A stretch of 64,000 bases of DNA. It comes from Pantoea agglomerans (GTDB lineage Bacteria > Pseudomonadota > Gammaproteobacteria > Enterobacterales > Enterobacteriaceae). Below, piece by piece: positions 1 through 64,000 of the stretch. The translations under genes and the position numbers were made by a program. Position 1 is the first letter of the stretch. Each line of letters opens with the position of its first letter. The DNA is taken from NCBI RefSeq assembly GCF_020149765.1, contig NZ_CP083809.1:2790001-2854000 (forward strand), in the 5' to 3' direction. Under the pieces are notes generated by a model that was not told the DNA's origin, did not search any database, and was given only the letters and a program-made list of their open reading frames with translations.

Positions 1-344
1 TCCATAATAAATTCCGCGGCGGCGAAGGCGCTGCCGCGGTGCGCGCTGGTGACGCCGACAAACACAATCTCATCGCCAGGGAACAGCTCGCCGATGCGGT
101 GGATAACGCTGACGCGCTGGAGCGGCCAGCGGCTGCGCGCCTCCTCGACAATTTCGTGCAGCGCTTTTTCCGTCATCCCCGGATAGTGCTCAAGGGTAAG
201 CGCGGCGACGCTGTCGCCCAGATTGTGGTTGCGCACCTTGCCGGTAAAGGTCACCACCGCCCCATCTTCACTGGAGGTTGAAAGCCAGGCGTACTCGTCA
301 GCCATGCTGAAAGGCGCCGCGCCGACGCGAATTTGCGTTGCCAT
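1..344 (-). CDS. moaE: Molybdopterin synthase catalytic subunit MoaE (partial, C-terminus outside window)
   Basis: MoaE is the large subunit of molybdopterin synthase. With MoaD it inserts two sulfurs into cyclic pyranopterin monophosphate to make molybdopterin in the cytoplasm. The visible 114 codons start MATQIRVGAAPFSMADEYAW and contain the family segments VTFTGKVRNHN, LEHYPGMTEKAL and VIHRIGELFPGDEIV. The family is about 150 residues, so roughly 36 C-terminal residues lie beyond the left edge. The ATG is one base past the moaD stop, with a GGAGG ribosome site inside the moaD end. It is the last visible gene of moaABCDE. Assignment is confident. Confidence 0.96.
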   Translation of the reverse strand, partial: MATQIRVGAAPFSMADEYAWLSTSSEDGAVVTFTGKVRNHNLGDSVAALTLEHYPGMTEKALHEIVEEARSRWPLQRVSVIHRIGELFPGDEIVFVGVTSAHRGSAFAAAEFIM

Positions 345-345
345 C

Positions 346-591
346 CTAACCTCCCGTGACCGGCGGGAAAAACGCCACTTCGTCACCGGCCTTCAGCGGA
401 TGTGACATCGGCACCAGGGTCTGATTTACGGCGGCCAGCAGTTTGCCCGGCTCCAGCGCCAGCGCCCAGCGATCGCCTTTTTGCGCCAGCGCAGCGCGCA
501 GCGTCGCCACGTCGGGAAAGTCGGCGGGCATCTCCAGCGCGCTGGTGCCTGCCAGCTCGCGCACCTGGGCAAAAAACAGCACCTTAATCAT
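346..591 (-). CDS. moaD: Molybdopterin synthase sulfur carrier subunit MoaD
   Basis: MoaD is a small ubiquitin-fold protein whose C-terminal glycine is adenylated and thiocarboxylated, then donates sulfur to precursor Z inside the MoaD-MoaE complex. The 81-residue product begins [15 protein letters not shown] and ends FFPPVTGG, showing the essential terminal Gly-Gly. Length matches the family. The start overlaps the moaC stop by eight bases and the stop sits one base before moaE, so translation of the three genes is probably coupled. Confidence 0.97.
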
Positions 592-1066
592 GGGCCACCG
601 CCTGGAAATCGCCGGACTTGCCGCCGCTTTTGCTCAGCAGGCGCAGCTGATCAATAACGATATCTTTCTGCACCGCTTTACACATGTCGTAAATGGTCAG
701 CGCCGCCACCGACGCGGCGGTGAGCGCTTCCATTTCGACGCCGGTTTTGCCGCTCAGGCGGCAGAGAGAGGTAATGCGCACGCGCTGATGTTCCGGCTCG
801 GCGACCAGGTTAACTTCAACTTTGCTCAGCATCAGCGGATGACAGAGCGGGATCAGCTCCCAGGTGCGCTTGGCGGCCTGAATGCCGGCGATGCGCGCCG
901 TGGCGAAGACATCGCCTTTATGGTGGCTGCCGTCGACGATCATCTGCAGCGTCTCGGCGGCCATCAGCACCAGCGCCTCCGCGCGCGCCTCGCGCACCGT
1001 TTCCGCCTTGGCGGAGACGTCGACCATATGGGCTTCGCCCGCGGCATTAATATGTGTCAGTTGCAT
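584..1066 (-). CDS. moaC: Cyclic pyranopterin monophosphate synthase MoaC
   Basis: MoaC converts the 3',8-cyclo-GTP made by MoaA into cyclic pyranopterin monophosphate, the second step of molybdenum cofactor synthesis. The 160-residue product begins [20 protein letters not shown] and carries the conserved LIPLCHPL and [21 protein letters not shown] blocks (split here: [12 protein letters not shown] then VAALTIYDM), including KAVQKDI near the C-terminus. Length equals the usual 160-161. It lies three bases after moaB and overlaps moaD by eight bases. Confidence 0.97.
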
Positions 1067-1069
1067 GGC

Positions 1070-1585
1070 TTACAGCTTCTTTAGGTGTGAAACGAAATTA
1101 CAGGGGCCGGTGCGGGCGTCGATCTGGTCGGCGATAATGCGCTCCCAGGCGCTCTCGCAGGCGCTGGTGGAGCCCGGCACGGCGAAAATCAGCGTGCCGT
1201 TAGCCATACCGGCGACGGCGCGCGACTGCAGCGTCGAGCCGCCGATATCCTCCCAGGAGAACATGCGAAACAGCTCGCCGAAACCCTCAATTTTGCGATC
1301 GAACAGCGGCTCAATCGCCTCTGGCGTATTGTTCTTCGCGTTAAATCCCGTGCCGCCGTTGATCACCACCACCTGCACATCCAGGCTGGCGATCCAGCGC
1401 GACACGATGGCGCGAATGCGGTAGCGATCTTCAGCGACGATGGCGTGATCGACCACCACGTGACCCGCTTCGTGCGCGGCAGCGCGCAGATAATCGCCGG
1501 AGGTGTCGCTGCTGGCGTCGCGTCGATCGGAAACGGTCAGCACCGCCAGGTTGACCGGAATAAATTCACCCGTAGATTTGCCCAT
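1070..1585 (-). CDS. moaB: Molybdenum cofactor biosynthesis protein MoaB
   Basis: MoaB belongs to the MogA/MoaB MPT-binding fold. Family members adenylylate molybdopterin; in E. coli MoaB itself is not essential for cofactor synthesis. The product is 171 residues from the ATG of MGKSTGEFIPVNLAVLTVSD. The family GGTG motif is seen in VVINGGTGFNAKNNTPEA, and FAVPGSTSACESAWE follows. The frame is open further upstream, but that extension runs through moaA-coding DNA and has no family similarity, so the internal ATG was chosen. It sits 16 bases after moaA. Confidence 0.95.
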   Translation of the reverse strand: MGKSTGEFIPVNLAVLTVSDRRDASSDTSGDYLRAAAHEAGHVVVDHAIVAEDRYRIRAIVSRWIASLDVQVVVINGGTGFNAKNNTPEAIEPLFDRKIEGFGELFRMFSWEDIGGSTLQSRAVAGMANGTLIFAVPGSTSACESAWERIIADQIDARTGPCNFVSHLKKL

Positions 1586-1601
1586 TGGCTCGCTCCTGAG
1601 A

Positions 1602-2588
1602 TTAACCGCCGATAAAGGAAAGGTTCTGCGTGATGCCGGTATTCCCCTGATGCAGGAAGTGCGTCTGCTTCTTCGCGCCCAGGCTGTGCGCGATACGCGC
1701 CTGCAGCTCCCCCTGCTGCGCGTCAGAAACCAGCAGATCGCGCAGCGGCACGCCGCTGTCGCCAAACAGGCAAAGGTGCAGATTGCCGTGCGCCGAGACG
1801 CGCAGACGGTTGCAGCTGGCGCAGAAATCACGCGAATAGGGCATAATCAGGCCGATCTCGCCAACGTAGTCAGGGTGATAAAAGACCTGAGCCGGACCGT
1901 CGCTGCGGCCGCGTTCGCGGCGCTGCCAGCCCTGCGCCACCAGCTGGTCGCGGATCACCGCGCCAGAGACGTGCTGCTGGCGGAACAGCGCGCCGCCCTC
2001 GCCTGTCTCCATCAGCTCGATAAACCGCAGCTGAATCGGGCGCGTGCGGATCCAGTCGAGAAAGGTTTGCAGACTGCGGCTGTTGAGGTCGCGCATCAGC
2101 ACGCTGTTGACTTTGACCTGCTGGAAACCCGCGTCGAAGGCGGCGTCGATGCCCGCCATCACCTGATGGAACTTATCCTGTCCGGTAATGGCGTGGAACT
2201 GGCGCGCGTCGAGACTGTCTACGCTGACGTTCAGCGCCGTCAGCCCGGCATCGCGCCAGGCGGCGACGTCACGCGCCAGCCGATAGCCGTTGGTGGTAAC
2301 GGCGATCTGACGAATGGCGCGGTTTTCCCGCACGGCGGCGATAATATCGGTAAAATCGCGACGCAACGACGGCTCGCCGCCGGTCAGACGCACCTTTTCG
2401 GTGCCGGCCGCGGCGAAAGCGCGCGTAACGCGTCGAATTTCATCGAGTGAAAGAAAGCTTTTGTTGCGCACGCCCTGCGGCTTGTAGCCGTCGGGCAGGC
2501 AGTAGGTGCAGCGGAAGTTACAGACATCCGTCACCGAGAGACGCAGGTAATAAAACCGACGTGCAAATGCATCAGTAAATTGTGACAC
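1602..2588 (-). CDS. moaA: GTP 3',8-cyclase MoaA (radical SAM)
   Basis: MoaA is the radical SAM enzyme that rearranges GTP to 3',8-cyclo-GTP, the first step of Moco synthesis. The N-terminal cluster motif CNFRCTYC and the C-terminal second-cluster region CASCNRLR plus HLCLFG are visible, and the protein ends SFIGG with the catalytic Gly-Gly. The GTG start giving [18 protein letters not shown] (328 residues) fits E. coli MoaA (329) and has AAAAGG upstream at good spacing. An ATG 36 bases upstream is in frame, but it lies inside the 3' arm of a strong RNA stem, so it is less likely. Confidence 0.95.
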
Positions 2589-2604
2589 CAGAACACCTTT
2601 TCCA

Positions 2605-2745
2605 AATACGGGAGATGCAGGCATTTCTTTCTGCACCCTGGCAGCGCGTCGGCTGCGGCCTGCACCCCCTATCATTTGACTTAGGCGTACAGGCTTTGAG
2701 TGTATGTCGCCCACATGGACGACATGGTTGGCAAATGGTAGCGCG
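2605..2745 (-). promoter_or_regulatory. Structured moaA leader, candidate Moco riboswitch
   Basis: The moaA leader can form a long stem on the minus strand: bases 2669-2658 (GGGGGTGCAGGC) pair with 2621-2610 (twelve pairs, two of them G-U), enclosing a smaller GCAGC/GCTGC hairpin. Further 5', CATTTG and CAAATG segments can pair around an ATGTCG/CGACAT hairpin. The 3' arm ends about 22 bases before the chosen GTG, so folding could affect ribosome access. In E. coli the moaA leader carries the Moco RNA motif. Position and multi-stem architecture fit, but I could not match the conserved nucleotides, so this is an inference. Confidence 0.45.
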
Positions 2746-2774
2746 AATTTGGCTGCTCTGCCATCCACTAATTT

Positions 2775-2798
2775 CGCTGTATATATTGATATACAACG
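2775..2798. promoter_or_regulatory. ModE-like operator between moaA and ybhK
   Basis: A 24-bp element has outer CG...CG and perfect arms TGTATAT/ATATACA around ATTG. It closely resembles the element upstream of modA at 18569-18592 in this window: both read CGnTGT at the left and ATACAACG at the right. In E. coli, molybdate-loaded ModE binds upstream of moaA and raises its transcription. The site lies about 190 bases before the moaA start, leaving room for a promoter and the structured leader. Confidence 0.55.
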
Positions 2799-2891
2799 TT
2801 TTTTCGCCGCATTTTCGCGGCAGTAGCGTTAATATGGCCCGCTAAAAAAGATGCCGTTACGGTTAGTCGGCAGCGGGTGTAAAGAGGAAAT

Positions 2892-3797
2892 ATGAACCGA
2901 ACTTTGTCAGACCTCGATCGCGTGGTGGCGCTGGGCGGCGGACACGGGCTGGGACGCGTGATGTCCGCCCTGTCGCCGCTGGGCTCGCGCCTGACCGGCA
3001 TTGTCACCACCACCGATAACGGCGGCTCTACCGGGCGCATTCGCCGTTCAGAAGGCGGTATCGCCTGGGGCGACATGCGCAACTGCATCAATCAGCTCAT
3101 CACCGAGCCGAGCGTCGCCTCGGCGATGTTTGAGTATCGCTTTACCGGCAACGGCGAGCTGTCCGGGCATAACCTGGGCAACCTGATGCTGAAAGCGCTG
3201 GACCACCTTAGCGTCAGGCCGCTGGAGGCGATCAATATTATTCGCAACCTGCTCAAGGTTGACGCCTTTCTTATCCCGATGTCGGAGCAGCCGGTCGACC
3301 TGGTGGCGTTAGACAGCGAAGGCAATATGGTTTACGGCGAAACCGACATTGACGCCATGCAACAGCCGCCGCAGGAGCTTATGCTGCACCCGAACGTCAC
3401 GCCGACGCGCGAAGCGCTGGAGGCGATCGCCGAAGCGGATCTGATTCTGATCGGACCGGGCAGCTTTTATACCAGCCTGATGCCGAGCCTGCTGATGGAG
3501 GAGATGGCGCGCGCGCTGCGCCGTACGCCCGCCACCATGGTGTTTATCGGCAACCTGGGGCGCGAGCTGAGTCCTGCCGCCGCCAGCCTGACGGTGGCGG
3601 ATAAGCTGGCAATGATGGAGAAATATATCGGCAAGCGGGTCATTGACGCGGTGGTGGTCAGCCCGGCCGCCGATACCGCCGGCGTGGAAGATCGCCTGAT
3701 CGTCCGCGAGCCGCTGGAGGCCGCCGATATCCCCTATCGTCACGACCGCCAGCTGCTGCGCGTGGCGCTGGAACACGCCATCCAGCGATTTAGCTAA
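2892..3797 (+). CDS. ybhK: YvcK/CofD-like protein YbhK
   Basis: Member of the gluconeogenesis factor (YvcK/CofD-like) family. The B. subtilis relative YvcK affects carbon metabolism and cell shape and binds UDP-sugars; the E. coli role is undefined. The 301-residue product shows the nucleotide-binding start [17 protein letters not shown], then [13 protein letters not shown] and a later [16 protein letters not shown] segment. The start has GAGGAA six bases upstream. It is divergent from moaA and ends four bases from the convergent uvrB end, as in E. coli. Confidence 0.9.
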
Positions 3798-3801
3798 GCC
3801 G

Positions 3802-5823
3802 CTACGAGGCGGCGATAAAGAGTTCGCGCAGCTGATGCAGCTTGTCGCGCACGTTCGCCGCCTCTTCGAACTCCAGGTTTTGCGCATGCTGCTGCATCTG
3901 CGTCTCCAGCTCGTGGATCTTCTTCTGCAGCGCCTGGGGCGTCAGCGCCAGATAGCTGGCATCCGCCTCGGCGGCACCGCGGCTGCTGGCTTTGGCTTTG
4001 CCGCGCGTCTTGATGACGTTCTGACCCAGCTCAAGGATATCGGTGATCTTCTTGTTGAGCCCCTGCGGCACAATGCCTCTTTCCTCGTTGTACTTCTGCT
4101 GCTTCTCGCGACGGCGTTCAGTCTCTTCAATGGCGCGCGCCATGGAGTTGGTGATCTTGTCGGCGTAGAGGATCGCCTTGCCGTTAACGTTACGCGCGGC
4201 GCGTCCGATGGTCTGGATCAGCGAGCGTTCTGAACGCAGGAAGCCCTCTTTGTCCGCATCGAGGATCGCCACCAGCGACACTTCCGGCATATCCAGCCCT
4301 TCGCGCAGCAGGTTGATCCCCACCAGCACGTCGAACTCGCCGAGACGCAGATCGCGGATGATCTCCATACGCTCGACGGTATCGATATCTGAGTGCAGAT
4401 AGCGCACCTTCTCGCCGTGCTCTTCAAGGTATTCGGTAAGATCTTCCGCCATACGCTTGGTCAGCGTCGTCACCAGCACGCGCTCGTTGAGGGTAACGCG
4501 CTTGCGGATCTCCGACAGCAGATCGTCCACCTGGGTCGCCACCGGACGCACCTCCAGCAGCGGATCGAGCAGGCCGGTAGGACGCACCACCTGATCGATC
4601 ACCTCGCCACCCGACTTCTCCAGCTCATAGTTGCCCGGCGTCGCCGAGACGTAGATAGTCTGCGGCGCCAGCGCCTCAAACTCTTCGAACTTCATTGGGC
4701 GGTTATCGAGCGCGGAAGGCAGGCGGAAGCCATACTCCACCAACGTCTCTTTACGCGCGCGGTCGCCTTTATACATGCCGCCGATTTGCGGAATGGTAAC
4801 GTGCGATTCATCGACGATCAGCAGCCCGTCGGCGGGCAGATAGTCGAACAGGGTCGGCGGCGGCTGGCCCGGCCCGCGCCCGGAGAGGTAGCGCGAGTAG
4901 TTTTCGATGCCCGAGCAGTAGCCAAGCTCGTTCATCATCTCCAGATCGAACTGGGTGCGCTGCGTCAGGCGCTGCTCTTCCAGCAGCTTATTGTTCTCCA
5001 GCAGCACCCGACGGCGATCCGCCAGTTCAACTTTGATATCTTCCATCGCCTGCAGGATACGTTCGCGCGGCGTAACGTAGTGCGTTTTGGGATAGATCGT
5101 AAAGCGCGGCACGGTGGAGAGAATCTGTCCGGTAAGCGGATCGAACAGCGACAGCCGCTCGACCTCTTCATCGAACAGCTCGACGCGCAGCGCGGTATCT
5201 TCCGACTCCGCCGGGAAGATATCGATCACTTCGCCGCGCACGCGGAAGGTGCCGCGCTGAAACGCCTGGTCGTTGCGCGCATACTGCAGCTCCGCCAGAC
5301 GGCGCAGAATGCTGCGCTGATCGATAATCATGCCGCGCGTCAGGTGCAGCATCATTTTCAGATAGAGATCGGGATCGCCGAGGCCGTAAATAGCGGAAAC
5401 TGACGCCACCACGATCACGTCGCGACGCTCCAGCAGCGCCTTAGTCGCCGACAGACGCATCTGCTCAATATGTTCGTTTACCGAGGCGTCTTTTTCGATA
5501 AAGGTGTCGGAGCTCGGCACATAGGCTTCAGGCTGGTAGTAGTCGTAGTAGGAGACGAAGAACTCCACCGCGTTATCGGGGAAGAACTCTTTCATCTCAC
5601 CATAGAGCTGCGCCGCCAGGGTTTTGTTGGGTGCCAGCACCATCGCCGGCCGGTTGAGATCGGCAATAACGTTGGCGACGGTAAAGGTCTTGCCGGAGCC
5701 GGTTACGCCGAGCAGCGTCTGATGGGCAAGACCATCCTCCAGCCCCTCTTTGAGGCGACGAATCGCCTCTGGCTGGTCGCCGGAGGGCTGAAAGGCGGAA
5801 TTTAGTTTAAAGACTTTACTCAT
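3802..5823 (-). CDS. uvrB: UvrABC excision nuclease subunit B
   Basis: UvrB is the damage-verifying helicase-like subunit of nucleotide excision repair. It is loaded by UvrA and then recruits UvrC. The 673-residue product matches E. coli length. Visible parts: Walker [11 protein letters not shown] near residue 40, the beta-hairpin region [21 protein letters not shown] (split: [11 protein letters not shown] then [10 protein letters not shown]), DEAD-like box DESH, helicase motif [11 protein letters not shown], and a C-terminal UVR domain near residue 630 ([20 protein letters not shown]). A LexA-type box overlaps its promoter region, consistent with SOS control. Confidence 0.98.
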
Positions 5824-5901
5824 GAGATGCGGTTCCTGCTGAAGAATGCGGCGGCTAGCCGAGTCATTTTACTCTGCCGTGGCGATTTTGCCAGAAAATA
5901 A

Positions 5902-5921
5902 TACTGGATAAATCACCAGTA
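5902..5921 (-). promoter_or_regulatory. LexA (SOS) box upstream of uvrB
   Basis: The 20-bp sequence TACTGGATAAATCACCAGTA has the SOS form CTG-N10-CAG with flanking T and A. Read on the minus strand it gives CTGGTGATTTATCCAG followed directly by a TATTAT hexamer suited to a -10 box, the same arrangement as the E. coli uvrB operator. It lies about 80 bases before the uvrB start. LexA control of uvrB is well established in enterobacteria. Confidence 0.75.
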
Positions 5922-6211
5922 ACGCGGCACATTAGCAGGCTGGCGCCGCGCTGCGCCTCTCTCGCTGTAACAGTGCGACAACATTTTTGCCGTTGCGCAA
6001 GGTTATCCCCAGCCGGAGCGGATTTATAACATTTGTCAAGAGACCGTCATTAAATTTCAGCCGTAATAAGCAGCGGAGAATTCTCAGGCTTGTTTTTTAT
6101 TAACTATCTGTTTTATATATAAATAATCCAAAAGCCCAGTTTCTCAGCATTATGTAACCAGGCCGCGTATTTCCTCGCTTGCGCTCTGTTTTCACTGTCT
6201 AATGCACAAGG

Positions 6212-6269
6212 TTATCCACAGGAATGGTGGATAACTAAAGGCAGCCCTTTCGCCATCGGCTGTGCATAA
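6212..6269. other. DARS1-like cluster of DnaA boxes
   Basis: Three DnaA boxes lie within 58 bp: TTATCCACA on the plus strand (6212-6220); its inverted near-match GGTGGATAA (6227-6235, one mismatch); and TGTGCATAA (6261-6269, the inverted consensus TTATGCACA). In E. coli the uvrB-bioD interval carries DARS1, a DnaA-reactivating sequence whose core has three clustered boxes that promote ADP release from DnaA and so help initiation at oriC. Box number, the head-to-head first pair and the genomic position all agree. Function is inferred from this agreement. Confidence 0.75.
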
Positions 6270-6712
6270 TTTTTTGTTGTTAAGCCGCCCGCGTGAAAAA
6301 AAATTTTTTCCGCTTAAATTCCCGCCGAAAACGTGGCGGTTAGCTATGCTTTTTCAGCCTGGCGCTGAATTTTCAATCAGCCGCGACCCACTTTAAGACC
6401 AGCTAAATTCAACAGGCTGCCTTGTCACAGCCCTGTTGCACCAGAAACGTTAACGCATCAGCACCGTGAAAGTGCAGCACCCTGATTACCTGAAGCAATT
6501 GTTAAGCATTTTTCATCTTTTCCCGGCTAATTGTGCCCCGCTGAAGCTTTAACTGCCTCAGGACGATTCTGGCCCGGTAATTGCAATGTTTATCGGGAGA
6601 GTTGAGGGAAGTAAGGCAAGGCGACATTCGCGATAGCGCCACCGTTGAAGACTTGTTTGCCAGACGTCAAAGAGCGGAAGCATTCAGGCAAAATCTGCAA
6701 GAGGAGAGTCAG

Positions 6713-7435
6713 ATGCTGAGTTTACGTTCGGTGAATCAGTTTTATGGGCAGAACCATATTCTGTGGGATGTGGATCTCGACCTGCCGCCCGGCACCTGCA
6801 CCGGCGTGCTGGGGCGTTCGGGCATGGGAAAAACCACGCTGGTAAACTGCATTATGGGTCGCCTGCCAGTTAACAGCGGCTCGATGACCTGGCAGGAGGA
6901 TGGCTTTCCGCCGCGCGATCTGCTGCTACAGCCGGCCGAGCAGCGCGCGCGCATGGGCATCGGCTATGTGCCGCAGGGACGCCATATCTTCTCGCAGATG
7001 AGCGTGGAGGATAATCTGCTGATCGCCCTGCTGGCGGGCAGCGGTCAGAGCGAAAAACCGCACGTGATCCCCGAGATGGTGTTCGACCTGTTTCCGGCGC
7101 TCTATTCGCTGCGACAGCAGCGCAGCGGCGAATTGCCGGTTGACCAGCAGCAGCAGCTGGCGCTGGCGCGTGCGCTGGTGCTGCGTCCCAGACTGCTGAT
7201 TCTTGACGAGCCCACCGATGGCATGTCGCCCTGGCTGGAAGAGGAGATGGGCAATCTGATCCGCCGCCTGAATCTGGATTACGGCCTGACCGTGCTGCTG
7301 CTGGAGCAACGCGTCTCGCTGATCCGCCGCGTCGCCGACTACTTTCTGCTGCTGCACCGCGGCCGCAACGTCGCGCAGGGGCGCGTGGCGCAGCTGGATG
7401 ATCTCACCGTCAACAAGTGGCTGACGGTGAGCTGA
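6713..7435 (+). CDS. Orphan ABC transporter ATPase, UrtE/LivF-like, with degenerate signature motif
   Basis: The 240-residue product resembles the urea/branched-chain amino acid ABC ATPases (UrtE, LivF). Visible parts are Walker A GRSGMGKTT near residue 38, Q-loop region YVPQGRHIF, Walker B LLILDEPTDG, and LLLEQ after it. The ABC signature, normally LSGGQ, reads LPVDQ before QQQLALARAL, so its conserved Ser-Gly-Gly is lost. The ATG was chosen because GAGGAGAG precedes it and family similarity starts there. No permease or binding-protein genes are adjacent. It may be a relic or a recruited ATPase; substrate unknown. Confidence 0.75.
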   Translation: MLSLRSVNQFYGQNHILWDVDLDLPPGTCTGVLGRSGMGKTTLVNCIMGRLPVNSGSMTWQEDGFPPRDLLLQPAEQRARMGIGYVPQGRHIFSQMSVEDNLLIALLAGSGQSEKPHVIPEMVFDLFPALYSLRQQRSGELPVDQQQQLALARALVLRPRLLILDEPTDGMSPWLEEEMGNLIRRLNLDYGLTVLLLEQRVSLIRRVADYFLLLHRGRNVAQGRVAQLDDLTVNKWLTVS

Positions 7436-7438
7436 ACG

Positions 7439-8107
7439 CTAGCGGGGCAGCGTTACGAAGCGGCCGCAGTCCGCCTGCGCCGCCGCGTCGGGCAGCCAGG
7501 GGATTTCGCCGAGAAACGGGGCGGGAATACGCTGTTTCAGCGTCGCCATATAGGCCTGATGCCGCTTGCCCGGCGGTTCGATATCGTTGGCGATCCAGCC
7601 CGCCAGCCGCAGGCCGCGCGCCTGCACCGCATCGGCGGTGAGCATGGCGTGATTGATGCAGCCCAGTTTGACCCCGACGACCAGAATGACCGGCAGCTGC
7701 TCCTGCGCAACCCAGTCGGCGTAGGTTTGCGTCTCTGACAGCGGCGTATACCAGCCGCCTGCCCCCTCGACCAGCACCCACTCCGCCTGCGCCTCCAGTG
7801 CGCGCAGCCCGCTTGAGAGCGTGTCAAAGGCGATAGGCCTGCCCTCTTCCGCGCTGACGATATGGGGCGCTGTCGGCTCAATAAATGCCAGCGGATTGAC
7901 CTGCTCATAGCGCAGTGCCAGGCTGCTGTAGCGCTGCAGTGCCAGCGCGTCGCTGTTGCGCGCGCCCTCCGGCGTGACGTCGCAGCCGGACGCTACCGGC
8001 TTATAGCCGGCGGTGCGGTAGCCCGCCGCGCTCGCCGCCTGCAGCAGCGCGCCGCTGGCAACGGTTTTGCCGACCTCGGTGTCGGTACCGGTAATAAACC
8101 ATTTCAT
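7439..8107 (-). CDS. bioD: ATP-dependent dethiobiotin synthetase BioD
   Basis: BioD carboxylates 7,8-diaminononanoate to dethiobiotin, the penultimate step of biotin synthesis. The 222-residue product starts [18 protein letters not shown], whose GTDTEVGKT is the P-loop, and contains VEGAGGWYTPL, the second conserved loop. The start overlaps the bioC stop by four bases (ATGA). An upstream in-frame extension lies within bioC and is rejected. It is the last gene of bioBFCD and converges on the UrtE-like gene three bases away. Confidence 0.96.
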   Translation of the reverse strand: MKWFITGTDTEVGKTVASGALLQAASAAGYRTAGYKPVASGCDVTPEGARNSDALALQRYSSLALRYEQVNPLAFIEPTAPHIVSAEEGRPIAFDTLSSGLRALEAQAEWVLVEGAGGWYTPLSETQTYADWVAQEQLPVILVVGVKLGCINHAMLTADAVQARGLRLAGWIANDIEPPGKRHQAYMATLKQRIPAPFLGEIPWLPDAAAQADCGRFVTLPR

Positions 8108-8859
8108 CGTTGCGTGACTCCAAAAATCAGTTGATAGGTCAGACGGTAGCCCTGCGCATCGCGCGGCCACAGCGCTTCGAGCCGCGCCAGCCGCTGCCGC
8201 GTCAGCGGCGCGCCGTCCCGGCCCTGGTGCAGATGCGTGGCGCCGATGCCCTTCAGCGATCGCATCGCGCTCAGCGCGCTGGGAAAATGCATCACCTGCG
8301 TCTGACGGATAAAGCAGAGATTGAGACCGGCGCCTGCCGCGCGCACCCGATCTTCAGTTAAAAAGCGATTGGCGTGCTCGCCGACGCCCAGCGGGCGCCA
8401 GGCGTCGTGCACCTCCTGCAGCGAACCGGCCAGCAGCGTTGAGAAGAGCATGACGCCGTCGGGACGCAGCACGCGAGCGAACTGCTGCAGCGCGGTGCGC
8501 AAATCGCTGCTCCACTGCACCGCCAGATTACTCCAGACGCAATCGACGCTCTGGCTCGCCAGCGGCAAGGCGTCGATATCGCCCGCCAGATAGCTGCTCG
8601 CCGCGTCGAGGCTGCGCGCCTGCCGCAGCATCTGCGGCGAGAGATCGAGCGCCACGACGCGCTGCCCGCGCTGTTGCCACAGGCGGCTGTACCAGCCGGT
8701 GCCGCAGCCCGCATCGAGCAGATCGCCCTCGACCAGGGGCGGTGCCAGCGCCAGCAGGGCGTCGCCGCAGCGGCGCTGCAGCTCGGCGTGCTGTTCGTAA
8801 TGGCCCGCCGCGCGGCCAAACGCGCGCGCTACCGCCTCTTTATTCACCCGCAGCGTCAT
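8104..8859 (-). CDS. bioC: Malonyl-ACP O-methyltransferase BioC
   Basis: BioC methylates the free carboxyl of malonyl-ACP with SAM, disguising it so that fatty acid synthesis enzymes can build the pimeloyl chain for biotin. The 251-residue product shows the class I methyltransferase motif [15 protein letters not shown] (here [13 protein letters not shown]) near residue 45, then [11 protein letters not shown] and the acidic post-motif region. It overlaps bioF by 20 bases and bioD by four, so the operon is tightly coupled. No bioH is present in the window; in E. coli that partner esterase is encoded elsewhere. Confidence 0.95.
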
Positions 8860-9982
8860 GCAGCGCCTCCAGCAGTGCGTCGATATCCTCTGCCCGATGG
8901 GCAGCGGTCAGGGTAATGCGCAGCCGCGCGGTGCCGGGCGGCACGGTCGGGGGGCGAATGGCGCTGACCCAGCAGCCCGCCTGCGCCAGCCGCTGCGACA
9001 GCGCCAGCGCGGCACCGTTGTCGCCGACGATCAGCGGCTGTATCGCGCTGTCGGACGGCATCAGCGACCAGGGCAAGCCCGCCGCGCCGCGGCGAAAGCG
9101 CTGAATATTGTCGCTGAGCCGCTGACGCAGGGCGTCGCCGCGCTGCACCTCGCCCAGCGCCGCCAGCAGCGCGCTCGCCTGAGCGGGCGGCATCGCCGTG
9201 GAGTAGATAAGGTGACGGGAGAACTGCAGAAAATAGTCGGCGGTGGCGTCATCGCACAACAGCGCCGCGCCGCTGACGCCGAAGGCCTTGCCAAAGGTGA
9301 CCACCAGCAGCTCCGGCTTAACACCCTGCCGCCAGCAGCTGCCGCGCCCCTGCTCGCCCACCACGCCGACGCCGTGGGCGTCATCCACCAGCAGCCAGCC
9401 GTCGGCGCGGCGGGCAGCGGCGGCGATCTCCGCCAGCGGCGCGCTGTCGCCGTCCATGCTAAAGATCCCCTCGGTAATCACCAGGGTTTCGCCGTCGCAC
9501 GGCGACGCCAGCCGCTGCGTCAGGCTTGCGACATCGTTATGGTGAAAGCGGCGCAGCGTCGCAGGCGTATGGCCCGCCGCATCAAGCAGCGAGGCGTGCG
9601 CCAGCCTGTCGGCGATAATGCGGTCCTGTTTCTGCGCCAGCAGATGCACAATCGCCTGATTGGCGGCGAAGCCGGAGATAAACAGCAGCGCGCGCGAATA
9701 GCCGAGCCAGTCGGCGAGCTGCGCCTCCAGTTCGCCGTGGCGTTCGCTGTAGCCGGTGACGTGGCTCGACGCGCCAGCCCCCGGCGCCCCCTGACGCCAG
9801 CCGGCGATCACTGCCGGATGCTGGCTCAGGCCGAGATAGTCGTTGCTGGAAAAGTGGCGGTACAGGTTGCCCTCAATCTGCAGCGTGCGGGTATCGTTGC
9901 GCGCTACCAGACGGCGCTGCCGCCAGCCATCAGCGGCGCGGCGCATCGCCAGCGCCTGCGCCATACGCGTGGAGAAGCTCAT
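8840..9982 (-). CDS. bioF: 8-amino-7-oxononanoate synthase BioF
   Basis: BioF is a PLP-dependent alpha-oxoamine synthase that condenses pimeloyl-ACP with alanine. The 380-residue product shows [13 protein letters not shown] near residue 45, [15 protein letters not shown] around the cofactor-binding Asp/His region, and [13 protein letters not shown] with the PLP lysine. Length is typical (about 384). It starts at the bioB stop (TAATG overlap) and runs 20 bases into bioC. Confidence 0.97.
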
Positions 9983-11013
9983 TACAGCGCCGCGTTATAG
10001 AACTGTTCTGTGTCGGCGTGGAACAGCTGCTCGCTCAGCTGCTGCTGCTGTTCGTTATCGCCGTGTGCGGTGTGGGTATGTTCCGGGTTAAGGCCCAGCT
10101 TGCGGAACAGCAGCAGGTCTTTATCCTCTTCCGGGTTCGGCGTGGTGAGCAGCTTGCAGCCGTAGAAAATAGAGTTGGCACCCGCCATAAAGCACATCGC
10201 CTGGGTCTGCTCGTTCATCTGCTCACGGCCCGCTGAGAGGCGTACGTGCGAGGTCGGCATCATGATGCGCGCCACGGCGATGGTGCGAATAAAGTCGAAC
10301 GGCTCGACGTCGTCATTGTCCGCCAGCGGCGTGCCTTTGACCTTTACCAGCATATTAATGGGCACGCTCTCCGGCGGCGTCGGCAGGTTCGCCAGCTGCA
10401 CCAGCAGTCCGGCGCGGTCGCTTACGGTCTCACCCAGCCCGACGATGCCGCCCGAGCAGACTTTGATCCCGGCGTCGCGCACTTTGCCGAGCGTATCCAG
10501 CCGCTCCTGATAGCTGCGCGTGGTGATGATGCTGCCGTAAAATTCCGGCGAGGTGTCGAGATTGTGGTTATAAAAATCGAGCCCGGCGCCCGCCAGCCGC
10601 TGCGCCTGACTGTCGCTTAGCGTGCCAAGCGTCATGCAGGTTTCCATTCCCAGCGCTTTTACGCCCTGCACCATCTGCTCCAGATAGGGCATGTCGCGGT
10701 CGTTAGGGTTTTTCCACGCCGCGCCCATGCAGAAGCGGCTCGATCCCGCCGCTTTTGCTTTGCGCGCCGACGCCAGCACCTCCTGCACCTCCATCAGCCG
10801 CTCGGACTCAAGGCCGGTTTTATAGCGGGCGCTCTGCGGACAATATTTGCAGTCTTCCGGGCAGGCGCCGGTTTTAATCGACAGCAGCGTGCTGACCTGA
10901 ACCTGGCGCGGGTCGAAATGCTGGCGGTGCACCTGCTGCGCCTCAAACATCAGCTCAAGAAAAGGTTTATCAAACAGCGCCTGCGCCTGCGCCAGAGTCC
11001 AGTGTTGTGCCAT
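9982..11013 (-). CDS. bioB: Biotin synthase BioB (radical SAM)
   Basis: BioB inserts sulfur into dethiobiotin using a radical SAM 4Fe-4S cluster and a sacrificial 2Fe-2S cluster. The 343-residue product carries the cluster motif CPEDCKYC (Cys-x3-Cys-x2-Cys), then [12 protein letters not shown] and the C-terminal [15 protein letters not shown] region. The first gene of bioBFCD, it is divergent from bioA with a BirA operator between. Transcription should be repressed when biotinyl-5'-AMP-BirA accumulates. Confidence 0.98.
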
Positions 11014-11062
11014 TGCCTACTCCAAAAAAAGGGTGTCATCCCGACAGTTAACGTGGTTATAC

Positions 11063-11095
11063 TTGTAAACTAAATCTTTTTATTTTTGTTTACAA
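11063..11095. promoter_or_regulatory. BirA operator (bioO) between bioB and bioA
   Basis: Inverted arms TTGTAAAC (11063-11070) and GTTTACAA (11088-11095) are separated by 17 A/T-rich bases. This is the enterobacterial bioO layout, where the BirA dimer bound to biotinyl-5'-AMP represses the divergent bioA and bioBFCD promoters. The right arm ends five bases before the bioA ATG, as close as in E. coli. The spacing is one base shorter than the E. coli operator as I recall it. Confidence 0.9.
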
Positions 11096-11100
11096 CTACC

Positions 11101-12393
11101 ATGTTCACCTCTCAGGACGCCGAATTTGACCGCCAGCACATCTGGCATCCCTATACCTCAATGCGCGATCCCTTGCCCTGCTATCCGGTGGTCGCAGCGC
11201 AGGGCACGCAACTGCAGCTGGCTGACGGCCGCGAGCTGGTGGACGGCATGTCCTCCTGGTGGGCGGCGATCCACGGCTATAACCACCCGCGCCTGAACAA
11301 GGCGATGCAGGATCAGATGGCGCAGATGTCGCATGTGATGTTCGGCGGCATTACGCATCCTGCGGCGGTGAAACTCTGCCGCCAGCTGGTGGCGATGACG
11401 CCCGCCGCGCTGGAGTGCGTATTTCTCGCCGATTCTGGTTCGGTCGCGGTGGAAGTGGCGATGAAGATGGCGATGCAGTACTGGCTGGGCCGCGGCGAAA
11501 CGCGCCAGCAGTTTCTTACGCTGCAGCGCGGCTACCACGGCGACACCTTTGCGGCGATGTCGGTGTGCGATCCCGATAACTCGATGCACAGCCTGTGGCG
11601 CGGCTATCTGCCGATGCACCACTTCGCCGCCGCGCCGCAGTGCCGCTTTGACGATCCCTGGGACGAGCGCGACGCGGATGACTTTGTCCGCCTGATTGAG
11701 CAGCACCATGCGCAGCTTGCCGCGGTGATCCTTGAGCCCATCGTGCAGGGCGCGGGGGGAATGCGCTTCTATCATCCGCGCTATCTGCAGCGGGTGCGCG
11801 CCTGCTGCGATCGCTATGATGTGCTGCTGATCGCCGACGAAATCGCCACCGGCTTCGGCCGCAGCGGCAAACTTTTCGCCTGCGAACATGCAGAGGTGAC
11901 GCCCGATATTCTCTGCGTCGGCAAGGCGCTGACCGGCGGCATGATGACGCTGGCAGCGACCCTGACCACGCGCCGCGTCGCCGAGGCTATCAGCGACAGC
12001 CCGGCGGGCTGTTTTATGCACGGGCCGACCTTTATGGGCAATCCGCTGGCGTGCGCCGTCGCCGCAGAGAGCCTCGCGCTGCTTAACGAAGGCCACTGGC
12101 CGCAGCAGGTGGCGCGCATTGAGCAGCAGCTGCGCGACGAGCTGATGCCGCTGCGCGCTGCGCCGCAGGTGGCGGATGTGCGCGTGCTGGGGGCGACTGG
12201 CGTTGTTGAGACGCGTCGTCCGGTGAATATGGCCGCGCTGCAGCGCTTTTTCGTCGAGCGCGGCGTCTGGATCCGTCCCTTTGGCCGCCTGATCTATCTG
12301 ATGCCGCCCTATATCATCACGCCGCAGGCGCTGCGCCAGCTCACCCAGGCGATTGCCGAGGCGCTGACGCAGGAGGCGCATTTCAGCGCGTAA
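11101..12393 (+). CDS. bioA: Adenosylmethionine-8-amino-7-oxononanoate aminotransferase BioA
   Basis: BioA is the PLP enzyme that uses SAM as amino donor to convert 8-amino-7-oxononanoate to 7,8-diaminononanoate. The 430-residue product shows the N-terminal DRQHIWHPYTSM, the PLP-contact segment IADEIATGFGRSG and the lysine region CVGKALTGGMM. The ATG at 11101 was taken over an in-frame TTG 15 bases upstream that lies in the BirA operator. There is no clear Shine-Dalgarno sequence, as the operator occupies that place. Confidence 0.97.
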   Translation: MFTSQDAEFDRQHIWHPYTSMRDPLPCYPVVAAQGTQLQLADGRELVDGMSSWWAAIHGYNHPRLNKAMQDQMAQMSHVMFGGITHPAAVKLCRQLVAMTPAALECVFLADSGSVAVEVAMKMAMQYWLGRGETRQQFLTLQRGYHGDTFAAMSVCDPDNSMHSLWRGYLPMHHFAAAPQCRFDDPWDERDADDFVRLIEQHHAQLAAVILEPIVQGAGGMRFYHPRYLQRVRACCDRYDVLLIADEIATGFGRSGKLFACEHAEVTPDILCVGKALTGGMMTLAATLTTRRVAEAISDSPAGCFMHGPTFMGNPLACAVAAESLALLNEGHWPQQVARIEQQLRDELMPLRAAPQVADVRVLGATGVVETRRPVNMAALQRFFVERGVWIRPFGRLIYLMPPYIITPQALRQLTQAIAEALTQEAHFSA

Positions 12394-12479
12394 ACGTCGC
12401 TAACTGCTGGAACCGCCTCTGTTTTTCGCTAAGATGGAAAGCGTTCATACTGAAGGTTCATGACAACCGAGGAGAGAAG

Positions 12480-12956
12480 ATGCGCGTTTTCAGCAATGAC
12501 TTTAACGACGGCGACAAAATGCCGGAGCGCCAGGTGTTTAACGGCATGGGCTACCAGGGGGATAACATCTCTCCGCACCTGGCGTGGGACGATGCGCCGG
12601 AAGGCACCAAAAGTTTCGTTGTGACCTGTTTCGATCCCGATGCGCCGACCGGTTCCGGCTGGTGGCACTGGGTGGTGGTAAATATTCCCGCCAGCACCCA
12701 GCTGCTGGAGCAAGGCGCCGGTTCCGGCCAGGCGATGCTGCCGCAGGGGGCGCTGCAGACGCGCACCGATTTCGGCAAAGCGGGCTACGGCGGCGCAGCG
12801 CCGCCGCAGGGCGAAAGCCATCGCTATATTTTTACCGTGCATGCGCTGGATGTAGAGACGATTGAGGTAGACGCCGAGGCAAGCGGTGCCATGGTCGGCT
12901 TTAACGTGCACTTCCATGCGCTGGCGAGCGCCAGCATTACGGTGAACTATTCGTAA
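12480..12956 (+). CDS. ybhB: PEBP-family protein YbhB
   Basis: Member of the phosphatidylethanolamine-binding protein/Raf kinase inhibitor-like family (YbhB/YbcL type). Bacterial members are small cytoplasmic proteins with an anion-binding pocket; their role is unclear. The 158-residue product has the family signature FDPDAPTGSGWWHWVVVNIP (residues about 50-70) and a GKAGYGGAAPPQGESHRY block. Length equals E. coli YbhB (158), which also follows bioA. GGAGAG lies just before the ATG. Confidence 0.92.
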   Translation: MRVFSNDFNDGDKMPERQVFNGMGYQGDNISPHLAWDDAPEGTKSFVVTCFDPDAPTGSGWWHWVVVNIPASTQLLEQGAGSGQAMLPQGALQTRTDFGKAGYGGAAPPQGESHRYIFTVHALDVETIEVDAEASGAMVGFNVHFHALASASITVNYS

Positions 12957-12966
12957 CGGATTTGAA

Positions 12967-12989
12967 GGCGGCGCGCGATAAGCGGCGCC
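12967..12989. terminator. Hairpin between convergent ybhB and rpn
   Basis: GGCGGCGC and GCGGCGCC can form a seven-of-eight base-pair stem around a seven-base loop, eleven bases after the ybhB stop and before the end of the convergent nuclease gene. There is no clear T-run on either strand, so this is only a possible terminator or palindromic repeat. Confidence 0.3.
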
Positions 12990-13002
12990 GCTACGCCAGC
13001 GA

Positions 13003-13923
13003 TTAGTGACGGATTTGCGCCAGCTCCGCCTCGCTCAGGCCGGTCGCTTGCTGGACCGACTCGCTGGCCATGCCCATCTCCAGCAGGCGTCGCGCGACTT
13101 CAAGCTTGCCCTCGTTGCGGCCCGCCTGACGGCCAAGCTGGATGCCTTTTTCCATCCCTTTCTGTTCAAGCTGTTCTGCAATAGTCATCAATTCCTCCTC
13201 CTGCTGCGGCATCCGCTGTGCCAGCTCGCGAACAAAAGCTTTGGCGTCTGAGGTTTCGCCAGCCTGAAGAATGTAGTGTATCAGCGATATTAACTGCGAT
13301 GAAGAGAGATAACCGGCCAGAAGGATGGACGCCAGCTTGTCCAGAATCTCGATTAAATCGCGTTGATGAATATGCTTTTGCAGCAGCGTCAGCGCGGCCA
13401 TCGTGCGATGACCGGCAATCTCTTCATCAGGTATCACGGTGACGTCTACCAGCGGAAAAGCGCTGCCGTAGAGCCCCGCCGCCAGCGCCGGATCGCTGAA
13501 CTCATCCAGCCAGCAGGTTGACCAGGGATAGGGGCGGCGCTTGCCCACGTAGAACAGCACCGGTATCACCAGCGGCAATTTTTTATGACCGGCATCGAGA
13601 TGGCGCTGCATAGCGGCTACCGCATAGCGCAGCAGCCTGAATGCCATATGTTTATCCGGCGTGGACTGGTGCTCAATCAGCACATAAACATAGCTGTCAT
13701 CGCCGGCGGTGGTTTTCAGGCTATAGAGCACGTCGCTGATATAGTGTCGCAGATCGTCCTCAATAAATGAGCCGGACTCCAGCTTTAGCGTGCTGAGATC
13801 GCAGACGGCGCGCAGTTCAGGCGGAAGGTGGATTAACATAAAATCGCGGGCGATTTCCGGCTGGGCGAGAAACTGCCGGAACGCAGCGTCGTGCGGGGTG
13901 GGCGTGCGGTTTTTCTTCTTCAT
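13003..13923 (-). CDS. Rpn family recombination-promoting nuclease / putative transposase (PD-(D/E)XK)
   Basis: The 306-residue product resembles the YhgA-like/Rpn family, whose E. coli members RpnA-E promote RecA-independent recombination and have DNase activity. The N-terminus MKKKNRTPTPHDAAFRQFL, the acidic segment ESGSFIEDDLRHYISDVLYS (Asp near residue 70) and the following VYVLIEHQS give the Asp and Glu-x-Gln of the nuclease core. The C-terminus has a GMEKGIQLGRQAGRNEG repeat-like tail typical of the family. The ATG at 13923 was preferred over an upstream frame extension. The family is known for rapid gain and loss. Confidence 0.85.
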   Translation of the reverse strand: MKKKNRTPTPHDAAFRQFLAQPEIARDFMLIHLPPELRAVCDLSTLKLESGSFIEDDLRHYISDVLYSLKTTAGDDSYVYVLIEHQSTPDKHMAFRLLRYAVAAMQRHLDAGHKKLPLVIPVLFYVGKRRPYPWSTCWLDEFSDPALAAGLYGSAFPLVDVTVIPDEEIAGHRTMAALTLLQKHIHQRDLIEILDKLASILLAGYLSSSQLISLIHYILQAGETSDAKAFVRELAQRMPQQEEELMTIAEQLEQKGMEKGIQLGRQAGRNEGKLEVARRLLEMGMASESVQQATGLSEAELAQIRH

Positions 13924-14022
13924 CGTTCCTGACTCCGAAAAAAACAATCCGCCTATCCTGTCACAGCCTGAAGGGGTCGATATTGATCCTGCCGCGGCCT
14001 CCTGCCATTTAGCTAAAGGCGC

Positions 14023-14040
14023 GCGGGGCCGCGACCCCGC
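14023..14040 (-). terminator. Possible terminator downstream of pgl
   Basis: GCGGGG and CCCCGC form a six-pair stem with a six-base loop 18 bases past the pgl stop. On the minus strand it is followed by GCGCCTTTAG, a weak T-run. A weak intrinsic terminator is possible. Confidence 0.35.
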
Positions 14041-14058
14041 TGCACCTGAGTTATCTGC

Positions 14059-15057
14059 TTAGTCGAGCTGGTGGATCACCACCCACATCGGGCCCTGGCC
14101 TACCGCGTAGCGCGCCAGCGGAGTCAGCAACCCTTGTGGCTCGCTGATGCGGTACACTTCGATATGGTGCGATTTCTGGCCTGCCGCCACCAGATAGCGC
14201 CCGCTGTTATCGATATTAAAGCCGCGCGGCTGGGTTTCGGTCGGCTGGTAGCCCTCGATAGAAAGCAAGCCGCCATCTTCGCTGACGCTGAACACCGTAA
14301 TGGTGCTGCTGGTGCGATCGCAGGCGTAAAGGAAGCGGCCATTGGGCGTCAGATGGATATCCGCCGCCCAGCGCGTTTCGTTAAAGCCAGGCGGCATCAT
14401 GTCCAGCGACTGTACGCGCTCAACTTCCCCGCGCGCGTTGCTCAGCGCCCAGACGTCGACGGTGCTGTCGAGCTCGTTGACGCAGTAGGCGTAGTTGCCG
14501 TTGGGATGAAACGCCATATGGCGCGGGCCCGCGCCCTCTACCGTGGTGACCTGCGCCTGCGTGCGCGGCGCCAGCGTGCCGTCAGCGCTCAGCGAATAGA
14601 GGCAGATGCGATCCTGCTTCAGCGCCGGGACGAACAGCGTCTGATTGACGTTGTCGATATTGGCGGAGTGGCAGCCGTCCAGCTCGCGGATCACCTGCGT
14701 CGGCGCCTGCGGCAGGCCATCTGCGCCAATCGGGCTGACGCTGACGCAGGCGTCGTTATAGGAGCCGCAAAACAGGTAGCTGCCGGTGCGATCGGTGGAA
14801 ATATGGGTCGGGCTGCCCGGCAGCGGCGCTTCGCCCGCTTCGCTCAGGGTGCCGTCAGCGGCAATGCGGAACGCCAGCACGCGGAAGTTCGGGCGCACGC
14901 CGACGTAGAGAAAATCTTTTTTCGGGCTGACCACCATCGGCTGAACCTGGCCGGAGACGTCAGTTACCTGCAACAGCGAAAGCGCGCCCTCTTCATCTAA
15001 CCGCCACGCGTGGATCTGCTGGCTCTCGGGACTGGCGGTATAAACGACTTGTTTCAT
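14059..15057 (-). CDS. pgl: 6-phosphogluconolactonase Pgl
   Basis: Pgl hydrolyses 6-phosphogluconolactone to 6-phosphogluconate in the oxidative pentose phosphate pathway. The 332-residue product is the seven-bladed beta-propeller type (YbhE family), not the NagB-like type. It begins [20 protein letters not shown] and carries repeated blade segments such as [17 protein letters not shown] and [18 protein letters not shown]. Length fits E. coli Pgl (331). AAGGAG precedes the chosen ATG. An in-frame upstream extension lacks family similarity. Confidence 0.96.
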
Positions 15058-15214
15058 GCATTCTCCTTGTTCGCAGCCTGTCAGTTTATGTCTGTGGCTC
15101 ACTGTAGCCTGTTTTGCCACGGTGCGCCGGAATCATTTGTGCCCTGCTTTTTGTCTCAGGCCCGCGCCCGGGTGTAGACTCGATGCCTCTTTAATCCTTC
15201 AGACGGAATAAGCC

Positions 15215-16033
15215 ATGAGCTATCGCGTAATCGCCCTCGATCTTGACGGCACACTGCTGACGCCCGCAAAAACCATCCTGCCCCAGTCAATCGAGGCGCT
15301 GAAGCGCGCTCGCCAGGCTGGCGTAAAAGTGGCTATCGTGACCGGCCGTCACCACTGCGCCATCCACCCTTTTTATCAGGCGCTGGAGCTTGATACACCC
15401 GCAATCTGCTGCAACGGCACCTATTTGTATGATTATCAGGCAAAAAAGGTGCTGACTGCCGATCCGCTGGATAAGGATCAGGCGCTGCGCGTCATTGAGA
15501 TGCTGGATGCGCACCAGATTCACGGCCTGCTCTACGTCGACGATGCGATGCTCTATCAGACGCCAACCGGCCACGTAACGCGCACCCTGAAATGGGCTGA
15601 ATCACTGCCGCCGCATCAGCGTCCGCTGTTTGTTCAGGTGCCGAACCTGGCGCAGGCGGCGCGCGACGCACAGGCGATCTGGAAGTTCGCGCTTTCCCAT
15701 GAAAACACCGCCGAACTGCAGCAGTTCGCGACGCACGTGGAAGCGGAGCTGGGACTGGCGTGCGAATGGTCGTGGCACGATCAGGTGGATATTGCACAGC
15801 GCGGCAACAGCAAAGGCAAGCGGCTGGCGGAGTGGGTCGCCTCACTGGGCCTGACCATGCAGGACGTTATCGCCTTCGGCGACAACTACAACGATCTCAG
15901 CATGCTGGAAGCGGTCGGGCTCGGCGTGGCGATGGGCAATGCCGACGAGGCGATCAAGGCGCGCGCGAAGCAGGTGATCGGCACCAACCTTGAGCCGGGC
16001 ATCGCCGCGGTGATCGAGCAGCAGCTGCTCTAG
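15215..16033 (+). CDS. ybhA: HAD-family pyridoxal phosphate phosphatase YbhA
   Basis: Cof-type HAD hydrolase. The E. coli orthologue dephosphorylates pyridoxal 5'-phosphate and some sugar phosphates. The 272-residue product shows HAD motif I DLDGTLLTP at residues 8-16, motif II VTGRHH, and motif IV GDNYNDLSMLEAVGLGVAMGNA (split: GDNYNDLSMLE then VGLGVAMGNA). It lies divergent from pgl and its stop codon directly abuts the modC stop on the other strand. Confidence 0.93.
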   Translation: MSYRVIALDLDGTLLTPAKTILPQSIEALKRARQAGVKVAIVTGRHHCAIHPFYQALELDTPAICCNGTYLYDYQAKKVLTADPLDKDQALRVIEMLDAHQIHGLLYVDDAMLYQTPTGHVTRTLKWAESLPPHQRPLFVQVPNLAQAARDAQAIWKFALSHENTAELQQFATHVEAELGLACEWSWHDQVDIAQRGNSKGKRLAEWVASLGLTMQDVIAFGDNYNDLSMLEAVGLGVAMGNADEAIKARAKQVIGTNLEPGIAAVIEQQLL

Positions 16034-17092
16034 TCAGGCGGCGACCGACACGCTTTTTATCTGGGCATAGAGCCACTGATCCGGCCGAATGCCCAGCTCA
16101 TCTCGCGCCCAGGGCGAAATGCGCGCCCAGAGTTCGCTGACGCCGATGCGCAAGCGAACCTCGACCTGATCGCCCACCTCAAGCAGCTCCACCACCTGCG
16201 CCGGCAGTATATTGCGTATTGAACTGTGCTGCGGCTGCTGCAGCGCCAGCGAGACGTCCGCCGAGGCGATGCGGATGCGCAGCACCGTTTTTACCGGATA
16301 GTTAACCCGGCTTACCCAGATATGCTGGTCGCCAAGCGACAGCGCGCTCATGGGATAGTCGGGATGATGCTCCAGCACCTGCACGCGCAGCACGCTGGTC
16401 AGCTCGCTTACCGGCAGCCAGGGCCGCATCGCGCTGCTGCTCCAGACCTTCTCCAGCGGGCCGAAAGCCTTAACGCCGCCGCGATCCAGCACCAGCACGT
16501 TCTCCGCCAGCTGTAAAATTTCATCCAGACTGTGGGTAACGTAGAGCACCGGAATATCGACCTGCTTCGCCAGCTTCTGCAGATAGGGCATCAGCTCGCG
16601 CTTGCGCGGCAGATCGAGCGAGGCGAGCGGCTCGTCCATCAGCAGAATATCGGGCGCGCTCAGCAGCGCGCGGCCAATGGCGACGCGCTGCTTTTCACCG
16701 CCCGACAGCGACAGCGGAAAGCGATCCAGCAGCGTTTCCAGCCCCAGCAGCGCCACCAGCGCGTCGAACTGCCCTTTCATCGCGGGCGACATGCCGTAGT
16801 GCAGATTGCCGCGCACGCGATAGTGTGGAAAGAGCCGTGCATCCTGAAATACATAACCGACGCGGCGTTTTTCCGGCGGCAGCATTACGCCCTTTTCTAC
16901 GTCGAGCAGCACGCGGCCGTTCAGCGCAATCGTGCCGCGCTGCGGCTGCGTCAGACCGCTGATGGCGTTAATCAATGAGGTCTTGCCGGCGCCGGAGACG
17001 CCAAATAGCGCAGTAATCCCCTTCGCCGGGATCTGCGCGTCAATATCGAGCTGGTGATCACCCAGCCGCTGTGAAAAATTCAGCGTCAGCAT
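16034..17092 (-). CDS. modC: Molybdate ABC transporter ATPase ModC
   Basis: ModC powers molybdate uptake through ModB. The 352-residue product has Walker [12 protein letters not shown] near residue 32, signature [15 protein letters not shown] near residue 130, Walker [13 protein letters not shown], and a C-terminal Mop/TOBE domain of about 70 residues that binds molybdate (around [19 protein letters not shown]). Length equals the E. coli protein (352). It starts one base inside the modB stop and is the last gene of modABC. Confidence 0.97.
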
Positions 17093-17781
17093 CAGGCACC
17101 CATCCTTTTACGGCCCCAGCGCGCCAGCCATTCTGAAATCAGCAGCGACAGCAGCGCCAGCGCGATGGCGATAACGCAGAGCCGCGCCGCCGCCCCCTCA
17201 GCGCCAGGGGTCTCAATCAGGGTAAACATCGCCAGCGGCAGCGTGCGCGTCTCCTGTGGAATATTAGAGACAAAGGTAATGGTAGCGCCGAACTCACCCA
17301 GCGAGCGGGCAAAGGCCAGCACGGTGCCAACGATAATGCCGGGCAGGGTCAGCGGCAGCGTGATGGTGAAGAACACGCGCCAGCGCCCGGCACCGAGGGT
17401 ACGCGCCGCCTGCTCCAGCCGCAGATCCACCGCCTCCAGCGCCAGCCGGATGGCGCGCACCATCAGCGGAAAGGCGATCACCGCCGAGGCGAGCGCCGCG
17501 CCGCGCCAGCTAAAGGCGAAGCTAAAGCCGAACCAGTCATAGAGATACTGGCCAATCACGCCGCGCCGGCCCAGGCCTATCAGCAGCAGATAGCCCACCA
17601 CCACCGGCGGCAAGACCAGCGGCAGATGAATAATGCTGTCGAGCAGCGATTTGCCTGGAAACTGGCAGCGCACCAGAATCCAGGCCGTAAGGATGCCAAA
17701 CGGCAGGCTGAACAGCACCGCGATGCTGGAGACTTTCAGGCTAAGCACCACTGCCTGCCATTCGGGATCGCTGAGTATCAT
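17092..17781 (-). CDS. modB: Molybdate ABC transporter permease ModB
   Basis: Inner membrane channel subunit of the ModABC molybdate importer. The 229-residue product begins [20 protein letters not shown] and has about five hydrophobic spans, with the cytoplasmic EAA loop seen as [20 protein letters not shown] near residue 140. It overlaps modA by four bases and modC by one, so the three are translationally coupled. Length matches E. coli ModB (229). Confidence 0.97.
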
Positions 17782-18551
17782 GCTTTTGGGGAGAATCCGT
17801 ACTGTTTGAATACCGCGGCCGCCTGCGGCCCTTTCAGATAGTCATAAAACGCCTTTACCGCGGCGTTGCTATGCCCTTTTACCATTGCCATCGGGTATTC
17901 CACCGGCTTATGGCTGTCAGCCGGGAACGTGCCGACCACCTGAACTTTCTCGCTGGCCACCGCGTCCGAACCATAGACGATGCCGTAGGGCGTCTCATTG
18001 CGCTCAACCAGCGCCAGCGCGGCGCGCACATTATTGGCGCGCGCCAGCGACGGCGAGAGCTGCTCCCAGGCGCCCAGCTTCTGCAGCGCTTCCTGCGCGT
18101 AGATGCCGGCAGGCACATGGTCTGGATCGCCGACCGCCAGCCGCTCGCCTTTCAGCAGGCTTTGCCAGTCGGTCTGCTGATTCAGCGTCACCGACTGCGC
18201 GCCAGCGCTGCGCGGCGCCACCAGCACCAGCTCGTTGCCGAGCAGGGTCACGCGCGTGGTCTCCTCCATGCTCTTTTTCGCCACGGCGTCATCCATCCAC
18301 TGCTGGTCCGCTGAGATAAAGAGATCGGCGGGTGCGCCCTGCTCAATCTGGCGCGCCAGGGTAGAAGAGGAGGCGAACGACGAGACCACCTCAACGCCGG
18401 TTTTCTTTTTATACTGCGTCGCAATCTCCTGCAGCGCGTTAGTCAGCGACGCGGCGGCGAAGACGGTAATTTTTTCAGCGGCAACCGCCTGACCGGCCAG
18501 CGTGACGCTCAGCGCGGCGGTAAGGCCCCAGCAACAGGATCGGAATGACAT
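17778..18551 (-). CDS. modA: Molybdate ABC transporter periplasmic binding protein ModA
   Basis: Periplasmic molybdate/tungstate-binding protein that feeds ModBC. The 257-residue product has a signal peptide (about 24 residues ending GQAVAA) then EKITVFAAASLTNALQEIA, where the ASLT serine is part of the oxyanion site, and ASSSTLARQIEQGAPADLFI. It is the first gene of modABC. A ModE-like operator lies 18 bases upstream of the start, so repression by molybdate-ModE is expected. Confidence 0.96.
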   Translation of the reverse strand: MSFRSCCWGLTAALSVTLAGQAVAAEKITVFAAASLTNALQEIATQYKKKTGVEVVSSFASSSTLARQIEQGAPADLFISADQQWMDDAVAKKSMEETTRVTLLGNELVLVAPRSAGAQSVTLNQQTDWQSLLKGERLAVGDPDHVPAGIYAQEALQKLGAWEQLSPSLARANNVRAALALVERNETPYGIVYGSDAVASEKVQVVGTFPADSHKPVEYPMAMVKGHSNAAVKAFYDYLKGPQAAAVFKQYGFSPKA

Positions 18552-18568
18552 GGTGTTCTCCAGTTATG

Positions 18569-18592
18569 CGTTGTGTAAGTGATGATACAACG
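18569..18592. promoter_or_regulatory. ModE operator upstream of modABC
   Basis: A 24-bp element has inverted ends CGTTGT and ACAACG with a T/A pair next inside, the form of the ModE operator of E. coli modA. It sits 18 bases before the modA start, where ModE-molybdate would block transcription. The regulator gene modE is about 400 bases away on the opposite strand, as in E. coli. It closely resembles the element at 2775-2798. Confidence 0.7.
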
Positions 18593-18651
18593 CGCGCCAG
18601 AACAGCGTGAAAAAATTATCGGCAGGAAAAGAAGAAGGTTGAGCAGGCACA

Positions 18652-18676
18652 ATAAAAAACGCCCGCTCAGGCGGGC
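18652..18676 (-). terminator. Rho-independent terminator of acrZ
   Basis: On the minus strand GCCCGCCTGAGCGGGC forms a six-pair stem and is followed by GTTTTTTATTG, a clear T-run, ten bases past the acrZ stop. It would separate acrZ from modABC, which is transcribed in the same direction. Confidence 0.85.
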
Positions 18677-18685
18677 GTCGGGGAA

Positions 18686-18838
18686 TTAACGGGCAGAGCG
18701 TGAAGCGTGTTCGCGGCGGCCAAATTTCGAGATGACGTTGAACACCTCGCCCAGACCATAAATCAGGCCCAGCATAATTGCCATCACCACCGGCACCATA
18801 ATCACCGCCACAGCAAGGCTTTTTAACAGTTCCAGCAT
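18686..18838 (-). CDS. acrZ: Multidrug efflux pump accessory protein AcrZ
   Basis: AcrZ is a single-span inner membrane protein that binds AcrB and widens the substrate range of the AcrAB-TolC pump. The 50-residue product begins [19 protein letters not shown] and continues as one hydrophobic helix to [15 protein letters not shown], closely matching E. coli AcrZ (49 residues). The C-terminal tail differs ([12 protein letters not shown]). It lies between modA and modE, its usual place. Found by translating the minus strand directly. Confidence 0.93.
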
Positions 18839-18972
18839 GGAAGTCTCACTCAGCAAAGCAAAAAAGTGATTGTAACGTCTGAGGAAAAAAACGCACTGCC
18901 CTTTTCGTGCTTTTACTTTTTGCGCCGCTCCCCGCTATGATCGTTGCATTTACCCGTTCTGGAGACGCCACT

Positions 18973-19755
18973 ATGCAGGCTGAACTATCCCTGTCCATCC
19001 GGCTGCAGCAGAAGCTGTTCGCCGATCCGCGCCGTATGATGTTACTCAAGCGCATCCGCGAAACCGGCTCTATCAGCCAGGGCGCAAAGCTGGCGGGCAT
19101 TAGCTACAAAAGCGCCTGGGATGCGATCAACGAGATGAACCAGCTGGCTGACGACGTGCTGGTGGAGCGCGCCACCGGCGGCAAAGGCGGCGGCGGCGCG
19201 CGGCTGACGCGCTACGGCGAACGGCTTATCCAGCTGTTTCAGCTGCTGGAACAGATTCAGCAAAAGGCGTTTGACGCGCTGCAAAACGACGCGGTGCCGC
19301 TCGACAGCCTGCTGGCGACCATCGCACGTTTCTCTCTACAGACCAGCGCGCGCAACCAGCTGTTCGGCACGGTCGTGGCCCATGACCAGCAGCATGTGGT
19401 GCAGCATCTTCAGGTGCAGCTGGCCGACGGCGCCACCCAGCTAAAGGTGGCGCTGACCGAGCGCAGCGTGGCGCGCCTGCAGCTTGAGGCGGGCAAAGAG
19501 GTGCTGGTGCTGATCAAAGCGCCGTGGATTCAGGTCAGCCGTGAAGCCTCTCAGGGGGATAATCAGCTGAGCGCGCAGGTAAGCCAGATTGAACCCGGCG
19601 AGCAGATGAGCGAAGTGCTGATGACCCTGCCGAGCGGCGAAACGCTCTGCGCCACGCTCACGAACCAACAGGTGCAGCAGCAGGATCTGCAGCCGGGCGC
19701 GCGCGTCACGGCGAGTTTTAATGCCGAACACGCGATTATCGCTACGCTGCTCTGA
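18973..19755 (+). CDS. modE: Molybdate-responsive transcriptional regulator ModE
   Basis: ModE represses modABC and activates moa and molybdoenzyme genes when loaded with molybdate. The 260-residue product has an N-terminal winged helix (MLLKRIRETGSISQGAKLAG and SYKSAWDAINEMN, residues 22-60), then two tandem Mop/TOBE domains from about residue 125, each with TSARNQLFGTVV-like and LTNQQVQ segments. Length agrees with E. coli (262). The ATG was chosen where similarity begins; a longer frame extends upstream without support. Confidence 0.95.
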   Translation: MQAELSLSIRLQQKLFADPRRMMLLKRIRETGSISQGAKLAGISYKSAWDAINEMNQLADDVLVERATGGKGGGGARLTRYGERLIQLFQLLEQIQQKAFDALQNDAVPLDSLLATIARFSLQTSARNQLFGTVVAHDQQHVVQHLQVQLADGATQLKVALTERSVARLQLEAGKEVLVLIKAPWIQVSREASQGDNQLSAQVSQIEPGEQMSEVLMTLPSGETLCATLTNQQVQQQDLQPGARVTASFNAEHAIIATLL

Positions 19756-19831
19756 CCTGCGCGCCATGATTTGACTTCCCTGGCGGCACTGGGTACAACC
19801 CGGTATTACAGTGCATAAAATGGGACACAAC

Positions 19832-21304
19832 ATGGCATTATTGCAAATTTCGCAAGGCACGTTTCGTCTTAGCGACACCCGATTACTTAACCTGAACGAT
19901 CTCCGCCTGGCGGGCGGACAGAGCTGGGCCTTCGTCGGCGCCAACGGCAGCGGCAAGTCATCGCTGGCGCGCGCGCTGGCGGGCGAGCTGACGCCGGAAA
20001 AAGGCGACTTCACCAGCCAGTTCGCACGCCCAACGCGCCTGTCGCTGGAACAGCTGCAAAAGCTGGTCGCCGACGAATGGGAACGCAACAACACCGATCT
20101 GCTGAGCGAAGGCGAAACCGATACCGGCCGCACCGCGCTGGAGATTATTCAGGATGACGTGCAGGACGAGGCGCGCGCGCAGGCGCTGGCGGAGCGGTTC
20201 GCCATTGGCTACCTGCTCGACCGGCGCTTTAAATATCTCTCAACCGGCGAGACGCGCAAGGTGCTGCTCTGCCAGGCGCTGATGAAACAGCCCGATCTGC
20301 TGATCCTCGATGAGCCCTTCGACGGCCTGGACGTCGCCTCGCGCGCCAGCCTGACGGAGACGCTGGCGAACCTGCAGCAGCCCGATGTCGCGCTGGTGCT
20401 GGTGCTCAATCGCTTTGACGACATTCCCGGTTTTGTTCAGCAGGTCGGCGTGCTGGCGGAGTGTACCCTGACCCACGTCGGCGCGCGCGAGGCGATCCTC
20501 GCAGAAGCGCTGGTGGCGCAGCTGGCGCACAGCGAACGGCTGGAGGGCATGGCCCTGCCGGAGCCGGATCATCTCGATCGGCTACCGCCGCTGGCAGAGG
20601 ATACGCCGCGCGTTATCCTGCGCAACGGCGTGGTTCGCTACAACGATAAGGCGATCATTAACGGGCTGAGCTGGCAGGTCAACGCCGGTGAACACTGGCA
20701 GATTGTCGGACCGAACGGCGCCGGAAAATCGACGCTGCTGAGCCTGGTGACCGGCGATCACCCGCAGGGCTACAGCAACGATCTCTGGCTGTTCGGCATC
20801 AAACGCGGCAGCGGCGAAACCATCTGGGATATTAAACAGCATATCGGCTACGTCAGCAGCAGCCTGCACCTGGAGTATCGCGTCAGCGTCAACGTACGCA
20901 CCGTGATCCTTTCCGGCTTCTTCGACTCCATCGGCCTCTATCAGGCCGCGTCGGAGCGGCAGAAGGCGCTGGCGCGGCAGTGGCTGGCGCTGCTCGGTAT
21001 GAATAACGCGCTGGCGGACGCGCCGTTCCATAGCCTCTCCTGGGGCCAGCAGCGGCTGGTGCTGATCGCCCGCGCGCTGGTGAAGCATCCGGCGCTGCTG
21101 ATCCTCGACGAACCGCTGCAGGGGCTGGATCCCATTAATCGCCAGCTGGTGCGCCGCTTCGTCGATATTCTTATCGGCGAGGGCCGCACCCAGCTGCTGT
21201 TCGTTTCGCACCACGCCGAAGACGCGCCGCGCTGCATTACCCATCGACTCAGCTTTGTGCCTGCCGCCGAAGGCTACACCTGTCAGCAGGAGCGTCTGGC
21301 TTAA
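19832..21304 (+). CDS. modF: Duplicated ABC ATPase ModF
   Basis: ModF is a cytoplasmic protein of two fused ABC ATPase domains encoded with modE; its exact role in molybdate or photorepair-like metabolism is undefined. The 490-residue product has Walker A GANGSGKSSLA near residue 36 and GPNGAGKSTLL near residue 296, Walker B LLILDEPFDGLD and LLILDEPLQGLD, and matching signature regions LSTGETRKVLL and LSWGQQRLVLI. The chosen ATG (MALLQISQGTFRLSD) aligns with E. coli ModF. It begins 76 bases after modE. Confidence 0.93.
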   Translation: MALLQISQGTFRLSDTRLLNLNDLRLAGGQSWAFVGANGSGKSSLARALAGELTPEKGDFTSQFARPTRLSLEQLQKLVADEWERNNTDLLSEGETDTGRTALEIIQDDVQDEARAQALAERFAIGYLLDRRFKYLSTGETRKVLLCQALMKQPDLLILDEPFDGLDVASRASLTETLANLQQPDVALVLVLNRFDDIPGFVQQVGVLAECTLTHVGAREAILAEALVAQLAHSERLEGMALPEPDHLDRLPPLAEDTPRVILRNGVVRYNDKAIINGLSWQVNAGEHWQIVGPNGAGKSTLLSLVTGDHPQGYSNDLWLFGIKRGSGETIWDIKQHIGYVSSSLHLEYRVSVNVRTVILSGFFDSIGLYQAASERQKALARQWLALLGMNNALADAPFHSLSWGQQRLVLIARALVKHPALLILDEPLQGLDPINRQLVRRFVDILIGEGRTQLLFVSHHAEDAPRCITHRLSFVPAAEGYTCQQERLA

Positions 21305-21312
21305 CCCCCGCG

Positions 21313-21335
21313 ACGCCGCCTAGCGGCGTTTGCCT
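21313..21335 (+). terminator. Possible terminator after modF
   Basis: ACGCCGC and GCGGCGT form a seven-pair stem with a three-base loop nine bases after the modF stop, followed by TTTGCC. The T-run is short, so termination strength is uncertain. Confidence 0.5.
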
Positions 21336-21430
21336 GTTCCCCCGCGCGAGTGATGTAACCGCTACCATTGCTCCGCGCTTTTCTCCTGTTTATCCACCAG
21401 CAAAACGCTTTGAATAAGAATTTTCAGCTT

Positions 21431-21446
21431 GTGTAAACGATTCCAT
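21431..21446. promoter_or_regulatory. GalR/GalS operator upstream of galT
   Basis: GTGTAAACGATTCCAT differs from the E. coli external gal operator (GTGTAAACGATTCCAC) only in the last base and fits the GalR/GalS consensus GTGnAAnCGnTTnCAC. It lies 90 bases before galT, where the galE gene would lie downstream in E. coli. It indicates galactose-induced control of galTKM. Confidence 0.8.
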
Positions 21447-21536
21447 TTATCCAGACTTGATCACGCTTTACCGGGCGCTGATGTGCTACTTTTTAACCCT
21501 GCCTGTCTGGCTTTTTGACGTTAACCAGGACTCAAC

Positions 21537-22580
21537 ATGGAAAAATTTAACCCGGTCGATCATCCGCATCGCCGTTACAATCCGCTGATCGATCAGTGGA
21601 TCCTCGTTTCGCCCCATCGTGCCAAACGTCCCTGGCAGGGCGCGCAGGAAACTCCTTCGCAAGAGAAGCTGCCGGCGCACGATCCCGACTGCTTTCTCTG
21701 CGCGGGCAATACGCGCGTCACCGGCGATAAAAACCCTGACTATAAAGGCACTTACGTTTTCACCAACGATTTTGCCGCGCTGATGACCGATACGCCGGAA
21801 GCGCCGGAGAGCAGCGACCTGCTGATGCGCTGCGAGAGCGCGCGCGGCACCAGCCGGGTTATCTGCTTCTCGCCCGACCACAGCAAAACCCTGCCGGAGA
21901 TGTCGCTGCCCGCGCTGGAAGAGGTGGTAAAAACCTGGCAGGCGCAGACCGCCGATCTCGGCCAGCACTATCCCTGGGTACAGGTTTTTGAAAACAAAGG
22001 CGCGGCGATGGGCTGCTCTAACCCCCATCCGCACGGCCAGATATGGGCCAACAGCTTCCTGCCTAACGAAGCGCAGCGCGAAGATACGCATCAGCGTGCC
22101 TACTACGCCGCGCACCGTTCGCCGATGCTGGTGGACTACGCCGCGCGCGAACAAGCCGACGGCAGCCGTACCGTGGTTGAGACCGAACACTGGCTGGCGG
22201 TGGTGCCCTGGTGGGCGGCCTGGCCATTCGAAACGCTGCTGCTGCCGAAAGCCCATATCAAACGCCTCAACGACCTCTCGCCGGAACAGAGCGCGGATCT
22301 GGCGAAGGCGCTCAAGCAGCTCACCAGCCGCTACGACAACCTTTTCCAGTGCTCTTTCCCCTACTCCATGGGCTGGCACGGCGCGCCGTTCAACGGCGAA
22401 GAGAACGATCACTGGCAGCTGCACGCGCACTTCTACCCGCCGCTGCTGCGCTCGGCGACGGTTCGCAAATTTATGGTCGGCTACGAAATGCTGGCTGAAA
22501 CCCAACGCGATTTAACGGCGGAACAGGCGGCGGAACGCCTGCGCGCCGTAAGCGATATTCATTTCCGCGAGGCACAATAA
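21537..22580 (+). CDS. galT: Galactose-1-phosphate uridylyltransferase GalT
   Basis: GalT exchanges UMP between UDP-glucose and galactose-1-phosphate in the Leloir pathway. The 347-residue product begins [20 protein letters not shown] and carries the active-site HPHGQ (in [11 protein letters not shown], near residue 166) with the nucleophilic histidine. Length matches E. coli (348). It is the first gene of the operon here because galE is missing. Its stop overlaps the galK start (TAATG). Confidence 0.97.
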
Positions 22581-23725
22581 TGTTGAAAACCACCACGCAG
22601 CAGATTTTCACCGATACCTTCGGCTATGCGCCGACCCACACCATTCAGGCACCGGGCCGCGTAAACCTGATTGGCGAACATACTGACTACAACGACGGCT
22701 TTGTGCTGCCGTGCGCCATCGACTATCAGACCGTTATCGCCTGCGCGAAGCGCGACGATCGTCAGGTGCGCGTCGTGGCGGTGGATTACGATAATCAGCA
22801 GGACAGCTTCTCGCTCGACGCGCCGATCCTCAGCGTAAAAGAGCCGATGTGGGCCAACTACGTGCGCGGCGTGGTGAAACACCTGCAGAAGCGCGACGCC
22901 AGCTTTGGCGGCGTTGATATGGTGATCGCTGGCAACGTACCTCAGGGCGCAGGCCTCAGCTCGTCGGCGTCGCTGGAAGTGGCGGTCGGCACCGTATTCC
23001 AGCAGCTCTATCACCTGAAGCTTGACGGCGCGGCTATCGCCGTTAACGGTCAGGAGGCGGAGAACCAGTTCGTCGGCTGCAACTGCGGCATTATGGACCA
23101 GCTGATCTCCGCGCTGGGCAAGAAAGATCACGCCATGCTGCTCGACTGCCGCACCCTCGGCACTCGTCCGGTCTCAATGCCGAAAGATATCGCGGTGGTG
23201 ATCATCAACTCTAACTTCCGTCGCAATCTGGTAGGCAGCGAGTACAACACGCGCCGCGAGCAGTGCGAAACCGGCGCGCGCTTCTTCGCCCAGCCGGCGC
23301 TGCGCGACGTGGATATCAATCAGTTCAAAGCGGTGGAGCATGAGCTGGATCCGCAGGTCGCGAAGCGGGTGCGTCACGTGCTGACAGAGAACGCCCGTAC
23401 GCTGGAAGCCGCCGACGCGCTGAGCAGAGGCGATCTGAAACGCATGGGCGAGCTGATGGCGGAATCACACGCCTCGATGCGCGACGACTTCGAAATTACC
23501 GTTCCGCCTATCGACACCCTGGTTGAGATTGTTAAGGCGGAGATTGGCGAGCGCGGCGGCGTGCGTATGACCGGCGGCGGCTTCGGCGGCTGCGTGGTGG
23601 CGCTGATGCCGTTCGATCTGGTCGATAGCGTGAAGGCGGCCGTAGCGGAACAGTACGAGGCGAAAACCGGCATCAAAGAGACTTTTTACGTCTGCACCGC
23701 TTCAGAAGGAGCCGGCCAATGCTAA
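22580..23725 (+). CDS. galK: Galactokinase GalK
   Basis: GalK phosphorylates alpha-D-galactose at C1 using ATP (GHMP kinase superfamily). The 381-residue product shows the galactokinase signature [19 protein letters not shown] (residues 26-44), the ATP loop [15 protein letters not shown] near residue 117, and the C-terminal [16 protein letters not shown] motif as [15 protein letters not shown]. Start overlaps the galT stop; end overlaps galM by seven bases. Confidence 0.97.
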
Positions 23726-24753
23726 GCGACGTCAATTCACACGCGCCAGACGGTCAGCCGTGGCGCATTACCGTGCTGCGCAACGCCAGCGGCATGGTCG
23801 CAACCTTTATGGACTGGGGTGCCACCTGGCTGTCGGCGCGCGTGCCGATGCGTGACGGCAGCGTGCGCGAAGCGCTGCTCGGCTGCGCCACGCCGTCCGA
23901 CTATCTGCATCAGGATGCCTATCTCGGCGCCACTATTGGGCGCTACGCCAACCGCATCAGGAAGGCGACGCTGGTGCAGCAGGGGATTCAGCTGACGGCG
24001 AACCAGGGCGAGCACCAGCTGCACGGCGGACCGCAGGGCTTTGACAAGCGCCGCTGGCAGATCGTCAGCCAGAGCGAGAACAGCGTGGTTTACCGTCTGG
24101 ACTCGCCGGACGGTGACCAGGGCTATCCCGGCAACCTGCTGGCGCAGGTAAGCTATACGCTGGACGATGACAACTGCCTGTCGATCAGCTATCAGGCAGA
24201 GGTCGATCGCGCCTGCCCGGTCAACCTGACCAACCACGCCTACTTTAATCTTGATGCGCATCATGGCGACGCGCGCCAGCATCGCTTACAACTGCTGGCC
24301 GAACAGTATCTGCCTGTGGACAGCGACGGTATTCCCAATGCGCCGCTGAAAGCGGTGGCGGGCACCAGCTTCGATTTTCGCGCGGGCAAGAGCGTGGCGC
24401 AGGATTTTCTCGCCGATGCCGATCAGCAGGCCGTGAAGGGGTACGATCACGCCTTTCTGCTTAACAGCGCCGGCGACGCCAGCCAGCCTGCCGCGCATCT
24501 CTGGTCCGCCGATGGCGAACTGCAGCTGACCGTGACCACCGCCGCGCCCGCGCTGCAGTTCTATACCGGCAACTACCTGGCGGGAACGCGCGCGCGCGAA
24601 CAGGAAAGCTATACTGCTTTTCAGGGCATTGCGCTGGAGAGCGAATTTTTACCCGATTCGCCGAACCATCCTGAATGGCCCCAGCCGTCATGCTGGCTGC
24701 AGCCGGGCGAGCGCTGGGAGTCGGTAACGCGCTATCGCTTCACGCCGCGCTGA
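23719..24753 (+). CDS. galM: Galactose mutarotase (aldose 1-epimerase) GalM
   Basis: GalM interconverts beta- and alpha-D-galactose, supplying the alpha form for GalK. The 344-residue product contains [24 protein letters not shown], and the catalytic histidine region [12 protein letters not shown] near residue 170, with a catalytic Glu in the C-terminal [17 protein letters not shown]. It overlaps galK by seven bases and ends the operon. Confidence 0.96.
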
Positions 24754-24916
24754 GCCGCCGGCTGAAAAACGCGCAGTGCGTCGCCGACAGGCTTACACCC
24801 TGCGCCGTTTTCCGCTATGGTATGGCGCTATCCATGTGCCGCCGGGCGCGCGCGCCGGGTTGGTTGCAGCAAAGTTTCCATTATCAAAGAAACATTAAAG
24901 AGTTAAGGAGTTAACT

Positions 24917-25669
24917 ATGGCCGTAACTAAGCTGGTTCTGGTCCGCCACGGCGAAAGTCAGTGGAACCAGGAAAACCGCTTTACCGGATGGTATGACGTG
25001 GATCTTTCTGATAAAGGTCGCACCGAAGCCAAAGCAGCCGGTCAGCTGCTGAAAAAAGAAGGTTTCGTCTTTGATTTCGCTTACACCTCCGTGCTGAAAC
25101 GCGCCATTCACACCCTGTGGAATGTTCTCGATGAGCTGGATCAGGCCTGGCTGCCGGTTGAAAAATCCTGGCGTCTGAACGAGCGTCACTACGGTGCGCT
25201 GCAGGGCCTGGATAAAGCGGAAACCGCAGCCAAATATGGCGACGATCAGGTGAAACAGTGGCGTCGCGGCTTTGCGGTAACGCCGCCGGAGCTGGATCGC
25301 AGCGATGAGCGTTTCCCTGGCCACGACCCGCGCTATGCGAAGCTGAGCGCTGAGCAGCTGCCGACCACCGAGAGCCTGGCGCTGACTATCGATCGCGTTA
25401 TCCCTTACTGGAATGAGAGCATTCTGCCGCGCATCAAGAGCGGTGAGAAAGTGATCATCGCGGCGCACGGCAACTCCCTGCGCGCGCTGGTGAAATACCT
25501 CGACAACATGAGCGAAGATGAGATCCTTGAGCTGAACATCCCGACCGGCGTGCCGCTGGTGTATGAGTTCGACGAGAATTTCAAACCGATCAAACACTAC
25601 TATCTGGGCGATGCCGACGAGATCGCAGCTAAAGCTGCTGCCGTCGCTAACCAGGGTAAAGCAAAGTAA
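24917..25669 (+). CDS. gpmA: 2,3-bisphosphoglycerate-dependent phosphoglycerate mutase GpmA
   Basis: GpmA interconverts 3- and 2-phosphoglycerate in glycolysis and gluconeogenesis. The 250-residue product has [20 protein letters not shown], with the phosphorylated histidine in RHGE near residue 11, and [11 protein letters not shown], and the second histidine in [12 protein letters not shown] near residue 185. Length equals E. coli GpmA (250). AAGGAG precedes the start. Less GC-extreme codon choice than neighbours suggests high expression. Confidence 0.98.
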
Positions 25670-25690
25670 GCATTAGCTGAAATGTAAAAA

Positions 25691-25716
25691 GGCCAGACAA
25701 TGTCTGGCCTTTTTTA
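25691..25716 (+). terminator. Rho-independent terminator of gpmA
   Basis: GGCCAGAC and GTCTGGCC form an eight-pair stem around AAT, followed by TTTTTTA and preceded by a run of A, 21 bases past the gpmA stop. The A-run also makes it usable on the minus strand. Confidence 0.92.
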
Positions 25717-25774
25717 TGGCTGCGAATTGAATGTTGAAAACTATAAAGGCGCACGGCATTCAAAACGCGGTAAG

Positions 25775-25863
25775 CATGGACCGAAGAGCAAAGCGTCCCG
25801 CGCCAGGGATGGCGCGGGCCGAGCGAGCATGGATGCCTTGAGCGACTTTACGATCGGTCCATG
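25775..25863. repeat. Palindromic structured element between gpmA and aroG
   Basis: An 89-bp unit is bounded by perfect inverted repeats CATGGACCG (25775-25783) and CGGTCCATG (25855-25863). Inside, CCCGCGCC (25797-25804) and GGCGCGGG (25811-25818) form a hairpin around AGGGAT, followed by a GCAT/ATGC mini-hairpin. No reading frame fits. It ends about 38 bases before the aroG stop. It looks like a small dispersed intergenic palindrome (MITE- or REP-like), but only one copy is visible here. Confidence 0.5.
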
Positions 25864-25900
25864 TTTGCCACGTCAGCACCTTGCTGTCCTTCGCTTTTAA

Positions 25901-26953
25901 TCAGCCGCGGCGCTGCTTCACTGCTGCGGCCAGCTGGCGCAGCACCTTATCGGTGTCACTCCAGCCGATGCAGGCGTCGGTTATGCTCTTGCCGTAGACC
26001 AGCGGCTCGCCGCTCTCCAGGCTCTGGTTGCCCTCAACCAGATGACTCTCAATCATTACGCCGATAATGCCGCGCTCACCGCCCGAAATCTGCGCTGACA
26101 CATCATCCGCCACTTCCATCTGCTTCTGATACTGCTTGCTGCTGTTGGCGTGGCTAAAGTCGATCATCACCTGCTGCGGCAGCCCCGCTTTCTCCAGCCC
26201 GGTTTTCACCGCGCTGACGTGCTGCGCGCTGTAGTTCGGCTCTTTGCCGCCGCGCAGAATAATATGGCAGTCGGCGTTGCCGCTGGTTTCGACAATCGCC
26301 GAGTGGCCATATTTGGTCACTGAGAGGAAACAGTGCGGCGAACCAGCGGCGTTGATGGCGTCGATCGCCACCTTGATGGTGCCGTCGGTGCCGTTTTTAA
26401 AGCCAACCGGACAGGAGAGCCCTGACGCCAGCTCGCGATGCACCTGCGATTCGGTGGTGCGCGCGCCGATAGCGCCCCAGCTCATCAGATCCGCCACATA
26501 CTGCGGGGTAATCATATCGAGAAACTCGCCCGCCGCCGGCAGGCCGCTGTCATTGATCTCCAGCAGCAGCTGACGCGCCAGGCGCAGACCGTCGTTCAGC
26601 TGGAAGCTGCCGTCCATATAGGGATCGTTAATCAGCCCTTTCCAGCCAACGGTGGTGCGCGGCTTTTCAAAATAGACGCGCATAACCACTTCCAGCTCAC
26701 CCTTCAGTTCGTCGCGCAGCTTCAGCAGGCGCGAGGCGTACTCTTTTGCCGCCTGCGGATCGTGAATGGAACAGGGGCCAATGACCACCAGCAGACGATC
26801 GTCTTCGCCCTGCAAAATCTGGTGGATCGACTCGCGCGCGCGGGCAACGGTGCGTGCGGCATTATCGGTTGCGGGAAACTTTTCCAGCAGCGCAACGGGA
26901 GGCAACAGCTCTTTAATATCGCGAATACGTAAATCATCATTCTGGTAATTCAT
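25901..26953 (-). CDS. aroG: 3-deoxy-7-phosphoheptulonate synthase, phenylalanine-sensitive AroG
   Basis: AroG condenses phosphoenolpyruvate with erythrose 4-phosphate in the first step of the shikimate pathway and is feedback-inhibited by phenylalanine. The 350-residue product starts MNYQNDDLRIRDIKELLPPV and contains VVIGPCSIHDPQAAKEYA with the metal-binding Cys near residue 61, RVYFEKPRTTVGWKG, and the C-terminal HLVEGNQ metal site. Length equals E. coli AroG (350). Its position next to gpmA and ybgS is the same as in E. coli. Confidence 0.97.
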   Translation of the reverse strand: MNYQNDDLRIRDIKELLPPVALLEKFPATDNAARTVARARESIHQILQGEDDRLLVVIGPCSIHDPQAAKEYASRLLKLRDELKGELEVVMRVYFEKPRTTVGWKGLINDPYMDGSFQLNDGLRLARQLLLEINDSGLPAAGEFLDMITPQYVADLMSWGAIGARTTESQVHRELASGLSCPVGFKNGTDGTIKVAIDAINAAGSPHCFLSVTKYGHSAIVETSGNADCHIILRGGKEPNYSAQHVSAVKTGLEKAGLPQQVMIDFSHANSSKQYQKQMEVADDVSAQISGGERGIIGVMIESHLVEGNQSLESGEPLVYGKSITDACIGWSDTDKVLRQLAAAVKQRRG

Positions 26954-27098
26954 AAATCATTCCATTTATTTCTGGCCCAACGCGCGTCGGGCACAACCCG
27001 TCCAATTTATCCCGTCGCGCCCGGAGTGTAAATTCAGGGCGCATCTTAAATGCACGCGTGAAATTTGCATTTATAGGGTTCTCAGCTAGGCTTTTACA

Positions 27099-27127
27099 TG
27101 TAAGCACTGAGGAATGCTTCGCTTACA
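27099..27127. other. Inverted repeat in the aroG-ybgS intergenic region
   Basis: Perfect seven-base arms TGTAAGC and GCTTACA are 15 bases apart, in the 291-bp region between the divergent aroG and ybgS starts. No T-run follows, so it is not an obvious terminator. It may be an operator or RNA hairpin for either gene; it does not fit a TyrR box (TGTAAA-N6-TTTACA). Nothing else in this region could be named. Confidence 0.35.
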
Positions 27128-27244
27128 TTATTTATCCCTTCCGGACGACCTTTGGGTGAAATTAAATTTCGCCGGAATCTCTTTGCGTCAAACTGCACCA
27201 TCGGGTTCAAAACAGCAGCTATCATTGATTACAGGAGCATAATG

Positions 27245-27598
27245 ATGAATAAGTTTGCAATTATCTTTCTGACGGCAGCAATGACTTTAGGCAGCGGCGT
27301 GGCAATGGCCGACAATAACGGTACGGCTAACCAGGCGGCTGAAGCAGGCGCAGCAGCGGGCGGCGCGAAACAGAATCTTCCGCCGAATAACGTCGACAAC
27401 AGCAAAATTAATAATACCGGCACCAATACCAATCCAGCGGCCAACGGCGGCACCACCAGCGGTAGCAACATGTCCGCCAGTGAAATGGATCAGAATAGCC
27501 AGTGTAAAGATGGCAAGTGCCCGGATATTAACAGCAAGGTGCAAACCAAAGAGGGCGGCGGCACGGTCGACCGCAAAACTGACGGCACCTCGCAGTAA
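27245..27598 (+). CDS. ybgS: YbgS-like exported protein
   Basis: The 117-residue product has a signal peptide MNKFAIIFLTAAMTLGSGVA ending near AMA, then a low-complexity Asn/Ala/Gly/Gln region, and a conserved C-terminal block with CKDGKCPDINSKVQTK and DRKTDGTSQ. E. coli YbgS has the same layout and C-terminal block and lies in the same place by aroG and zitB. The function is unknown; it is sometimes labelled homeobox protein YbgS without evidence. The second of two adjacent ATGs was chosen for its seven-base spacing from AGGAG. Confidence 0.82.
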   Translation: MNKFAIIFLTAAMTLGSGVAMADNNGTANQAAEAGAAAGGAKQNLPPNNVDNSKINNTGTNTNPAANGGTTSGSNMSASEMDQNSQCKDGKCPDINSKVQTKEGGGTVDRKTDGTSQ

Positions 27599-27606
27599 TA
27601 TCTTCT

Positions 27607-27633
27607 GGAGAGCTTCGGCTCTCCATTATTTTT
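27607..27633 (+). terminator. Rho-independent terminator of ybgS
   Basis: GGAGAGC and GCTCTCC form a seven-pair stem with the stable loop TTCG, followed by ATTATTTTT, nine bases after the ybgS stop. It separates ybgS from the two-component operon downstream. Confidence 0.9.
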
Positions 27634-27686
27634 CTCTGCGTTAACTTCCGCTATGCTGGGGCAATGAATTCTGTCAGGAAATGTTC

Positions 27687-28268
27687 ATGGCCTCGCTGTT
27701 GTTAATAGACGATCACCCGCTGGTCGAAGTAGCGCTGGAAGCCGCGCTCGACCGGGCACCCTTTCCCATCCATTTACGCTCCGCCGCCAGCGAACAGCAG
27801 GCGCGCCAGCTGCTGACGCAGCCCACCGACATTATCGTGCTGGATATCGGCCTGCCGGACGGTGACGGGCTGGAGATCCTGCGTCGCCTCAAAATTCACT
27901 TCCCGCAGATCCCGGTGCTGATCTATTCGGCGCAGCAGAGCAGCCACTATGTGCGCAGCGCGCAGGCGCTGGGAGCGGCGGGCTACGTGGTCAAAAGCCA
28001 GCGGATGGAGCAGCTGCTGAGCGCAATTATCGCCGTGCTGGGGGGACAGCTCGCCTTTCCCCCCGAGGTAACCGCCCCTGCCCTGCCGCTTACCAGCAAA
28101 GAGCAGCAGGTGCTGGCGCTGCTGGCAAGCGGCCTCTCAAATCTGCAGATCGCCGAGCAGCTGCACATCAGCAATAAAACCGTCAGCACCCATAAAAAGA
28201 ACATTCTGGAAAAAACCGGCGCGCGCTCCGTAGTGGAGCTGGCCGACCTGTGGAAAGCGCAGCAGTGA
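27687..28268 (+). CDS. Response regulator, NarL/FixJ (BvgA/EvgA-like) family
   Basis: The 193-residue product has an N-terminal receiver domain (acidic pair D8-D9, phosphoacceptor D53 in VLDIGLPDGDG, K103 in YVVKS) and a C-terminal LuxR-type helix-turn-helix (LTSKEQQVLALLASGLSNLQ to TVSTHKKNILEKTGA, residues about 130-190). It should be a DNA-binding regulator phosphorylated by the hybrid kinase encoded next. The second ATG was chosen because AGGAA lies six bases upstream. Its stop overlaps the kinase start by four bases. Closest known layout is BvgA/EvgA; targets unknown. Confidence 0.9.
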   Translation: MASLLLIDDHPLVEVALEAALDRAPFPIHLRSAASEQQARQLLTQPTDIIVLDIGLPDGDGLEILRRLKIHFPQIPVLIYSAQQSSHYVRSAQALGAAGYVVKSQRMEQLLSAIIAVLGGQLAFPPEVTAPALPLTSKEQQVLALLASGLSNLQIAEQLHISNKTVSTHKKNILEKTGARSVVELADLWKAQQ

Positions 28269-31200
28269 AACGATTTCTGCTGCTGCTGTTGCTTGCTCTG
28301 ACGACTACGCTGGCCTGGGCCGAGCTGCGGCCGGTTAGCAGCCTGGATCTGCCGATGATGATGCCGGTCAGCGGCGCCGACGCGATGCAGGGAAAAACCC
28401 TGCAGGTCGGCCTGCTGGAGGAGAGCAACGCCCCCTGGACGATGCGCGTCGGTGACGAGCTTTATGGCCTGGACGCCGATGCGCTGGCCGCGCTGCATCA
28501 GCTCACCGGCGCCCGGTTTACGCTCAGGCTGTTCGCCGATCGCACGCAGCTGATGGCGGCGCTGCAGAGCGGCCAGATCGATTTTGCGCTGGGCGCGCTG
28601 GTGAACCCGCTTCCGCCGGGCGTGTTGCACAGCGAAAGCTGGTTCAGCAGCCCGCTGCGCATCTATCGCAGCCAGCGCAACGCCCGCGCCGTGATGTTTA
28701 ACAGCGAGAATGCGCAGCTTGCCATCAGCGAAGTCACGCTGGCGCAGCTGCCCGCGGCGGTGGCGCAGAAGCACCGCTGGCGCACCTACAGTAATGACCT
28801 GCAGGCGATCTCGACGCTGCTTAACCAGCAGAACGACTATGTGGTGGCGGATGAGATCAGCGCCAGCTTTCTGCTCAGCCAGCTGCAGCAGGGCGAAATC
28901 TATCAGATCGCTTCGCAGCTGGATGTTGGCCAGCTGACGCTGCGCGCGTTTGCGCGCGATGCAGCGCTTATCGACTGGCTGAATCAGAGCCTGCGCCAGC
29001 TGCCCGCCGAGCTGGCGACCACCCTGCAGTCGCGCTGGGGCGCGCCGCTGCCGCGCTATCAGGATACGCAGACTCTGATGCTGAGCGCGGCGGAGCGCGC
29101 ATGGCTCAGCGCCCATCCGGTGATCTATTACGCGGCGGAGAGCGACAACGCCCCCTGGAGCTACCGTGACGGCAACGGCGCGGCGCGCGGCTACAGCGTC
29201 GATCTGCTCAACGCCATCGCGCAGAGCAGCGGCGTGCGCTTCGCGCCGCGTTGGGTCGCCGGTCCGCAGCAGGCTGACGAACTGCTGGCGCAGCGTCAGG
29301 TGATGCTGCGGCTGACGCAGCCGCTCAACGGCGACGCCTCGCAAAACGCCACGCTGCCGGTCTGGCGCGCCCTGTGGGGCATCTACAGCCGCCGCGACGC
29401 CAGCTTCAGCCGCTGGCACGATCTGGCGGGCAAGCGGGTCGGTATCCTGCGTGACGATGTTGCGACGCGGCTGCTGCCGCCGGAGGTGACGCCGCAGGTG
29501 TTTGCCGATCGCGCCAGCCTGTATGAGGCGCTGGCAAACGGGCAGATCGACGCGCTGGCTGATAATGTGCTGTCAGCGCGCTGGCGCATCGCCGCGCGCT
29601 ACGGCGATCGGCTGCGTCTCGCCTTTGCCGCCAGCGATATCGCCTGGCCAGTGGCGCTGGGCGTTGCCGCCGACCAGCCGCTGCTGCGTCCGCTGATCAA
29701 CCGCGCGCTGCAGCAAATTCCCGTCGATACGCAGCGGCAGATGCGCGACGGCTGGCTGACGCCGCCGCAGCCGACCAATGCGATGACGATGCGTGCGCTA
29801 CCCCAGCTGGTGCTGGCCGCGGCGGGCGTGGCCATCGTCGTGCTGCTGCTGCTGCTGGCGCGCCGTTACTGGCAGCAGCGGCGCGAACGTCTTCAGCGCC
29901 AGCAGGCCGAGCGCGCCAACGCGATGAAAAGCCAGTTTCTCGCCACCGTCAGCCATGAGCTGCGCACGCCGATGCAGGCGATCCTCGGTTTGCTGGAGCT
30001 GGAAAAAACGCGCTCTACCAACCTCTCGCTGGTCTACAGCAGCGCCCGCTCGCTGCTGACGCTGCTGAACGATCTGCAGGATCACGCGCGCATTGAGAGC
30101 AACAGCTTTACCCTTGCGCCGCGTCCGCTGGCGCTTAGGGCGTGGCTGGCACAGCAGCAGCGTTTTTATCACCCGCTGATGCGCGTGGGCGGCCCGACGC
30201 TGATCGTCGAGGCGCTGACGCCGCTGCCGGAATGCGTGCTGATCGATGCGGATCGGCTGCAGCAGGTGATCAATAACCTGATGACCAACGCGCTGAAATT
30301 TACCGCCCACGGCGAAATTCGCCTGACGCTCGCCGCCGGCGAGCAGCTGATATTTAACCTGCGCGACAGCGGCAGCGGCATTCCGCCGGAAGAGCAGCCG
30401 AAGCTGTTCGATCCCTGGTATCAGGCGCCGTCGGGCAAAAAGGTGTCGGTGCAGGGCAGCGGTCTGGGCCTGTTTATCTGCCGCGAGATCGTGCAGCGCA
30501 TGGGCGGCGATATCACGCTGCGCTCACAGCCAGGCCAGGGTACCGACGTCACGGTGACGCTGCCGCTGGCGCGCTGCGAGGCCGCGCCGCAGGAGAGCGC
30601 CGCGCTGCCCCGCTACGCCGCGCTGCGCTGCGCCATCGTTGACGATCACCCCGCCAATCTGATGGTGCTGCAGCAGCAGCTGGCGCGCTTCGCCGTGGAG
30701 GCGGACTGCTTTGCCGACGGGCGCGCCCTGCTGCGCGCCGATGCCGAGCGCCCCTACGATCTGCTGTTTATCGATCAGATGATGCCGCGGCCGGATGGCC
30801 AGCTGCTGTTGAGGCTGCTGCGCCGCCGCGATCGTCAGCGCCAGCGCACCGCGCTGCGGGTGCTCTGCTCCGCCGACGCGCAGCTGCTGAGCCTGCCGCT
30901 GCAGGCAAACGAGCGCGTACTGATTAAGCCGGTGCAGCTCAGCGATCTCGCCGCGCTGCTGGCGCATTTCGACCAGGATCCGCTGGCGGCGCTGGATGAC
31001 AATCTGCGCCAGCTGGCGCAGCAGAGCGAAAAATTTCTGGCCCGGCTCAGCCAGACGCTGCGCGACGCGCTGAACAACGACGTAGCGCGCATCACGGCGG
31101 CGCGCGCGGCGGGCGACTGGCCGCAGCTGGCGGAGGCGGCGCACCGCATGAAGGGGAGCTGGCTGCTTATCGGTCTGGAGCAAGGTGCTGAACTCAGCCA

Positions 31201-31309
31201 GCGGCTGGCAGATCGCGCCAGAGAGCAGCAGGACGCGCCGGATGAATGGGATTTGCTACTATTACTCACCAACAGGTTACTGATAAAACTGGACTCTTAT
31301 GGCTCATAA
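28265..31309 (+). CDS. Hybrid sensor histidine kinase, BvgS/EvgS-like
   Basis: The product is about 1014 residues: signal peptide ([18 protein letters not shown]), two tandem periplasmic solute-binding (Venus flytrap) domains at about 38-255 and 275-500, one membrane span near 515-535, HisKA with H564 in SHELRTPM, HATPase with [19 protein letters not shown] and [11 protein letters not shown], a receiver with D837 in FIDQMMP, and an Hpt domain with H960 in AHRMKGSW. No PAS domain is seen between membrane and HisKA, unlike BvgS. The GTG start overlaps the regulator stop (GTGA). The 3' end overlaps zitB by 11 bases. Ligand unknown. Confidence 0.9.
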
Positions 31310-32261
31310 CCACACTCACAGCGCGCCGGCGGGCAATCGCAAACGCCTCGCGGCCGCTTTCGCCGTCACGGCAATTTTTATGCTGGCGGAGGCAGTCGGC
31401 GGCTGGATCTCCGGCTCGCTGGCGCTGCTGGCCGACGCCGGGCATATGCTTACCGACGCCGCCGCGCTGCTGATGGCGCTGCTGGCGGTGCAGTTCGCCC
31501 AGCGCAAGCCCAACGCGCGTCATACCTTTGGGCTGCTGCGTCTCACCACGCTGGCCGCCTTCGTCAACGCTATCGCCCTGCTGGTAATCACCGCCCTGAT
31601 CGTCTGGGAGGCGCTGCGCCGCTTTTACCAGCCTCAGCCGGTGACCGGCGGGCTGATGCTCGGCATCGCGGTCGCGGGCCTGCTGGCCAACCTGCTCTCA
31701 TTCTGGCTGCTGCATCACGGCAGCGAAGAGAAAAACCTGAACGTGCGCGCCGCCGCGCTGCACGTTATGGGCGACCTGCTCGGCTCGGTTGGGGCAATTG
31801 TCGCAGCGCTGATTATCCTCTATACCGGCTGGACGCCCATCGACCCGATTCTGTCGCTGCTGGTGTCACTGCTGGTGCTGCGCAGCGCCTGGGCGCTGCT
31901 GCGCGAGAGCCTGCATGAGCTGCTGGAAGGTGCGCCAGAGGTGATTAACGTTGAGAAGCTGGCGCGCGACCTGACGCTGAATATTCCGGAAGTGCGCAAC
32001 GTGCACCATGTGCACGTCTGGCAGGTCGGCGAGAAGCCGGTGGTGACGCTGCATGTGCATGTGATCCCGCCTTACGATCACGATGCGCTGCTGCAGCGCA
32101 TCCACCGCTATCTGCACCAGAAGTATCAGATTGGACACGCCACGGTGCAGATGGAGTATCAGCCGTGCGCCACGCCCGACTGCGAGCTGGGCTTTGACGA
32201 CGACGGCTCAGACGCGGCGCACCACCATCATCATCACGGCGAACAGGCGCATCATCACTGA
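31299..32261 (+). CDS. zitB: Zinc efflux transporter ZitB (cation diffusion facilitator)
   Basis: ZitB exports Zn2+ from the cytoplasm in exchange for protons. The 320-residue product has six predicted membrane spans, a metal-site segment [20 protein letters not shown] in span 2 and [13 protein letters not shown] in span 5, a cytoplasmic domain with [20 protein letters not shown] (zinc-binding His), and a His-rich tail [13 protein letters not shown]. Its start lies inside the last 11 bases of the kinase gene, so it is probably co-transcribed with the two-component system. It overlaps pnuC tail to tail by seven bases. Confidence 0.94.
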
Positions 32262-32980
32262 CGCGCCAGCGCGCGCGAACCATGCTGGCGTGCGCTCGCT
32301 ATCCACATCCGCGATCCGTTCAGGGCGATCAGCGTCAGGATGGCGTACTCCAGCGACATGGCGTATACCCCCTGGCGCGCAAAGATCATCACGCTGATAA
32401 CGTTGATCACCACCCAGAGCAGCCAGTTTTCGACATATTTGCGCGTCATCAGGATCATCGCCACGATTGAGAGCACCATCATGCAGGCGTCCCAGAACGG
32501 GAAGGCGTCGGGCTGCAGCGTCGGCATCGCCACCTGCAGGCCGAGCGCGTTCATCAGCGACACGGCGATCTGCGTCAGAAAGGCGAAAACCGGATCGATA
32601 TAGCGCGTCATCAGCGCAATGGCGATAACGCAGACCGCGCCCCACCCTAGCGCCTTCGGCAGCGGCAGCCAGCGGATTTTCAGCGCCGCCTGGCGATCGT
32701 CGGTCTGCCGGCTCCAGGCGTACCACCCATAGACGTTGGCGACGAAAAAGAAAAGCTGCAGCAGCAGGCTGGCGTAGAGCTGGATCTGAAAGAAGATGGC
32801 GGCAAACAGCGTGACGTTAATCAGGCCGAACGGATAGTTGATCACTTTCTCCAGGCTGGCGAGCCAGATGCAGAGCAGACCCGCCAGCGTGCCGATGGCT
32901 TCAATCCAGGAGAGATCGTAGCCGCCCGCGCCAAGCGGGATATGGACCAGGATATTGCTTGTGCTGAAAAAATCCATCAT
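32255..32980 (-). CDS. pnuC: Nicotinamide riboside transporter PnuC
   Basis: PnuC is an inner membrane facilitator for nicotinamide riboside, used for NAD salvage. The 241-residue product is strongly hydrophobic with seven to eight spans, and shows the family motif [10 protein letters not shown] near residue 85 and [14 protein letters not shown] near residue 185. It lies seven bases after nadA, so both respond to the same NadR-controlled promoter. Confidence 0.94.
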
Positions 32981-32987
32981 GCGTTCC

Positions 32988-34049
32988 TCAGGCGTTCCCT
33001 TTTACCTTCAGTTTAAGTGCCGCAGCAAAAGAGAGCATGCGGTTGAGCGGCAATAATGCCGCCTCGCGCAGCGCGGCATCAACCTCTATTTCATGCTGCG
33101 CGCCGCCCTGCTCCAGCCCGTCGGCGATCGCTTTCAGGCCGTTCATCGCCATCCACGGGCAGTGGGCGCAGCTGCGGCAGGTCGCCCCTTCGCCCGCGGT
33201 CGGCGCTTCCAGCAGGGTTTTTTCCGGCACCGCCTGCTGCATTTTGTAGAAGATACCGCGATCGGTCGCCACGATCATTTGCGGATGCGGCAGCCGCTGC
33301 GCCGCCTGAATCAGCTGGCTGGTCGATCCCACCGCGTCGGCGAGATCGACCACCGCCTGCGGCGATTCCGGATGCACCAGCACCGCCGCGTCGGGATAGA
33401 GCACCTTCATACGCAGCAGCGCCTGGGTTTTGAACTCGTCATGCACAATGCAGGCGCCCTGCCAGCAGAGCACGTCCGCGCCGGTTTTCTGCGTGACGTA
33501 GCGGCCGAGGTGGCGATCCGGCGCCCAGATGATTTTTTCGCCCAGGCTGTCGAGATGGTCGATCAGTTCAACCGCGATGCTGGAGGTGACCACCCAGTCG
33601 GCGCGCGCCTTGACCGCCGCCGAGGTGTTGGCGTAGACCACCACGGTGCGGTCGGGATGGGCGTCGCAGAAGGCGGTAAACTCGTCGATGGGACAGCCCA
33701 GATCGAGCGAACACTCCGCCTGCAGCGTTGGCATCAGCACGGTTTTTTCCGGGCTGAGGATTTTGGCGGTTTCGCCCATAAAACGCACCCCCGCCACCAG
33801 CAGCGTCGACGCCGGATGCGCGCTACCGAAGCGCGCCATCTCCAGCGAGTCCGCCACGCAGCCGCCGGTCGCTTCCGCCAGCGCCTGAATTTCCGGGTCG
33901 GTGTAGTAGTGAGCCACCATCACCGCGTCGCGCTCTTTAAGCAGGCGTTTGATTTTGCTCAGGTAAAATTCTTTTTCGTCGCCGCTGAGGCGCGCGGGTT
34001 TTGCTGGAAAGGGCCAGGCTGCGTTTTCTGTATCGAATAAAGCACTCAT
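32988..34049 (-). CDS. nadA: Quinolinate synthase NadA
   Basis: NadA condenses iminoaspartate with dihydroxyacetone phosphate to quinolinate using a 4Fe-4S cluster, an early step of NAD synthesis. The 353-residue product has the cluster cysteines in [27 protein letters not shown] and the C-terminal [14 protein letters not shown]. coli NadA is 347 residues. The ATG was preferred over a GTG one codon upstream. A NadR-type box lies 74 bases before the start. Confidence 0.97.
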
Positions 34050-34122
34050 CACACCGCTCTCGTTTTATCAAATGAACGAAAATCGCTGAAAATGGCGAAA
34101 ACCTGCGTTCAGCCCGCCATCA

Positions 34123-34140
34123 TGTTTTATATGCTAAACA
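34123..34140. promoter_or_regulatory. NadR box upstream of nadA-pnuC
   Basis: TGTTTT-ATATGC-TAAACA matches the NadR operator form TGTTTA-N6-TAAACA with one mismatch. It is 74 bases before nadA. NadR with bound NAD represses nadA-pnuC and nadB in enterobacteria, so the same control is likely here. Confidence 0.7.
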
Positions 34141-34175
34141 AGATAGCGGAAACGCGCAGCGGTGTCGTGCTCTTT

Positions 34176-34706
34176 TTATACGCGCGGCGGTGAAGGCTCC
34201 TCGGCAAACAGCGGCAGCACCGCCGCCTTTTGCGGCATTTCCAGATCCAGCAGAAAGGCTTTTACCTCCAGGCCGCCGGCAAAACCGGTCAGCTTGCCGT
34301 TGGCGCCGATGACGCGATGGCAAGGCGCCACGATCGAGATCGGGTTTCTGCCGTTGGCCGCGCCGACCGCGCGCACCGCCTGCGGATGGCCGATCTGGCG
34401 GGCGATTTCGCTGTAGCTGCGCGTTTCGCCAAAGGGGATCGCCACCAGCGCGCTCCACACTTTTTTCTGAAACTCGGTGCCGACAAAATCGAGCGGCAGC
34501 GTGAAGGCGCGGCGCTCGCCGGCAAAGTACTCCCGCAGCTGGCGTTCCGCCTCCATCAGAATCGGATGCGCCTCGTCGCGCGTTTGCGGCAGAAAGCGCG
34601 CGCCGTGCGGGTCGTCATTTTTCCAGAGGATGCCGGCAAGCCCGCGTTCGCTCGCCACCAGCTTCAGCTCGCCCACCGGCGTGGAGACAAGTTTGTAGTG
34701 ATACAT
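34176..34706 (-). CDS. ogt: Methylated-DNA--protein-cysteine methyltransferase Ogt
   Basis: Ogt removes methyl groups from O6-methylguanine and O4-methylthymine by suicide transfer to its active cysteine. The 176-residue product contains the site IVAPCHRVIGANGKLTGFAG with Cys near residue 128, the helix-turn-helix segment YSEIARQIGHPQAVRAVGAA and the Asn hinge NGRNP. Length fits E. coli Ogt (171). It lies divergent from an Ada-AlkA fusion gene, 157 bases between starts, forming an alkylation-repair pair inserted between nadA and the tRNA-Lys genes. Confidence 0.94.
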   Translation of the reverse strand: MYHYKLVSTPVGELKLVASERGLAGILWKNDDPHGARFLPQTRDEAHPILMEAERQLREYFAGERRAFTLPLDFVGTEFQKKVWSALVAIPFGETRSYSEIARQIGHPQAVRAVGAANGRNPISIVAPCHRVIGANGKLTGFAGGLEVKAFLLDLEMPQKAAVLPLFAEEPSPPRV

Positions 34707-34863
34707 AATGCTGTTCTCCCTGTTTAAGACATCCGCTATTGTCGCATTTTAGCCATACTGCGCTGGCCGTTTTCGGCCACCAGACTAAACTGCTTTGCTG
34801 TCCGAAAACAGCGAGTCTGCATCAGAAAGCGGGTATAGGCTCTGTTTATTTGCAGGAGTCACT

Positions 34864-36336
34864 ATGTTCGATCCTGAGATTGCTTATCAGGCGCTTACCT
34901 CGCGCGATACCCGTTTCGACGGCGTCTTTTTCGTCGGCGTTACCTCGACCGGCATCTACTGCCGCCCCATCTGCCCGGTTAAAGCGCCGCAGCAGAAGAA
35001 CTGCCTGTTTTTCGCCAGCGCCGAAGCGGCGGAGAAGGCCCATTTCCGCCCCTGCCTGCGCTGCCGCCCCGAGCTTGCGCCGGGCAATGCGCCGGTCGAT
35101 CAGCCTCACCGCGTGGCGGACAGGCTGATTCAGCGCATCGAAGAGGGCATGCTGGAGGAGAGCGAAGGGCTGGAGGCGATCGCCGCCGAGTTTGGCGTCA
35201 GCCTGCGCCAGCTGCGCCGCATCGTGCAGCAGGAGCTGGGCGTGTCGCCGCTGGAGCTGAAGCAGACGCGGCGCATGCTGCTGGCGAAGCAGCTGCTGAC
35301 GGAGACGCAGCTGCCGGTGACGGAGGTTGCCTATGCCAGCGGCTTTAGCAGCCTGCGCCGCTTTAACGATGTGTTTCGGGCGCGCTATCGCCTGACGCCG
35401 AGCGCGCTGCGCAAAGGCGTCAGCGCCTCGACGCGCGCGCAGCCGGGCGACAGCACCACCCTGCTGATGGTCTACCGGCCGCCCTACGACTGGCAGGCGA
35501 TGCTGGCCTTTTTGCAGACCCATGTGATGAAAGAGGTCGAGGCGGTGCAGGAGGACGCGTACCGCCGCACCGTGGCGCTGGGCCGCTGCCGCGGCTGGAT
35601 CAGCGTGTCGCATCTGCCGCAGAAGAGCGCGCTCCAGCTGACGTTTTCTACCTCGCTGACGCCGGTGCTGCCGCTGCTGCTGCGCCGCCTGCGCGATCTG
35701 TTCGATCTTAACGCGCAGCCGCAGCTGATTGCTGCCCGGCTGGCGCAGGATGCGCTGCTGGCACCAGGCCTGGCGCGCCAACCCGGCCTGCGCGTGCCGG
35801 GCGCATTCGACGCCTTTGAGCTTGGCGTGCGCGCCATTATTGGTCAGCAGGTGACGGTGAAGGCCGCGACCACCGTGAGCAGCCGTTTTGCCGCCGCCTT
35901 TGGCGAGCCCTGCGTGACCCCCTTTGCCGATTTGACGCGCTACGCCGCGCTGCCGGAGCGCGTCGCCAGCCTGACGGTGGACGACGTCGCGCCGCTCGGT
36001 ATCGTCAGCGCGCGTTCACGCGCCATTATCGCCTTTGCGCAGGCGTGCGCCGGGGGATCGCTGCGCTTTAACGCCACGCAGTCGCCGGAGGCGGTGATGA
36101 AGCAGCTGGTGGCACTGCCGGGCATCGGCCCCTGGACGGCGCACTATATTGCGATGCGCGCCCTGCGCTGGCCGGACGCGTTTCCCAAGGAGGATATCGC
36201 TATTCGTAATAATCTGGGCGGCCTGAAGCCCGCCGAGGCGGAGGCGCGTTCGCAGCAGTGGCGTCCGTGGCGCAGCTATGCGGTGATGCATATCTGGGAG
36301 AATCTCACCGCAGCAAAGGCGAAGAAAGAATCTTAA
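34864..36336 (+). CDS. Ada-like regulator fused to 3-methyladenine DNA glycosylase II (Ada-AlkA fusion)
   Basis: The 490-residue product joins three parts. Residues 1-80 form the Ada N-terminal zinc domain with C33, C37, C64 and C67, the places of Ada Cys38/42/69/72, where methylphosphotriester transfer switches Ada on. Residues about 85-185 are an AraC-type DNA-binding domain (LEAIAAEFGVSLRQLRRIVQ and TEVAYASGFSSLRRFNDVFR). Residues about 205-490 are AlkA, with LPGIGPWTAHYIAMRAL (HhH) and catalytic D444. The Ada methyltransferase domain for O6-methylguanine is missing; Ogt next door could supply it. Similar AdaA-AlkA fusions are known in mycobacteria. Usually annotated alkA. Confidence 0.9.
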   Translation: MFDPEIAYQALTSRDTRFDGVFFVGVTSTGIYCRPICPVKAPQQKNCLFFASAEAAEKAHFRPCLRCRPELAPGNAPVDQPHRVADRLIQRIEEGMLEESEGLEAIAAEFGVSLRQLRRIVQQELGVSPLELKQTRRMLLAKQLLTETQLPVTEVAYASGFSSLRRFNDVFRARYRLTPSALRKGVSASTRAQPGDSTTLLMVYRPPYDWQAMLAFLQTHVMKEVEAVQEDAYRRTVALGRCRGWISVSHLPQKSALQLTFSTSLTPVLPLLLRRLRDLFDLNAQPQLIAARLAQDALLAPGLARQPGLRVPGAFDAFELGVRAIIGQQVTVKAATTVSSRFAAAFGEPCVTPFADLTRYAALPERVASLTVDDVAPLGIVSARSRAIIAFAQACAGGSLRFNATQSPEAVMKQLVALPGIGPWTAHYIAMRALRWPDAFPKEDIAIRNNLGGLKPAEAEARSQQWRPWRSYAVMHIWENLTAAKAKKES

Positions 36337-36419
36337 CGAGGCGCAGGATAGCCATAGCTGCAGGTATAGTGCGCGGCGCAGAGGTAGCGAGCGCGATCGC
36401 AAAGGAATCCCACATCCCT

Positions 36420-36436
36420 GTGGGTCGTGCAGGATT
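36420..36436. repeat. 17-nt copy of the tRNA-Lys 3' end (remnant)
   Basis: The sequence GTGGGTCGTGCAGGATT is identical to the 3'-terminal part (acceptor and T-arm, read on the plus strand) of the three tRNA-Lys genes that begin 160 bases further on. The rest of a tRNA is not present. It may be a decayed tRNA copy or an attachment-site scar, since tRNA 3' ends are common integration sites. The surrounding 36337-36562 holds no recognised gene. Confidence 0.55.
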
Positions 36437-36562
36437 TGCCTCGGCCCGTCCAGGACCTCGCCCTGCGGGTGATGCTGCGCATCAGCCTGAATCGCCTCGG
36501 CGATTCAGTCGAACCTGCGCAGCTTCTCATCCTGCACGCTAGCCTGCGTGCGCACAGAAACG

Positions 36563-36585
36563 AAAAAAGCGCCCAGTGGGCGCTT
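36563..36585 (-). terminator. Rho-independent terminator of the tRNA-Lys cluster
   Basis: On the minus strand AAGCGCCCA and TGGGCGCTT pair around a tight loop and are followed by TTTTCG, eleven bases past the 3' end of the last tRNA-Lys gene. The symmetrical flanks (plus strand CTTCTTTC) could also serve the Ada-AlkA gene. Confidence 0.85.
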
Positions 36586-36595
36586 CTTTCTGAAT

Positions 36596-36671
36596 TGGTG
36601 GGTCGTGCAGGATTCGAACCTGCGACCAATTGATTAAAAGTCAACTGCTCTACCAACTGAGCTAACGACCC
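36596..36671 (-). tRNA. tRNA-Lys (anticodon TTT), copy 3
   Basis: The 76-nt gene begins GGGTCGTTAGCTCAGTTGGT on the minus strand, has the anticodon loop CTTTTAA (anticodon TTT), the T-arm GGTTCGAATCC and an encoded CCA end. It is identical to the other two copies and to the standard enterobacterial tRNA-Lys. It is the last of the three in the transcription direction, just before the terminator. Confidence 0.98.
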
Positions 36672-36713
36672 GCTCGGGGCTTACAACCCGCAAACCTGAA
36701 GCCTGCGTAAAGA

Positions 36714-36789
36714 TGGTGGGTCGTGCAGGATTCGAACCTGCGACCAATTGATTAAAAGTCAACTGCTCTACCAACTGAGCTAACGACCC
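36714..36789 (-). tRNA. tRNA-Lys (anticodon TTT), copy 2
   Basis: A 76-nt gene identical to its neighbours, with anticodon TTT and encoded CCA. It is separated by 42 bases from copy 3 and 68 from copy 1. The 3' CCA is followed by TCTT, complementary to AAGAT near the 5' end of the next unit, a possible processing stem. Confidence 0.98.
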
Positions 36790-36857
36790 ATCTTTAGGTT
36801 GTGAAGCAATGCTGAAGTTTCGCAGCAACAGAGAAGAAAACCTGTTCGCTGAGAAGA

Positions 36858-36933
36858 TGGTGGGTCGTGCAGGATTCGAACCTGCGACCAATTGATTAAA
36901 AGTCAACTGCTCTACCAACTGAGCTAACGACCC
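36858..36933 (-). tRNA. tRNA-Lys (anticodon TTT), copy 1
   Basis: A 76-nt gene identical to the other two copies, with anticodon TTT and encoded CCA. It is the first of the cluster and lies 166 bases beyond the cpoB stop. In E. coli this location carries a longer lysT-valT-lysW-valZ-lysYZQ operon; no tRNA-Val gene is seen here. Confidence 0.98.
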
Positions 36934-36984
36934 ATCTTCAGGCTTGCCAGACACATTTGCAATCTGTCCCGGCAACGGCGGCAT

Positions 36985-37012
36985 ATATTACTGATTTACC
37001 GAGGTAGCGCAA
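36985..37012 (-). promoter_or_regulatory. Probable promoter of the tRNA-Lys cluster
   Basis: On the minus strand TTGCGC (37012-37007) and TAATAT (36990-36985) are 16 bases apart, followed by ATGCCGCCG, a GC-rich discriminator as expected for stringently controlled stable RNA promoters. The predicted start is about 45 bases before the first tRNA. Confidence 0.5.
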
Positions 37013-37099
37013 CCCTTATTTTCCACCAGCAGCGTCAACTGCTTACCTTTCATGCTGCCAGACCAGAAATCAGGCAAATTCCGGTGCTGGCTGCACAAA

Positions 37100-37903
37100 T
37101 TACAGCCCGTCGAGACGTTTTTGCGCCTGCTTTGCCGAATCGGTATTGGGGTAAAGTTTTATCACCTGCTGGAAAACGGCCTTAGCTTTCGCCGTGTCCT
37201 TTTTCTCCTGCATGATAACGCCAACCTTTAACAACGCTTCAGCCGCCTTCGGCGACTTCGGGTAATTTTTAACCACGGTGGCGTAATAGTACGCCGCGTC
37301 GTCTTTTTTACCCTTGTTGTAGTTCAACTGACCCAGCCAGTAATTGGCGTTCGGCTGGTAGGTTGAGTCAGGATAGCGCTTGACCCACGCCTGCAGCGCG
37401 GTAATCGCCTGGTCATACTGTTTTTTTTCCAGAATCAGCGCCACCGCGGCGTTATAGTCGCTGTTGGCGTCGCCGCTCTGCACCGGCGCGCCTGATGAGG
37501 CTGCTGCCGCGCCGCCTGCGTCTGCCGCTGCGCCGGTATCGGCGCTCGCCGCTGGCGCATCCGTGCCGCTTTGCGCCGCGCTGTTTGCGCCGCTGCTGCT
37601 CAGGCTGTCGATCTGCTGATAGAGCTGCTTCTGCCGCTCGATAACCTGATTAAGCTGGTAGCTGTTTTGCTGGATTTGCCCGCGCAGCGAATCGATATCG
37701 CTTTGGTTGTCACTCATCTGCTGCTGCAGTTGCTGCAGAAGCTGAGCCTGGGCGTTGGAAATGCGTTCAAGAGTGGTGACGCGGTCTTCGACCGAGCCAG
37801 AGCCGACGTTACTGATTGATGCCTGGGCATTAGCGGCCCAGGGGGCCGCTACGCCAACCAGTAACGACAGACCCAACAGGTGAAGTCTGAAGTTACTAAT
37901 CAT
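37100..37903 (-). CDS. cpoB: Cell division coordinator CpoB (YbgF)
   Basis: CpoB is a periplasmic protein that links Tol energy state to PBP1B-LpoB activity at division. The 267-residue product has a signal peptide ending NAQ (about residue 27), a trimerising coiled coil (residues about 40-100, LERISNAQAQLLQQLQQQM), an Ala/Gly-rich linker, and a C-terminal TPR region (NAAVALILEKKQYDQAITAL and YWLGQLNYNKGKKDDAAYYY). It starts nine bases after pal and is the last gene of the tol-pal operon. Confidence 0.95.
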   Translation of the reverse strand: MISNFRLHLLGLSLLVGVAAPWAANAQASISNVGSGSVEDRVTTLERISNAQAQLLQQLQQQMSDNQSDIDSLRGQIQQNSYQLNQVIERQKQLYQQIDSLSSSGANSAAQSGTDAPAASADTGAAADAGGAAAASSGAPVQSGDANSDYNAAVALILEKKQYDQAITALQAWVKRYPDSTYQPNANYWLGQLNYNKGKKDDAAYYYATVVKNYPKSPKAAEALLKVGVIMQEKKDTAKAKAVFQQVIKLYPNTDSAKQAQKRLDGL

Positions 37904-37912
37904 GTGATTCTC

Positions 37913-38443
37913 TTAGTAGACCAGAACGGCACGACGGTTTTTAGAGTAAGCCGCTTCGTCATGACCCAGAACAGCCGGTTTCTCTTTACCGTAAGAGACG
38001 ATAGACATCTGGTCAGCCGACACGCCTTTGCCCTGCAGGTACATCTTCACGGCGTTAGCACGACGCTCGCCCAGTGCGATGTTGTATTCCGGCGTACCGC
38101 GCTCATCCGCGTGACCTTCGATGGTCACTTTGTATGACGGGTTGCTGCGCAGGAAGGCTGCGTGCTGGTCCAGCATCTGAGCGTAGTCAGACTGCACGTC
38201 ATACTTGTCCAGACCGAAGTAGACGATGTTGTTCTGCTGCAGCTGCTGCATCTGCAGACGCGCCTGCTCGTCAGAAGACATGTTGCCGTTGCCGCTGCCG
38301 TTCATGCCAGCACCGTTGCCGTAAGCGCCGTCAGCGCCCATGCCAGTCTGGTCATTGTTGTTGTTTTTGTGTGAGCTACAAGCGGCTACAGCCAGAACCG
38401 GCAGAGCCAGCATCAACCCTTTCAGCACTTTGTTCAGTTGCAT
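37913..38443 (-). CDS. pal: Peptidoglycan-associated lipoprotein Pal
   Basis: Pal is an outer membrane lipoprotein that binds peptidoglycan and TolB. The 176-residue product has a lipoprotein signal with lipobox VLAVAAC (C22), a Asn/Gly-rich linker, and an OmpA-like domain from about residue 70 with [18 protein letters not shown] and [13 protein letters not shown], the diaminopimelate-binding region. Length is close to E. coli Pal (173). Confidence 0.97.
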
Positions 38444-38506
38444 TTTTTTATCCTGTTATATTGTTTATCATACATTTAACCCCCTGCTGCGCAGGGGACC
38501 TATGCA

Positions 38507-39802
38507 TTACAGATACGGCGACCAGGCAGGTGATTTTACCTGTCCATCAGTTGCCGGAAGACGCGCTTTGAAACGCCCATCTGTTGATACCAACTGCAAC
38601 ACGGAACCCATCCCCTGAGTAGAGCTATAGATTACCATCGTGCCGTTTGGAGCCAGACTTGGCGATTCATCCAGGAACGTGCTCGTTAACGTTTGAACGG
38701 CTCCCGTTACCAGATCCTGTTTGGCGACATGCTGAGCGCCACCGGCGCTGCTGATCATCACCATGGTTTTACCATCGGCAGAGACATCCGCATCCTGGTT
38801 TTGTGAACCTTCCCAGGTAATACGTTGTGGCGCACCGCCGTTGATACCAATTTTATAAATTTGAGGCGCTCCAGCCTGATCCGAGGTGTACGCCAGCGTC
38901 TGGCTATCCGGGAACCAGCTCGGTTCTGTGCTGTTGTAGCGACCGTCGGTGATTTGACGCGTCTGGCCGGAAGCCAGGTCCATCACATAGAGGTTCAGGC
39001 TGCCTGTTTTTGACAGCGCGAAAGCGAGTTTCGTCCCATCCGGCGAGAAGGCCGGCGCGCCGTTATGACGCGGGAATGAGGCAACCTGGCGAATAGCACC
39101 GTTTGACAGCGTCTGCACCACCAGCGCCGATTTACCGCTTTCAAAGGTCACGTAGGCCACTTTGCTGCCGTCTGGCGACCAGGCCGGAGACATCAGCGGC
39201 TGAGGCGAGCGGTGCACCACAAACTGGTTAAAGCCATCGTAGTCAGAGACGCGCAGCTCATACGGGAACTGGCCGCCGTTGGTCTGCACCACGTAGGCGA
39301 TACGGGTACGGAACGCGCCCTTAACGCCGGTCAGCTTTTCGAACACTTCGTCGCTGGCGGTGTGCGCAGCATAGCGCAGCCACTGTTTAGTAACTTTGTA
39401 AGAGTTCTGCGCCAGAACGGTTCCCGGCGCGCCGCCGGTGTCCACCAGCTGATAGGCAACCTGATAGCTGCCATCTGGATTCGGCGTGACCTGACCAACG
39501 ACCACCGCATCGATACCCAGCGCGCTCCAGGCGGCAGGCTGAACTTCCTGCGCGCTGGTCGGCTGCTGCGGCAGACGTGAACGATCGATGGGATTGAATT
39601 TACCGCTGTTGCGTAAGTCAGCAGAGACGATGCCGCCAACATCCTCAGGCGCGGCGCCTGAGCCAGCCCATTTAAACGGCACCACACCAATTGGACGCGC
39701 GGTGTTTACGCCCTGCGTAATTTCAATGCGTACTTCTGCGTGGAGCATTGCCGCCCACAGCAGAACAAAAAAACCTAAGGTTACACGAAGTGCCTGCTTC
39801 AT
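38507..39802 (-). CDS. tolB: Tol-Pal system beta-propeller protein TolB
   Basis: TolB is the periplasmic propeller protein that binds Pal and the TolA C-terminus. The 431-residue product has a signal peptide ending LHA (about residue 21) before [20 protein letters not shown] (mature N-terminus, the TolA box), then six propeller blades with repeats like [19 protein letters not shown] and [19 protein letters not shown]. The ATG at 39802 gives the right signal peptide; an upstream extension is rejected. Confidence 0.96.
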
Positions 39803-39917
39803 CTTTTCTCCCTTACCTGAACCTGAGTTCACGATAATTCGCACAGTTCCTGAAAAACACGAGTATTCATTAAGTACGGCAAGCTAACCTTAGTCCAACC
39901 TGCCGTGGGTTACTGCA

Positions 39918-41267
39918 TTATTCCGGTTTGAAACGCATCGGCGCGTTTTTAAACACTTCATAGACTGCTTGCGATGGCGGCTTAGGAATACGAGCCTGCT
40001 TCGCAGCAGCAATCGCCGCCTGGCATAATGCCGGGTCGCCACCTTCAGATTTAACGTCAATCAGCAAACCATCGGGCGCCAGCTTGATACGCAGGTTACA
40101 CTCTTTCCCCTTATAAGTATCAGCATCGTAGAAGCGGCTCTGAATCGCGCCTACAACCTGCCCCAGATAAGAGTTGATCTCTGCGCCTGACGCGCCGGCT
40201 TTCTTCTGATTGCCCTGCCCTGCCGCGCCGCCGCCAGCGGTGCCACTTTTCGGCGCATTCTTACCAGAGGTCAGGCCGCCAAGCAGATCGTCGACGTCAC
40301 TGCTGTTTTTCGCCGCTTCCGCCGCCGCTTTTTTCTTCGCGTCGGCGGCAGCCTTCGCTTTCGCGGCCGCATCGGCTTTGGCTTTCGCCTCGGCCGCCGC
40401 TTTCTCTTTAGCGGCTTCCGCTTTTTCTTTTGCTTCCTGCGCCGCCTTCTCTTTGGCTGCTTCAGCTTTCTCTTTTGCTTCCTGCGCCGCCTTCTCTTTG
40501 GCCACTTCAGCTTTCTCTTTCGCTTCCTGCGCCGCCTTCTCTTTGGCCGCTTCAGCTTTCTCTTTCGCTTCCTCGGCCGCTTTGGCCTTCGCCTCCTGCG
40601 CCGCTTTGGCTTTCGCCTCCGCTGCGGCTTTCGCCTTCGCATCGGCTGCTGCTTTTGCCTCGGCTACCGCTTTCTCTTTGGCGGCGGATGCGGCGGCGGC
40701 TTTCGCCTGCTCTTCCGCTTTTTTCTTCGCGTCGGCAGCAGCCTGTTTCGCCTGCTCTTCCGCCTTCTGCGCCGCCTCGGCAGCCGCTTTGGCCTGCGCC
40801 TGCGCTTCCGCTTTCGCATCAGCTTTCGCCTGCGCCGCGGCCGCCTCAGCCGCTTTCTGCTGCTCCTGCGCTGCTTTGGCTGCGGCTTCCGCCTGTTTCT
40901 GCTGCTCAGCCTGCGCTTTCGCCGCTTCCTGCGCCTGCAGGCGCTCTTTTTCCAGCGCTTTCAGACGCTGCTGTTCCGCGGCCTGCTTCTGCTGCAGCTC
41001 TTCAGCCTGCTGCTGCGCCTGTTTCTCACGCTGCTTCTCGGCGCGCTGACTGTCGCTTTTCTGGTTCTGCTGACGATTGTACTGCTCGACCACGGCGCCG
41101 GGATCGACCATTACCGCGTCGATGTCGCTGCCGCCGCCGCCGCCGCTCGCCTCAATCTTCTCGTTGAACGAGCTCCAGATCAGCAGGGCGATCAGCACCA
41201 CGTGCAGAGCCACCGATATAATTATCGCGCGCTTTAACTTCTCGTTTTGCTCGGTTGCCTTCGACAC
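39918..41267 (-). CDS. tolA: Cell envelope integrity protein TolA
   Basis: TolA spans the periplasm and connects the TolQR motor to TolB/Pal. The 449-residue product has a membrane anchor (IIISVALHVVLIALLIW, residues 15-31), a very long Ala/Lys/Glu/Gln-rich helical domain II (about 60-320, partly 15-residue tandem repeats), and a globular domain III with NSYLGQVVGAIQSRFYDAD and CNLRIKLAPDGLL. E. coli TolA is 421 residues; the extra length is in the repeat domain. Confidence 0.95.
   Translation of the reverse strand: MSKATEQNEKLKRAIIISVALHVVLIALLIWSSFNEKIEASGGGGGSDIDAVMVDPGAVVEQYNRQQNQKSDSQRAEKQREKQAQQQAEELQQKQAAEQQRLKALEKERLQAQEAAKAQAEQQKQAEAAAKAAQEQQKAAEAAAAQAKADAKAEAQAQAKAAAEAAQKAEEQAKQAAADAKKKAEEQAKAAAASAAKEKAVAEAKAAADAKAKAAAEAKAKAAQEAKAKAAEEAKEKAEAAKEKAAQEAKEKAEVAKEKAAQEAKEKAEAAKEKAAQEAKEKAEAAKEKAAAEAKAKADAAAKAKAAADAKKKAAAEAAKNSSDVDDLLGGLTSGKNAPKSGTAGGGAAGQGNQKKAGASGAEINSYLGQVVGAIQSRFYDADTYKGKECNLRIKLAPDGLLIDVKSEGGDPALCQAAIAAAKQARIPKPPSQAVYEVFKNAPMRFKPE
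40405..40575. repeat. 45-bp tandem repeats inside tolA
   Basis: About three and a half near-identical 45-bp units occur at 40405-40575 (unit starts near 40405, 40450, 40495, 40540). They encode a 15-residue unit AKEKAAQEAKEKAEA on the minus strand, forming part of the TolA domain II helix. The units differ by only a few bases, so copy number could vary by recombination or slippage. Confidence 0.85.
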
Positions 41268-41294
41268 ACTCGGTTCCCAAAAAACGGTTCGACT

Positions 41295-41723
41295 TTAAAT
41301 CGGCTGCGTCATCAAACCGACAGATTTAACGCCTGCCTGGTGCAGCAGGTTGAGCGCTTTAATAATTTCGTCATAGGGCACATCCTTCGCGCCGCCGATT
41401 AAAAAGACGGTTTTCGGATTCGCCTCGATGCGACGCTGCGCCTCGCTTACCACCTGCTCCGGCGGCAGCTGCTCCATACGATCGTGATCCACCACCAGGC
41501 TGTACTGGCCAACGCCCGAGACCTCAACGATGACCGGCGGATTATCGTCGCTGGAGACCGTTTTCGAATCGGTGGCGTCCGGCAGATCCACTTCTACGCT
41601 CTGGGTAATGATCGGCGCTGTCGCCATAAAGATCAGCAGCAGCACCAGCAGGACGTCGAGCAGCGGAACGATATTGATTTCCGATTTCAGGTCGCGGCGG
41701 CCGCGACCACGTACTCTGGCCAT
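41295..41723 (-). CDS. tolR: Colicin uptake/Tol system protein TolR
   Basis: TolR forms the proton-driven motor with TolQ. The 142-residue ExbD-type product has a short cytoplasmic N-terminus, one span around residues 18-38 (INIVPLLDVLLVLLLIFMA, with the conserved Asp in PLLDVLL), and a periplasmic domain ending SVGLMTQPI. It starts 13 bases after tolQ. Length equals E. coli TolR (142). Confidence 0.97.
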   Translation of the reverse strand: MARVRGRGRRDLKSEINIVPLLDVLLVLLLIFMATAPIITQSVEVDLPDATDSKTVSSDDNPPVIVEVSGVGQYSLVVDHDRMEQLPPEQVVSEAQRRIEANPKTVFLIGGAKDVPYDEIIKALNLLHQAGVKSVGLMTQPI

Positions 41724-41736
41724 GGGTTACCTCCGC

Positions 41737-42824
<1,088 letters not shown>

Positions 42825-43001
42825 TCTACATCCCGGTCTCGTTTTTAAACGTTGCTACTATACGCAAGAGATTTGGGGTTGGGAATGGGATGCCAGAGCC
42901 AGGAGAAAATAATTATCGGAAGGTAACAATCAGAAGGATTTTCAGTAGATTTCTTGACCTGCCGCTGACAATACCCCACGACCAGCGGCGGAAATTGCTC
43001 G

Positions 43002-43295
43002 TCAGCGCCAGAACCAGTAGAGCGCAAACAGCAGAACGATCAGGGCCACCAGCGGCGAGAAGAGCGCCTGCCAGCGCGTGCGACGCGGATGAAAGCCTGT
43101 GCCGTGGATCACGCCAGCGCAGACCGCCCAGATAACCAGAATGCCCTGCCAGACCGACAGCGTGCTGGTGTGCGCGGCGTAGCGCGAGGGATCCCAGAAT
43201 AAGCAGCCCGCAACAATCAGCGCCAGGATGAGCGAAAGGGCCCGCAAGGGCCCTTTGTTCATCAGACGGTATGACGTCCGAATCAGTTTGCGCAT
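43002..43295 (-). CDS. ybgE: Cyd operon membrane protein YbgE
   Basis: Small inner membrane protein of the cyd operon; no biochemical role is established. The 97-residue product has about three hydrophobic spans (ALSLILALIVAGCLFW, QGILVIWAVCAGVIHG, FSPLVALIVLLFALYWFW). Its start codon overlaps the cydX stop, which fixes the reading frame and start. Length equals E. coli YbgE (97). Confidence 0.92.
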   Translation of the reverse strand: MRKLIRTSYRLMNKGPLRALSLILALIVAGCLFWDPSRYAAHTSTLSVWQGILVIWAVCAGVIHGTGFHPRRTRWQALFSPLVALIVLLFALYWFWR

Positions 43296-43408
43296 CAGGC
43301 GCGCTCGTCCTGCGCGGCGCTATCTTCAACGTGCTCCAGCGCCAGCGCGGTGATGATGCCGAAAGCGCAGGCCAGCAAGGTGCCGAGAATCCAGGCAAAG
43401 TACCACAT
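43295..43408 (-). CDS. cydX: Cytochrome bd-I oxidase subunit CydX
   Basis: CydX is the small third subunit needed for stability and activity of cytochrome bd-I. The 37-residue product begins MWYFAWILGTLLACAFGIIT and ends in an acidic tail (EHVEDSAAQDERA), matching E. coli CydX (37 residues). It lies 15 bases after cydB, with AAGGAGACG as ribosome site. Confidence 0.95.
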   Translation of the reverse strand: MWYFAWILGTLLACAFGIITALALEHVEDSAAQDERA

Positions 43409-43423
43409 GCGTCGTCTCCTTAA

Positions 43424-44563
43424 TCAGTAGAGAGAGTGCGTATTGCGCTCAATATGTTCTTTAGTAATACGCCCGTACATCTTGTAGTAGCACCAGCTGG
43501 TGTAGGCCAGAATAATCGGGACGAAGATAATGGCGGCAAAGGTCATCACCGTCAGGGTGCGCTGGCTCGAGGTGGAGTCCCACATTGTCAGGCTCATGCC
43601 GGGTTCAATGCTCGACGGCATGATAAAGGGAAACAGCGCGATGCCGGCGGTCATAATCACGCACGCCAGCGTCAGCGACGAGCTGATGAACGCCCAGCCC
43701 CCCTTCTCGCAGCGCGAGAAGATCACCGTCAGCAGCGGCAGCAGCACGCCGAGCAGCGGGAAGAGCCACAGCACCGGCATATGGTTAAAGTTCGCCAGCC
43801 AGGCGCCCGCCTCGCGCACCACGGTTTTACCCAGCGGGTTCGACGCCGCGTGGTGATCGATGGCGCTGGTAATCACGTAACCGTCGATGCCATATTTCAC
43901 CCAGACGCCCGCCAGCGCGAAGCAGACCAGCATCACCAGCGCCGCCACCTGCGCCACCGCGCGCGACCGCAGGTGCAGCTCGCCCTCGGTACGCATCTGC
44001 AAATAGGTCGCGCCCTGGGTCAGGATCATCGCCACGCTGACCACGCCCGCCAGCAGCCCGAACGGATTGAGCAGCTGGAAGAAGTTGCCGGTGTAGTCGA
44101 GGCGCAAAAATTCATCCGCATGGAACGGCACGCCCTGCAGCAGATTGCCGAACGCCACGCCAATAACCAGCGGCGGCACAAAGCTGCCGATGAAAACGCC
44201 CCAGTCCCACATGCCGCGCCAGCGCATATCTTCAATTTTAGAACGATAATCGAAACCCACTGGACGAAAAAAGAGTGACGCCAGTACCAGAATCATCGCC
44301 ACATAGAAGCCGGAGAAGGCGGCGGCATAGACCATCGGCCAGGCGGCAAACAGCGCGCCGCCGGCGGTGATCAGCCAGACCTGGTTGCCGTCCCAGTGCG
44401 GCGCGATGCTGTTGATCATAATGCGGCGTTCGGTGTCGTTGCGCCCCATCAGACGCGTCAGCATGCCGACGCCCATATCAAAGCCGTCCGCCACGGCGAA
44501 GCCCACCAGCAAGATGCCGATCAGCAGCCACCAGACAAAGCGCAGAACTTCATAATCAAACAT
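43424..44563 (-). CDS. cydB: Cytochrome d ubiquinol oxidase subunit II CydB
   Basis: CydB is the second large subunit of the high-affinity quinol oxidase bd-I. The 379-residue product begins [20 protein letters not shown], and carries [15 protein letters not shown] near residue 22 with the conserved Asp/Glu path to haem d, eight spans, and ends [16 protein letters not shown]. Length equals E. coli (379). Eleven bases separate it from cydA. Confidence 0.97.
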
Positions 44564-44574
44564 GGTTGCTCTCC

Positions 44575-46146
44575 TTAACCGCGTGCCGGCTCAGCCGCCG
44601 TTGCGACCTGCTCATGGTGATAGCGTCCGGTTTTCAGGCTGCTCGGCCCGAGGCGCGCGAATTTAAACATCAGGTACATCTCCGCCACGAGGAAGAGCGT
44701 GTAGAGACCGCAGATCAGCAGCATGGAAAAGAGCAGATCGCCTACGGTCAGCGAGGAGTTGGCCACCGAGGTCGGCAGCACTTCGCCAATCGCCCACGGC
44801 TGACGGCCATATTCGGCGACGAACCAGCCCGCCTCGACCGCAATCCACGGCAGCGGCATGCCGTAGAGCGCCGCCTTCAGCAGCCAGCGAGACTTGCCGA
44901 CGCGGTTGCGGATCACGCTCCAGAAGGAGAAGGTAATAATGCCCAGCAGCAGCACTCCCGCCAGCACCATGATACGGAAGGCGAAATAGAGCGGCGCCAC
45001 GCGCGGAATAGAGTCTTTCACCGCCTGTTTGATTTGCGCCTCGGTGGCATCCGCCACGTTCGGGGTATAGCGTTTCAGCAGCAGCCCATAGCCCAGATCC
45101 TCTTTGCTCTGGTCGAAGGCCGCGCGCACCGCCGGATCCTCGCTGCCGCCGCGCAGCTGGTTCAGCAGCGCGTAGGCTTTCATGCCGTTGCGGATGCGCA
45201 CCTCATGCTGCGCCATCAGATCTTTCAGGCCGGTGACCGGCGTATCGATAGATCGCGTGGCGATCAGGCCAAGCAGGCCAGGGATCTGCACCGCCGCGGC
45301 GTTTTCCTGTTTCTCCTGATTCGGCAGGCCAAACAGCGTAAAGGCTGCCGGCGCAGGCTGGGTTTCCCATTCGGCTTCGATGGCGGCGAGCTTGGTTTTC
45401 TGCACGTCGCCCATTTCGTAGCCCGACTCATCGCCCAGCACGATAACCGACAGCACGGCCGCCATGCCGAAGCTGGCCGCAATGGCGAACGAACGCTTCG
45501 CAAAGGCAACGTCGCGGCCCTTCAGCAGATACCAGGCGCTGATGCCGAGGATAAACATCGCGCCGGTGGTGTAGCCCGCCGCCACGGTATGCACAAACTT
45601 CACCTGCGCTACCGGGTTAAGCACCAGCTCAGAGAAGCTCAGCATCTCCATACGCATGGTTTCGTAGTTAAACGCCGAGGCGATGGGATTCTGCATCCAG
45701 CCGTTCGCCACCAGGATCCAGAGCGCCGACAGGTTAGAACCGAGCGCCACCAGCCAGGTGACCGCCAGATGCTGCGTTTTGCTCAGGCGATCCCAGCCGA
45801 AGAAAAACAGGCCGACAAAGGTGGATTCCAGGAAGAACGCCATCAGCCCTTCAATGGCGAGCGGCGCACCGAAGATGTCGCCGACGTAGTGAGAGTAATA
45901 AGACCAGTTAGTCCCGAACTGAAACTCCATGGTCAGGCCGGTAGCTACCCCCAGCGCAAAGTTAATGCCGAATAACTTGCCCCAGAATTTAGTCATATCT
46001 TTATAGATTTGTTTGCCGCTCAGGACGTAAACCGTTTCCATAATGGCCAGCAAAAACGCCATACCCAGCGTAAGCGGGACAAACAGGAAATGGTACATCG
46101 CCGTTAAGGCAAACTGTAAACGCGACAGCTCGACGATATCTAGCAT
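44575..46146 (-). CDS. cydA: Cytochrome d ubiquinol oxidase subunit I CydA
   Basis: CydA binds haems b558, b595 and d and oxidises ubiquinol in the Q-loop. The 523-residue product starts [20 protein letters not shown] with the haem ligand His19, includes [15 protein letters not shown] with His near residue 186, and the C-terminal [13 protein letters not shown] motif of the haem region. Length fits E. coli (522). It is the first gene of cydABX-ybgE; the upstream region has FNR- and ArcA-like sites. Confidence 0.98.
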
Positions 46147-46498
46147 AATGACTCCTTGCTCCTCGCATGACCTTACTTTGCGAATAACAACGACGAACAG
46201 CTGGCATTAACGCAGTGAATAAGATCAGGAACGACTGTTTATTAATTCCAGTTTTTTATTACTGATAGATCTCACTCATTCGCGGCCCGAGGTGAGCGAG
46301 TAACAGTGGTGAAACTTCCCCGAAAAACACCATTCAGTTCAATTTCAGGCTGGCGAGAGAAAAGCGGCCGGCATTGATTTACCGCTAATTAGCGCAATCT
46401 CCTGAGTGTATTTGGAAGCGACTGAATTGATGCAGCGCAATTAAAACCGGTTGGCTTACGCTTTGCCAGCGGTAAAGTTTGTTAAATAGCGGGGTTTG

Positions 46499-46512
46499 TT
46501 GATCTGGATTAA
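46499..46512. promoter_or_regulatory. FNR-like site upstream of cydA
   Basis: TTGATCTGGATTAA matches the FNR consensus TTGAT-N4-ATCAA with one mismatch. It lies about 350 bases before cydA. In E. coli FNR represses cydAB under strict anaerobiosis. Confidence 0.45.
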
Positions 46513-46548
46513 AGCTTTTAATATCGCGATATGTAGCAATAAGAATAT

Positions 46549-46565
46549 TGTTAATTAGTTGTCAC
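46549..46565. promoter_or_regulatory. ArcA-like direct repeat upstream of cydA
   Basis: TGTTAA (46549-46554) and TGTCAC (46560-46565) form an imperfect direct repeat with 11-bp spacing, the arrangement recognised by phosphorylated ArcA, which activates cydAB at low oxygen in E. coli. The second half is a poor match. Confidence 0.4.
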
Positions 46566-46692
46566 TGATAAATAGCGTAATTAAGAAAAGCATTACCTTT
46601 CATCTCACTTTTTAACTTTCCTTCTTAAAAGAAACTTTTTGGCTTCTCCCCGCCAGAATAACGGATCGCACCGCCCTGCTCTCGCCGCAGGC

Positions 46693-46719
46693 AAAAAAAA
46701 AGCCACCCCGAAGGGTGGC
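46693..46719 (-). terminator. Rho-independent terminator of the suc operon
   Basis: On the minus strand GCCACCC and GGGTGGC form a seven-pair stem with a TTCG loop, followed by nine T residues, 22 bases past the sucD stop. A strong intrinsic terminator ending sdhCDAB-sucABCD. Confidence 0.95.
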
Positions 46720-46741
46720 CTGATAGCTGATGCATCCGCGC

Positions 46742-47617
46742 TTATTTCGCCGGCAGCACCGCTTTTACCGCGTCGCCGATATCTGCGAGGCTGCGCACGG
46801 TTTTCACGCCCGCCGCTTCCAGCGCCGCGAACTTCTCGTCCGCCGTGCCTTTACCACCGGCGATGATTGCGCCCGCATGGCCCATACGCTTGCCTTTCGG
46901 CGCGGTCACGCCGGCGATATAGCCAACAACCGGCTTGGTAACGTGCTCTTTAATGAACGCCGCCGCCTCTTCTTCCGCGCTGCCGCCGATCTCACCGATC
47001 ATCACGATCGCTTCGGTCTGCGGGTCATCCTGGAACATTTTCAGGATGTCGATGAAGTTAGAGCCTGGGATCGGGTCGCCGCCGATGCCGACGCAGGTCG
47101 ACTGGCCGTAGCCGATGTCCGTGGTCTGCTTCACCGCTTCATAGGTCAGGGTGCCTGAACGCGACACGATGCCGACGCGGCCCGGCTGGTGAATGTGGCC
47201 CGGCATGATGCCGATTTTGCATTCGCCTGGGGTGATCACGCCCGGACAGTTCGGGCCGATCATACGCACGCCCGCTTCGTCCAGCTTCATTTTCACCGTC
47301 AGCATATCCAGCGTCGGGATACCTTCGGTGATGGTGATGATCAGTTTGATACCGGCATCAATCGCTTCCAGGATACCGTCTTTGCAGAACGGTGCCGGAA
47401 CGTAGATTACGGTTGCGGTCGCGCCAGTGGCTTCTACCGCTTCGCGCACGGTGTTGAACACTGGCAGGCCGAGATGGGTGGTGCCGCCTTTACCTGGCGT
47501 CACGCCGCCAACCAGCTGCGTGCCGTAGGCCAGCGCCTGTTCAGAGTGGAACGTACCCTGACCGCCAGTGAAACCCTGGCAAATCACTTTAGTGTTTTTG
47601 TCGATCAGAATAGACAT
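46742..47617 (-). CDS. sucD: Succinyl-CoA synthetase alpha subunit SucD
   Basis: SucD is the CoA-binding, phosphohistidine-bearing subunit of succinyl-CoA synthetase. The 291-residue product has the N-terminal CoA fold [20 protein letters not shown] near residue 14, [19 protein letters not shown], and the active histidine region [18 protein letters not shown] near residue 246. Length fits E. coli (289). The start overlaps the sucC stop by one base. Confidence 0.98.
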
Positions 47618-48783
47618 TATTTCCCCTCCGCAGCCGCAACAACGCGCTGTGCCGCGTCTGTCAGGCTGGTTGCTGCAATGATGTTCAGGCCGCTGTCCGC
47701 CAGTTTCTGTGCGCCCAGCTCAGCGTTGTTTCCTTCCAGACGTACCACAACCGGTACGTTAACGCCCACTTCGGCTACCGCGCCGATGATGCCGTCAGCA
47801 ATCAGGTCGCAGCGTACGATGCCGCCGAAGATGTTGACGAATACCGCTTTTACCGCGTCGTCGGAGAGGATGATTTTAAAGGCTTCGGTAACGCGCTCTT
47901 TGGTAGCGCCGCCGCCTACGTCGAGGAAGTTAGCCGGCTGGCCGCCGTGGTGCTTAACGATGTCCATGGTGCCCATCGCCAGGCCTGCGCCGTTAACCAT
48001 ACAGCCGATGTTGCCTTCCAGCGCCACGTAGTTCAGTTCCCACTGCGTAGCGTGTGCTTCACGCGGGTCTTCCTGGCTCGGATCGCGCATTTCACGCAGC
48101 TCCGGCTGGCGGAACAGCGCATTGCCGTCCACGCCCAGTTTGCCGTCGAGGCAGACCAGGTCGCCCTGCTTAGTGATCACCAGCGGGTTGATCTCTACCA
48201 GCGCCAGGTCGCGCTCGAGGAACATGGTCGCCAGGCCCATAAAGATTTTGGTGAACTGGCTGACCTGCTTACCGGTCAGGCCGAGTTTGAACGCCAGCTC
48301 GCGGCCCTGATAAGGCTGCGGGCCCGCCAGCGGATCGAGCGCCATTTTGTGGATCAGGTGCGGGGTCTCTTCCGCCACTTTCTCAATCTCAACGCCGCCT
48401 TCGGTAGAAGCCATAAAGACCACGCGACGGGTAGCACGGTCAACCACCGCGCCCAGGTAGAGTTCCTGATCGATGTCGGTCGCCGCTTCAACCAGGACCT
48501 GGTTTACCGGCTGCCCTTCGGCGTCAGTTTGATAGGTCACCAGGCGTTTGCCCAGCCAGTGTTCAGCGAAAGCACGAATATCTTCCTTGCTGTTAACCAC
48601 TTTCACGCCGCCCGCTTTACCGCGTCCACCGGCATGAACCTGACATTTTACTACCCACGGGCCTGCACCAATTTTAGAGGCCGCTTCTTCTGCTTCGCGT
48701 GGCGTAGTACAGGCGTAGCCAGTGGGTGCCGGCATACCATACCGTGCAAACAGCTGTTTCGCCTGGTATTCGTGTAAGTTCAT
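47617..48783 (-). CDS. sucC: Succinyl-CoA synthetase beta subunit SucC
   Basis: SucC is the ATP-grasp, nucleotide-binding subunit that pairs with SucD to make ATP from succinyl-CoA. The 388-residue product begins [20 protein letters not shown] and has the ATP-grasp segment [18 protein letters not shown] near residue 45 and [19 protein letters not shown]. Length equals E. coli (388). It follows sucB by 73 bases. Confidence 0.98.
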
Positions 48784-48856
48784 GATGTTCTATCCATTCA
48801 GGTCTGAAAAGATTAATAAGGTTGGGCGCGCCGGATTCTGGCGCGCCCGGCAAAAA

Positions 48857-50077
48857 TCAGACGTCCAGCAGCAGACGTGCCGGATCTTCCAGCAGCTCTT
48901 TCACCGCCACCAGATAGCCGACCGATTCACGGCCGTCGATCAGACGGTGATCGTAGGAGAGCGCCAGATACATCATCGGCAGTACCACAACCTGACCATT
49001 CACCGCCATCGGACGATCTTTAATGGCGTGCATACCCAGGATGGCACTCTGCGGTGGGTTGATGATCGGGGTCGACATCAGCGAGCCGAACACCCCGCCG
49101 TTGGTGATGGTGAAGTTACCGCCGGTCAGCTCCTCGACCGTCAGCTTGCCGTCACGGCCTTTGATCGCCAGCTCTTTAATTTTCTTCTCGATGTCTGCCA
49201 TGCTCAGCGCATCAACATCTTTCAGCACCGGCGTCACCAGGCCGCGCGGCGTAGAGACCGCGATGCTGACGTCGAAGTAGTTGTGGTAAACCACATCTTC
49301 GCCGTCGATAGAGGCGTTCACTTCCGGGAAACGCTTCAGCGCTTCAACCACCGCCTTGAGATAGAAGGACATAAAGCCCAGGCGCACGCCGTGACGCTTC
49401 TCGAAGGATTCGCCGTACTGCTTACGCAGATCCATGATCGGCTTCATGTTCACTTCGTTGAAGGTGGTCAGCATCGCCGTGCTGTTTTTCGCTTCCAGCA
49501 GACGCTCGGCTACGCGCTTGCGCAGACGGGTCATCGGCACGCGTTTTTCGCTGCGGTTGGCGACCGCTGGCTGCGGTGCAGCTTCAGCGGCGGCCGGGGC
49601 AGCTTTCGCCGCGGCAGGTTTGTTCGCCAGGTGTTTTTCCACATCTTCGCGGGTGATACGACCGCCAACGCCGCTGCCTTTAATCTGCGACGCGTCGAGA
49701 TCGTGTTCGGCAATCAGACGACGAATCGCCGGGCTCAGCGCATCGTTGCTCTCTTCTTCCAGCGACGCGGTCTGGCGCTGCGCCGGCGTGGACTCGTTGG
49801 CCTCAGCTTTCGCGCTGGTCTCTTTGCCTGCGCTGTTGCCCTCTTTCAGGCGGCCGAGAATCTGGCGTGAGGTCACCGTTGCGCCCTCATCTTCCAGCAC
49901 GGCTTCCAGCACGCCGTCAGCCTGGGCTGGCACTTCCAGTACCACTTTGTCTGTTTCGATCTCTACCAGCACTTCGTCGCGGCTTACCGCATCGCCTGGT
50001 TTTTTGTGCCAGGTTGCCACGGTGGCATCGGCAACGGATTCAGGCAGGTCGGGAACGAGAATATCTACGCTACTCAT
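48857..50077 (-). CDS. sucB: Dihydrolipoyllysine succinyltransferase SucB (2-oxoglutarate dehydrogenase E2)
   Basis: SucB transfers the succinyl group from E1-bound lipoamide to CoA. The 406-residue product has a lipoyl domain with [18 protein letters not shown] near residue 40 (lipoyl lysine in TDK), a peripheral subunit-binding domain ([20 protein letters not shown]), and a catalytic domain ending with [16 protein letters not shown] near residue 375, including catalytic His/Asp. The ATG with AAAGGA upstream gives the E. coli-like start (405 residues). Confidence 0.97.
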
Positions 50078-50093
50078 TATCTTTCCTTTTAAA

Positions 50094-52901
50094 TTAACCA
50101 AGGTTCAGCGCGTCATTAACCAGGTCTTGCTGCTGTTGTTGATGTACGGACATATAGCCCACGGCCGGCGAAGCGGAGGCCGGACGGCCCGCATAGCGCA
50201 GTGAAGCACCAAACGGAACCACTTCGCGGAAGTGATGCTGGCTGCAATACCATGCGCCCTGATTCAGCGGCTCTTCCTGACACCAGACGAAATCCTGCAC
50301 ATGGGCATAATCTTTTAACGCTTCCTGCACCGCTTTATGCGGGAACGGATAGAGCTGCTCGATACGCACAATGGCGACATCGGTCTGCTCATTTTTGCGG
50401 CGCTGCTCAAGCAGGTCGTAGTAAACCTTACCGGAACAGAGCACCACGCGTTTCACCTGCTGCGGATCGAGCGCGTCGATTTCGCCGATGGCGGGCTGGA
50501 AGCTGCCGTTGGCCAGTTCATCCAGCGAAGAGATCGCCAGCGGATGACGCAGCAGCGATTTCGGCGACATCACGATCAGCGGACGGCGCATACCGCGCAG
50601 CGCCTGACGACGCAGCATGTGGTAAACCTGCGCTGGCGTTGAAGGCACGCACACCTGCATATTCTGCTCGGCGCAGAGCTGCAGATAGCGTTCCAGACGC
50701 GCGGAAGAGTGCTCTGGACCCTGGCCTTCATAGCCGTGCGGCAGCAGCATCACCAGGCCACACATCCGGCCCCACTTCTGCTCGCCAGAGCTGATGAACT
50801 GGTCAATTACCACCTGTGCGCCGTTGGCAAAGTCGCCGAACTGCGCTTCCCAGATGGTCAGGGTACGCGGCTCTGCAGTGGCATAGCCATATTCGAACGC
50901 CAGCACCGCCTCTTCCGACAGCACGGAGTCCCACACCTTGAACTGCCCCTGGCCATTATGGATATGGTGCAGCGGCGTATAGGTTGAGCCGTTGGACTGA
51001 TTGTGGATCACCGCATGGCGATGGAAGAAGGTGCCGCGACCGGAGTCTTCGCCAGAGAGACGCACCGGAATGCCCTCATCCACCAGCGTGGCGTAGGCCA
51101 GGTTCTCGGCGCCGCCCCAGTCGAAAGGTTTGTTGCCTTCCGCCATCTCTTTACGGTCGTTGTAGATCTTCGCCACGCGCGCCTGCACCTCAACCGCTTC
51201 CGGGATCTGGCTGATACGACGCGCCAGCTCCTGCAGACGTTTGGGTTCGACGGTGGCCGGGTAGCTCTCATCCCACTCATGGTTGAGATAAGGCGACCAG
51301 GTAAAGGAGTGCAGGCTCATCGGGCGCCATTCGGCCACCACGCATTCACCCGCATCCAGCGCGTCGCGGTAGAGATTGACCATCTCGGTCGCATCTTCCG
51401 GGCTGGCGGAGCCTTCCGCCGCCAGGCGATCGGCATAGAGCTTACGCGGCGTCGGATGCTTTTTGATTTTCTGGTACATCAGCGGCTGGGTCGCGCTCGG
51501 CTCGTCGGCTTCGTTATGGCCGTGACGGCGGTAGCACACCAGGTCGATAAAGACGTCGCGCTTAAAGGTGTTGCGATAGTCGAGCGCCAGGCGGGTAACA
51601 AACGCCACCGCTTCCGGGTCGTCCGCGTTGACGTGGAAGATCGGCGCCAGCACCATTTTACCGATATCGGTACAATACGGCGTCGAGCGTGCGTCGCGCG
51701 GGTTAGAGGTGGTGAAGCCCACCTGGTTGTTGATCACGATACGGACGGTGCCGCCGACTTCATAGCCGCGCGCCTGAGACATGTTCAGGGTTTCCTGCAC
51801 CACGCCCTGACCGATAACCGCGGCGTCGCCGTGGATAGTGATCGGCAGAACCTGGTTGCTGCCCGGCGAATCGAGACGATCGAGACGCGCGCGCACCGAG
51901 CCCATCACTACCGGGCTAACGATCTCCAGATGCGACGGGTTGAACGCCAGCGCCAGATGCACCAGGCCGCCTTCGGTCTCGACGTCGGACGAGAAGCCCA
52001 TATGGTATTTCACGTCGCCGGTGCCGAGGTGATCCTTATGCTTGCCGGAGAACTCGTCGAAGAGATCCTGCGGCTTTTTGCCCAGCACGTTGATCAGCAC
52101 GTTAAGACGACCGCGGTGCGCCATACCCAGCACCACTTCGCGCGTGCCGCTTTTACCCGCGTGGCGGATCATCTCGCGCAGCATCGGGATCAGCGCATCG
52201 CCGCCCTCCAGCGAGAAGCGTTTCGCGCCGGGGAATTTCGCGCCGAGGTATTTTTCCAGCCCTTCTGCCGCGGTCAGCTCTTTCAGGAAACCTTTTTTCT
52301 CTTCGCTGCTAAAGGCTGCACGGCCCGCCGCCGATTCGAGACGCTGCTGGATCCAGCGCTTTTCTTCGGTGTTGTTGATGTGCATGTACTCTGCGCCGAT
52401 AGAGCCGCAATAGGTCTGCTGCAGCGCGTCGAAGAGGTCGGCCAGCTTCATGGTCTCTTTGCCGATGGCGAAAGAGCCTACGTTAAAGCTTTCCTGAAAA
52501 TCGTCCTCGGTCAGATCGTGAAAGGCGGGGTCGAGGTCAGCGACACGATCCTGCTTCCACAGGCCAAGCGGGTCGAGATTCGCATGCTGATGGCCGCGAA
52601 AACGGAAGGCGTTAATCAGCTGCAGGACTTTAACCTGCTTTGAATTGGCGGCCGGATCGGAGACGGTGGAGGTGTAACGAGATGCATCTTTCGCCAGGCG
52701 ACGAAAGTATTCGCGCGTGGTGGAGTGAAACTGTTCAGGCTTCACGCCGGTGCCCGGCAGCTGTTGGAACATCGTGCGCCACACTGCATCGACAGAGTCC
52801 GGATCGGTCAGGAAATCCTCATAGAGTTGCTCTATGTAAGACTGGTTCGCGCCGGCCAGCCAGGAGGAGTCCAGCCAGGGCTTCATCGCGCTGTTCTGCA
52901 T
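50094..52901 (-). CDS. sucA: 2-oxoglutarate dehydrogenase E1 SucA
   Basis: SucA is the thiamine diphosphate decarboxylase of the 2-oxoglutarate dehydrogenase complex. The 935-residue product begins [20 protein letters not shown], contains [20 protein letters not shown] near residue 255, the ThDP site [20 protein letters not shown] (near residue 430), and C-terminal [20 protein letters not shown]. Length is close to E. coli (933). A 204-bp hairpin-rich gap separates it from sdhB. Confidence 0.98.
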
Positions 52902-53023
52902 TGTGATCCCTTAAGCATTACTATGCTTTTTTGAGGTTTCATTTGTTGCCGCTTTCGCGGTTTGCCGTAGTGAGTTCAGCGATACGAGCCTGTGCGCTCA
53001 CACGCGCCCTGCCCGTAAGGGAA

Positions 53024-53058
53024 CCTTGCTAAGCGTGGCTCCGCCGCGCTTAGCAAGG
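53024..53058. other. Perfect 12-bp stem in the sdhB-sucA gap
   Basis: CCTTGCTAAGCG (53024-53035) and CGCTTAGCAAGG (53047-53058) are perfect inverted repeats around an 11-base loop, extended outside by GGAA/TTCC with a bulge. There is no T-run. In E. coli the sdhB-sucA gap also carries repeated palindromes and a weak internal promoter. It may stabilise the 3' end of sdh mRNA or act as a processing site. Confidence 0.6.
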
Positions 53059-53066
53059 CTTCCGTA

Positions 53067-53092
53067 AAACGCCGGGAACCTGAGGTTCCCGG
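53067..53092 (-). terminator. Hairpin after sdhB, possible partial terminator
   Basis: CCGGGAACC and GGTTCCCGG form a nine-pair stem with a three-base loop 14 bases past the sdhB stop. On the minus strand it is followed by CGTTTTAC, a short T-run. It could partly terminate sdhCDAB transcription before sucA. Confidence 0.5.
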
Positions 53093-53105
53093 ACGAATTA
53101 AGGTG

Positions 53106-53822
53106 TTACGCCCCCCGCTGCAGCAGCATCGACTTGATATGGCCGATGGCGCGCGTTGGGTTCAGCCCTTTCGGACAGACGCTCACACAGTTCATAATGC
53201 TGTGACAGCGGAAAACGCTGAAAGCGTCGTTCAGATTGTCCAGGCGCGCTTCGGTTTCAGTGTCGCGGCTGTCAATCAGGAAGCGGTACGCGGCCAGCAG
53301 GCCCGCCGGGCCAACAAACTTGTCTGGATTCCACCAGAACGACGGACAGGAGGTGGAGCAGCAGGCGCAGAGGATACACTCATACAGACCATCCAGATGC
53401 TCGCGCTCGCCCGGCGACTGCAGATGTTCGCGCGCCGGCGGATTCTCTCCGTTATTCAACAGGTAAGGCTTAATCTTCTCATACTGCGCGTAGAATTGCC
53501 CCATATCTACGACCAGGTCGCGGACCACCGGCAGGCCCGGCAGCGGACGGATAACGATTTTCTTCGTGCCGTTGCCCAGCGCGGAGATCGGCGTGATACA
53601 GGCCAGGCCATTTTTGCCGTTCATATTCAGGCCGTCGGAGCCGCACACGCCTTCGCGGCAGGAGCGACGAAACGCCAGCGTCGGATCTTTCTCTTTCAGC
53701 CGGATAAGCGCGTCCAGCAGCATCATGTCGCGGCCGTCTTCCGATTCCAGCGTGTAATCCTGCATGCGCGGCGCGGCGTCAACCTCAGGATTGTAGCGAT
53801 AAATTGAAAACTCGAGTTTCAT
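53106..53822 (-). CDS. sdhB: Succinate dehydrogenase iron-sulfur subunit SdhB
   Basis: SdhB carries electrons from SdhA flavin to ubiquinone through three iron-sulfur clusters. The 238-residue product starts MKLEFSIYRYNPEVDAAPRM and has the 2Fe-2S region CREGVCGSDGLNMNGKNGLAC (split: CREGVCGSDG and NMNGKNGLAC), and the two-cluster motifs CILCACCSTSCPSFWW and CHSIMNCVSVCPKGLNP. Length equals E. coli (238). An upstream extension in frame overlaps sdhA and is rejected. Confidence 0.98.
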   Translation of the reverse strand: MKLEFSIYRYNPEVDAAPRMQDYTLESEDGRDMMLLDALIRLKEKDPTLAFRRSCREGVCGSDGLNMNGKNGLACITPISALGNGTKKIVIRPLPGLPVVRDLVVDMGQFYAQYEKIKPYLLNNGENPPAREHLQSPGEREHLDGLYECILCACCSTSCPSFWWNPDKFVGPAGLLAAYRFLIDSRDTETEARLDNLNDAFSVFRCHSIMNCVSVCPKGLNPTRAIGHIKSMLLQRGA

Positions 53823-53836
53823 GATCGTCTCCGCTA

Positions 53837-55603
53837 TTAGTAGGTACGCACTTTCGGCGGGAAGGCCGCGCGCAGTTTCGGCTGCATGTTCACCTCGCGG
53901 CGCGTCATGCTCTCGGTTTCGGGGACGTAGAGACTGTGGCACAACCAGTTTTCATCATCGCGATCCGGGAAGTCGAATCGACTGTGCGCGCCGCGGCTTT
54001 CGGTGCGGAAGTTAGCCGCAACCGCCGTGGCGTAAGCCGTTTCCATCAGGTTATCCAGCTCCAGGCACTCAATACGCTGGGTATTGAAGTCCGGTGAACG
54101 GTCATCCAGACGGGCTGATTTCAGACGCTCGCGAATCTGTTTCAGCTCTTCCAGACCCTGCTTCATCGCATCGCCTTCGCGGAATACTGAGAAGTTGTTC
54201 TGCATGCAGCGCTGCAGCGCCTTACGGATTTCTACCGGATCTTCACCGGTGGTGTTGCTTTCCCAGCGGTTGAAACGCGCCATCGCGGCGTCGATTTCGT
54301 CCTGGGTGGCGTCGCGCAGCGGGCCCTGTTGTTCGATGCACTCCATCAGATGGACGCCGGCCGCGCGGCCGAACACCACCAGGTCCAGCAGCGAGTTGCC
54401 GCCGAGACGGTTGGCGCCGTGCACCGATACGCAGGCGATTTCGCCGACGGCAAACAGGCCAGGGAGCACTTCATCTTCGCCCTGCGCGTTGACGCGCAGC
54501 GCCTGACCGGTCACTTTGGTCGGAATGCCGCCCATCATATAGTGACAGGTTGGAATAACCGGAATCGGCTCTTTGATCGGATCGGCGTGCGCGAATGTGC
54601 GCGACAGCTCCAGGATGCCCGGCAGACGCGACTCCAGCACTTCGGCACCCAGGTGATCAAGCTTCAGCTTGATATGCGGGCCCCAGGGGCCATCGCAGCC
54701 GCGGCCTTCGCGGATTTCAATCATCATGGAGCGCGCGACCACGTCACGGCCCGCCAGATCTTTGGCGTTCGGCGCGTAACGCTCCATAAAGCGCTCGCCA
54801 TGTTTATTCAGCAGATAACCGCCTTCGCCGCGGCACCCTTCGGTCACCAGCACGCCCGCGCCGGCGATGCCGGTCGGGTGGAACTGCCACATCTCCATAT
54901 CCTGCACCGGCACGCCTGCGCGCAGCGCCATGCCGACGCCGTCGCCGGTATTGATATGCGCGTTGGTGGTGGACTGATAGATACGGCCTGCGCCGCCGGT
55001 CGCCAGAATGGTCGCTTTGGCTTTGAAGTAGACGGTTTCGCCGGTTTCAATGCAGATCGCCGTACAGCCGACGATGGCGCCATCCTGATTTTTTACCAGG
55101 TCGAGCGCATACCATTCGGAGAAGATGGTGGTTTTGTTCTTCAGGTTCTGCTGATAGAGGGTGTGCAGCAGCGCGTGGCCGGTACGGTCCGCCGCCGCCG
55201 CGGTGCGTGCCGCCTGCTCGCCGCCGAAGTTTTTCGACTGGCCGCCGAACGGACGCTGATAGACGCGGCCATCTTCCAGACGGGAGAATGGCAGACCCAT
55301 ATGCTCCAGCTCCAGAATCGCCTCCGGGCCGGTTTTACACATATATTCGATCGCGTCCTGGTCGCCGATATAGTCGGAACCTTTGACGGTATCGTACATG
55401 TGCCATTCCCAGTTATCTTCATGGGTGTTACCGAGCGCAACGGTAATACCGCCCTGCGCAGACACGGTGTGGGAACGGGTTGGAAAGACTTTCGACAGCA
55501 GGGCGCAGCTCTGGCCCGACTGGGAGATTTGCAGTGCGGCGCGCATTCCCGCGCCGCCTGCGCCGATCACCACGGCATCAAATTCTCTGACTGGCAAATT
55601 CAT
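53837..55603 (-). CDS. sdhA: Succinate dehydrogenase flavoprotein subunit SdhA
   Basis: SdhA oxidises succinate to fumarate with covalently bound FAD. The 588-residue product begins [20 protein letters not shown] (FAD dinucleotide fold), shows the FAD-linkage histidine in [16 protein letters not shown] near residue 45, and substrate-site [21 protein letters not shown] (in two parts: [21 protein letters not shown]). Length equals E. coli (588). It begins one base after the sdhD stop. Confidence 0.98.
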
Positions 55604-55951
55604 TTACACACCCCACACCACAACAGTTCCATAAATTGCATACGACAACAGCGCGACCACAATCACCAGCTGCAGAATCAGACGAACAGCGAGACCTTTT
55701 ACGTAGTCGGTCAGCACTTGCCACATACCAATCCAGCCGTGGATCAGAATGGAGAACAGCGTCAGCAGGGTGAACACTTTGGTGAATGACGAGGCGAAGA
55801 AGCCGCGCCAGACATCATAGGTCAACGTGTCGGTCAGGGCGATAAAGCCCACGATGTAGAGGATGTAGAGCGTTATGAGGATTGCCGAAGCGCGCAGCAG
55901 CAGCCAGTCCTGAATGCCGCTGCGGCCCAACGCGGATGCATTGCTTACCAT
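55604..55951 (-). CDS. sdhD: Succinate dehydrogenase membrane anchor SdhD
   Basis: SdhD is a three-span membrane anchor that, with SdhC, binds haem b556 and ubiquinone. The 115-residue product starts [20 protein letters not shown] and has spans near 20-40, 58-78 and 92-112, with the quinone-site segment [20 protein letters not shown] (haem/quinone His and Tyr). Length equals E. coli (115). It overlaps sdhC by seven bases. Confidence 0.97.
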
Positions 55952-56334
55952 ACGAGAACTCCTGCCAGGATTGAAAGCACGACAGTAATACCGAAGGTGA
56001 CCCAGGCAGATTGGCGGCCGATAGCCAGCGTCTCAGCAAGGTAACCAAAGTCCATCAACATATGACGAATCCCGCCCACCGTATGGAACGCCAGCGCGGT
56101 AAGAATGCCCCACAGAATAAACTTCACGAAGAAGCTATCCATAATGGCGGCAGCGTGCTGGAAACCTTCCGGGGAAGAGAGAGAGGTGCCCAGCAACCAG
56201 AGCAGGATACCGAGAGCCACAAAGGTTATGACGCCGGAAACGCGATGGAGAATGGACGATATTGCAGTAACGGGAAACCGGATCGTCGAGAGATCCAAGT
56301 TGACAGGTCTTTGTTTTTTCACGGTTTTGCCCAC
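55945..56334 (-). CDS. sdhC: Succinate dehydrogenase cytochrome b556 subunit SdhC
   Basis: SdhC is the cytochrome b anchor subunit of succinate dehydrogenase. The 129-residue product begins [20 protein letters not shown] and has three spans; the conserved [18 protein letters not shown] block holds the quinone-site Ser and Arg, and [14 protein letters not shown] contains the haem ligand His near residue 84. Length equals E. coli (129). First gene of sdhCDAB. Confidence 0.97.
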
Positions 56335-56967
56335 ACAGCTCTTTTTTATTTTGCTTCCTCCGGTCCCTGAGGCGGAGTCGAATCACAGGTGTGTTCAGAC
56401 TTTAACCGTCACCAAATCAGCAACATCCAGTGTTAATTGACGCGGTAGAAACGCTGGGTGGCTCCTGGTGTCAGGGGGTTTCCGGAGACCTGGCGGCAGT
56501 ATAGGACGATCACATTCTTATTACAATTACCCTACAATCTCTTTGGGTACATTTGCGTGAAACAGTGATCCGACTCACGAATTTCACATTTAATACAAAT
56601 TTAATTATCTGATTTGACAAAAGTTCAACAATTCAGTTACAAACTAGGGCATCAAACCCCAGTGATGCATAAAAGTTATGGGGATACACTTTCCCCTAAG
56701 CACAAGTTATGTAACATTCTGATCATGAACACCCTAAAACAACAGGTTGTTGATTACCAGAAAGTTATGTCCAGACCGGATCTTTAACAACCGCGATATG
56801 CAGAATTTCATGACTGCCTCGTTCCCTGCCGGGACACGCCTCTCACTCTGTACCCTGCACCCGTGTTGTTACCGCAGAGTGTTATTGTGAAGTTAATGGC
56901 GACCGCAACATGACCGCTTTTCAGGTGTCTAAGATCCATACTTACATAAGGCGCTATGGAGACGAAA
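56335..56967. other. Divergent control region between sdhC and gltA
   Basis: A 633-bp A/T-rich non-coding region between two divergent TCA operons. It contains a CRP-like palindrome at 56564-56579 and a TTGACA hexamer near 56616 followed at 17 bases by TTACAA, which could be a gltA promoter. No gene was found. In E. coli this interval carries the CRP- and ArcA-controlled sdh promoter and two gltA promoters. Confidence 0.6.
56564..56579. promoter_or_regulatory. CRP-like site in the sdhC-gltA region
   Basis: AGTGA-TCCGAC-TCACG has perfect GTGA and TCAC half-sites with the required six-base spacer. It lies 230 bases before sdhC and 390 before gltA. cAMP-CRP activates sdhCDAB in E. coli, which supports it. 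Confidence 0.55.
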
Positions 56968-58251
56968 ATGACAGATAAAAAAGTGACGCTAACCCTACAA
57001 GATGAAACGGCTCTTGAGCTGGACGTGCTGAAAGGCACCCTTGGGCAGGATGTGGTTGATGTCCGCGCCTTAGGCTCCAGCGGCCTTTTCACCTTTGACC
57101 CGGGTTTCACCTCTACAGCGTCCTGCGAATCCAAAATCACCTTTATCGACGGCGATGAAGGCATTCTGCTGCATCGCGGCTTCCCTATCGATCAGCTGGC
57201 GACCCACTCTAACTATCTCGAAGTGTGCTATATCCTGCTGAACGGCGAAGCGCCGACCCAGAAGCAGTTTGAAGAGTTCCGCGAGACGGTAACCCGCCAC
57301 ACCATGATCCATGAGCAGATTACCCGTCTGTTCCACGGCTTCCGTCGCGACTCGCATCCGATGGCGGTCATGTGCGGCGTGACCGGCGCGCTGGCTGCCT
57401 TCTATCACGACTCGCTGGATGTGAATAATGAGCGTCACCGTGAAATCGCCGCGTTCCGCCTGCTGTCGAAAATGCCGACCATGGCGGCGATGTGTTACAA
57501 ATATTCTATCGGCCAGCCTTTCGTTTATCCGCGCAACGACCTCTCCTACGCTGGCAACTTCCTGCATATGATGTTTGCGACGCCTTGCGAAGAGTACAAG
57601 GTGAACCCTGTGCTGGAGCGCGCGATGGACCGTATTCTGATCCTGCACGCCGACCATGAGCAGAACGCCTCAACCTCTACCGTGCGTACCGCTGGCTCCT
57701 CCGGTGCCAACCCGTTCGCCTGTATCGCTGCGGGTATCGCCTCGCTGTGGGGACCGGCGCACGGCGGCGCGAACGAAGCGACCCTGCGTATGCTGGAAGA
57801 GATCAGCACCGTTGAGCATATTCCGGAATTTGTGCGTCGCGCGAAAGATAAAAACGACTCTTTCCGCCTGATGGGCTTCGGTCACCGCGTCTACAAAAAC
57901 TACGATCCGCGCGCCACCGTGATGCGTGAGACCTGCCACGAAGTGCTGAACGAGCTGGGCATGAAAGATGACCTGCTGGAAGTGGCGATGGAGCTGGAGC
58001 ATATTGCGCTGAACGATCCCTACTTTATTGAGCGCAAACTTTATCCGAACGTCGATTTCTACTCCGGCATTATTCTGAAAGCGATGGGCATTCCGTCCTC
58101 GATGTTTACCGTGATCTTCGCCATGGCGCGTACCGTCGGCTGGATCGCGCACTGGAAAGAGATGCACGACGAAGGGATGAAGATTGCCCGTCCGCGTCAG
58201 CTCTATACCGGCTATACCGAGCGCGAATTTACCTCTGCGCTGAAGAAATAA
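56968..58251 (+). CDS. gltA: Citrate synthase GltA (type II)
   Basis: GltA condenses oxaloacetate with acetyl-CoA. The 427-residue product is the hexameric, NADH-sensitive type II form: N-terminal domain [20 protein letters not shown], catalytic histidines in [20 protein letters not shown] (near 264) and [14 protein letters not shown] (near 305), and catalytic Asp in VDFYSGII. Length equals E. coli (427). The second ATG was chosen, seven bases after GGAG; an ATG 12 bases upstream has no ribosome site. Confidence 0.97.
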
Positions 58252-58256
58252 CCGCA

Positions 58257-58322
58257 GCGGCCTCTGTTTCAGGCCGCACAGAAGCCTGGAGAGCGGGTCT
58301 GGCTACCCGCTCCTCAGGCTTC
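58257..58322. other. Two adjacent hairpins after gltA
   Basis: GCGGCCT/AGGCCGC (58257-58277, seven pairs) is followed by a longer imperfect stem at 58281-58322 (GAAGCCTG...CAGGCTTC outer, AGCGGGT/ACCCGCT inner). Neither has a T-run. They lie between the convergent gltA and nei ends and may end or stabilise gltA mRNA. Confidence 0.45.
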
Positions 58323-58360
58323 TAATCCGTCTGTAAGGCTAAATTGTGCGCGCTTTTATC

Positions 58361-59149
58361 TTAGTGCTGGCAGCCCGGACACCAGTAAAAGGGCCGCGAC
58401 GATAGCGTCCCCTTCTGAATAATCTCGCCGCAGCGCCGGCACTTCTTGCCCTGCCGATGAAACACCTCAAAGCGAAACGCCGCGCCGTGATGGTACTTCT
58501 TCATGGTGCCGCGCATGCGGTAAGAGTGACGCGGGATCGCCAGCAGCGCCTCGCTGAGCCGGTCAAGCTGCTCATCCGTTAAATCTTGTGCGCGATGATG
58601 CGCCAGCAGGCCCGCCTGCCAGAGGATCTCCACGCGCAAATAGTTGCCCAGCCCCGCCAGAAACGCCTGATCGAGCAGCAGCCCGCTAAACTGACGGCGG
58701 CGAAAGCGCGGCGAGAGCAGCCGCTCGCGCACCGTCGCAACCTCAAGCTGCGCATCGAGTACGTCGGGACCCACGCGATTTAAAAAGGGATGCGCCGCCA
58801 GCGACTCGGCATTCAGCAGTTCGATATCGGAGGCGCTGTAAAGCAGAATAGCGCGATCGGCGACCGCCAGCCGCACACGCAGCTGGCGTTTGGTTTCCGG
58901 CACCGTGCCGCTCTCTACCACGCGCCAGACGCCGTAGAGCTGGTTATGGCTGTAGAGCGTCAGGCCGTTGGAAAAGTGTGTCAGCAGCGCTTTGCCGCGC
59001 GTCTCAATGGCGTTGACCTGCTCGCCCACCAGCGTGGGCTCATAGGTTTTGAGTTCAGGAAAGGCAAACCAGACCTCCGTCAACGGTTTGCCGACAATGG
59101 CTTCCTCAAGCTGATCCGCCGCGCGGCGGATCTCCGGTCCTTCTGGCAT
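58361..59149 (-). CDS. nei: Endonuclease VIII Nei
   Basis: Nei is a base excision repair glycosylase/AP lyase for oxidised pyrimidines. The 262-residue product starts [20 protein letters not shown], giving the catalytic Pro-Glu at the processed N-terminus, has a helix-two-turn-helix region ([20 protein letters not shown]), and a C-terminal zinc finger with CRRCG and CPGCQ. Length matches E. coli (263). It begins ten bases after pcp, so it is the last gene of the 5-oxoproline cluster transcript. Confidence 0.95.
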
Positions 59150-59159
59150 TTTCGTCCTC

Positions 59160-59807
59160 TCAGTGCGTTGCGCCGCCGGCAACTTTCAGATCAGTTTCCG
59201 TCTCCAGCGAGACGCGGATCGCAATCTCCAGCGCCTGCATAACATGGTCGCGCGCCATGCTCGGCGCGCCAGGGTGCTGCGCCGCCTGCTCCGGCAAATA
59301 GGGAATATGCACAAAGCCGCCGCGCACGCGGTTGCCCTGGCTATGCAGCCGGTGCAGCAGGCCGTACATCACCCGGTTGCAGGTAAAGGTACCGGCAGTC
59401 TGCGACACCGAGGCAGGAATGCCAGCCGCGCGCACCGCCGCGACAATCGCCTTAATCGGCAGCGTGGAGAAATAGCCTGCCGGGCCGTCCGCCACGATCG
59501 GCTCATCCACCGGCTGCTGCCCTGCGTTATCGGCGATGCGCGCATCGTCGACGTTAATGCCGATGCGCTCGACGGTGATGTCGCTGCGCCCGCCCGCCTG
59601 GCCGACCGACAGAATCAAATCGGGCTCGACCTCATCCATAGCGGCGTAGAGCACGCCCAGCACGTCGCTGAAGACCACCGGCAGCTGACGCGCCACGATG
59701 CGCGCGCCGCCAGTCTCCTTGCCCTCAAGCGCCCGTACCGCTTCCCACGAGGGATTAATGCTCTCGCCGCCAAATGGTTCGAACGCCGTCACTAATACCG
59801 TCTTCAT
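59160..59807 (-). CDS. pcp: Pyrrolidone-carboxylate peptidase Pcp
   Basis: Pcp removes N-terminal pyroglutamate from peptides, releasing free 5-oxoproline in the cytoplasm. The 215-residue product of peptidase family C15 shows the full triad E80 (SDITVERIG), C143 ([10 protein letters not shown]) and H167 ([10 protein letters not shown]). It lies seven bases after the DUF979 gene. E. coli lacks this enzyme next to nei. Linked with pxpABC it should supply their substrate. Confidence 0.95.
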
Positions 59808-59814
59808 ACTGACC

Positions 59815-60831
59815 TCACCGGAACATCAGGAAATAGAGCAGAAATACGTTAACGATTAACAGTAGCACACCGGTTGGCACCTGGGCCTTGATCACCGCGT
59901 TGCGATCCGGCAGCTCCAGCAGCGCGGCCGGCACGATATTGAAGTTGGCCGCCATTGGCGTCATCAGCGTGCCGCAGTAGCCCGAGAACATGCCAATCGC
60001 CGCCATTACGGCGGGATCGCCATGGTGCTGCAGCACCAGAATCGGAATGCCGACGCCGGCGGTAATAATCGGGAACGCGGCGAAGGCGTTGCCCATTACC
60101 ATGGTCAGCAGCGCCATGCCGACGGCGTAGACCGTGACGGCGACAAAGCGGTTGTCGACGGCCAGATAGTTCGCCGTCAGATGGGAAATGGCGCTGCCAA
60201 CGCCGGCGCTGGTGAACAGCAGGCCGAGGGTGGCGAGAATTTGCGGCAGAATAAAGGCCCAGCCGATGGCATCCAGCAGACGGCGCGTCTCCTGCATCGA
60301 CTGCACCGGCTTCTCGTGCGTCATTTTCAGCGCAATCAGCCAGCCCAGCAGACAGCCGATCATCATGGAGAACAGCGTGACCAGCGTCGCATGATTCCCT
60401 GCGCCAAATACCGCTTCCTGCAGGCCGGGGATATGGTTAAAGGCCAGCACGCCAATGACCGTTACCACCGGGATCGCCAGCGCGGGCAGGAAGAGCCGGT
60501 TGCCGAGGCGGCGGGCGCTGACCTGCTTCTCCTCGTCGCTGCGCTGATGGTAGCGGCCAAGGCGGACGCCGCCGCAGCCGGCGATCAGCGCCATCGCCAC
60601 GACCAGCACGCCGACGCCAATATGCAGATAGCGCACGCCCAGTTCCGACGTGCCGCTCAGCGCGCTTACCAGCTGCGTTGTCCAGTCGCCGACCAGAAAT
60701 ATCAGGCCGTAGAGCGCCCAGAACAGGCCGGTGGTGAAGCGGCGCGGGTTATGGCTGTCGCGCCAGGAGAGCACGGCGACCACCAGCAGAATCACGCCCG
60801 CCAGCCACATCAGATATTGTTGCTGGAACAT
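59815..60831 (-). CDS. DUF979 family membrane protein, putative 5-oxoproline transporter subunit
   Basis: A 338-residue integral membrane protein with about nine hydrophobic spans; it begins [20 protein letters not shown] and contains [20 protein letters not shown] and [20 protein letters not shown] near the C-terminus, the most conserved-looking parts. DUF979 proteins are nearly always encoded next to DUF969 and pcp, and are annotated as subunits of a 5-oxoproline transporter on that basis. It starts one base inside the DUF969 stop. Biochemical proof is lacking to my knowledge. Confidence 0.8.
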
Positions 60832-61559
60832 TAGCGGCCCCCTTTCGCTTTCAGCGCGGCGCCGTTCAGCGCCTGCAGCTCGCGCGCCAGCTGGCGGTCA
60901 AGCCGCACCATACGCGCCGAATGGATAAGAAAGGCGGCCACGGCGGTGGGAATGCCCCAGACGGCGATATGCAGCGGCTCGGTCTGAATATTGGCCGACT
61001 CCAGCATAAAGTTGTGCATAAAGATAATCGCGCCAAAGGCGACGAAAATATCCTCGCCGAAGAAGAGCCCGACGTTATCCGTCGCCGCCGACATGGCGCG
61101 CAGACGATGCCGCACCTCCAGCGGTACCTCGCCGTAGCGGTTCTCGGTCGCCCCTTCCGCCATCGGGGCCAGCAGCGGACGCACCATCTGCGGATGACCG
61201 CCAAGGCTGGTCAGGCCAAGCGCCGCCGTCACCTCACGCACAAAGAGATAGACGATCAGCAGACGTCCGGCGGTAGCGGTTTTGATCTGCGCGATCCAGG
61301 CCTGCGCGCGCTCTTTCAGGCCGTGCCGCTCCAGCAGGCCGATAACCGCCAGCGGCAACAGCAGGATCAGCGGCAGGTTGCGCGTATTGAGAAAGCCCGC
61401 GCCCAGTTTTTCCAGAATATCGCCCAGCGGCATCAGCGCGGCGAAGCCGGTGACGAAGCCAGCGACAATCACCACCAGCACCGGATTGAAGCGCAGCAAA
61501 AAGCCGATGACGATTGCCGCAATGCCCAGAAGCGGCCAGAGGTTGATCACGTTATCCAT
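60831..61559 (-). CDS. DUF969 family membrane protein, putative 5-oxoproline transporter subunit
   Basis: A 242-residue membrane protein with six or so hydrophobic spans; it begins MDNVINLWPLLGIAAIVIGF and includes LVVIVAGFVTGFAALMPLGD and REVTAALGLTSLGGHPQMVR. It pairs with the DUF979 gene, with which it overlaps by one base. Only 16 bases separate its start from a rho-independent terminator following pxpA, so its expression depends on read-through or on a promoter within that small space. Confidence 0.8.
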   Translation of the reverse strand: MDNVINLWPLLGIAAIVIGFLLRFNPVLVVIVAGFVTGFAALMPLGDILEKLGAGFLNTRNLPLILLLPLAVIGLLERHGLKERAQAWIAQIKTATAGRLLIVYLFVREVTAALGLTSLGGHPQMVRPLLAPMAEGATENRYGEVPLEVRHRLRAMSAATDNVGLFFGEDIFVAFGAIIFMHNFMLESANIQTEPLHIAVWGIPTAVAAFLIHSARMVRLDRQLARELQALNGAALKAKGGR

Positions 61560-61575
61560 GTTTACCCTTATGTTG

Positions 61576-61600
61576 AAAAAGCCCGGCTGCGAGGCCGGGC
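61576..61600 (-). terminator. Terminator between pxpA and the DUF969 gene
   Basis: On the minus strand GCCCGGC and GCCGGGC form a seven-pair stem with a six-base loop, followed by TTTTT. It lies 14 bases past the pxpA stop and 16 bases before the DUF969 start, within an otherwise same-direction gene cluster, so it can act as an attenuator for the downstream genes. Confidence 0.8.
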
Positions 61601-61613
61601 AAAGAAGGAAAAA

Positions 61614-62351
61614 TTACGCGCTGGTGACGGCAATCTGCTCGGCGGCGAAGAGATCGCGCAGACGCTGCGCAAACAGCAAGGCGTGCGCGCCGTCGCCGTG
61701 CAGACAGACGGTCTGCGCGTTTACAGCGACCCACTCGCCGCTGACGCTCTCGACCCTTCTCTCTTTAACCATGGTCAGCGTCTGCTGGATAGCGCGCGCT
61801 TCGTCTTCAATCATCGCGCCCGGCTGGCTGCGCGGCACCAGCGCCCCGCTGCTGAGGTAGCCGCGATCGGCGAACACCTCTTCGCGCGTGCGCAGCCCGT
61901 GGTGCGCCGCGGCGCGTATCGACTCGCTGCCCGCCAGACCGACCAGAATCAGATCCGCGTCGATCGCCTTTACCGCGCGCGCGATGGCGTCCGCCAGCGT
62001 CGCGTCGGCGGCGGCCTGGTTATAGAGCATGCCGTGCGGCTTAACGTGTACCAGCCGTTCGCCTTCGCTCTCCGCCAGACTCTTCAGCGCGCCGATCTGA
62101 TAGATCATCTGCGCATAAACCGTTTCCGGCGGCAGCTGCATCGCGGTGCGCCCGAAGTTTTCGCGATCCGGGAAGCTGGGATGCGCGCCAATTGCCACGC
62201 CGAACTCTTTTGCCCAGCGCACCGACTGCAGCATGGTCTGCGCGTCGCCAGCGTGAAAACCGCAGGCGATATTGGCGGAGCTGACCAGCTGCAGCAGCGC
62301 GCGATCGCTGTCGCCGCCTTCCCCGAGATCGGCGTTCAGATCAATCTTCAT
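61614..62351 (-). CDS. pxpA: 5-oxoprolinase subunit PxpA (LamB/YcsF family)
   Basis: PxpA works with PxpB and PxpC to hydrolyse 5-oxoproline to glutamate with ATP. The 245-residue product starts [20 protein letters not shown] and contains [15 protein letters not shown] and [16 protein letters not shown], the metal/acid residues of the family. Length matches E. coli PxpA (244). The ATG lies 11 bases before the pxpC stop, so the genes overlap. Confidence 0.96.
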
Positions 62352-63273
62352 CAGCAAGTCCCCATGCCATATGATCCAGCGCGCGCCGCTGATGCATGCG
62401 GGCCTGCATGGCCACCGGCAGCGAACACTGAAGAAAGTGAATCGGCTCGCCCAGACGGATCTGCGCCAGCTGATAGAGATCGGCGTCGATCACGCAGGCG
62501 ATACGCGGATAACCGCCGGTGGTCTGCGCATCGGCCATCAGTACGATCGGCTGCCCGTTCGGCGGCACCTGCACCACGCCGGGCACCAGCCCGTGCGACA
62601 GCAGCTCGCGGGTGGTTTCGCGTTTCAGCTCCGGCCCCTGCAGGCGATAGCCCATGCGGTTGCTCTGCGGGCTTAGCGTCCAGGGCGTGCGCCAGAAGGC
62701 CTGCTGCGCCTCGCGGCTGAACTCATGATATTCCGGGCCCGGCAGCGCGCGAATGCGGTTGCTCCACAGCAGCTGACGCACGCCCGCCTTGCGCGTAAAG
62801 ACCCGCGTCGGCTTGCCGAGCGGCAAACGGTCGCCATCTTCCAGCTTGCGCCCTTCCCAGCCGCCGAAGCCAGCTTTCAGATCGGTGCTGAGCGAGCCGA
62901 GCACCGGCGCGACGTCGAAGCCGCCGTGGATCGCCAGATAGCTGCGCATGCCGTGCAGCGGCATGGAGAGCGTCAGCACCTGCCCTTTCTTCACCGGCAG
63001 CCGCCAGCCGGTCCAGACCGGTTTGTCGTCCAGCTCGGCATTGCAGGCGGCGCCGGTTAAGGCGAACCAGCCGTCGCGCATAAATTCGGCCTTGAACTGG
63101 CCCAGCACGATTTCCAGCACCGCGCTGTCCGGCGCGTTGCCGACCAGCAGATTGGCGGTGCGCATCGCCGGCAGGTCGAGCACCCCACCGACGCTGATGC
63201 CGGACTGACGCCAGCCGGCGCGGCCGCTGTCCTGAAGGGTTGTCGCCAGTCCGGCGCGCAGGATCCTTAACAT
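62341..63273 (-). CDS. pxpC: 5-oxoprolinase subunit PxpC
   Basis: PxpC (formerly YbgK) is the biotin-dependent-carboxylase-like domain subunit of the ATP-dependent 5-oxoprolinase. The 310-residue product begins [20 protein letters not shown] and contains [20 protein letters not shown] and [16 protein letters not shown]. Length matches E. coli (310). It overlaps pxpB by seven bases and pxpA by 11. Confidence 0.95.
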
Positions 63274-63923
63274 ATGCCCTCCTTTTGCGGCACAAAGCGC
63301 ACGCTGTCGCCGGGACGCAGCAGCGTCGGCGGCTGCTGTTGCGGATCAAACAGCGCGACGGGCGTCCGCCCCAGCAGCTGCCAGCCGCCGGGCGTGGCGA
63401 GCGGATAGATGCCGGTCTGGCTGCCGCCGATGCCCACGGAACCGGCCGGTACGCTCAGGCGCGGTTCGGCGCGGCGCGGCGTGTGAAGACGGCTGTCAAG
63501 GCCGCCCAGATAGGGGAATCCCGGCTGAAAGCCGATAAAATAGACCACGTAGTCGATGCTGCTGTGCAGCTCCACCACCTGCTGCGGCGTCAGGCCAGCG
63601 CAGTCGGCCACCAGCTGTAGATCCGGCCCGCCGTCGCCGCCGTATATTACCGGGATCTCCACCAGCCGCGACGTCGCCTCCAGCACCTCGCTCTCTTCCC
63701 ACCAGCGCTGCAGACGTTCAATGGCGTCCGGCGCGCTCTGCTGCGGGTCGCGCAGCAGCAGCGTGATGTTGTTCATGCCTGGAATCACATCCACCACCTG
63801 CTCATGCTGCTGCAGATGCTGCGTTAATCCCCAAATGCGCTGCTGGCTTTGCAGCGATACCGGCGGCTCAAGCTCCAGCACCACCGCCTGTTCGCCAAGC
63901 AGATAACATCGTGCTCGTTGCAA
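63267..63923 (-). CDS. pxpB: 5-oxoprolinase subunit PxpB
   Basis: PxpB (formerly YbgJ) is the allophanate-hydrolase-like subunit 1 that forms a complex with PxpC. The 218-residue product begins [20 protein letters not shown] after a TTG start supported by GGAGGTGG six bases upstream; E. coli PxpB starts MQRARCY as well. Conserved [24 protein letters not shown] and [20 protein letters not shown] segments are visible. First gene of the cluster; the last 77 bases of the window upstream hold its control region, with nothing else identified. Confidence 0.95.
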
Positions 63924-64000
63924 ATTCCACCTCCACTTTTCCGCTGCGCGAGGCGCGACGGCTGACGATTATCAGAATAAAGCGAATAGTTATGCGAAAG

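Follow-up and report, generated by a model that had tools for sequence, protein, structure and literature searches.

Genes and Domain Architecture of the Locus

The window, a stretch of 64,000 nucleotides from Pantoea agglomerans, contains three genes with overlapping frames, and all coordinates below refer to its forward (+) strand. A response regulator of 193 aa (RR, 27687..28268, ATG to TGA), consisting of a receiver with D53 and a LuxR/NarL-type DNA-binding domain, is followed by a PAS-less hybrid histidine kinase of 1014 aa (HK, 28265..31309, GTG to TAA) and by zitB (31299..32261, ATG start), encoding a CDF zinc exporter of 320 aa. As read in the sequence, RR and HK share 4 nt (GTGA), while HK and zitB share 11 nt (31299..31309), as originally predicted. 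Coordinates and Pfam domains likewise bear out the claim that a regulator and a 1014-residue hybrid kinase are located between ybgS and zitB, a slot said to be empty in E. coli; in the one E. coli genome examined, which reads aroG-ybgS-zitB-pnuC, zitB directly follows ybgS. The exporter carries the Pfam domain Cation_efflux and exceeds the cut-off of the NCBIfam ZitB equivalog NF002923 (566.8 vs 408 bits).

The RR product contains the Pfam domains Response_reg and GerE, and the acidic pair, phospho-Asp and Lys of its receiver together with GerE identify it as a NarL/FixJ-type regulator. Residues D8, D9, D53, and K103 are invariant in 45/45 loci, as is the recognition helix ISNKTVSTHK. The score for the EvgA equivalog NF007419 is below its cut-off (95.2 vs 251 bits), and that for the best equivalog, FimZ, is also below (119.8 vs 271 bits).

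In HK, Pfam recognizes two SBP_bac_3 stretches, HisKA, HATPase_c, Response_reg, and Hpt. The periplasmic part begins with VFT domain 1 (28394..29050, residues about 44-262), delimited by profile alignment with EvgS and BvgS, and continues with VFT domain 2 (29081..29770, residues about 273-502), delimited by profile alignment and SBP_bac_3. When sequence profiles were compared with the PDB, this part matched the structures 9ilw (EvgS, E 3e-31) and 4q0c (BvgS, E 1e-28), so that the tandem periplasmic VFT domains typical of the BvgS family are present and the predicted BvgS/EvgS-type architecture with two periplasmic binding domains is upheld. According to hydropathy and alignment, one membrane helix and a short X-type linker (29798..29923) connect VFT2 directly to the kinase, where HisKA with H564 and HATPase_c (29924..30571) are followed by an internal receiver with D837 (30635..30955) and an HPt domain with H960 (31046..31270), as assigned from Pfam and conservation. 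The phosphorelay set of the BvgS family is therefore complete with intact residues: H564 and H960 are invariant in the HK rows compared, and D837 occurs in every row shown but that of L071, where the position is a gap. A PAS domain had been thought absent, and this was confirmed, since Pfam detected no such domain up to E 1, and the linker between the membrane segment, which ends at residue 536, and HisKA, which begins at 554, measures only about 17 residues, too few to hold one.

This absence is not unusual. In the accessible part of PMC5829827, about 30% of BvgS homologues are described as lacking PAS, the PAS-less subfamily is already recognized, and the concept of an X linker is introduced for such kinases. 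As outlined in that part, HK shares with this subfamily two VFT domains, one membrane helix, a short helical linker, HisKA/HATPase, receiver, and HPt. It differs in being genetically tied to a metal exporter and in falling outside the EvgS equivalog NF007420 (223.9 bits vs a cut-off of 1995); its best equivalog, TorS, is also below cut-off (240.9 vs 676.5 bits). Compared with EvgS/EvgA, the acid-sensing system of E. coli, the domain order outside PAS and the class of the regulator are the same and the periplasmic part matches 9ilw, whereas HK has no PAS and RR scores far below the EvgA cut-off. BvgS of Bordetella aligns in its periplasmic part and differs from HK in the PAS domain. EvgS/EvgA is encoded at a different locus and BvgS/BvgA in a different neighbourhood. 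In CusRS-cus and CzcRS-czc a regulator and a sensor adjoin a metal efflux gene, as here; sensors of the CusRS/CzcRS type are not known to be VFT hybrid kinases.

Periplasmic Residues and the Question of Zinc

It had been suggested that the system senses a metal or a related envelope signal and controls zinc efflux. For metal sensing no positive evidence emerged from the sequences compared. The periplasmic part of the window HK contains no Cys, and across the two clades of the loci this part has neither an invariant His nor an invariant Cys: H170 is found in 39/39 clade 1 and 1/12 clade 2 rows, H284 in 38/39 and 7/12, respectively. An Asp in each VFT, D196 and D433, is invariant across the HK rows compared. 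In SBP_bac_3 domains that bind amino acids, an Arg of lobe 1 and an Asp of lobe 2 hold the ligand; in the sequence alignment, the corresponding lobe 1 position of the VFTs lacks a conserved Arg. Zinc is a possible but unsupported ligand of HK, and the VFTs may contain metal sites built from Asp/Glu. A ZntR above its curated cut-off is encoded in the genome, which therefore probably has a zinc response in place.

Conservation and History of the RR-HK-zitB Order

Among 295 genomes sampled from the family, zitB was found in 151 and a strong HK orthologue in 19. In 19/19 of the latter HK lies beside zitB in the same order (the zitB alignment of G162 being in two pieces), and in this sample no strong HK orthologue was seen apart from zitB. 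The order is present too in named Pantoea/Mixta loci. At genus level, HK matches, some of them partial or broken, occur in 56/61 genomes and zitB in 59/61; HK without zitB occurs in none, with HK and zitB on different contigs in G309. The search of relatives for conserved order and co-occurrence, proposed with the original prediction, thus came out in its favour. In clade 1 (Pantoea/Mixta-type), whose 41 loci include the window's own genome and the probable same-strain doubles L010/L048 and L011/L066, HK and zitB overlap by 11-32 nt in 39; the exceptions, L070 and L073, have decayed HK genes. In clade 2, where start codons guessed by alignment made zitB starts and gaps unreliable in the survey, separate examination displayed a 1-nt overlap in three loci.

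Pairwise distances correlate as expected for joint descent (Spearman 0.95 for HK-RR, 0.87 for HK-ZitB, and 0.87 for RR-ZitB). On a ZitB tree of 77 rows, in which Pantoea was thinned and duplicates and partial rows were dropped, 9 changes in presence or absence of the RR-HK pair are required, at least 7 of them forced by starred branches and always in the same slot, gain and loss being indistinguishable on this tree. The order ybgS-zitB-pnuC is kept in many loci without the pair, so the adjacency of HK and zitB may reflect plain joint descent. Spread of the kinase by plasmids was also considered, and a search of 72,556 plasmid records with a threshold of E 1e-60 gave no match.

Promoter-like Elements before RR and within the HK Tail

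Upstream of RR, a hairpin resembling an intrinsic terminator (27606..27635, stem 27606-27625) with a T-rich tail would end ybgS ahead of the sensor operon. The scan that located it yielded overall no more terminator-like sites than shuffled sequence; by eye, a hairpin-like stem and T-rich tract can be observed in most aligned Pantoea loci, L052 and L069 excepted. Directly downstream lies the -10-like box TTCCGCTATGCT (27646..27657, its TATGCT occupying 27652-27657), recognized by alignment and with no clear -35, which would belong to the promoter of RR-HK-zitB. TATGCT is conserved in 31/31 aligned clade 1 regions, and TATGCT or TATTCT precedes RR in 6/6 Mixta-type and 10/12 clade 2 loci, L020 and L025 being the exceptions. 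The conserved position of this box after the ybgS terminator and ahead of RR makes read-through from RR and HK into zitB likely. A standard sigma-70 scan identified no -35/-10 pair at this box or at the zitB box described below, and no k-mer common to the RR and zitB promoter regions rose above control.

The presumed zitB promoter is an extended -10-like box, TGCTACTAT (31254..31262), inside the coding end of HK and 45 nt before the zitB ATG. It is a weak, shifted counterpart of the box TGATAT(C/T)AT at -42 in other loci; a second 6/8 match, TGATAAAAC, is located in the window at -18. Of the 41 clade 1 loci with zitB, L010, L054, L064, L068, L070, and L073 were left out of the following analysis; the remaining 35 include L071, which has a frame break in HK. 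At -42, at least 7/8 bases are matched in 29/35, and in 33/35 synonymous recoding attained the best score observed within the last 75 nt, at whatever position, with P<0.05. The box is weak in the window's species group (6/8 in four of five loci, 5/8 in L040), shifted by 3 nt. Third-position GC in the window reaches its minimum over 881 stretches (last 900 codons) at the final 20 codons of HK, and among 52 overlapping ORF pairs on the same strand, drawn from the genome, HK-zitB has the largest drop. This dip ranks among the five lowest in only 22/35 loci; it is slight in L058 (rank 145) and missing from L071 (rank 507 of 881). A 7/8 box was found in none of the 52 genome pairs (the HK-zitB pair, 6/8, included) and none of 22 pairs from G146, in all 0/73 overlapping pairs other than HK-zitB, these controls being long ORFs picked by script rather than annotated genes. 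Synonymous constraint peaks beside the zitB start, where codons 1006-1014 rank 1 of 1006, and is only moderate over the box (a ratio near 0.5-0.6, with a median of 0.82). In those clade 1 loci whose upstream sequence was displayed, CTGGA stands ahead of the zitB ATG.

Among the 12 clade 2 loci, none has a 7/8 box near -42. A TATAAT-like stretch is present there about 90-130 nt before zitB (-156 in L025), which also codes for a Tyr-Asn/Thr pair.

Where the pair is missing, 14/44 zitB genes reach a 7/8 box compared with 1.9 expected, 12 of these 14 at -39 to -44; close relatives recur among the 14 loci, including three from one genus and two from another. It appears that an older extended -10 promoter, proper to zitB, is also contained in the last codons of HK.

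Proposed Mechanism and Alternatives

Sources differ on how zitB is regulated in enterobacteria. The gene is described as zinc-inducible in the available text of PMC4424684, citing Grass 2001, while the available text of PMC6094482 reports no significant change of Salmonella zitB with zinc or EDTA and regulation that is not fully elucidated. With a conserved sensor operon ending in zitB and a probable second promoter within the sensor gene, plant-associated Pantoea offer a setting in which the question can be tested, and a VFT hybrid kinase would stand next to metal export. No published link between zitB and a BvgS-type kinase was found in a literature search based partly on titles and abstract openings, and the accessible portions of PMC12910134 and PMC12542790 contain nothing on the RR-HK-zitB system.

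The genes, domains, overlaps, their conservation, and the presence of the boxes are read from the sequence itself, and they suggest the following picture. In Pantoea, Mixta, and related genera, a PAS-less BvgS-family phosphorelay is encoded between ybgS and zitB. A conserved promoter of its own, downstream of the ybgS terminator, would drive RR and HK, phosphate would pass from H564 to D837, H960, and finally D53 of RR, and RR would act on its own operon. Transcription and translation would continue into the overlapping zitB, in which case an active sensor operon also gives more exporter, while the older extended -10 promoter in the last HK codons would keep a basal supply that is independent of the sensor. 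We consider this combination of operon read-through and a separate zitB promoter slightly favoured overall. Regarding the predicted common transcript, the tight coupling and order stand, given the overlaps, their conservation, and likely read-through; dependence of zitB on that transcript is not supported, because of the promoter-like box and the persistence of zitB in relatives without the pair. The exporter is probably able to run with or without the sensor.

A dedicated efflux circuit, in which zinc or another metal in the periplasm is the signal and control of zitB the main task of the pair, would explain why HK is always accompanied by zitB and why the overlap is conserved. Such a circuit is quite improbable, however, considering the window HK without periplasmic Cys, the lack of a His invariant in both clades, a zinc response likely provided by ZntR, the probable promoter of zitB itself, and the many genomes with zitB but no pair (151 vs 19 of 295). 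Conversely, zitB could be a bystander, with the pair controlling distant genes on a small-molecule signal and its position reflecting one old insertion inherited in a conserved order. The retained promoter-like box, the gene order kept without the pair, and the failure to find a shared regulator site in the RR and zitB promoter regions agree with this, and the 9 changes in one slot fit a single old insertion with repeated loss. An overlap kept in 39/41 clade 1 loci, with 1 nt in three clade 2 loci, nevertheless exceeds what a bystander needs, and no strong HK orthologue was seen elsewhere in the 295-genome sample; we regard this explanation as doubtful.

The AT-rich, rare-codon tail of HK might also serve only the translation start of zitB, through low mRNA structure and ribosome binding, with no promoter involved. 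That constraint is strongest beside the start codon, above its level at the box, and that CTGGA precedes the ATG would be expected in such a case; specific TG and TA..AT bases at a fixed -42 in most clade 1 loci, the lack of a 7/8 match in the other overlapping ORF pairs, and a like box at nearly the same distance before pair-less zitB genes would not, which makes it rather unlikely. Returning to the read-through operon with a separate zitB promoter, a more far-reaching version is offered tentatively, at less than an even chance: the HK gene may have overprinted an ancestral zitB promoter, so that its last ~15 codons would act as kinase tail, promoter, and ribosome site at once. The exporter would then be supplied at two levels, a basal one from inside the kinase gene and an extra one by read-through upon binding of a periplasmic ligand, and the tail may outlast deletion of the pair. 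A search for HK-tail relics before zitB covered 43 pair-less loci. L092 scored 42 (0/200 shuffles) at the same offset as a relic in L094; since the unrelated L103 also scored 42 with 0/200 and six more loci gave 3-10/200, L092 alone is weak, and only the relic in L094 is strong, with a score of 57 reached in 0/200 shuffles.

Gene Organization and Domain Composition

The NarL-type response regulator (RR) at 27687-28268, the 1014-residue BvgS/EvgS-type hybrid kinase (HK) at 28265-31309 and the zinc exporter gene zitB at 31299-32261 appear as overlapping reading frames, and the arrangement of the original prediction is borne out by the sequence itself. Domain searches assigned a receiver and a GerE domain to the RR, and two SBP_bac_3 stretches, HisKA, HATPase, receiver and HPt domains to the HK. 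The zitB product is a CDF exporter that reached the ZitB equivalog cut-off in the profile search. The periplasmic part of the HK matches the structures of EvgS (9ilw) and BvgS (4q0c), each with a double periplasmic binding domain (VFT), over its length. Apart from an N-terminal hydrophobic stretch, residues 507-536 form the single membrane segment, and with only about 17 residues between it and HisKA a PAS domain cannot fit; its absence had been correctly predicted. According to one study, about 30% of BvgS homologues are without PAS and carry a helical X linker (PMC5829827). In the orthologue alignment, the linker of the Pantoea HK lacks one heptad (seven residues) relative to Mixta-type loci, a difference that coiled-coil phasing would allow.

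Conservation of the Pair Beside zitB

The window's near kin include Pantoea septica, whose HK is 97% identical to its own. Among 295 family genomes sampled, 39 contained an HK match at E 1e-60, comprising 19 strong orthologues (>700 bits) and 20 distant homologues (<290 bits). As the expected co-occurrence demands, zitB adjoins the HK in 19/19 strong orthologues; for 11 of the distant homologues 1.5 kb was examined on each side, and zitB was not seen there. At genus level, an HK match, in some cases partial or broken, was found in 56 of 61 genomes and zitB in 59, and none carried the HK without zitB; in G309 they sit on separate contigs. The HK loci form two sequence clades. Clade 1, which comprises Pantoea, Mixta and allies, has tblastn identities of 52-97%; 39 of its 41 loci show an HK-zitB overlap, with lengths of 11, 23, 26 or 32 nt. 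The 12 loci of clade 2 (about 40-46% identity) range from a 1-nt TAATG overlap to a spacing of about 80 nt. Distances of RR, HK and ZitB correlate across loci. In the one E. coli genome compared, the neighbourhood is alike and the pair is absent, as had been claimed. The conserved coupling of the pair to zitB is real.

Signalling and Ligand

The phosphorelay residues are conserved. All 45 loci compared, from both clades, have an identical RR recognition helix, ISNKTVSTHK, which suggests that one DNA target is probably common to the RR of all loci. No sequence shared by the RR and zitB promoter regions was found beyond control. The pair had been proposed to sense a metal or related envelope signal and to control zinc efflux. 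The periplasmic part of the window's HK contains five His and no Cys, and no His in this part is invariant across both clades. In amino-acid SBPs an Asp binds the amino group of the ligand, and Asp is kept at this position in both VFTs; the carboxylate Arg was not seen in them in the sequence alignment. This pattern of His, Cys and SBP residues does not favor a zinc sensor, and to read the pair as a zinc-sensing control of zitB is more than the evidence bears. At another site, the genome encodes a ZntR that scores above its cut-off. A better reading of the sequence is that of a PAS-less BvgS-family pair whose operon transcription would continue into zitB by putative read-through, with zitB retaining an older putative promoter now overprinted by the HK tail.

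Probable Read-Through and the Promoter-Like Box

The terminator scan located a terminator-like hairpin at 27606-27625, at the end of the upstream gene ybgS, and a TTCCGCTATGCT box lies directly after it, ahead of the RR. TATGCT precedes the RR in 31/31 aligned clade 1 regions, and TATGCT or TATTCT does so in 6/6 Mixta-type and 10/12 clade 2 loci. From the RR to the end of zitB, the scan found no terminator-like sites on the coding strand. Five loci (L042, L045, L049, L051 and L062, with L046 alike) carry an inverted repeat, CCTGT-GAAATTT-ACAGG, in the RR leader downstream of the -10 box. The repeat, a possible operator or RNA hairpin, extends to the likely ribosome site before the RR start.

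Within the HK coding end, an extended -10 box, TGNTATAAT, is matched at 7 or more of 8 bases in 29 of 35 clade 1 loci, in all 29 at a distance of precisely 42 nt from the zitB ATG. Some of the codons that spell it are rare ones, ATA and TTA among them, and synonymous recoding seldom matches its score (P<0.05 in 33/35 loci). In the window, both TTA codons of the HK (166 Leu codons in total) fall within its last 28 codons. Third-position GC of the last 20 codons ranks lowest among 881 stretches, and its drop at the HK end is the largest of 52 overlapping same-strand ORF pairs sampled in the genome. Of the 35 loci, 22 have this dip among their five lowest stretches, and L071 lacks it. The window itself has a weak box (TGCTACTAT, 6/8, at -45), with a second 6/8 match at -18, and near relatives are similar, L040 having 5/8. 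A 7/8 match occurred in 0/52 overlapping ORF pairs of the window's genome, the HK-zitB pair included, and in 0/22 of another Pantoea genome. Synonymous constraint on the HK peaks beside the zitB start and is moderate over the box. Clade 2 HK tails (L016-L026) display a TATAAT/TATACT-like stretch about 90-130 nt before zitB, which may be a zitB promoter or just Tyr-Asn/Thr codons.

zitB Without the Pair

In the 295 family genomes, zitB is present in 151 and a strong HK in 19. The ZitB tree requires nine presence/absence changes of the pair, at least seven of them forced by starred branches. Among 44 pair-less zitB loci, 14, including several close kin, have an extended -10 match of at least 7/8 at 20-70 nt upstream, against 1.9 expected, and in 12 of these it lies at -39 to -44; on this comparison the box seems to be an ancestral feature of zitB. 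In L094, the codons upstream of zitB still read as an HK tail (score 57, 0/200 shuffles), and the pair is present in another genome of its genus, G119. This relic fits a deletion, at least in L094, of the RR and most of the HK that would have spared the putative promoter-bearing tail. A second locus of that genus, L092, matches over a shorter stretch at an identical offset (42, 0/200); among the 43 loci tested, the unrelated L103 also scored 42 with 0/200, and six more reached 3-10 of 200 shuffles.

Decayed HK genes are found in two insect-associated bacteria, Pantoea sp. Eser (L070 = L173), where RR and zitB align nearly whole, and Candidatus Pantoea persica (L073 = L174), where both align only partially. 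In Mixta mediterraneensis (L068, about 4764-7710), the RR end and HK start are seemingly lost and the HK tail-zitB overlap is kept. The pair-less L088, from the genus of the Mixta-like G130, has directly before zitB the TATTCT box that Mixta-type loci have before the RR. In L107, a pair-less relative, a palindromic TGTTATAACA stretch upstream of zitB is reminiscent of a Zur box.
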